From NCBI GenBank assembly GCA_030267565.1, contig BRXU01000061.1:62001-126000 (forward strand): a stretch of 64,000 nucleotides of DNA, given 5' to 3'. The position numbers were made by a program, and so were the translations under genes. This stretch comes from Pleodorina starrii (Eukaryota > Chlorophyta > Chlorophyceae > Chlamydomonadales > Volvocaceae). The first letter of the stretch is position 1. Each line of letters starts with the position of its first letter. Below, piece after piece: positions 1 through 64,000 of the stretch. The notes under the pieces are model-generated. The model worked only from the letters and a program-made list of their open reading frames with translations, was not told the origin of the DNA and did not search any database.

Positions 1-1680
1 CACCACCACCACCACCACCGCCCGGTCGTGTCGCTGTCGGGTGTCGGCCTGGTGCCCCACCTGCGTGTGTCGCTGCGCACGCTACTTCTGCACCCGATGC
101 GATTGCGGCACCACCACCACCACTACTGGCTGCCAGCCGCGCATGTTCCTGCCACGTGGGCCTGGTGGGTGACACCGCTGTGGCAGCCGAGATGGCGCAC
201 CATGAGCACACATGGTGACACATGACCACCACCCATCATGCCACGTTTTCTTGCACAGGTAATGGGCATGGGGTTTTGGGTCGCAGTCCACGTGTCTTGG
301 TACGACGGCGGATGGGTTCGTGCCGGTGCACATAAGGGCGGGTGCCGGTGAACGAGTGTGGTGGACGTCTGGACGAGCACAGCGGCATAGCGAACCGGCT
401 TGCCACGTGTGGCGGTCTTGCCAGCTGGCAGGCAGACGAGGGCCTGCGTGGCCAAGCCGCCGGTTGCCAGGTCTGCGAGGTGGAGTGCTGCAGCTCGGTG
501 TCCAGTTACGTGCTGAACAGGTTACTAATGGTTATGATGTTACAGCTCGGCAGCACCACCGCATGCGTGACAGGCAGGGATTCCCTGGGAACAGCGCACG
601 TACGAGCCGACAGTTCCCGTTCGGTCCCATAACAACCATCTCAGCAAGCCCCGAGGGGAACGGGCCCTTGATGTCGGTGGCGCTATGGACATGTTGGCTC
701 CGTCAAGGGTTTGCGGCGGCAAAGGTAAAGGTAGTTCGCGTCGCGATTGTTACGGTGGACCCGGGACGGGTCGAGTGCGCAGCCTGTACGAAAGTTGCTT
801 TCTGTGGACGAAGCCCCACATAGTTGCATGCTGCTCAGGCAGCCCGATGGCTCCGCGTGCTTGGCTTTTGCCGTAATCTCAATCCTTCCCCGCTGCGGGG
901 AACCCGTTGATTAGAGGTTTACACAGAGCCGCGAGCAGCAGTTGCGGCAACCGACTCACTCTCTCCACGAGCGCCTCAAGACGGAAGGTGCTTCCGTTGG
1001 AAGGAATTGATGGTTGTAACATTTTTGTGGTTTTGAATGCGATGAAACCCAAGGTTTGAGGTCGCACTCACAAACGTGCCCCGATGACGATGGCCACCGA
1101 GATCCAGCAGGTTTCTATGGCATTAAGTGGCAGTACGTTCAGAACCCGGAAGTATATGCCCAGGAATGGCAGGAGCGGTCACGCGCTGTCTCCATCCTGG
1201 TAACAGTGTCTGCTTCTGTATGACAGTTGTCCGCACAAAAACCCAGCAATGAATAGCGCTATATGATATTGTTTCTCAAGGGAGGGGCGCGCCGAACAAG
1301 ACTGGCTTTGCACTAGGGACGCGCCGTTCATTTTCACGACAGGGACCGGCATGCCACCCACTTGCTCGCATGCACCTCTGAGAGGCCCAGTTTAGTTCTC
1401 ACATATAATGAAAGCGTGTCGACGTGACATTTACTTCTATCTAGTAGGCCACTAGCTAAGAACACTTCAGTTTCCTTTCCTCATTGAAACGGTACTTCGA
1501 AAGAAACCAACCTTTCTTGCCACGCACCGCCGTCATAGCCTTTATAATCACCTGCTTGTCGTAATAGAAGTCATTTCCAGGGCCTGGACCCGGCCGTCGC
1601 TCCGTTGGCGCTCCTCAGGCTGCGCGAGAGCAGCCCATTAAAATTGAGGAGCGCCTGAGGAGAGCAGACATCGGAAGGCC
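1..1680. other. No gene recognised upstream of the protein kinase
   Basis: No reading frame here shows a recognisable domain or a convincing exon chain. There is a short CAC trinucleotide run at the left edge (1-20) and another near 110-122. The stretch from about 1380 to 1600 is less GC-rich than the coding DNA and lies just before the kinase start codon, so it probably holds that gene's promoter and 5' UTR. This is inferred from position only. Confidence 0.5.
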
Positions 1681-6869
<5,189 letters not shown>

Positions 6870-9521
6870 GCGCTGTTGGCGCGGGGTGCTCAGCGGCGCG
6901 TCACCTTATGGCTGCGGCTGAGTGCCTTCCCCGACTCGGTGATGGCCGGTGTCCTGCGCTTGCTCGAGCTCGAGCAAGGGCAAGTCGAGCTGACAGGACG
7001 TGACCCGTCTGCGCGCGATGGTCGGGCCCGATGCGATCTGCGTACACGATAGCGCCTGGACTTGAAGAGGTGGCATTCCTGAAACACAATAATAACTGAG
7101 CGCGTTCTTATGTGGGGGACTCTGCGGATATCGTAACGGGGTGGCGCACTCCTGGTGTGGCGCAGGCAAGGGTATGGCAGCCCTTTGCATCAAGTTTACT
7201 GCGGCAGCCTGGGCTGGGGAGGTTGACCTGGTGTGCATGGTGCCTGGTGGATGGAGATTCAGCGTTACAGCCTCAGCTGCCGCAGCCTCAGTCCGCGCAT
7301 CGGTCCGGGGGGGCTAGTGTGAGCGGCATCGAGAGCGGACCATCACTGTACATCTGTACGCGTGCGCAGTGACAAGGGACAGTATATGCATTGCGTTTCA
7401 TTTGAATTATGACGTTCGGGAGGCGCCTTCTCAGGCCTCGTTGCGGGCGCGCTCGTGCGGTTGCATGGACATCACGGGGGAGGGGGCTGCAGTTTGCTGT
7501 GATAATCTATGCCACGCCCACCTTTGCGCCCGTGCTGCGAGCATCTTAACCTTTCCAGTGGTTGGCAAACGGACGGCTTCGCGGTTTTGACTGGCCTATC
7601 AATTGCGGCGATCCGTTTCGGTTTCGGATGCAATGTGCTTGTAGGAGTGCCATGCTATTGAGTCCTCACCGTCACGTCGTGAGGCGGAGGTCATGGCCAG
7701 AAGTCCCGGCCCTTCGTAGTGTACCGTACTGTGCACGGGGTGTGGCTGCCACGGTAAAGACAGGCAGGCAGACTGACTGTCTTAGGGTTTTGCCGGCTCT
7801 GTCGACTTGGTTCGCTTTGGGGCCGAACGCCGCTGGAAGAGCTGGTCGTGCTGTGGTCGAGCTGTTTTTTGGTGAAGTTGGTGTCGTGCGTGCGGGGTGG
7901 TGATGAGTTGATCTTGGTGGGTTACGTGAAGACGACAGGGGTGATCTAAAAGCCGGGCTAAACAAGGCCTTGTGCCGGTCAAGGGGCAACGGGCAAGGTA
8001 ACATTTCCTGCTCATCATCCAACAATTGTGACGGGCTGAATGGGAGGGCCGTATCTTCCCCCGGAACGTACATACTCTTGGTTCACATATGATACGTCCT
8101 TGCGCGTCCGACGATGTGCTGATGAACACTAGGGCGCGCTCATGCGTTCAACAGACGATCGGAACGTGCGGCTTTGTCGTCTTCAGGAGGCTGGAGACTG
8201 CCTGGTCTCCCCAGGGTGCTCCTGATGCATGCTGGCTTGCTGGGTGCTGCGGGGACGGTGGCCTTGCGCAGGGACCATGATCTTGGATGGATCTGGGATG
8301 GCGCTGCTTTGGAATGGGGTGGAGGATGGCGGTGGGTACATTTTGAGTTACCCGTGGACGGAGTTCTTGTTACAGTGGCCCCCAGACCCTCGGAAGCGTA
8401 GAGCCAGCGGGTCGCGCGCTGCGTCGGCGGCGGCGGCCTGGGCAAACGAAGGCGCAACCAGGTCCGACAGCGCGAGCCATGGAGACAAAAACGAGCTAAC
8501 CCGGCTCCGAAAACCGCGGCCCACGGGGGAATGAGTCATTTGTGACTTCCCAATTGGCGACGACGGGCCCCGGCCACCGACAATACGGTTGGCGCACCAA
8601 CAGGCCCGACAGCGACTTGCGGGCTGCAACTGGAACAGCCCTGTGCCCTAGACTCCCCAAGTGACCAGGTGGAGGCGTAGTGGACGGACCGGCGATACCC
8701 AAAATCCTCCGCGTGCGGCCCAACCCAGGCCCGTGGCGCTGCAGGTGGACAACGCCTTGTCTTACAAATGTGAGCCATGATCCGCTGGCCTGTGCGCAGC
8801 ACTCGTGTGTGCGCAGTACTCGCTTAGCCTTTATGCCAAGCAGGTGCTCGTCATGTCCCATTCGGCAGAACGAAGTTGGTCTCTCCATTCGGCGCTAACG
8901 GCGTACGGCAGCGCTCCGAAACAACTTTTTCCTCATAAAGGTGACATGAGTGACTCATACGTACGGAACGTCTAGTATTCTGGACTTGTGACGCCAGCAA
9001 TGTACTGAAGGTAGCTCGCCTGCTAGTCTCACAGTTGTGGACACGCCGAGACTGTGGTTCCCCGTTCTTGACGACAGCCTGCTCATGTGCGAAGCTTCAT
9101 ATTGATTCTGCGACCGATAAAGGCATCACGTTGCCTTGACAGGCCTAGCCGTAAGAGGAGTCGCCGAGTTGCGGTCGCGGCGAAAGCCCTTGTTGAGCAA
9201 ACATGGTGCAACAGTCTGGCAAGGCAATGATGAAAGTCTTATTGGTAGCAAGGTCAGGCTACGCCACTTACGGTGCCCTCCTGAGCTGCCAGGTGCGCTC
9301 CTGTCGCGCATTTTGTTCGTGTATGGTGTGCCCCCCACTAGCCGCTGGCGCGAGAGCGTTAAACCCCCATACGCCTATCGGCGTGTACAAAGATATTAAC
9401 TACATATTTGTGCTGTCGGGGTTGTCTTTGCTCGTTGCTTTTCGGTGTGCCAGCCTGTGACAGGCTCAGCCGTTGTCATACTGAACTAAATGAAATTGGT
9501 TCAGACGCTTAGGTACGGGCC
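6870..9521. other. Intergenic stretch, no gene recognised
   Basis: About 2.6 kb between the kinase stop codon and the earliest possible clpX start. The open frames (for example 7562-7903 + and 8496-8888 -) have no family motif and no partner exons in phase. The kinase 3' UTR must lie in the first part, but I found no clear TGTAA polyadenylation motif. The part nearest 9.5 kb presumably holds the clpX promoter. Confidence 0.5.
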
Positions 9522-12500
9522 TTGATCGATGTCGGGTCACTTTCAGACTGTCGGAACCAACCCGCAACGGTACTTGTCGGTTGTGCGCGCCAATGTCCTC
9601 CGCAGCGCCTGCTAACGGTACCGGCGGATGCCTGCGGAAGCAGCCGGACGACAGCTTCTGTGCCGGAAGTTGCGTCTGTGAACCCGGCTACGACGCAGGA
9701 CTACCGACATGGTTACGTCAACGGCTTCCAGTCCTCCACGATGGAGGCTGCGCCAGCCGTTCCCCAGGTGCGAACGCCCTCCCTCGAGACCTCCCACTTG
9801 ATGCCTTCAGCGCGTTGCGCGACATGGGTCACAAGACTCCGGTGGTCCGGACCCGGCCACCGTGCCCGATGGAAACCGCAACCATATGGCGCGGGGCAAG
9901 GTGGTCAACGGGACCGCCCGTCCGGGCCCGCCGCAGGGACGCTGATATCTGTCTCCTCACTACGTCAAAACCCTCCCAGCAGCCTGCACTGTCGCGTTCT
10001 CCCCTCCCGCCGTTCGCAGTTCGGTGGTCAGACCACGAGCACCACCAGCGCACATCAGTGGGGAATCTCCCGAGTGCCGTCTCCGCGGGAGCTGGTTCGT
10101 GCGCTGGACCAACACGTCATTGGCCAGGAGCATGCCAAGAAGGTGGGCATTGAGGGGACACGGGGGGGGGGGCACGTGGGAGGAATGGGGGGAGGCCTCG
10201 TAGCGGTGCCCAGGCTTCGGATCTCAATAATGCCGAGATGGGTGCTGCGATGGGCGCCCGTGTACCTTCCACCGCACGTGCTGTACCCTTCGGCAGCTGT
10301 GTCTTTAGCTCTTTACCGGCAGCGTGTTTTTACCGGCGGCCGCGGTCCCCCTGCTGCCCCCCCCCCCCCTGCTGCCCCCCCCCCCGCCTGTTTGAAGGTC
10401 CTGGCGGTCGCGACCCACAACCACTACAAGCGCATCCTCTGCAGCCGCCGCAACGGTCCGCGAAGGGACGAGCAGGTACCGTACAGTGTGGTACAGTGTA
10501 CTGCAGCGGTGAAGTAGGTGGTAATGGTTCCAGCAGTGATGGATTGGAGACCTCCCGATGGATGGATGGGTCGTTCGGCTGGGGCTCGGAGAGCCGGGCT
10601 CCGCGAGTCGTTTGGCAAGTGCTCTCCGGCGGCTCACCGCATTACACCAAACTGCACTGCAGTGCACACCACTGCATTCAATTACTTGCTGTCCGGGCGG
10701 CTGCGCCGATGCTCCCTCCGGCCTCCAGCCGTGTCGAGCTGTCAGACTTGCTGTTATTTTTAGGACTCTCAGCTTTTCGTTGTCGCCCCCACCCCGAACC
10801 CAACTGCGCAGATGGTTGGCGCGGGCGGCGCATCCGGGCTGCACGACCAACTGACGTACGGCACCCCGCTGACGGATACGGCAGACCCACGGGCCGGTCT
10901 GGAGGTGGGAACAGGACCGGGAAGGGAAGGGAAGGGAAGGGAAGGCAATGACGATGACCTGCTGTCACCTTAAACACCGACTATGTGCGTGCGCGTCGCC
11001 ACCTGGTTGGGCATCTTGGTGCCGAATATCTGAGAAAGGCATTGAGAAAAGGATTACTGCAGCGACGTGCTGCTGCTGATGGGGCTATTGGGGCTGATGG
11101 GCGGGACACACCCCACCCACAACCCACAACCCACAGGGGGCTCCGAAAGCCGACTGCTGATGGGGCCACCCGCATGCCTCGAAAAACCCCCTGGAGCCAA
11201 CTACCCGACCCACAAACCGTCCCGCGGCCAACGAACGCGGTTGAAACCCTAGTGACCACACCTGGCGATAACCCCCCACCCCTCCCCCCAATCCGACCCC
11301 GGCTGCAGCAGCAGCAGCAGCGCAACTCGGGTGGAGGTGGAGCCCTGCACCACCCCCCGCACCACCACCACCACCACCAGTCCGCGACCTCGAGTCCAGG
11401 CGCTGGCGGCGCCCGCCACGCCGTACCCCAGTACGGCAGCCACACCCACGGCCACCCGCACCCCCACCAGCAGCAGCACGAGCACCAGCACCAGTACGGC
11501 GCCAGCGCCGGCAGCGGAGGGGGCAGCGGAGGGGGCTACAGCCGCTTCGCCCCCCCGGCAGCGAAGGCGGCGCTGGAGGCCCAGCGGGCGGCTGGTGGGT
11601 GGGTTCGGTGGGTGGGTGGGTGGAAGGGTTTGCATCGTAGTAGTGGGTAAATGGCTGTATGGCGAGGGGTGGGGGTGGCGAGCAAAGGGCGGCAAGGGAT
11701 AGGGGGGCTCCGTTGGACGGGTCAGGTAGAAGGGGTTGTGTCATGTTGGTTGGTCCGTTGGCAGTTGGCAGTTGGCGGAGGTCAGGTCTGTCCAGGGACC
11801 GGGCGCCCCTCTTCCCCGATGGGCGTTGAGTGAGAGAGTGCGCGAGGGAGGGCTCCAGTACTGACAGCGGCTGGCAGTTCAGTTCACATCAATCAATCAA
11901 CCCCAAATGTCGCCGCCAACCCCTCTCCCTCCACCCTCCCCACAGAGTCCCGCGCCGACGGCGGCCCCGGTGGCCCCGGCGGCCCCGGCTCCGGATCCAG
12001 CCCCGACATCGAGGCGATCGAGGAGCTGTCCGCCCAGCTGTCCGCCGCTGTTGATCTGGACAAGTCAAACATGCTGCTGCTGGGGCCCACCGGCAGCGGC
12101 AAGACACTGCTGGCCAAGACGCTGGCGCGGCTGGTCAATGTGCCCTTCGCCATGGCTGACGCCACCACACTGACTCAGGCGGGCTACGTGGGGGACGATG
12201 TGGAGTCCATTCTGTACAAGCTGCTGCAGGTGGGGGGTGGGGTCTGGGGGTGGGGTGGGGTGGGGGGGTGCCGTACTGTGACAGGGGGTGCCAATCAGCG
12301 GCCGCAGCAGCTTGATCAACAACGTCCGCAGTGACTCATTGTTATGTAAAGGAGCATACCACTCCCTAACCCACCCCCATATCCCTCCCCCACCCGCCTC
12401 CATCCCCCCACCCGCCTTCATCCCGTCCCCCCATATCTCCCCTCCCCCCCATATCGCTCGCTCCCCCCCCAGTCCTGCAACTTCAACGTTGAGGTGGCTC

Positions 12501-15128
12501 AGCAGGGCATTGTGTACATCGACGAGGTGGACAAGATCGCCAAGCGCTCGGCGGAGGGCTTCACCATCACCCGGGATGTCAGCGGGGAGGGGGTGCAGCA
12601 GGCGCTGCTAAAGATGCTGGAGGTGGGTGGGTGGGGCCTGGGGACTGGGGACTGGGGACTGGGTTGGGTGCCGATTCGCGTGTGTATGTGGTGAGACTTG
12701 GTGGGGAGCGAGGGAGGGGTGGGGGAAGTGGGAAAGGGGGCGAGGTGGAGGTGGGGACGGGGACGGGGGCTGGGGCTGGGCGAGGGGAGCGTGTGGGTGC
12801 TAGGGATGGGCTGGGAAGGGCTGGGAAGGGCTGTGAAGGGCTGGGAAGGGTGGGGATTGGGCGCTCCTGCATCATCCGCTGCGGTGCATGGCTGGGCCCA
12901 AGTGGGGTCCCAATGAACGGGACCGGGACCACGCGTCATCTCGAAACCACCGGGCCCGAAGCTGCTCATCAGGAGGTTAGGACTGCCCAGCCCTGCCCAG
13001 CCCAACCTGCGCGGGCGCTGCCAACGCAGCCCCGCCTGGTCCCGGCCTTGTCTTGTCTTCCCCCCTGCTTGTCTTCACCCCAATGCTGTGTGGTGCGCGA
13101 CTTGGTGCGGACCATCGCGCGCCTCCTATGCCGTACCGTCTGACACGCCGCGCTGCTGATACTGATACCGCTGCTGCTGGTTCTGCTGGTTCTTCTGCTG
13201 GCACTGCTGCTGCTGCTTCAGGGCACAGTGGTGAATGTTCCGGAGAAGGGCGGTCGGAAGAACCCCCGCGGGGACTTCATACAGGTGGGTGGGTGGCTGG
13301 GTGGGTGGCTGGGTGGGCGCTGGCGGGGGAATGAATGGGAGATGGAGGGAGTGCGGGAGGTTGAGAGGGAGCGCACGTCACTGGTTGCTGAGCCCTAGGG
13401 GGGTTTGGTCATCTGCGAAGGCGGTGCTGACGCCGTCGCCTTGCCCCCGCACCCCGCAACCCCTCAGCCTCTTTACGTCATACTTTTCCGCCTCCGCGCC
13501 CTCATCTGCGTGATCGCTTCGTCCCGATTCTCGCCTCCCCTCCCTCCCCCCTCCCTCCCTCCCCGCCCACAGATCGACACCCGCGACATTCTGTTCATAG
13601 TGGGAGGTGCCTTCGTGGATCTGGACCGACAGATGTTGGACACCCGGGTGCAGGGATCCATGGGCTTCGGGAACAAGGTGCGGGGGTAGGGGGGGGCGGG
13701 GTTGGGGGAATGGGGGGGGGGTGCGTCGTGCGTGAGGAGGAGGGAGGGAGGAGGGAATGGTGTGGAGGAGGAGGGAGGAGGGCGGACTTTGGTTGGCGTG
13801 GGCCTGGTGTGGTGGGGGTCATCTTCATGCTCAGCAATACTGCCAATACTCCCAAATGGCACTGCACCGCACCGCAGCGCACCGCAGCGCACCGCAGCGC
13901 ACCGGCAGCCAGCACAGAGCCTCCCCCCAGCCTTCGTAGCCTTCGTAGCCTTCGCCACCCCAATTGGCCCCGCCGCCCGCCCTCGACCTCGCCCTCGCCC
14001 TCGGCCCCCTTGGACACTCTCCCCCCGTCCGTCTATCCCTCTGCCATCCTGGTTGTGTGCGCGCAGGTCCGCCCCGCCAGTCTGGGTCGTCCGGGGGGTC
14101 CGCGGGTCAACAGCGACATCCTGAGGGACGTGCAGCACAGCGACCTCATCACCTACGGACTCATTCCCGAGTTCGTGGGGAGGCTGCCGGTGCTGGTGGC
14201 GCTGCAGGTCTGAGGAGACCCGGGGGGGAGGGAGAGGACGGGGAGTGTCTCAAGTTATATAATAGAGCATATCACTCCCTAACCACCAACTGGGTGTTTT
14301 AAACCCGCCTCCCCCTCTGCGGCCCCCCCGCTCCCCCCCGCTCCCTCCCGCTCCCCCCCGCCCCCTCCCCTCCCCTCCCAGGAGCTGAGTGAGGAGCAGT
14401 TGGTCCACGTGCTGACCGAGCCCCGCCACGCGCTGTGTAAGCAGTACGCGCAGCTGCTGGCAATGAACGGAGCGCGCTTCCGGGCCACCCGGGCGGCGCT
14501 GCGGGCGGTGGCGCGGGCGGCCCAGAAGAAGGGCACGGGCACTCGGGGTCTTCGGAGCATCTTGGAGGGGCTGCTGGTGCACACTATGTTTGAGCTGCCG
14601 GACACGCACGTGCAGGTGGGGAGGAGGAGGGAGGAGGGGAGAGGAGGGGGGCTTAGGGTGGTGCAGATTTGGGGAAGGGTGGGAGAGGGGGGTGAGGTTG
14701 AGTGGGGGGTGAGGGGGCGGGACGGCGTGGGGTTGGTTGGGCGGCAGGCGGAAGGGGCGGTTTGGACGGAGGCAGGGATAGGTGGGGCGTTGTTGCGGTT
14801 TGAGCGTTGCTGGCCTACCTCCCACCATTCTCCTTCCTCCATCCCCTCCCCATCAATCTGTCAATCTGTCAATCAATTCCTTGCCTATCCCCCCGGTAAT
14901 ACTCTTATCCCTTTTCCCTTCCCCCCCTGCCCTGCCCTCCCCTGCCCCGCCCCGCTCCCCTCCTCCACTCAGCACCCGGTGGTGGTGTTGGATGAGGCGT
15001 GTGTGCTGGACGGCAGCGGAGCGCGCATCTTGACTGCTGATGAGGCCGCCGAGGTGATGGAGGCGGAGGACGGACCCACGCAGCAGCCCCAGCGGCGGCA
15101 GCAGCCCGTGGCGGCGGAGGTGCGCTGA
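9522..15128 (+). CDS. CLPX: ATP-dependent Clp protease ATP-binding subunit ClpX (organellar type)
   Basis: AAA+ unfoldase that feeds unfolded substrates to ClpP; most likely mitochondrial, by family precedent. Exons: (9522)-10142, 10398-10475, 11309-11594, 11946-12229, 12473-12622, 13222-13284, 13573-13677, 14067-14207, 14382-14615, 14973-15128, about 705 codons if Met 9522 is used. Seen: [16 protein letters not shown] and [11 protein letters not shown] (start of the AAA+ module), Walker A GPTGSGKT, pore loop GYVGDDVES, Walker [11 protein letters not shown], the ClpP-docking IGF-loop equivalent [21 protein letters not shown], and sensor-2 GTRGLRSI. The bacterial-type Cys4 zinc-binding N domain is absent. 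A His/Gln/Gly-rich insert fills exon 11309-11594. The first 207 codons are Arg/Ser/Pro-rich; a later Met (for example 9741 or 9798) could start a presequence, so the 5' end is uncertain while the AAA+ core is not. Confidence 0.9.
10918..10945. repeat. GGGAA pentanucleotide microsatellite in a clpX intron
   Basis: Five or so consecutive GGGAA-type units within the long intron between the KRI-containing exon and the His-rich exon of clpX. This is a simple repeat with no coding role. Confidence 0.8.
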
Positions 15129-15494
15129 GGCCAAGCGGTTGAGGCGCTCAGGCGCTGACGCTGTGGGTGGGATTGCTGAGGCTTGAGGGAAGGACGGTGG
15201 CAGGGAGGAGATGGGGGGGCAGATGGCGGGCAGGCTGGCTTAACAAACTGGCAGCAGGCAGGCAGGCACGGGCATCCATGCATGCATGCAACCAGTTGAG
15301 GAATCCTGGCAGTGCAGTGCAGTGGGACACGGCGGGGGCCGCACAAGCACGCTGCCTGTCTGTCCCGTCGTGTGTACATTAGTGGAGTGCGGGGGCGGGC
15401 GGGGAAAGATGGAGCGGCAGCCGTTGCTGCTCGAGAGCTCCACACGCTAGGGCCGCGAGTGGCTGGCAGTCGCCCGAAGCTTGGGCCAGTCCCG

Positions 15495-15523
15495 CAGCTG
15501 CAGCTGCAGCTGCAGCTGCAGCT
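15495..15523. repeat. CTGCAG hexanucleotide repeat
   Basis: Nearly five perfect copies of a self-complementary CAGCTG/CTGCAG unit downstream of the clpX stop codon. It could form a small hairpin in RNA; no function is assigned. Confidence 0.8.
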
Positions 15524-16432
15524 CGTTCATATGGTGAGAGGCGGATGGGTGGCTCGCGAGGCGCCTCGCGGCCGTTTCGCTGCTTTTGGGTGCATTGGGT
15601 CGGTGGTCGGTGAATCGGTCGGTCTTGGGGGAAAGTGCCTCGGGGGCAGTGAAAGTGCTCACGGAGCTTCTGACTTTTTGAGGCCGGTTGGGGTCCGGCG
15701 TGCGCGCGCGTGCGCATCGCGGTTGGTTGGTTGGCTGGCTGGTTGGTTAATTGGTTTGCCGCTGCGGCCGCTGCAGCATCGATGGGAAGGGTGGCAACGT
15801 CAGCGAGTGCAAATGGAGTCGTCTGAAGGAGTGCTTGTGACTCCAACTGGCTGTGTGCTGTGTACAGAGTGAGGGGCGAGAGGGGCGGGGGGGGGGTGTC
15901 GTGCTGCTGGCTGCTGTGGATGTGGCGAGACGACGGCGAGGAGGAGGAGGAGGAGGAGGAGGAGGAGGAATTGATGCGCCCCTCTCACACGGGCTCACGT
16001 GCTCTCGCGGGCTCTGGCTCGTGTGCCGTTGTGACCCATGGGTCATAGGAAGTCGGCACCGCTGCGTGATACGGAGCGGGCTGCGCGCACATACATACAC
16101 ACACAGAGCGGCGGACGCGTGGCTAGCCGGCCTCACATCGCAAATCGGTTGGCTCTCTGGCTGTTGTGCAGCCGTTTGCGTGCGGATGGATAGATGGATG
16201 GATGGGCGGATGGATGGGCGGGCGCTGATCCGGACTCTCCCCTAAACTTCCGTTGCTGACATGCCGAGGCGCGTTAGCTGGGTCCGAAAGGAAGGCGTGT
16301 CGGATCGGGCCGTACAGGAGGGCAGCGCGTCCTTAGCGGGGTTTGCTTTGTTTCCCGTCGTTTATTTGGAGCCGAGGAAGACACATAACCCGATACACAT
16401 TTGTCTTCAAAATCTGTCAATCTGCGAGTCCG

Positions 16433-16468
16433 GACAGGACAGGACAGGGCAGGACAGGACAGGGCAGG
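16433..16468. repeat. GGACA/GGGCA minisatellite
   Basis: Alternating GGACA and GGGCA pentamers in tandem within the presumed clpX 3' UTR or intergenic DNA. Confidence 0.8.
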
Positions 16469-17441
16469 AGAAAGTGGCTGCATGACCAGTCCGACGAATT
16501 GTTGTACACGCAAAGCTGTTGTACCCTCCTCCTCAGTGCGGGAGCCACCATCTCCCGACTTGTGTGCATTATCCCGCTTCTGGCGCGCTGCCCGGTGGTG
16601 GTTCGCTGCCAGGACGGGTTTTCTGTTGCGGTAGGTGAGGGTTCGTTTCGCCTTCCGCACATTGTACTACTATGCTACTAGCATCGCGGGCGCCCGGGCC
16701 TGCAAGAGTGTGCAGGTGTCTTTTCAAGTGCCGCAGAGCCTCGTGTCCATTGTATGCGGAGCGGGTCGTCGCTCGCCCCACTTTGTGTTCACTGTCCCTT
16801 TGTCATACGGTAGTGACCGCCATTTTGGAGTCATGGTGTTTAGGGTTTTAGGGTTTGGTGGTGGTGGTGTCAACAAAATACACACGCACGCATGGATGGG
16901 AAGACGCCCGCGCGTTTTCGTCCGTGAGGCGTTTCGGTTTTGGGTTGATTGGGCTGTTTGGGAGCCGGCCGGAGACCGCCGCATGCTGCGCTTGTGGTGC
17001 GTCCGCGGTGCCGTACAGTGGCATATTGCCCTTTTCGCTGTGTCAGTGTTGGGAATGTTGGAACCGAGAAGATGCCTTGCATTGCATGGCATGTGCATGG
17101 CTGCTGCGGCATGGCTAGGGTTTGTACAATCGTCGTAGTACAGAGGGACGACAGAGGCGTTATGATGGGCATGAATTGCTGCATGCAAGCCGCCTGCGCG
17201 TCCGCCGCCGCCGCCGCCGCGTTGTTGGTGTTGTGGGCGGCTGACGAGGGAGGGATCAGCGGATCAGCCGCGACGCACTGTCCTGCGGGGACTCGGCCCG
17301 GAGAGGATGCACGGGGCACGCATCGACTGCGTATGTTGTTGTATGGGTTGTGCATCAGGACACACTGCCTGCCTGACGACACTGCCCGGGTGATCCGGAT
17401 TTGTGCCGCAAGCGGACAGATTGCTTTCCTCCCCTCAGATT

Positions 17442-17446
17442 TGTAA
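17442..17446 (+). promoter_or_regulatory. Candidate polyadenylation signal (TGTAA) for clpX
   Basis: TGTAA followed by AAA, the usual polyadenylation motif in volvocine algae, and the first such motif on the + strand after the clpX stop codon. The assignment rests on motif and position only. Confidence 0.4.
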
Positions 17447-18445
17447 AAGGGGGAAGGGGCACGGAAGCCACCAGTGCTGTGTCCTGTCTGCTCCCTTCCA
17501 ACGTTGCGGAATGGAGCTCACTCGAGGAGTGGAAGCCTTCGCTGAAGTCTTCGATACCTACTGTTGGCCGAGTCAGGAGCGATTGCGGTATGGCGGTAGA
17601 CATTCCGGTATGGGCCGCGCGCTGCTTCGTAAGTCGACCGACCGACCGTCTTACCCGACCGACCGACCGACCGCTGCCATCCTCGCGGCTGCTGCCCTCA
17701 CTGCCCTCCCGTGAAGTGAAGTGCCCTGATGTCCTTGCCCTGCCTTTGCCTTTGCCCTGCCCTACCAGCCCGGTACTGGACGCCGAGTATGCGCAGCTGT
17801 GGGTAAATTGATGCGCCAGTCAAAGCCTGCCTCAAATGGTCGCTGCACTCGTCCCCAGCAACGAGGCTCGCCAGACAAGGCCGGCCTGTTTCGTCGCGGG
17901 GAACTGTCAGCGTATGTCGCGTCTTCAGCTTTTATTGGCATTCAAATGGGCCCATCCGACAAAGGCAGGGATCTGTGTGAAGGAGGTTCTTCGACTTGGA
18001 CGGAGTCTTGGGTTTTCTTAAGGGTTACAGGGGTCGAAGGCTCGAGGACACAACCCTTATTTCGAGGGAGAATCAGCATCAGATGGCCATCATGGTCCAG
18101 ACGGGCAACTTATGAATCCATAAGGCGGCAGATCTCTAGCCTTTCGACTCCCCGAACTGCAACGGCAGTAGTCCATATGGGGTCACTGCCGTACCGTAAA
18201 GCGAAGGCAAGCACCTGAGTTGGGGTAATTGGTTAATACCGGCAGGAGCACTTTTCATACTGTTTGAATGAGTGCCGGTCTGGCGCTCGTCCAACGGCAT
18301 GTCGCTGACGGGCCGCCCTGCTGACGGGTTCGAGAATTAACGGCGAACGCCGTACGCGAGGACCACTTAGGCCGTTGCGAGGCCATTGTGGGCTGTCCCC
18401 AACACCCATACAGGAACCTTAGCTGTCGTTTGGCAGCATTTTATT

Positions 18446-18481
18446 TCCACTAATAGACATTTATCCACTAATAGACATTTA
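18446..18481. repeat. 18-bp perfect tandem duplication
   Basis: Two adjacent identical copies of TCCACTAATAGACATTTA. It is AT-rich against a GC-rich background, perhaps replication slippage or the edge of an old insertion; no flanking transposon structure was seen. Confidence 0.85.
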
Positions 18482-18734
18482 CGGCTACTCGGTCTGACTG
18501 TCTACTGTACGCCGTCAGCCCGTCAGGGCCCGTCACGCATCACTGACAACATACATGAGTGTAAGCAGACCAAAACCGAAACAAGGACAACACATTCAAC
18601 ATTTTCAGATCTTGCGAGTTCTCGTTGTGCTTTACTTTTAAACAGCAGTTGATGAGGATTGGCCTGAGCTGGTAGATAGCCTCGCACGCGGCCGTTGCGT
18701 GGCTCCGATCTTGCCCAATGACGCAAAAGCATGC

Positions 18735-18744
18735 CTATATATAG
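18735..18744. promoter_or_regulatory. TATA-like element
   Basis: The palindromic CTATATATAG could serve as a TATA box on either strand. It lies about 455 bp upstream of the small Cys-rich gene and just beyond the end of the weak minus-strand frame 18754-18996. Which gene it serves, if any, cannot be told from sequence. Confidence 0.25.
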
Positions 18745-18753
18745 CCAAAGGCC

Positions 18754-18996
18754 TTATATCTTCAAAGTAGTATGGGTGTTCCTGGTGTGTTGCAGTGCTC
18801 TTTCGATTGCTTCCCTTACTATTCCGTCGCCCGCCTCGCCCGCTTTGCGAATCATGCCTTTGGCAGTATCTGAAGGCAAAGATGTGGTGATACTTTTTGC
18901 CTTGCCATTCTTGTGCTCCATTGGTTGTGACTCCGCTGGTTTCCTGAAGCTGGCGTCACCAAGTGCAGTACGGGATTGATACGGAACCTCTGACAA
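18754..18996 (-). CDS. Doubtful open frame, hydrophilic 80-residue product
   Basis: An uninterrupted minus-strand frame with a hydrophilic, Lys/Glu-rich composition and a stretch that could form an amphipathic helix (KAGEAGDGIVREAIERALQ). Unlike most shadow frames in this window it lies in non-coding, AT-richer sequence and overlaps no recognised exon. No family is recognised and no matching exons are seen on either side. It could be a small gene, an exon, a transposon remnant or chance. Confidence 0.15.
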   Translation of the reverse strand: MSEVPYQSRTALGDASFRKPAESQPMEHKNGKAKSITTSLPSDTAKGMIRKAGEAGDGIVREAIERALQHTRNTHTTLKI

Positions 18997-19199
18997 TCCA
19001 CTTATTTAATGCACTAATGCGTCACAATAAATTCGCACATAGTGTCTTCGCAACTTCATTAAGTTGGTTGCGAGGCGTGCGGCTTTGGGCTCGGGCAGGG
19101 CAGGGCAGGGCAGGGCTCATCGACATTCAGGAGACCGAACCCGGCTTCCAAAGGCCCTACGGCCCCACTGTGACCACTGTGACAACCGCATTAACCAAA

Positions 19200-20276
19200 A
19201 TGGCCACCGCGCTGGTTTACAGCGGCAGCCGTCAGCTCAAGACGAACTGCGAGGAACATGAGTTCCGGGAGGTAAGAGCTGGGTTGTGTGACGGCTAATC
19301 GTGGTTCCTGGGGGTGCAATTCTTGTCTGGCTGCCATGAACACAGCCTCAAAGCCTAGGTTGCGTTAATATTTGAGCCTCTGGTGACCTTCCGGAGACAA
19401 CGTGCCTTTACGCAACCATAGTAGCTTTATTTACGCAACCATTATTGTGTTGTGAATCGCGCTAACGGTATTTGCATTTGTGATGTTTCTATGTATGTAT
19501 TAATTACAGGCCGTGAAGACTTACCAGGAGCTCGAGTTGCCCGATGTTCCCACTCCACCAACCGACGTGCAAGTCATCGAGGAGCTCCTGGGCGTGGCGC
19601 CTGGACACTTCAAGGATGTAAGTAATGAGAGCTAGAGGAATAAAATACATGCCATGTGAAATATATATAACGCACGACTTGCTGCCCGAGCAAAGCTGGT
19701 GGGTGCAATACTGTGCATGCTTGCATGCAAGGCTGTGCCCACAGCGGTCTCTTTCGAGTTACCCCCCCTGCGACAGGCCACCCCTACTATGACTGAGTCG
19801 TCTGAGCTCAGCACGCGCCTGTCGCCTCAACGCTCTTTCATGCCGCGAGATATGTGTGTGAGATATGTCGTCACGATGCGGGTCATTACCTACCCGGCCC
19901 TTACCCTCCACAACATCCCTCCCCCCTTTCCTGGTGCTCCCCGCCGGTCCTTCCCTTCATTTCCTTCCCTCCCTGGCCCTTCGCACACCCACACGCACGC
20001 CCGCAGGCGGGTTTCCACATGAAGGCTTCCCCCAACAGCGACTGCAAGGGCTGCGGCCGGCAGCTCAACTGGCTGGATGTGTGCCACACGGCGCTGCAGA
20101 CGCCCGGCCACACGCCCGAGTTCATTCTGGGCACCTTTGCGGGCGAGCACGGCCGGGTGCTGGCGCCGCCCTTCCGCCGCCTGACCTGCTACGGCTGCAA
20201 CACCGTGCAGGACTGCGCCAAGGAGCGCATCGTGCGCGGCTACAACTGCAAGGGCTACATGTGCCAGGGCGGCTAG
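19200..20276 (+). CDS. Small conserved-looking Cys-rich protein of unknown function
   Basis: Three exons, 19200-19271, 19510-19617 and 20007-20276, each with good GT-AG borders and phase 0, encode 149 residues starting MATALVYSGSRQLK. The middle exon is acidic and Pro-rich (PDVPTPPTDVQVIEELL). The third exon holds the Cys residues: DCKGCGRQ, a single Cys in WLDVCHTAL, TCYGCNTVQDC, and Cys in the last residues GYNCKGYMCQGG. The paired CxxC spacing suggests metal binding or disulfides. There is no signal peptide and no membrane segment. I do not recognise the family; the exon structure and strong codon bias of the third exon argue it is real. The start is the only Met in frame before the first splice site. 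Confidence 0.75.
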
Positions 20277-21805
20277 TTGAATGCCACTAACCGAAGTGCG
20301 GTTGCAGGGGGAGCTGCCTACGAGCCGCTAGGCTGGCGCTAGCGGGCGTGTATGAATGCGTGCATGGATGCGTGCATGTGCATGTGCAAGTGCATGTGCA
20401 AGCCGGGTGGTTGGTTCCCGGCCCGGTGGGGGTTGTGCGCGGTGCATGCAGGTGCGTGTTCTAGGACGAAACCCCGCTCGTGTGTAGGAGGCTCCTTTCG
20501 TTCGGTACTTGCGTTTCCATTTTAGTCGTGCATACGGCACGATGCATGTACAGCGTGTCATGGCAGACGGCCGCAATGGTGATACGGAATGTCGGTTTAC
20601 GGGCAAGCGTGCAATAGGCGTCCTCTGTGGCGCGGTCGTGCGGCAGGCAGGGCGCGCGTGGGGTTAGGTGTCGGTGGTCCGTATGGCGCATTGCACAGCA
20701 GTGCCACAACAGCTCAAGTAAGGAACGCTGCTGCTGCTGGCGTGTTGCCTAGTATTTTTTACTCGCCGAACGATGGCGACGTGCCGGCTTGTGTATTGGA
20801 TGACTGTGATCAGCAGCGCACATGCATTGCGACCGCTAGCTCGCTGGTGTGTAGATAGGCCGTTGAGGATCAGATGAAGAATCGCGGACGGTCTTCGTTC
20901 CTCCGCGGGTGTGCTTGGTTACGGACTGCATGCGGAGTGGGGTACCGTAGCTGCTGAAAGACGCAGACCCGCCGCAGAGAGCGCCGCTGCTGAAACGTTG
21001 TTGGGTGCTGGAAGTTCGGCGAGCCGCGGAGCCGCTTGCTATGGGTCCGCCTTCGGTGTGGTGCCTATGTCGCTTGTGTAAAAGGAACACGTGGGCCCAC
21101 GCACTCGCTGCTGGTCTGCATGCATCCCTCCAACAAACAAACACCCCTCAAACCCAACCGCCAACCCCTAGACACCTGTACTCTCCACCGCAACCCTATT
21201 CTGGGTGCTGCTGGGGATTGCTACGGCGCGTACCCGGAACATTTCGAACGAACAGGCGGAACGAACACAGCATCTGATCGTTATGAATACGACGAAGTAT
21301 TTGTAAAAGGACTATCATGTTGTATATTATGTCCAGCAGACGTGTCACTTGACTGCTGCAAGTTGAGCCGTAAGGAGCCGCTCGCCCTGCTGCTCCAAAT
21401 GTACCGTTATAATCATCGTCGCGATCGTAGTATTGTGTACCTACATTGTGCGCCTAATAACATGAAGTTTTTTTTCAAATGCAATATGGCAATAAGACGT
21501 ATTATCGGGTTTTAATCAATCGGGGAATGTGTCAGGGTGTGTCGAAGCCGTCCTCGACACAAGGAAACCCTTAGAAGCAGGCCAAACAATTTTCTCACAG
21601 CTTCGCATGTATAGAACTTCTATGCTGAGAACCTACATCAACGTATTGTTTGAGGTTTATAACAGCCTGCGCGATGCCCTGTCATATTATCACGTAGGCT
21701 GAATAACCTACAGAGCTAGCAGCAATATCAGGCTCACTACAAAGTATGGTGAATGAAAATTGCTGAGATTGCAAGGAGAGACACACTCGGCGTCGGGCTC
21801 GTAGC
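20277..21805. other. 3' UTR and intergenic DNA after the Cys-rich gene
   Basis: No further gene recognised. TGTAA motifs at 21077-21081 and about 21302 are candidate polyadenylation sites for the upstream gene. Sequence from 21240 onwards is AT-richer and precedes the start codon of the NLR-like gene at 21806, so it is a likely promoter region. Confidence 0.5.
21077..21081 (+). promoter_or_regulatory. Candidate polyadenylation signal (TGTAA)
   Basis: First TGTAA on the + strand after the Cys-rich gene, giving a 3' UTR of about 0.8 kb, typical for volvocine algae. Assigned by motif and position. Confidence 0.45.
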
Positions 21806-24800
21806 ATGGGCTGCGGTCAGAGCAATGCTGCCGCTGCCGCAGCGGCCAAGGAGCGGCCCGTACCAAACGACGCAGCGGTGGAATCGCAAGGCCCCAATCT
21901 TTTGGCGAAAGATGTTGCAAAGGTAAACACCGGCCCAGGCCATGTGTCGTACGTGTGACTTGCGTGCCAGCAAAGAGACGCGCCAAATCCACTCAGCTCC
22001 GTCCAAGCATGCATGTCCCATCCAGCACACCTGCATCTGCGAACGATGGCCCCCCCGCAGAAAATCGCTCTCGCTGGATTCGAGAACATCATCGCGGCAG
22101 TCGGCCAGATGAAGGATCTGCTGCCGCCTCCAGGTAACGCAACCCCCCAAGTACGGCAAAACTTCCCAATCCCAGAATCCTGGGGTTGTGCTTCTGCACT
22201 TCTGCACATCATGCGACCAAGCGATCACGCAGGATTCGACCACCGCTGTCCGGACCTCCGCGGGAGACACACCTGCATGTGCACCGGCTTGGGACGAGCA
22301 AACATACATATGCGGGCCACGCACCACACGCGTTCTCTCCGCTAGCATGGATCTCAGATGGATTTCGCACCATACTGAATAAAGTAATGCGCCGCAGGCG
22401 GACCGGCGGCTGCCGTACTGCTGGACGTCATCTCTGTCGTACGGGGCGCCGTGGCTCACCGCCAGAACTTGGAGGACCTGGCCACACGCGCCGCCAACCT
22501 GATGCGTGTCGTACAGCTCAACCAGGAGGCGCTGCAGGTAGCTAGGTGGGAACCAACCGACATACCGGTACCAACCAACACACCAACCAACTAACGGTGT
22601 GGTGCGAAGGGGAACACTGTACTGAAACGGGGTGGGGACGGAAAGGGAGGGGCACGTGCCTAATCCGTACACGTGTGTATGCACCTGACAGCACATACAC
22701 GCCATACCGTATCTCCGACACGCGCGCGCGCTCGCCGCCCGCCGCGCCAAAGCAAACACTCGCACAGCCAGGGCCACACACATCCTCACACACGCACACA
22801 CACGCACACACACGCACGCGCGCGGGAGCACCCAAATGAACCCGTTACAACTTCCGTCGTACTACCGTCCGTATTTTACCGTATTTCACCGCCCCGTCGC
22901 GACGGTGCACCCCTACCTGCAGGCCGGCAACACGTACAAGACGATCCTCGACAATTTCGTCAAATGCCTGGAACGCATCCGCCAGTTTGCGCTCGAGTAC
23001 AGCGGGTCGGGCTGGCTGATGCGCATCTGGTGCACTCTCACCGACGGGGAGCAGTACGACGAATTGGTGGGGGAGCTTCAGGCGCTGGTGGCGGATGCGT
23101 CGTTGAGCGTGGGGCTGGACACCAGCAACCAACTGACAGCGGCCCGCAGGGAGATCCAGGAGCTGGCGGCGTATGTCAGGTCGCAGCCCACCTTCAAGGC
23201 AAGGACGGGAATTGCCCAGTTGGGAGTTGGGACGGACGGACGGGCTGGACGGACGGACACGGACGGGGGGAGACGGGGGGAGGGTCCCCACCACAGACGG
23301 GGGGAGACGGGGGGAGACGGGGGGATTGCCAGGATACGTGCGTACGTAAGTGAAGGGCGGCGGGCGGGCACCGGTGCGCACGTGCCAGCGTTTCGTCCTG
23401 CGGCCCCACCCGCTAAATGCCGTAAAACGCTGTACACAAGACAAAGTGCACTAAACAAACCTGATGGGCCGCCGATGCCGTCGGCTGCTGTGGCGTGTAC
23501 GGCAGGACGAGTCCGCGGCGCTGCGGAGTTTGGTTTCGGAGCTGGGCGGGCCGCAGGAGGTGGTCAAGGACCGGACCAAGATGGAGCGTGTACGGCAGCA
23601 CCTGGGCGCCGGCAGCCAGCTGACTCTCACCATGGTAGGTAGGTAGGTACGGCAGGAGTCGTACAACCCCATCGCCGGCTGCTGCTGCTGCTGCACGTTT
23701 TTTCCTAGCCCTTTTGCACCGGCCTGGTGCACGAGAGGCGGCGCCAAGGTAATTCCGGCGGGCGCTCTTGGCTGCTTTGCCGCATGCCTGGCATGGTCGG
23801 CATGGTCGGCCCCCCAAAGCCGTGTGTGTGACGCACTTGAAGCGGAGACCCTAGGGGGCTTCCCTTCACGGTAGGTGGAGCTGCGTACCTGTTGCGCCCT
23901 CCCTGGCCACACGCTGAAGTGTCCGGTTGCTCTGTCCCTCGTGTTGCTTCCCTTGCATTGCCTCCTCCCGCGCGCTGCGTCCGCAGCCAGCCCCACTGCC
24001 ACTCATCCATCCCCACTGCCCACTCCCGCATGCGGGCAATCATGCCTCCGTGCCCCGGCGCCGGCTCGACCGCCCCATCGTCCCCGCCTTCCTCCCTGCA
24101 CGCGTCCTGCCCCCTTCCCTAATCAACCGTTAACCGCCAACCGCACGCAAACCACCAACCGCGTTTCAACCGTTTCAACCGCCAACTGCAGCTGGGCCAG
24201 GCCATCGAGATCCTTAACGCCAACAACGAGGAGGGCCCCCACTCCAACATCCGCAACTCGGTGCTCCGCGTCTTCTGGCGCAAAGTCATCAAGTTCGAAC
24301 TGCGCGTGCCCTGGCACGAGTTTTGGATGGTCTTCCCAGAGCGCCTCGCAGACGTGCCCCTGCCGCCCACCCAGGTGGCGGACCTGACAATGCTGCTGGG
24401 CAGCGCCGCCGCGCACCAGCTATTCAAGTGCCAGATTGAGGACTACGAGGACCCCGCCTCGCTCAGCGTCTTCGAGCTGCGTCGCGTGCCGGAAAAGGCG
24501 GACATCGTGTTATGCATCAAGGTACGGCATGAGGGGTACGGCATGCACTACGGCATGTGTTCGCGAAGCGTGCCGCCAGTCAGGGGAACGACGCCCAGAG
24601 GGTGCCAGGGGCGACACGAGCTGCGGCCGGCCGGCAGAGTATCCCCGCTCCCCCTTGCTCAGCAGGGGTGCGGGGGCCATCTGAGCCCCACAACTGAGCC
24701 CCACAACTTTCCCTGAGGGGCCCTTGGCCGGTGCCTGTGTGTTGTGTGTAGTGCACGTCCTGGCGGAAAAGACGTTGCGTCTTGCGTTGTGTCAATCTGA

Positions 24801-27429
24801 TGTCGCCCTGGCGGGAAGGAAGGTGGCTTGCGTTACCGTTATGTCGCTCTGATGCGCCTTCATTATGTGTACAGGACATTTTGGAAGAAGCCTCCGAGAC
24901 GAGTGCGGCGCTGTGCCAGCTTCCGGCGCTGGATTCCGTGTACGAGCAGTACGGCGGCCGGGAAGCAGAAGCGAAGGAGCTGTCGCAGTGGCTTCAGAAA
25001 CCGGGCAGTCGGGTGGCTGCGGTGGTGGCCGACGGCGGCATGGGCAAGACGTGCCTGGCTGTGGACGTGGCGTGGCGACTGTGGCGCTGCAAGGTCGCCT
25101 CCGCGGGTGCTCTGTACGTCGACTGCCGCGCGGCTTTCTCGCGCGAGGCTCTGATGATGCGGCTGCGGGCGGCTGCGGGCCTCAGCGGCGGAGACCAGGG
25201 GGGCATGGGAGCCCTGGTGGCGGCCCTTGGCAAGATGTGCTCCTCGGACAAGCTGGGCGGCTGTCTGCTGGTGCTGCTGGATAACGCCGAGGACCCCGCA
25301 GCGGCGGACGGTGGCGCAGCCCTGGCGGAAATCCTCGCGCAGCTGGTTATGGCGAGTGCCAGGCTGCAGCTTCTGGTGACTTCCCGTGTGGATGTGGCGG
25401 TCCAACACATGCCGCCGCCGCACACCCACCGGCTGCAGCCCCTCAGCGCCGCCGTTGCGGGCCCGCTGGTGCAGCAGATCGCAAAGGGGGTGCTGACGGG
25501 GGAGGAGGCGCGAGCTGTGGCCACCGCTTGCGGCTGCGTGCCCCTCGTGCTGCGGCTGGTTTCGGAGGCGCTGGTGGCGGGCCGCCTGGCGCTGGAGGAC
25601 GTTCAGGAGGCGGTGGCGGGCCGAGGCGGCGGCGCGGCGGAAGGGGAAGCGGCTGCAGCTGTGGCTGGCAGCGGAGAGGCTGCGGCAGGGGAGCAGCGGG
25701 AAGTGACGGTTATGTTCGTTGACATGGTCATCCGGTCGTTGCCCGCTGCCATGAAAAAGGTGGCGATGCAGGTGGCCGCGTTCTCGGGTGTGCTTACTGC
25801 CGGCTCGGCGGCGGTGGTGATGGGCGTGGGGCCCTCCTCCGAGCAGGAGGTGCGGACGCAGCTGGCGGGTCTTCACCGCCTGAGTGTGGTGCTGCAACAC
25901 GGAGACGACGCGTTTGTGATGCACACCCATGTCCGTGACGTGGCGCGAAGGCTGCTGACGGAAGAGGCGCCGCCGCCGCTGCGTACGGCAGTACGGGAGC
26001 GCTTCGCGCGGTACGCTGTGGGGCTGCTGGCGCGCTGGCAGAAGCTGCACGAAGCCAACGCGCTCAAGCTCATGGCGACAGAGGTGGCGGCGCAGTGGCC
26101 GGATGTGGAGCAATTCCTGGCGGATGTGGCGGGAGAGGCGGCGGCGGGCGCTCGGCCGCTGCTGCCGGGGGCGGGGCTGCTGCCCCTGAGTGCGCAGTTC
26201 CTTCAGGAGACGTCGCTCCTAGCCATACTGGGCAGCAGCGACTTCCTGTACGCCGTTGGCAACGCGTGGATGAGTCCCCAGTACCTGACACTGACACTGC
26301 GGCTGGTGGAGGCGACAGAGGCACCCGCGGCAGAGTCCGAGTCTGAGTCGGAGTCGACGGGCCGGGAGCGGCGGCTGTCGTTGGCGGCTGCGCTGCTGGT
26401 GCGCTGCGAGGCTCTCATGTATACGGGGGAGTATGTGGAGAGTGAGGGGCTGGCGGCGAGGGCGGTGGCACAGTACGAGCAGCTTCGAGGCCGCGACAGT
26501 GTGGAGTGCGCGGCGGCGCTGCACCTGCACGCCAGCTGCCTAGCGGGTCAGGGTCGGGGGGCGGAGGCTGTGCCTCTGTATCGCGAGGCTCTGGCGGTGC
26601 GGGGGGCGGCGCTGGGTCCCCACCACAAGGCCACCACCGCCACCATCACGCACCTGGCAATGCAGCTGTCAATGGAGGGACAGCACGGAGAAGCGGAGGC
26701 CATGTACAGGTGGGGGCGTCCCGGAGTGGCTGGGATGGGGTGGCTAGGAGACCGTAGGGTTTGTGATGGAAGTTTACTCGGATTGAAGCGGCTCTCGTGT
26801 GCCAGTGGCTTACCTATACCTGCTCTCGTGTGCCTGGGTAGCGGTCTTGGCATCTCTCGTATTGGGGCCTGCAGCGCTGCGTTCCTTTGACCTTGTGCCC
26901 TCCGCACCCACCCATGCCACCCTCCGCCCCCCCCTCTCTCTCGCTTGTCCCTTCTGCCTTCTCCTGTCCCTCCGCCCCTCAGCCCCAACCCCTCCGCCCC
27001 TCCGTCCAACCCCTCCGCCCCTCCGTCCACCCCTCCGCCCCCAGGCAAGTGCTGGAAGCCTCGCAGCGCACTTTCGGCCCCTCCCACAACCTGACCGCCC
27101 AGGCCCTGTCCAACCTGGCCGGCTGCCTGCACGAGCTGGGCAAGCTGACGGAGGCTGAGGCGCTGTATCGCCGGGCGCTGGACGTGTATCGGGACACGGT
27201 GGGGCCGCAGCACCGGCAGGTGGCGTTCACGCTGGTGGGACTGGCGGCGGTGGCGCGGGAGGCCGGGGCGGATCTGGAGGCCGTGGAGGGGTTGTATCGG
27301 GAGGCGCTGGAGGTGTGTCGTACCGCGCTGGGTCCCCGGCACCCGCACTCGCAGATGACGCTGAGGTCGCTTCAGGAGCTCCTGAGGGAGAGGGGCAAGG
27401 GGCAGGAGGCGGAGGAGCTGACGATCTAG
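21806..27429 (+). CDS. NLR-like STAND ATPase: N-terminal helical bundle, NB-ARC, TPR repeats
   Basis: Exons 21806-21922, 22061-22133, 22398-22537, 22923-23198, 23506-23634, 24192-24521, 24875-26709 and 27045-27429 sum to exactly 1,095 codons (1,094 residues). The N terminus MGCGQSN is a myristoylation/palmitoylation-type signal. Residues about 40-200 are helical with a pattern like the HeLo/MLKL N-terminal bundle (AVLLDVISVVRGAVAHRQNL, then FVKCLERIRQFALEYSGSG). Residues 246-355 form an unrecognised Trp-rich module. NB-ARC: P-loop VADGGMGKTCLA (about 405-416), Walker B LLVLLDNAED, sensor LLVTSR, GCVPLVLRLVSEAL (GLPL-like), and an MHD-like VMHTHVRDVARRLL. Three or more kinesin-light-chain-type TPRs (for example LTEAEALYRRALDVYRDTVG) follow. 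The intron after exon 4 appears to be GC-AG. Such proteins act as ligand-gated oligomerising switches in immunity or cell death; that role is inferred here. Confidence 0.85.
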
Positions 27430-27446
27430 GGGGCTGGCGAAGGGGG
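24900..27446 (+). repeat. Left arm of a large inverted repeat (NB-ARC-TPR segment)
   Basis: This segment is repeated in reverse orientation at about 28604-31118. Near-identity runs through the NB-ARC exon, the intervening intron (identical over long stretches near 26710-26920, with indels in its pyrimidine-rich part) and the last exon, and ends about 17 bases after the stop codon. The arm begins about 25 bases inside the NB-ARC exon. Exact identity was judged by eye. Confidence 0.9.
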
Positions 27447-28376
27447 GTGCAGGTGGCGGGGCGGGGCGGGGGAATCGGGAAGGGGACGGAGCAAGGGATG
27501 CCGAAGGGTGTCAGAGAGCCCCGCAGGCTGCTAGGGTCTCTCCGCGCCCCCCGGCCCATGGCCCCCGGCCCCCCGGAGTTTGAAGTGGAATTTGAAAGCA
27601 GGGAGGGAGGCAGCCGAAGCACCACGCAGGGGGCGCTGTTGCTGTCGGCTGGCAGCTGTGTGAACTCGACATGTCGCAATTGTTTGTGTGCTCAGATCTT
27701 GAGATCAGATTGAAAGCGTGCGGACCACCTGAAACAAAGGCGAGTGGTGGCGCGCAGTGATGCGGGTGGGACCTGACGGAACGGGCGGTGTGTGAGACAT
27801 TGCATCCCAGGGCATCCGAGACGTCCCGAGAAAAGGGGCGGCCGAGGGCCGACGAGTTTCATGGGATGCGTGGTGACGTGGACAGACACCCACATCGGTA
27901 AAAACAGCCCTCGCACGGGGAAATTGCATCCCGGGTGCGAAATCGCGCCGGTCGCCGCACATGTCGCCGCCAGGCTGCTAACCGCGCGAGGTGCATCCCG
28001 GGCCTTTCCATACCGTAGCTACGTTTGCACAGCCGCCACCCAACATGCACACAGCTGCCGAAGCAGGAGGTAATACGGTACCGACCAAGGCCGGCAACAC
28101 AAGGTCGCGCAAACGCACGGTACCACAGAGAACGTCCTTTGGTGGTTCGGTGGTTCACCGAAGCGAAGCCGCGGAGGCTGCCACCCACGCGCCTCAGGTC
28201 ACGCACCCACTGCCACGCGGCAAATACTTCGCACCAGTACGGCCCCCTAGATGCCCACCTACTTCCCACTCTTAAAGACGAGTTCGCTTGCCGCTTGCAA
28301 CAGAGCAAGCCCTCGACCTTTTGACGTGGCCCTTTATCTCTGAGAGATAGGACAACTGACAAGGTGTGGGATCGAA

Positions 28377-28464
28377 ACCATCTCACAAGCCTCCACAAGG
28401 ATCTCTGCTCAGGAGCCCGGACCATCTCACAAGCCTCCACAAGGATCTCTGCTCAGGAGCCCGG
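28377..28464. repeat. 44-bp perfect tandem duplication
   Basis: Two adjacent identical 44-bp units (28377-28420 and 28421-28464), beginning ACCATCTCACAAGCC and ending GGAGCCCGG, in the loop of the inverted repeat. A sign of recent local rearrangement. Confidence 0.9.
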
Positions 28465-28483
28465 ACCCAACTCGTCTACACCT

Positions 28484-28488
28484 TGTAA
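28484..28488 (+). promoter_or_regulatory. Candidate polyadenylation signal (TGTAA) for the + strand NLR gene
   Basis: The only TGTAA seen on the + strand between the stop of the left NLR copy and the right arm. If used, the left transcript would end just short of, or inside, the inverted copy. Position-based inference only. Confidence 0.3.
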
Positions 28489-28603
28489 CACAGGCCAGGA
28501 TTCCGCCACCCCGCCTCTCCCTGCCGCCCTTTCCCGATTCCGCCACCCCTGCTTCCCCCTTCTGCCGCCTCCCCCTGCCGCCTCCTCGTCCCCCCGCCCA
28601 GCC

Positions 28604-31118
28604 ACCTTCGCCAGCCCCCTAGATCGTCAGCTCCTCCGCCTCCTGCCCCTTGCCCCTCTCCCTCAGGAGCTCCTGAAGCGACCTCAGCGTCATCTGCGAG
28701 TGCGGGTGCCGGGGACCCAGCGCGGTACGACACACCTCCAGCGCCTCCCGATACAACCCCTCCACGGCCTCCAGATCCGCCCCGGCCTCCCGCGCCACCG
28801 CCGCCAACCCCACCAGCGTGAACGCCACCTGCCGGTGCTGCGGCCCCACCGTGTCCCGATACACGTCCAGCGCCCGGCGATACAGCGCCTCGGCCTCCGT
28901 CAGCTTGCCCAGCTCGTGCAGGCAGCCGGCCAGGTTGGACAGGGCCTGGGCGGTCAGGTTGTGGGAGGGGCCGAAAGTGCGCTGCGAGGCATCCAGCACT
29001 TGCCTGGGGGCGGAGGGGGTGGGCGGAGGGGCGGAGGGGTTGGGCAGGAGGGGAGGGACAGGAGAAGGCAGCAGGGGCGATGGGAGACGGAGGGTGGCAT
29101 GGGTGGGTGCGGAGGGCACAAGGTCAAAGGAACGCAGCGCTGCAGGCCCCAATACGAGAGATGCCAAGACCGCTACCCAGGCACACGAGAGCAGGTATAG
29201 GTAAGCCACTGGCACACGAGAGCCGCTTCAATCCGAGTAAACTTCCATCACAAACCCTACGGTCTCCTAGCCACCCCATCCCAGCCACTCCGGGACGCCC
29301 CCACCTGTACATGGCCTCCGCTTCTCCGTGCTGTCCCTCCATTGACAGCTGCATTGCCAGGTGCGTGATGGTGGCGGTGGTGGCCTTGTGGTGGGGACCC
29401 AGCGCCGCCCCCCGCACCGCCAGAGCCTCGCGATACAGAGGCACAGCCTCCGCCCCCCGACCCTGACCCGCTAGGCAGCTGGCGTGCAGGTGCAGCGCCG
29501 CCGCGCACTCCACACTGTCGCGGCCTCGAAGCTGCTCGTACTGCGCCACCGCCCTCGCCGCCAGCCCCTCACTCTCCACATACTCCCCCGTGTACATGAG
29601 AGCCTCGCAGCGCACCAGCAGCGCAGCCGCGAACGCCAGCCGCCGCTCCCGGCCCGTCGACTCCGACTCCGACTCCGACTCCGACTCTGCCGCGGGTGCC
29701 TCTGTCGCCTCCACCAGCCGCAGTGTCAGCGTCAGGTACTGGGGACTCATCCACGCGTTGCCAACGGCGTACAGGAAGTCGCTGCTGCCCAGTATGGCTA
29801 GGAGCGACGTCTCCTGAAGGAACTGCGCACTCAGGGGCAGCAGCCCCGCCCCCGGCAGCAGCGGCCGAGCGCCCGCCGCCGCCGCATCTCCCGCCACATC
29901 CGCCAGGAGTTGCTCCACATCCGGCCACTGCGCCGCCACCTCCGTCGCCATGAGCTTGAGCGCGTTGGCTTCGTGCAGCTTCTGCCAGCGCGCCAGCAGC
30001 CCCACAGCGTACCGCGCGAAGCGCTCCCGTACTGCCGTACGCAGCGGCGGCGGCGCCTCCTCCGCCAGCAGCCTTCGCGCCACGTCACGGACATGGGTGT
30101 GCATCACAAACGCGTCGTCTCCGTGTTGCAGCACCACACTCAGGCGGTGAAGACCCGCCAGCTGCGTCCGCACCTCCTGCTCGGAGGAGGGCCCCACGCC
30201 CATCACCACCGCCGCCGAGCCGGCAGTAAGCACACCCGAGAACGCGGCCACCTGCATCGCCACCTTTTTCATGGCAGCGGGCAACGACCGGATGACCATG
30301 TCAACGAACATAACCGTCACTTCCCGCTGCTCCCCTGCCGCAGCCTCTCCGCTGCCAGCCACAGCTGCAGCCGCTTCCCCTTCCGCCGCGCCGCCGCCTC
30401 GGCCCGCCACCGCCTCCTGAACGTCCTCCAGCGCCAGGCGGCCCGCCACCAGCGCCTCCGAAACCAGCCGCAGCACGAGGGGCACGCAGCCGCAAGCGGT
30501 GGCCACAGCTCGCGCCTCCTCCCCCGTCAGCACCCCCTTTGCGATCTGCTGCACCAGCGGGCCCGCAACGGCGGCGCTGAGGGGCTGCAGCCGGTGGGTG
30601 TGCGGCGGCGGCATGTGTTGGACCGCCACCTCCACACGCGAAGTCACCAGAAGCTGCAGCCTGGCACTCGCCATAACCAGCTGCGCGAGGATTTCCGCCA
30701 GGGCTGCGCCACCGTCCGCCGCTGCGGGGTCCTCCGCGTTATCCAGCACCACCAGCAGACAGCCGCCCAGCTTGTCCGAGGAACACATCTTGCCAAGGGC
30801 CGCCGCCAGGGCTTCCATGCCCCCCTGGTCTCCGCCGCTGAGGCCCGCAGCCGCCCGCAGCCGCATCACCAGAGCCTCGCGCGAGAAAGCCGCGCGGCAG
30901 TCGACGTACAAAGCACCCGCGGAGGCGGCCCTGCAGCGCCACAGTCGCCACGCCACGTCCACGGCCAGGCACGTCTTGCCCATGCCGCCGTCGGCCACCA
31001 CCGCAGCCACCCGACTGCCCGGTTTCTGAAGCCACTGCGACAGCTCCTGCGCTTCTGCTTCCCGGCCGCCGTACTGCTCGTACACGGAATCCAGCTCCGG
31101 AAGCTGACACAGCGCTGC
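28604..31118 (-). repeat. Right arm of the large inverted repeat (NB-ARC-TPR segment)
   Basis: Reverse-complement copy of about 24900-27446. Differences from the left arm are few: scattered substitutions (for example Leu for Phe before LADVAG), an extra Ser-Glu pair in the Ser-Glu run, one extra Ala after LADVAGDAA, and length changes in the pyrimidine-rich part of the intron. Upstream of 31118 the two loci show no visible similarity. Confidence 0.9.
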
Positions 31119-31142
31119 GCTGGGCTCCGCAGATTCCTCCAT
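28619..31142 (-). CDS. Second NB-ARC-TPR protein, lacking the N-terminal helical bundle
   Basis: Minus-strand paralogue of the NLR-like gene. Two exons are clear: 31142-29305 and 29003-28619, joined across the same intron and in the same phase as the other copy; together they give 741 codons with Met at 31142. All NB-ARC motifs are intact: ADGGMGKTCLA, LLVVLDNAED, LLVTSR, GCVPLVLRL and VMHTHVRDVARRLL, followed by the TPR region. The exon begins exactly at a splice-acceptor-like CTGCAG with ATG next. Either translation starts there (MEESAEPSAALC), or an upstream exon exists that I could not find, or the frame extends to a Met at 31286. No HeLo-like exons are visible on this strand between 31.2 and 34.3 kb. 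It may be a truncated but functional NB-ARC-TPR protein or a young pseudogene; no stop or frameshift is seen. Confidence 0.75.
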
Positions 31143-34100
31143 CTGCAGTTCGCATACAATAAAAATGTGCAGGAAAACATGGGTTTGCCTTTGGTGAAGG
31201 CCACGAACTTTCAAACGCAAAGGGGTTGTCGAGTTCCGACATTGCGCAGTTAAACTTCGACGGAATTGTGCGAGGAACAAGCCCATTCTTGCTGAAAGAA
31301 AGTATGGTAGTCATAATGAGAGACTGACCTGAGTTGTGACCTCCGAGTGCAAATGCGCTGTGTAAGAACTTGCACGAAACTAATGTTTTTAGCGCTTGAC
31401 TGTCAAGTCTGGCCTCAATAACAAGTCACATCCCCTCGATTACTATATGCCGTGACGCACATAGAGCCTCTATTGCAAGCCAGTAACACTCGACCTGCCG
31501 ACGCTAACAGCCTGAGTCGTACCGTAGTTAAACTGTGCGGGCCAATGTACCGTACAAGTGCGCAACTGCGCTCTGAAATAAGAAGCTGCAATACAGATCA
31601 GCAGCAGCTAAAGATACGATACCTGGTATGGAAAGCCCATCGCGCTTCCCGGGTCCCGGGTCCCGGGTACCGGCGTCCATACCCGCATTGAGCCGTTGTA
31701 CTACGATACACCACGCACCTCCGACCTCTCGCGCAGTCGTGGTGAAAGAAGTCATCACCCTGCCAGTTTCAGCCGGTACACCCCTCTGACGGGTCCGGAC
31801 TTCGTGAAGTCCGTCTTCTGCTACCATGTACCTCTCGCCGTGTTGTGGCCATGTTGCCGCATCGGACGGCTGCACCAACCCTAACGTCCTCTGCAGCGCA
31901 CAGCAGCTGTGCAGACGCAAACGGCCCCAGAGCTGCGGCCGCAGATAAAGCATTAGTAGCCACAACGGAGCAAAAAGAGAGCAAACCTGCGGATACACCG
32001 CTTACGACTTTACTTGGCAAGGTTGGAGGCGTGGAGAACAGTGAGGCAGTGAGTCCCCCTTGGGTAGCAACTTTCGTCTAAGCCCCCATGGACCATTTTG
32101 CATCAGCGGAGCACCTTGTGTAACGCCTGCGTTCGGCCCGGTGTCGTCGCCCGGTATCGTATCCCCAGGCGACAGCCGTACTGCCGTACCAGACCAGAAC
32201 CTAAGTAATGCTGGAATCCCTCCCCTGCGGTGTTCCCGCCCGTCGGAGTGCGTGCCTGTAGTTGCCAGATCGGGAGCAGGACGCAGATGGCCGGATTACA
32301 TCTCCCTCAGCTGGAACTCAGACAGAGGCAGGTCATTCCGTCCCGTCACGTCGCGTCCCGACCGACCGACAAACCATTACGGGCTCACCAATTGACAGCA
32401 TGCCATCATTTCGTTTCCTCGACCTCGGCGATCGGCCCCGTGTGCCGATCTGCGCAAAGCAGAGCCGACCATCCAACCAATCAAGCGCACCGCACCAACG
32501 TACGTATTAATGGCACAACAAACAAAACGACGGCTGCTGTCTTGTCTTCATGCTTTCCCTCTTCTTCTTCTTCTTCTTCTTCTGTGTGTTTTCTTCTCTC
32601 ATGTTGGAGCCAACGAAAAGTCACAAACGCACAACCCCAGCTTCCGGCAGGCGCATTTATGTATAGCAGGCGCGGCGGCGAACGCCTCATGAATAATGTC
32701 GGGACCTTGCCCCGCCGCAGATGGACACCGGTTGACAAAACCAACAGCAATAGCCAAAACTTCGGCGGCGGAAGCTCCTGCAGCCGCGTTGAGCTTACTC
32801 GTCCGTCCTTCGCGGCCACTTGGCGGCATAACCGGTCGCGCCCCAAATGCACCGAACTGCCACACGGGCACCGAATCCGCGCATGAACTCCTCCGGACAG
32901 AGCGCGAGCCGCGCCGAAACCACGCACCACATTCCTTAATAGTACACGAGCACATCATGTGTGTGCGGCTCGACTCGACTACATAAGAGTCAGTCGGTGT
33001 CACGCGCCGACGAGCACGAACGCCCTGCGGCAGCCACCACCCCAGGGCGGCAAAAGCGTGCAGCGGCGCACGGGCCACAGCCGAAGGGCGAGAGACCTCC
33101 TCCTCAGGCTCACCCCAATCAAGACTGGATCTGCTACACATACACAATAAATTTATACCCTCGAGCGTAGTTCTCGAGCACGCCGCCAGCACAAGTGGAA
33201 AGCCCCGAACCTTGCCTAGTTAGGACACCTGTCAGCTGGCTACTATCTCCCCCCTGGTGGGAGGAAGCATCCGAGAGACCACCACACGGCCGCAAAACGC
33301 AGTCCGCCTGAAAACTGGTTTCCCCGGGCCGGCCGCCAGGCCAGGACAGACCCGAGGAAAAATATGGGTTGCACAGGACAGCTCGCATGACTGTGCATAC
33401 ATCATCATCAAATTAGAGCCGCGAGCTGCGGATTCGTCCGGCAACACGTCCGTCCGGCATCACGCCGCCGCATGTCCCTCCATGCAGCAGCCCGCGGACC
33501 ATGCAATGCACCACAACACCCAACAAGACAGACCTGACGCGCGTAATCTCAACGACCGGCTGGCGGTGTCGGCGCAACTCCATCCGTCCCATCAACTCCC
33601 TCCCATCACATACCGGCCGGCAGCAGCTCCAGTCAACCGAGCCGGGTTGAACAAAAAGACACAGCCGAGGGCAGCAGCTGCCCACAGCGCTCCCACCCGA
33701 TGCGATGGTGACGCTGCTGAACCGTATCAACCGCAGGTGCTGAACCTCACAGCACACCAGCGGCAAACGCAGCCGAGAACTGCGAGGGGCCACGCGGCTA
33801 AGGGGCCCCGCATCTGGCTGCGCGCGCTGCCATGCGCTCGCCTGTGCTGACCCGTGGATCGATCAACACCGGTAGGCCCACCCCTCGAGTCGACCACCTG
33901 GATCGGCATCTCCTGTCACGTGTGGCAGGGGGGGCTGGCCGCCGCCGCGCAGCCCACAACACATACAAACGCGCAACAAACGTTGTGTACGGCGTCGACT
34001 GAACGCTGCTGTACATCATCATGGGAAAAATTCATCACTCTCTTCTTCTCGCAGCGCCACAGCGACAGAGCCACCGCGACCAGCAACTGCGGATGCACCC

Positions 34101-34308
34101 ACCGCACCCACCGCGCCAACCCCAACCCCCTCAACCTCCTCAACGTCCTCGAGTTTCCGCTAATGCCTGAACTTGATACGGCGGGTTTCGGCCCTTCCTC
34201 GGCTCCGCGAGCGAAGCAATGGGGTCTCAGTGGACTACAACGGCAACTGACAGTTGACGGTTGGTTAACCGTTCGCCCGTTGAAATGGTTGACAGCCGCT
34301 TTACGCTT
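31143..34308. other. Intergenic stretch, no gene recognised
   Basis: About 3.2 kb between the divergent 5' side of the second NLR copy and the 3' end of the bestrophin gene. No family motifs found on either strand. It contains a TTC trinucleotide run (about 32563-32583) and a CCCGGGT tandem near 31648-31670. The right part should include the bestrophin 3' UTR. A + strand frame at 31845-32081 was looked at and not accepted. Confidence 0.4.
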
Positions 34309-37300
34309 TCACCGTGGCGAAATGTTGACGGTCATGGTCGCCGGCACCGACGCCGGCGTAGAGGATACCTGCGGCATCACCACGCCGTTGCCGTTGCCGT
34401 TACCGTTACCGTTGCCGTTACCGTTGCCGTTACCGTTGGCGGTTGCGTACGACGGCGAGCTGACGGGCAACAGGCCGGACAGACCCGCCTCCGCCAGAAT
34501 GGTCTTGGTGTCTGCGTCGTCCTTGAGGGTGGCCATCACATCGGCCTGGATGCGGTTGCAGATGACGTCGAGCGGCAGGATGCTGCGGAGGAGGACGAGG
34601 GCGAGTGGGAAGGGGGAGGGGCGGGAGCGGGTGAGAGGGAAGGGGGAGGAAAGGCGGGAAGTTAGCGTGAGAACAGGCAGGAACGGTGGAGGGTGAAGCA
34701 GGATCGAGGCTGGTGCGGCGACGGCTGAAGATGCCGGCAGGAAGGTCGGTGTCGTGTCTGCTACACACCCGCGCGGGCCCCCTTGAGATGTGATCCATCC
34801 TTCCGGTGGTGGTGCCCAATTTTGAACCCACGGGACCCAGACCCTTCCTACGGGCTTAATAGCGCCCCGCTCTCACTCCACACACACCCGCCAGTTTCTC
34901 GCCCGCGTTCCACCCGCCCCGCCCCAGATCCGCCTCGCCCCAGACCCCGCCCCGCCCACTCACCCGAACGGCTCCTCGCACTGCACTCCGATCTCCTCGA
35001 TGCCACACAGCACCGCCGCGATGCCGGTGCACACCGGTACGACAGCATACCCGCACGTGCCGTACAGCGCAAAGGGCAGCAGCGTCAGCCACGTGAACAG
35101 GAAGCGCGCAGTGTGGCGGGTGTAGGAGACGGGGATGGGCGCGCGCAGCAGCCGCTCGCAGCCTCCCAGCACATCGTGGAAGAAGGTGAGGTTGGTGCTC
35201 ATCTGCATCTGGTGGATGGAGCTCATGGGGACCGACTGGATGATCTGTGGGCGGTGAGGAAGTGAGGGGCGATGGTGGGTGGCAGTGGGATTTAGGTTGG
35301 GGGCGGTGAGTGGGCGGGATGGAGAAACACATTGAGCGGGCCGGGGAGGAGGCGGGGGCAGGATGGCGGCCTCACCCCTGACCTGCGGCCTCACCCCTCA
35401 CCCGCATCCCGCATCCCGTCCCGCCCGGCATACACCCGCACCCGCACCCGCTTCCCTCAGCCCCCTGCAGCCCCAACCTATCGTTCAGCAACTCGCAAAA
35501 ATAACGCCAACGTCCGCTCCGTCACTCTCCCGCACAGTCCCAACCCCACACCCCACACCCCATCCCTTCGGGGCTCCATCTTACCACCCCGGCCCCCGCC
35601 CCGCACCCTGCCCGATCGTTCCCTACCCACCTGGCTGATTGCGTGGATGGCCCTCACGGGGCGGTGCTGGCTCTTGGCCAACATATCCAGCTCCGCGGGT
35701 GTGAGGATGTTCTTCAGCTCGCTCTCCAGAGTCACCTCGGGCTGGAAGTGGATGCGCAGGGCGCGAGCAAACGCAACCACCCAGCGGGCCAGCGCCTTCT
35801 TGGCCTCAACCTGGGGGCTCGATCGAAGATCCAGGACCGAGAGTGGCAGTGGGGCAGTGGGGTAGGGGGCAGTGCACGTCAGGGCGCGCCGGTGGGGTGC
35901 CGAGCAGCAGCAGCAGCTACTGCGGGTACGTCGCGCCCCCACCTCCCTCCTCTCCCGGGTCCGTGAGTGTTGTCCCTCCCAAGTCCCGAGTCCCCCGCGC
36001 CGGAGGGCCTCCCTCTCCACCACCAACTGGCTGTCTGACTGACTGACTGAGTGACTGACCTGGTCGTCCGGGAAGCAGGTGGCTCCCTGACGCATGATGT
36101 CGCGGCTGCGGTTCAGCAGGCCACCCCACATCTTGCGTGCTTCATCCCACCGCCCGTAGCTGGTGTTGGTGCGGAACACCAGCAGCAGAGACAGCGCGAC
36201 GGAGGTGTTGGTGATGAAGGCGGAGCAGGCGGCGTTGGGCGTGAGGCTGGGGAAGCCGTCGGGCAGCATGTGCTGGTCGAGGGCGGTGTTGTAGGCCGCC
36301 AGGGAGGTGGACACGACGCCCACCCACAGGATGGAGGGCAGCGCGTTCTGGATGATGTGGGACCTGCGGGGGAAGGGGGAGGGGAGGGGAAGGGAGGAAG
36401 GCGAGGGTGAGGAGGGCGAGGTGGGTAGGAAGAAGCGGAGATTAGGGTTGTCAGCGAGGAAGGGAGGGGCAGGCGGGGAGCGGTGGTGCCCAGAGGAGGT
36501 TCGGGGTGGTGGAGCTAGGGGGGCTGGAGGCCAGGAGCGCAGGAGGTTCGGGATGGCGGGGCCATGAAGTAGCGAGGAGATTCAGGCACGAGAAATGGGG
36601 CTTTGTGGCATTCGTGTGGAAGGACGCTGGTCGCGCAGCAAGCCGAACTCCACCACGATACAAAGTCCGTTGAATGCAAAGCCGGCCTTATGATGCGAGG
36701 AATACGAGCGCCTTGGGCCCGACGGTAATCGGGTACGACAGCGAAAGCAGTTGAAGTCGGCACCGACAGCCCTGAAACTATTTGCCTAAACCAGTGCCAC
36801 CAGCGGATCCATTTGAAAAGATGGCACACACATGGCACGTGTTCCCTCCCTTCGGACTCTACAATAGGCTTGTGACGCACTTACTGGGGAATGGTGAACA
36901 GCCGCCTCATGAGACGGTACTGGTTGCGATGGGTTTGCCATTGCGGGAAGTCGTAGACCTGTGGAAACAACACGGGGGGGAGCCATCGTTATGGGCTCCT
37001 CTTCGAGTCTGACGATCGCGTTCAGGGTAGAAGCCCAAAGGATCGCGAACATCGTCCAGTCACTACGCAGGCAACTAAACTATCTAAGCATACCACCCGG
37101 GAAGGTCTATGCGCTGCCTAGCCGCAGGGCCCCATATCGCGAACAGAACGGGTCCATGCGAACGGCGAGCGTTTTGTTCTATGACCATTATCCATACATA
37201 TGATGCTTGTATACAAGGTAATTGTCATGCAAATGCACTAACCGTTCGGAAGTACTTGCGGGCCTCCTCGCTGCGAGGCACTGGGGTAACCGTGCCTGCT

Positions 37301-37479
37301 TGCGATGAGAGAGCGCCGAGCGGGTTGCTCTGGATCGGCGCATTAGGGTCCTTCGCAGCGTTGGCTACAACGATCATGCGGGAGCGACTAAGCCGACTTC
37401 CATGCAGGGCCGACCCTAGCCCACGCGGCATCGACAGGCGCTGCTGCTGCTGGCCGCGCAACATCGTTGAGGACGACAT
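34309..37479 (-). CDS. Bestrophin-like chloroplast anion/bicarbonate channel
   Basis: Minus-strand exons 37479-37243, 36958-36885, 36363-36060, 35810-35631, 35244-34964 and 34582-34309 join in phase to 449 residues. The N terminus (MSSSTMLRGQQQQRLSMPRG, then ...VVANAAKDP) has the composition and VxA-like cleavage region of an algal chloroplast transit peptide. The bestrophin family core follows: VYDFPQWQTHR, the first membrane segment SILWVGVVSTSLAAY, ITNTSVALSLLLVFRTNTSY then GRWDEARKMWGGLLN, a cytosolic helical part with HRPVRAIHAISQ, and a last membrane part LFTWLTLLPFALYGTCGYAVV with IEEIGVQCEEPFG. Chlamydomonas has thylakoid bestrophins (BST1-3) that pass bicarbonate toward the pyrenoid in the CO2-concentrating mechanism; this is a plausible relative, and the exact orthologue is not determined. 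The C-terminal tail carries a Gly-Asn repeat. Confidence 0.92.
34385..34438. repeat. Hexanucleotide minisatellite coding a Gly-Asn run in the bestrophin tail
   Basis: Nine tandem CCGTTG/CCGTTA units, read on the minus strand as alternating Asn-Gly codons inside the last exon of the bestrophin gene. In-frame and likely length-variable. Confidence 0.9.
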
Positions 37480-40400
37480 ATTGACGAGATCAACTGTTGT
37501 AAAGGAGGTTTAAAATTCACTCACAGAACAACCTTGCTTTGTATACCGCGTAGTAGGTCTCAGTGTAGGAGGTCCGTACTCGCGTGGGTCCGTACCGGTA
37601 GTCGATGCGTCAGCAGCTGTCGTAATTAAAAGAAACTACTAATAAAGATGAAATGTACACTGCTTAAACTGCCATCGAAATAGCACTGCCAGGTTTCATC
37701 CGCTCCGCTGAGCTCCGAAACACAGTTGGACTTGCGTCAGAAGATGCGATGTTGCATGGAACCTGCGGAACTACGCGATATGTTCATAAGTAGCACGAGT
37801 TGTGGAGTTGTCGAACATTACTTGTCGCATCTATGTGTGTTCATATTACCGCCAGGCTTTGCAAGTTCACACGCGGGCTCCTTGACAGAAACGTATCTGC
37901 ACTCATGATGTCCTGAAAAACTCCAAACATCCGACATAGTCGTACCGTGCAACGGGCTTCTCCGAACCAGGTTCACGCTGTCACCATGTGGCGATTGTGG
38001 GGCAGCAGGAGCCATTGGCGACCCACAAACAACTTTTCATGGCCCTCCAGGGAATTTCCATGCCTTGCGGGTCCAGCGTCTGGGATGGTGGATGATTGGG
38101 CCTGTGTGGAGTGTTGGGAGCCCCTGTCAGCAACCGCCAGTTCGCCGGGCGGCGCACCTACCCAAAACCCATCCCAAGGCTTCCCACGTTCCCAGCAATG
38201 CCACGCCTTATGAGTCGCCTAAGCATCATAAAACCTCCCCGAAACCTCCCCGCTTCTGGCGGGTTTATATGGGTGCGAGCCTGGATTTGTAAACCCACCA
38301 GGACCCACCGGCAGCAACCAACGGGATGCACACAGCCAGATCCCCGGGTTCAATCTGTCCCGATATCCACATCCTTACACGAAAACACGATCAATGTGCA
38401 CCGTCCCCGCCCCGCAAGCGTGGGCTTTTTGCGACCCATCAGCGAACCACACCGTGAACCTCAGGAGCCCGTGACCTTTACGGCTGTACTGCACCCTAAA
38501 GAAAGGCAATATGCCTTCTATGGGCGGCAGTATACTGGATGTAATGGCGTTCTTCGACACGTCCAATCTGGGTAGTCTCCTGTTCCAAATCCATAAAGCG
38601 CGTACCGAGCTGCTCGGCGGAATGAAGGCGGCGACTCTCCGAAAACCATGCGCCCAACAGTCGCTGTTACAGGATGGCAGGAGCCGCCGTACATGTGGCA
38701 CGCTGGGTACGGCCGGAGCTCAATGGCAGCAGCACAAAGACCGAGCGAGCACACGGAACGCCGCACTCGCTGTATCCATGCACTCAAGCGTCACGGGCAT
38801 CAGGATCCAGGCTCCAGGGGGATGCACGCGCGCTCCCGGGCTCTAGGGGCAAGCTGCAACCCGCCCCAGACTAGCAGTGCGCTTCAGGCCCAGCTGACGC
38901 CCGCCCTCCGAAACCCGTACTCTCCCAGGCCACGCCCGACCGTAGCGCAACCGTAGCGCAAAATCGCAGATACATGCATAGCACGGCCCACTTCAAAGCT
39001 GCACGCAGCTACAGCTGAAAGTCACCTAATAACAGCGAGCCTTTGCGTGGGTGACCGCCTTCAACTTCGAGCCACTGCGCTTGCTTTACGAACAGCACCC
39101 CAAACCCGCGCATAATCATCCCAGCGAGGTCCACCACATCCCACACCGCAGGCCACATCGGCGCTTCTCCGCGTTTCAGCGCTCCGAGCGAGCCATCATC
39201 AAATCCACCATCTCGCTCAGCGTCTCGGGGCCGTGCACCGGGCCGGGATGATCCAGAACCCCGTGCATGACGAAAGGAGCGGCCCTGCTGTCGCCGGTGC
39301 CTTCAGCGGCCGCGGCGGCAGTGCTGCTGCCGCTACCGTGAAGGCCGTGACTTGCGCCCGGGGGCTGGCCACCGGCCCCGTCGTGGTCACTGCTTCGGCT
39401 GCCACCGGCACTGCAGGGTGCCGCTGCGGTCGCCGGCTCGGCGCCGCTCGGCTGGATGACGGCGCGATGGGGCGCGTGAGCGACTCCTGCACGCCAGCAG
39501 CCAACATGCGGAGCAGAGGTTAATTGCATGGATACCGTGTGTATGCAAAATCATTACAGGTAGCGCATATTTGGAGAGTTTGGAGCAATTAGCGAAGCGT
39601 AAGCTACATATGTGCTCCGCAGGGTCAACAGCTGAATTGCCAGACAGGTTTGCCAGGCCGGAGCCTGTCTGGCGTTCAGATACAAATAAAGCGCGAATCT
39701 CAACCGGAAGCTGCTGGTATACCGCAACCCGACGACGGATCATGCTGGACAGGGACTTATTCCGGCCGAGGCCACCCAAAACCGACCTGAGACCTGTTCA
39801 ATGGACTCCGTTTGTTTCGGAGTTGCCAACATCGTTGTTGTGGCGACGTCCTTATCGCACAAGGCCGAAACCTCAGTCTGTTTATCAGTGTCTTATCAAT
39901 CAAGACCGAAAACGTGACACGGGGGCCGGCTTCAATCGTGCGCGCTGTGAACGCGTTCTTAAGCTTGCGTAAGGTACCTTAGTATCGATGTCTGCATTCA
40001 GCAAAAAGAACTATCGTCGGTCGGCCCTACGAGTGGTCGCACACAGAAACGCGACCCATGGTTCCGAGAAGGTTGCATTTATGATAACTCCCCAGCTCCG
40101 GCTGCAACAGGTACATTTGCTTTGATCCACCGCAAAATAAAAAAGCAAGACGAGCTGGGCATGTAGGGATATTTGACCATGACATTATCCTACCTGTGTA
40201 GCATTTTCAACCACGTGAAGTCCGACCCTTCACTGTTCCCCGGTGGCCAGGCGGAGGCGGCGGTGGACCACGCGGGCGGCGGCTCCGGGCGGTTGGCGAA
40301 AGGCCACAGCCCTTCACCCAGGTTTTATAGGACTAGAGCATCGCCGCACACGTTCTGTAGGGTGTGTATCTTGGGGCTGGACCCCCGGAGCCCCCGCAAC

Positions 40401-40887
40401 CCGTAATGACCCCCTTGGGAACGTCCTTGTGATGCGCGCTGGGAGCGCATTGCTTGTACATACCGCAGCTGTGGCAGCGAGTCACGCGCAGGCTAGCCGT
40501 TACGAGGGCAAGACGGATACGGACGCATCGGCAGGCTACCTACCGATCGCCACCCTTTCCTCAACCATCCGTGCTTAGCAAGCCTCTGATGCAGTTAACT
40601 TACGAGAGCATGATTTTCCAAGCTACGCACGTAAATTACCGTGCCTGCTGCGCGAACGGGACGCTCACCGCACGCACAGCAGACTCATCATCCTCAGCAG
40701 CACCGGCAGCTGTCGCCCAGTCACGTGCCCTCACCGTCCCCATTCTGATTATGATACAGTTCTAATGGGCCTTCATGCAAACAGTACTTCGTTTTCCGCC
40801 GTGCAAGTTCTCATTGAAGACGTTACAAGTAGTATGCCTTTACATAGTGACTTGGATGGCTGAGTATGCCACTAGGACATATTATAT
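37480..40887. other. Intergenic stretch, no gene firmly recognised
   Basis: About 3.4 kb between the divergent starts of the bestrophin gene (minus) and the polymerase theta gene (plus). It should contain both promoters. No domain-bearing frame was recognised. The minus-strand frame at 39176-39529 is the only one with protein-like composition and is listed separately. The sequence close to 40888 is AT-rich (ACATATTATATATG), which may be promoter-related or simply 5' UTR. Confidence 0.45.
39176..39529 (-). CDS. Doubtful open frame, possible orphan exon
   Basis: Minus-strand frame ending in a region with protein-like composition (FVMHGVLDHPGPVHG, then TLSEMVDLMMARSER and stop). The upstream part is Ala/Ser/Gly-rich, as in volvocine linkers. 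No second exon or known family is recognised. It could be the last exon of an unidentified gene or chance in GC-rich DNA. Confidence 0.15.
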   Translation of the reverse strand: MQLTSAPHVGCWRAGVAHAPHRAVIQPSGAEPATAAAPCSAGGSRSSDHDGAGGQPPGASHGLHGSGSSTAAAAAEGTGDSRAAPFVMHGVLDHPGPVHGPETLSEMVDLMMARSER

Positions 40888-62152
<21,265 letters not shown>

Positions 62153-63696
62153 CAGTAACGGAGGTCGAGTGATACTGTTACGGCCGTCCGGCAGTGGCGG
62201 CGGCCGCAGCAGCTGCAGAGGCTACATGAGTTCCAGCGGCAGGGATGGCAAGGATACGAACTGTCTCTTGTGGTAATTACAGTGGGCTCCAGGCCCTCCG
62301 AACGACTGTACGAGCTGCCGTGAGACCTGGCCCCAACGAATGCGAGCCGTCGGCCGTCCGTACATCCGTACATTCTGCTACCGACGGTTAGTGAGCATCA
62401 GCGCCGGTTTGTGTGTGGTGATCCAGTGGTTCAGCATCCAGAACTGCCTTTGCGATCCAGTTATGGTAAGCCAGACCAAAAGGTGTGCCATTGGGTTGGG
62501 AGAGCTGGGCTTGCAGGAGTTGAGAGGGGCGGCGGCGCTGACGTGAGTGCATGATTACGGATAAGATGCATTATTTCGTGTTTGTGGATGCCGTCACGTG
62601 GTGCAGGATGGCGTGCTACGTTTTAAGCTGCGGACTACGGTGGGAATGCAGGGTAGAAAACGAACTCAAATGGGTTGAGGAGGAAGTCGGGCAGCGGTAA
62701 CCCCGGGCAGAGTGGTGACCCGCGGGTCAGGCGGGAGTAGACATTATTGAACTGAACGAAGGGTACTTCTCGCACCGTGCGTGTCACGGCGAAACACGGT
62801 TTTGGCGCTGGGAGGCTTCTTCTGATTGACCGGGCGCTTCTTGAGGTGCGAGGGTTCGAAGCCATTGGGGCACTCCGCCGCGCTGTGGACGTACCAACAA
62901 GTATGTGCTTGCTCCGCTTGCGCGGAGGCGCGGAGGCTTTGCCTTCACTTGCCCTCGCTCTTACGTAGAGACGTTGGCGGTGAAACCCGCTGAATTCATT
63001 CACTGCACATGATCTGGTCCGGTGGCCGCGGCGCTGCGCAAGAGCGAAGCAGAAAACTCCACCCCCATACCCACCACCACCACCACCACCACCATGTCCC
63101 CACAGTGGCACAACCTCGAACAACACACCCGACGCTAAGGGGCGTCGCGCTCCGGAGCAGCTCCGCGGCGGGGGCTCCGGCAAAAAACGCAACAGTGTCA
63201 CCGCCCCACAAAGCCCAAGATATCACAGCAGACAGCCGCTCAATCTCTTGAGCGCAGATGACTTCCGAGACCAAATTATGCATGGCCCTTCGGTTGTGGT
63301 ACCGGTCACGTTTCCACCTGTAGGGTCCTCGCATTGGGATCCCCGTTCAGCATTGTCCGTCCTCACCAAAATAAAATACGACAGACGCCAGCCGAGAATA
63401 TGACGCAATATTTCTTAAGCGCTTTCAAAACGTTGTATCTCACGGGGTCCGATGCACCCTCTACCATGTGATGATGTGCCTTTAAACCGTTTAACTTCCA
63501 CGTCGACATACGAGCCTGCCACACAGTCTGTCGCCAAATGCCATCCGAGCACTCCGAAAACCGCCTGTTAAGGCAGGGGTTGCGAAAACCAGACGAAAAC
63601 TGACAACCCCCTCTGCACGCGCCTCACGATCCCGGATCTACGCCTCTCACGCGCTTCACTCCGGAAACCCTACAACAACTCCTGCTGATCCCCGAA
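62153..63696. other. 3' UTRs of convergent genes and intergenic DNA
   Basis: The polymerase theta gene (plus) and the hydrolase-like gene (minus) converge here. No TGTAA on the + strand was seen soon after 62152. A CAC run lies at about 63076-63094. The minus-strand frame 62635-63201 is Arg/Ser-rich without a recognised motif and is not accepted as a gene. Confidence 0.45.
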
Positions 63697-63959
63697 CTAC
63701 TCGGCAACGGGCGTGCTGCCTGCCACCGTCGCCACCACCACCTCCTCCTCCTTGGCCGGCTCCGCTACGGCGCCCTCGCCCATGTCCTCGCCGACCGCCA
63801 CGCCGGGCAGCGGCTCCGCCGCCATTGCCGTCTGCTCCTGGACCGCCGCCGCGACCACATCTCCGCATGCGGGCAGCCCGGCCATGACCCGCTCCAGCCA
63901 GGGCAGCAGCTCCGCGTGAACCAGCTCCGGCTTGTCGTCGTGGAGGCAGTGGCCCACGT
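63697..63959 (-). CDS. Alpha/beta-hydrolase-like protein, C-terminal exon (gene runs off the window)
   Basis: Partial gene. The minus-strand exon starts after a CACGCAG acceptor (63966-63960) and ends at a stop at 63699-63697. It begins DVGHCLHDDKPELVHAELLP and continues WLERVMAGL. The Gly-His-Cys-x-His-Asp pattern followed by a helix matches the last catalytic-His region of plastid-type alpha/beta hydrolases in plants and algae (PAGHCPHDE-type), so the His of GHC is the probable catalytic His. A Val/Ala/Glu-rich tail follows, ending GSTPVAE. The nucleophile and acid residues would lie outside the window. Substrate unknown. Confidence 0.65.
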
Positions 63960-64000
63960 CTGCGTGCAGGGGACCAACGCAGGCAGCCTATTAGCTGGTA

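Follow-up and report, generated by a model that had tools for sequence, protein, structure and literature searches.

A volvocine NB-ARC-TPR protein with an MLKL-like bundle and a Cbl-type EF-hand-like domain in its N-terminal region

Described receptors and the algal gene

Fungal NLRs with an MLKL_NTD/HeLo-like domain, such as basidiomycete BaMLKL, combine an NB-ARC or NACHT switch with TPR, ankyrin or WD repeats, according to the available sections of the source (PMC9815663). In algae, NB-TPR and NB-WD40 proteins and the TIR-NLRs of Chromochloris have been reported in the accessible text of two studies (PMC7145615; PMC10952240), and an APAF1_C/WD40 gene has been reported from Ulva in that of a third (PMC8891106). 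The TIR-NLRs of Chromochloris were the only chlorophyte NLRs named in the accessible part of PMC10952240. The words Volvox, Chlamydomonas and Gonium were absent from PMC7145615, and TPR, Volvox, Chlamydomonas and kinesin light chain had 0 occurrences in PMC4773052. No literature was found on volvocine NB-ARC proteins or on Chlamydomonas NB-ARC proteins with MLKL, and chlorophyte immune receptors are little described.

The gene analyzed here lies in a window of 64,000 nucleotides of Pleodorina starrii DNA (the whole stretch analyzed, from contig BRXU01000061.1), and all coordinates are positions in this window. Eight joined exons spanning 21806-27429 predicted a protein of 1,094 residues (3,285 nt, in phase, no internal stop). 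As in the fungal BaMLKL-type NLRs, an MLKL-type bundle is joined to an NLR with NB-ARC and TPR or ankyrin repeats, whereas the green algal host, the MGC start and the Cbl-type EF-hand-like domain between the bundle and the switch are differences from the fungal proteins as given in the available text (PMC9815663). In BaMLKL a short helix separates helices 3 and 4 according to the same sections, and the model of the Astrephomene homologue P0002 had one likewise at residues 141-147, in a block with a pLDDT of only 62. The predicted switch fold is shared with the plant CC-NLR helpers NRC2 and NRC4 and with Apaf-1, but the algal protein has TPRs instead of LRR or WD40 repeats, MHT instead of MHD, and other N-terminal domains. 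Published algal proteins also contain NB-ARC, and since the NB-TPR combination is already in print (PMC7145615), the novelty of the present gene lies in its N-terminus; the published proteins are without an MLKL-type or Cbl-type N-terminus in the accessible parts of PMC7145615, PMC10952240 and PMC8891106. With a probability of roughly 55%, the gene encodes a STAND/NLR receptor of a volvocine family, built from an acylated MLKL-like bundle, an EF-hand-like domain, a switch and TPRs, and acting by the membrane or death mechanism proposed below.

The acylation-type start, the bundle and the EF-hand-like domain

Exon 1 (21806..21922, plus strand like all eight exons; residues 1-39) encoded the acylation motif and a low-complexity linker. 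The MGCGQS start (21806..21823, +) was the same in P0002, and we take it to be a Gly2/Ser6 N-myristoylation-type motif with Cys3 as a candidate palmitoylation site. The Met-Gly-Cys motif pointed out in the initial annotation was present, and an MGCxxS-type start was common to paralogues (MGCRPS in PLESTB_000816200 and MGCGAS in PLESTB_001337900).

The bundle was encoded by exon 2 (22061..22133; residues 40-63, the first bundle helix, with a match in P0002), exon 3 (22398..22537; residues 64-110, matched by P0002 and by P0001 of Volvox africanus) and exon 4 (22923..23198; residues 111-202, with a GC donor). Residues ~45-200 resembled the MLKL bundle in sequence. The family sample for this region, set A3, comprised 13 segments of 12 proteins; P0049 was omitted since part of its bundle was missing, and P0045, P0046, P0047, P0050 and P0051, in which most or all of the bundle was missing, stood outside it. 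Pfam MLKL_N matched 10/13 segments. Bit scores were read from a repeat with 10 of the 13 segments, and the best reached 26.5 bits (E 5e-6). This gene gave 17.4 bits with its own bundle segment and 13.9 bits with the whole 1,094-residue protein, the match in exon 4 covering residues 86-186. Every MLKL_N score obtained was thus below the curated cut-off of 27 bits, and the two Tetrabaena segments had no MLKL_N match. When the family bundle profile was compared with the PDB, the top matches were MLKL (about residues 30-128 of MLKL), although the seven hits count as one because all were chains of the same protein. As a control, the 11 rows of set A4 (11 segments of 10 proteins) were reversed; they gave three PDB hits, none of them MLKL or CBL, and MLKL_N matched 0/11 in Pfam. 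The best reversed hit, a cysteinyl-tRNA synthetase, had an E of 0.016, which puts it within roughly a factor of ten of the MLKL hit. The true A4 rows also matched some unrelated Pfam families, one member each, with E down to 0.0026, and the NCBIfam matches of A3 were scattered over families without relation to one another (2/13 members for the best, E 0.0019). HeLo proper (Pfam PF14479) matched only 1/13 members with an E of 0.097 and is therefore not claimed. On sequence, the HeLo/MLKL-type bundle of the initial annotation was kept as MLKL type.

A helical bundle was also predicted by structure modeling, with low confidence when the N-terminus was folded alone: block-mean pLDDT over residues 51-200 was 52-71, compared with 62-89 in the full-length model. 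Foldseek with the N-terminal model returned 0 hits at E <= 0.001, and the two best were Cbl-b (E 0.36). The 50 VIA rows listed contained TTYH channels, designed and other four-helix bundles, and Cbl; MLKL, HeLo, RPW8 and the ZAR1 CC domain were absent among these matches listed, which excludes nothing. The search with the full-length model was filled by NB-ARC matches and hence was no test of the N-terminus. The bundle of MLKL has a basic lipid-binding surface, whereas the algal bundle was not basic: its net charge was -4 in this gene and -6 to +5 in the first 170 residues of the A4 rows (n=11). Animal MLKL also differs in its kinase-like domain, which the algal protein does not have, and here the effector and the switch are on one chain. 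The position of the bundle varied within the family. The conserved LP.PG turn was at residue 59 here and at about 167-291 in P0038, P0039, P0043 and P0048; several paralogues had an internal bundle behind a SAM-like segment (SAM_2 in 1/6 with a weak E of 0.045, and no SAM chain among nine PDB hits), and P0039 carried the bundle-EF unit twice. These internal bundles weaken a simple mechanism in which an N-terminal helix inserts into the membrane, as they are ill-suited to a free N-terminal pore helix.

A helical linker in exon 5 (23506..23634; residues 203-245) led to the EF-hand-like pair in exon 6 (24192..24521; residues 246-355), a second N-terminal domain on which the initial annotation was silent. 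Residues ~248-355 resembled the EF-hand-like domain of Cbl (Cbl_N2) by sequence and predicted fold, and its 12-residue loop was DYEDPASLSVFE. The N-terminal layout of Cbl is a helical bundle followed by an EF-hand-like domain, and the algal protein shares with c-Cbl and Cbl-b the EF-hand-like pair behind a helical bundle. In every CBL row of the PDB profile search the best stretch was the EF-hand-like part and not the four-helix part, and the reversed family rows gave no Cbl match in the PDB. However, SH2 and RING were not among the 24 Pfam families listed for the whole protein, and NB-ARC and TPRs follow instead; without the SH2-like domain and RING, the gene product is not a Cbl.

The switch, the repeats and the proposed mechanism

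Exon 7 (24875..26709; residues 356-967) encoded the NB-ARC module (about 24917-26044) and the first TPRs, and exon 8 (27045..27429) encoded the last TPRs and the stop. The Walker A sequence was GGMGKT (25034..25051, +), with two glycines and the lysine invariant in the 21 rows of set A2, drawn from the 52 proteins found. At the MHD position the motif was MHT (25919..25927, +); it was MHT, MHS, MHM, MHM and MHM in the rows of set A1, all missing the aspartate. The NB-ARC module proposed in the initial annotation was supported by predicted fold, but its MHD-like motif kept only MH. The whole protein scored 16.1 bits with Pfam NB-ARC (cut-off 23.5), and all other NB-ARC scores obtained, among them those from a scan of six proteins that did not include P0039 and P0009, were likewise below that cut-off. 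Used as a finder in the own genome, the model gave two matches on contig 29 and missed this gene, and is therefore too narrow here. Residues ~364-860 of the Astrephomene homologue had a predicted NBD-ARC1-winged helix fold like the Apaf-1 and NRC switches (NRC1 was among those matched). The C-terminal repeats were confirmed as kinesin-light-chain-type TPRs: Pfam TPR_12 matched four stretches of the whole protein (E 9.7e-35), and profile A1 found kinesin light chain TPRs in the PDB, with KLC1 as the best (E 6.1e-35). By sequence and modeled fold, the product is classed as a STAND/NLR protein of the NB-ARC type, with an NB-ARC module and C-terminal repeats; because it has TPRs and LRR was not among the 24 Pfam families listed, it is not filed as a plant NLR in the strict sense.

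We infer that the bundle kills the cell or permeabilizes a membrane. The start would be myristoylated and palmitoylated and would tether the protein to the membrane, and the TPRs may keep the switch in its closed, ADP-bound state as long as no ligand or change of partner is sensed. Nucleotide exchange would then lead to oligomerization and cluster the bundles on the membrane; the clustered bundles might permeabilize it or nucleate a signal ending in cell death. It is possible, though we would not favor it, that the bundle and EF-hand-like domain form a docking platform, like their counterpart in Cbl, and that the receptor recruits partners to a membrane and never permeabilizes it. The Cbl-type EF-hand-like domain behind a helical bundle, the bundle that is not basic, and its internal and even duplicated position in relatives are all consistent with docking, but the bundle profile matched MLKL while CBL was matched by its EF-hand-like part, and NB-ARC comes next in the place of the SH2-like domain or RING.

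By our grouping, at least six other family loci were present in the P. starrii genome, and eight further species of volvocine or Chlamydomonas type had relatives, including Chlamydomonas schloesseri and Edaphochlamys. A further family sample, set A7, comprised 15 segments of 14 proteins, with P0001 and P0009 omitted. Some relatives were named kinesin light chain or nephrocystin-3 in databases; these names look wrong, as only the TPRs are shared with those proteins and the rest is different. In two relatives, ankyrin repeats replaced the TPRs at the C-terminus. A STAND switch for development or stress signaling in colony biology, unrelated to immunity or death, would fit a family common to volvocine and Chlamydomonas-type algae and the purifying selection on the copy pair described below, and no defense gene was noticed in the window, but we consider it unlikely in view of the NLR-like architecture and repeat swapping. 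C. schloesseri and Edaphochlamys are unicellular, so colony life is not needed for the family.

Gene structure, the inverted copy and implications

The introns were GT-AG in 6/7 cases and GC-AG in intron 4, and an in-frame TGA at 21764 preceded the start codon. Astrephomene Agub_g10329 (P0002; 860 residues, partial) was 70% identical over residues 1-400 and had the same fused N-terminus, and Vafri_10927 (P0001; 1,031 residues, starting inside exon 2) also carried the fusion of exons 1-6 to exon 7. Since both were annotated independently, the join is not due to chance, and the single in-phase gene of the initial annotation was borne out. That exons 1-6 are a separate gene and only an NB-ARC-TPR protein is real is highly improbable and was rejected: four further records (P0005, P0006, P0007 and P0008) do list proteins like copy B described below, but against this stand the independently annotated fusions, the same domain order in paralogues P0038, P0043, P0041, P0042 and P0044, and the AG at the end of 7/7 introns with the frame kept. 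An Rfam search gave 0 matches.

An inverted copy of exons 7-8, not noticed in the initial annotation, lay downstream. This copy B (31142-28619) was an effector-less NB-ARC-TPR gene with exon 1 at 29305..31142 (-), ATG at 31142, and exon 2 at 28619..29003 (-), and its product was identical to P. starrii PLESTB_001862200 (740/740 residues). The left arm of the inverted repeat (24896..27485, +; 2.6 kb) had 96.2% identity to the right arm (28556..31127, -), and the two genes had the same nucleotide identity over 2,606 columns. The dN/dS of the copy pair was 0.32, indicating purifying selection, and inverted pairs of receptor and effector-less gene clustered by species in three species. Copy B, which is without the N-terminal module, may act as a sensor or regulator that co-assembles with the full-length protein.

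A broader reading, which we regard as doubtful, is that of a separate volvocine NLR lineage with an acylated bundle-EF effector, in which MLKL bundles and Cbl would come from one ancient bundle-EF module and copy B would be a matched sensor homogenized by gene conversion. Here, after opening of the NB-ARC switch, the EF-hand-like domain would set the release of the bundle, perhaps with the help of calcium. The MLKL-like and Cbl-like N-terminus offers a direct way to ask how executioner bundles are related to Cbl. If this reading is true, finding one bundle-EF pair both in Cbl and in an alga would mean that executioner bundles of the MLKL type share their descent with the adaptor Cbl. If the receptor reading holds, the bundle-switch-repeat plan described for fungi would extend to genetically workable green algae.

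Gene model and relatives

The eight exons at 21806-27429 of the window gene (copy A) formed a coding sequence of 3,285 nt and 1,094 residues with no internal stops, in agreement with the phase-perfect model of the initial annotation. The start codon was preceded by an in-frame stop, six introns were GT-AG, and intron 4 was GC-AG. The Astrephomene protein Agub_g10329 (P0002), partially annotated, opened with MGCGQS and was in register across all window exons covered, and the annotated Volvox africanus protein Vafri_10927 (P0001) started inside exon 2 and extended to the end of the TPRs. These two proteins, as annotations, provided independent support for the joining of exons 1-6 to exons 7-8. 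The frame of a neighbouring gene, at 35478-36578 on the reverse strand, matched a bestrophin-type channel (Bestrophin_2, E 6.6e-29). Farther along, positions 54001-56000 had a strong A over T skew (0.363) over glutamine-rich frames, and a glutamine-rich ORF of 722 aa at 54896-57064 had no Pfam match at E <= 0.01.

When residues 1-355 were searched against the 136 Mb genome of the window at E <= 10, 17 matches were obtained. Six of these were the window gene itself, and the other 11 were on contigs 3, 9, 12, 22, and 30 (4/11 at E > 0.01). Combined with an NB-ARC search and retrieved genomic stretches, they were grouped by us into six other loci, on contigs 3, 9, 22, and 30 and two on contig 12, the weakest being that of contig 3 (best E 0.0037). 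Across the region used in the search, the contig-9 paralogue had 100% identity with the Pleodorina starrii protein PLESTB_000816200. The protein database searches each scored about 8,000 candidates preselected by common exact words; among these candidates, relatives were found in Pleodorina, V. africanus, V. carteri (an NB-ARC-TPR protein only), V. reticuliferus, Astrephomene, Gonium, Tetrabaena, Edaphochlamys, and Chlamydomonas schloesseri. Ankyrin repeats replaced the TPRs behind the N-terminal module and switch in Astrephomene Agub_g13396 (P0048; Pfam) and Gonium GPECTOR_93g618 (P0049; precomputed Pfam), and Tetrabaena P0039 carried two tandem units of bundle and EF-hand-like domain. A SAM-like segment, absent from the window gene, preceded the bundle in paralogues and relatives (genomic stretches L042 2262, reverse strand, and L037 785; proteins P0038, P0043, P0039, P0041, P0044, and P0048), with a weak SAM match in 1/6.

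MGCxxS is an N-myristoylation-type start, with Cys3 as a candidate palmitoylation site. An M-G-x-x-x-S start was present in 5/13 bundle-bearing proteins (the window protein, P0001, P0002, P0009, P0038-P0044, P0048, and P0049), including the paralogues of contig 9 (P0038, MGCRPS) and contig 22 (P0043, MGCGAS); 7/13 had other annotated starts, and the motif was at Met13 in the partial protein P0039.

The N-terminal bundle and middle domain

The bundle had been described as HeLo/MLKL-type. Pfam MLKL_N was found in 10/13 bundle segments (best 5e-6), which supported the MLKL part at the sequence level, and HeLo in 1/13 (E 0.097). The observed MLKL_N segment scores were 17.2 to 26.5 bits, none reaching the cut-off of 27, and neither Tetrabaena bundle segment matched MLKL_N (Pfam). 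In each of the six full proteins scanned, the bundle matched MLKL_N, with E values between 4.5e-5 and 0.032. When the bundle-segment profile was compared with 177,635 PDB sequences, the best seven of ten matches were MLKL (E 0.006 to 0.1). Profile A4, which covers more of the N-terminus, gave 38 PDB matches at E <= 10, every one an MLKL or a CBL/CBL-B chain, namely seven MLKL chains at the bundle (best E 0.0017) and 31 CBL/CBL-B chains at the middle domain (best E 0.47); these counted as two matches because each set was in effect one protein family. The reversed A4 rows, used as a control, gave three unrelated PDB matches (best E 0.016) and MLKL_N in 0/11 with Pfam. Profile-profile comparison with one MLKL stretch gave a P-value of 1.1e-4 and a probability of 57%. 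In Cbl, an EF-hand-like domain lies behind a helical bundle, and MLKL has a basic lipid-binding surface.

In the full-length model of P0002 (21 sequences, mean pLDDT 78.5, pTM 0.63), residues 47-196 formed helices, with block pLDDT values of 62-89. Two of the long helices were separated by a short one at 141-147, where the block pLDDT was 62. PMC9815663 describes MLKLs and HeLo-likes as sharing a short helix between helices 3 and 4. The N-terminal piece modelled alone had a mean pLDDT of 65.2 (bundle 52-71), and two helices were merged into one. In the fold search with this piece, the bundle matches among those listed were generic. These features of the isolated model count against the MLKL reading.

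The copy A and copy B pair

Copy B, exons 7-8 without the N-terminal module, was located at 28619-31142 on the reverse strand, inverted and tail to tail with the arm at 24896-27485 on the forward strand (96.2% identity, 2,606 columns). The homology began inside exon 7, and copy B started with its own ATG; its product was identical to PLESTB_001862200 over 740/740 residues, which identified the window as Pleodorina starrii. The spacer contained a perfect 44-bp tandem duplication at 28377-28467. No convincing further N-terminal module was found in the window by tblastn with residues 1-375 (best E 0.053 outside both copies).

Annotated NB-ARC-TPR proteins like copy B occurred in V. africanus and V. 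carteri and, as partial sequences, in V. reticuliferus and Astrephomene. In Astrephomene, genes 10329 and 10331 lay on contigs of equal length, presumably one contig, and the two V. africanus proteins came from separate annotation sets (Vafri and VaNZ11). The identity of A vs B within species was 97.6% in Pleodorina, 95.3% in V. africanus, and 97.8% in Astrephomene, and that between the copies of these species was 66-74%. The tree paired A with B by species (Pleodorina 100/100, Astrephomene 100/100, V. africanus 90/91). This clustering in three species may be a sign of gene conversion, and an old A/B pair homogenised in this way would be the simpler explanation; that an identical truncated duplication arose three times independently would be less simple. 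Between A and B of Pleodorina, 22 changes were synonymous and 19 were nonsynonymous (dN/dS 0.32), and P0004, a B protein from another annotation set (PLESTF), had the A residue at 2/19 A/B differences.

Proposed receptor function

NB-TPR proteins of algae had already been reported, according to the part of PMC7145615 consulted. No report of volvocine or Chlamydomonas NB-ARC/MLKL receptors was found in the literature covered, a scope outside which most subscription papers and all bioRxiv preprints lay. The gene, its domain order, the family, and the A/B pair were established in this analysis. Pore action is named for MLKL/HeLo in the part of PMC9815663 consulted. We interpret the window gene as encoding a receptor of the NLR type whose MLKL-like effector is anchored at a membrane, in line with the cell-death receptor layout initially proposed. 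The N-terminus would be acylated, anchoring the receptor at the membrane; ADP/ATP switching would be followed by oligomerisation, the effector would cause membrane damage or death, and copy B may serve as a partner.
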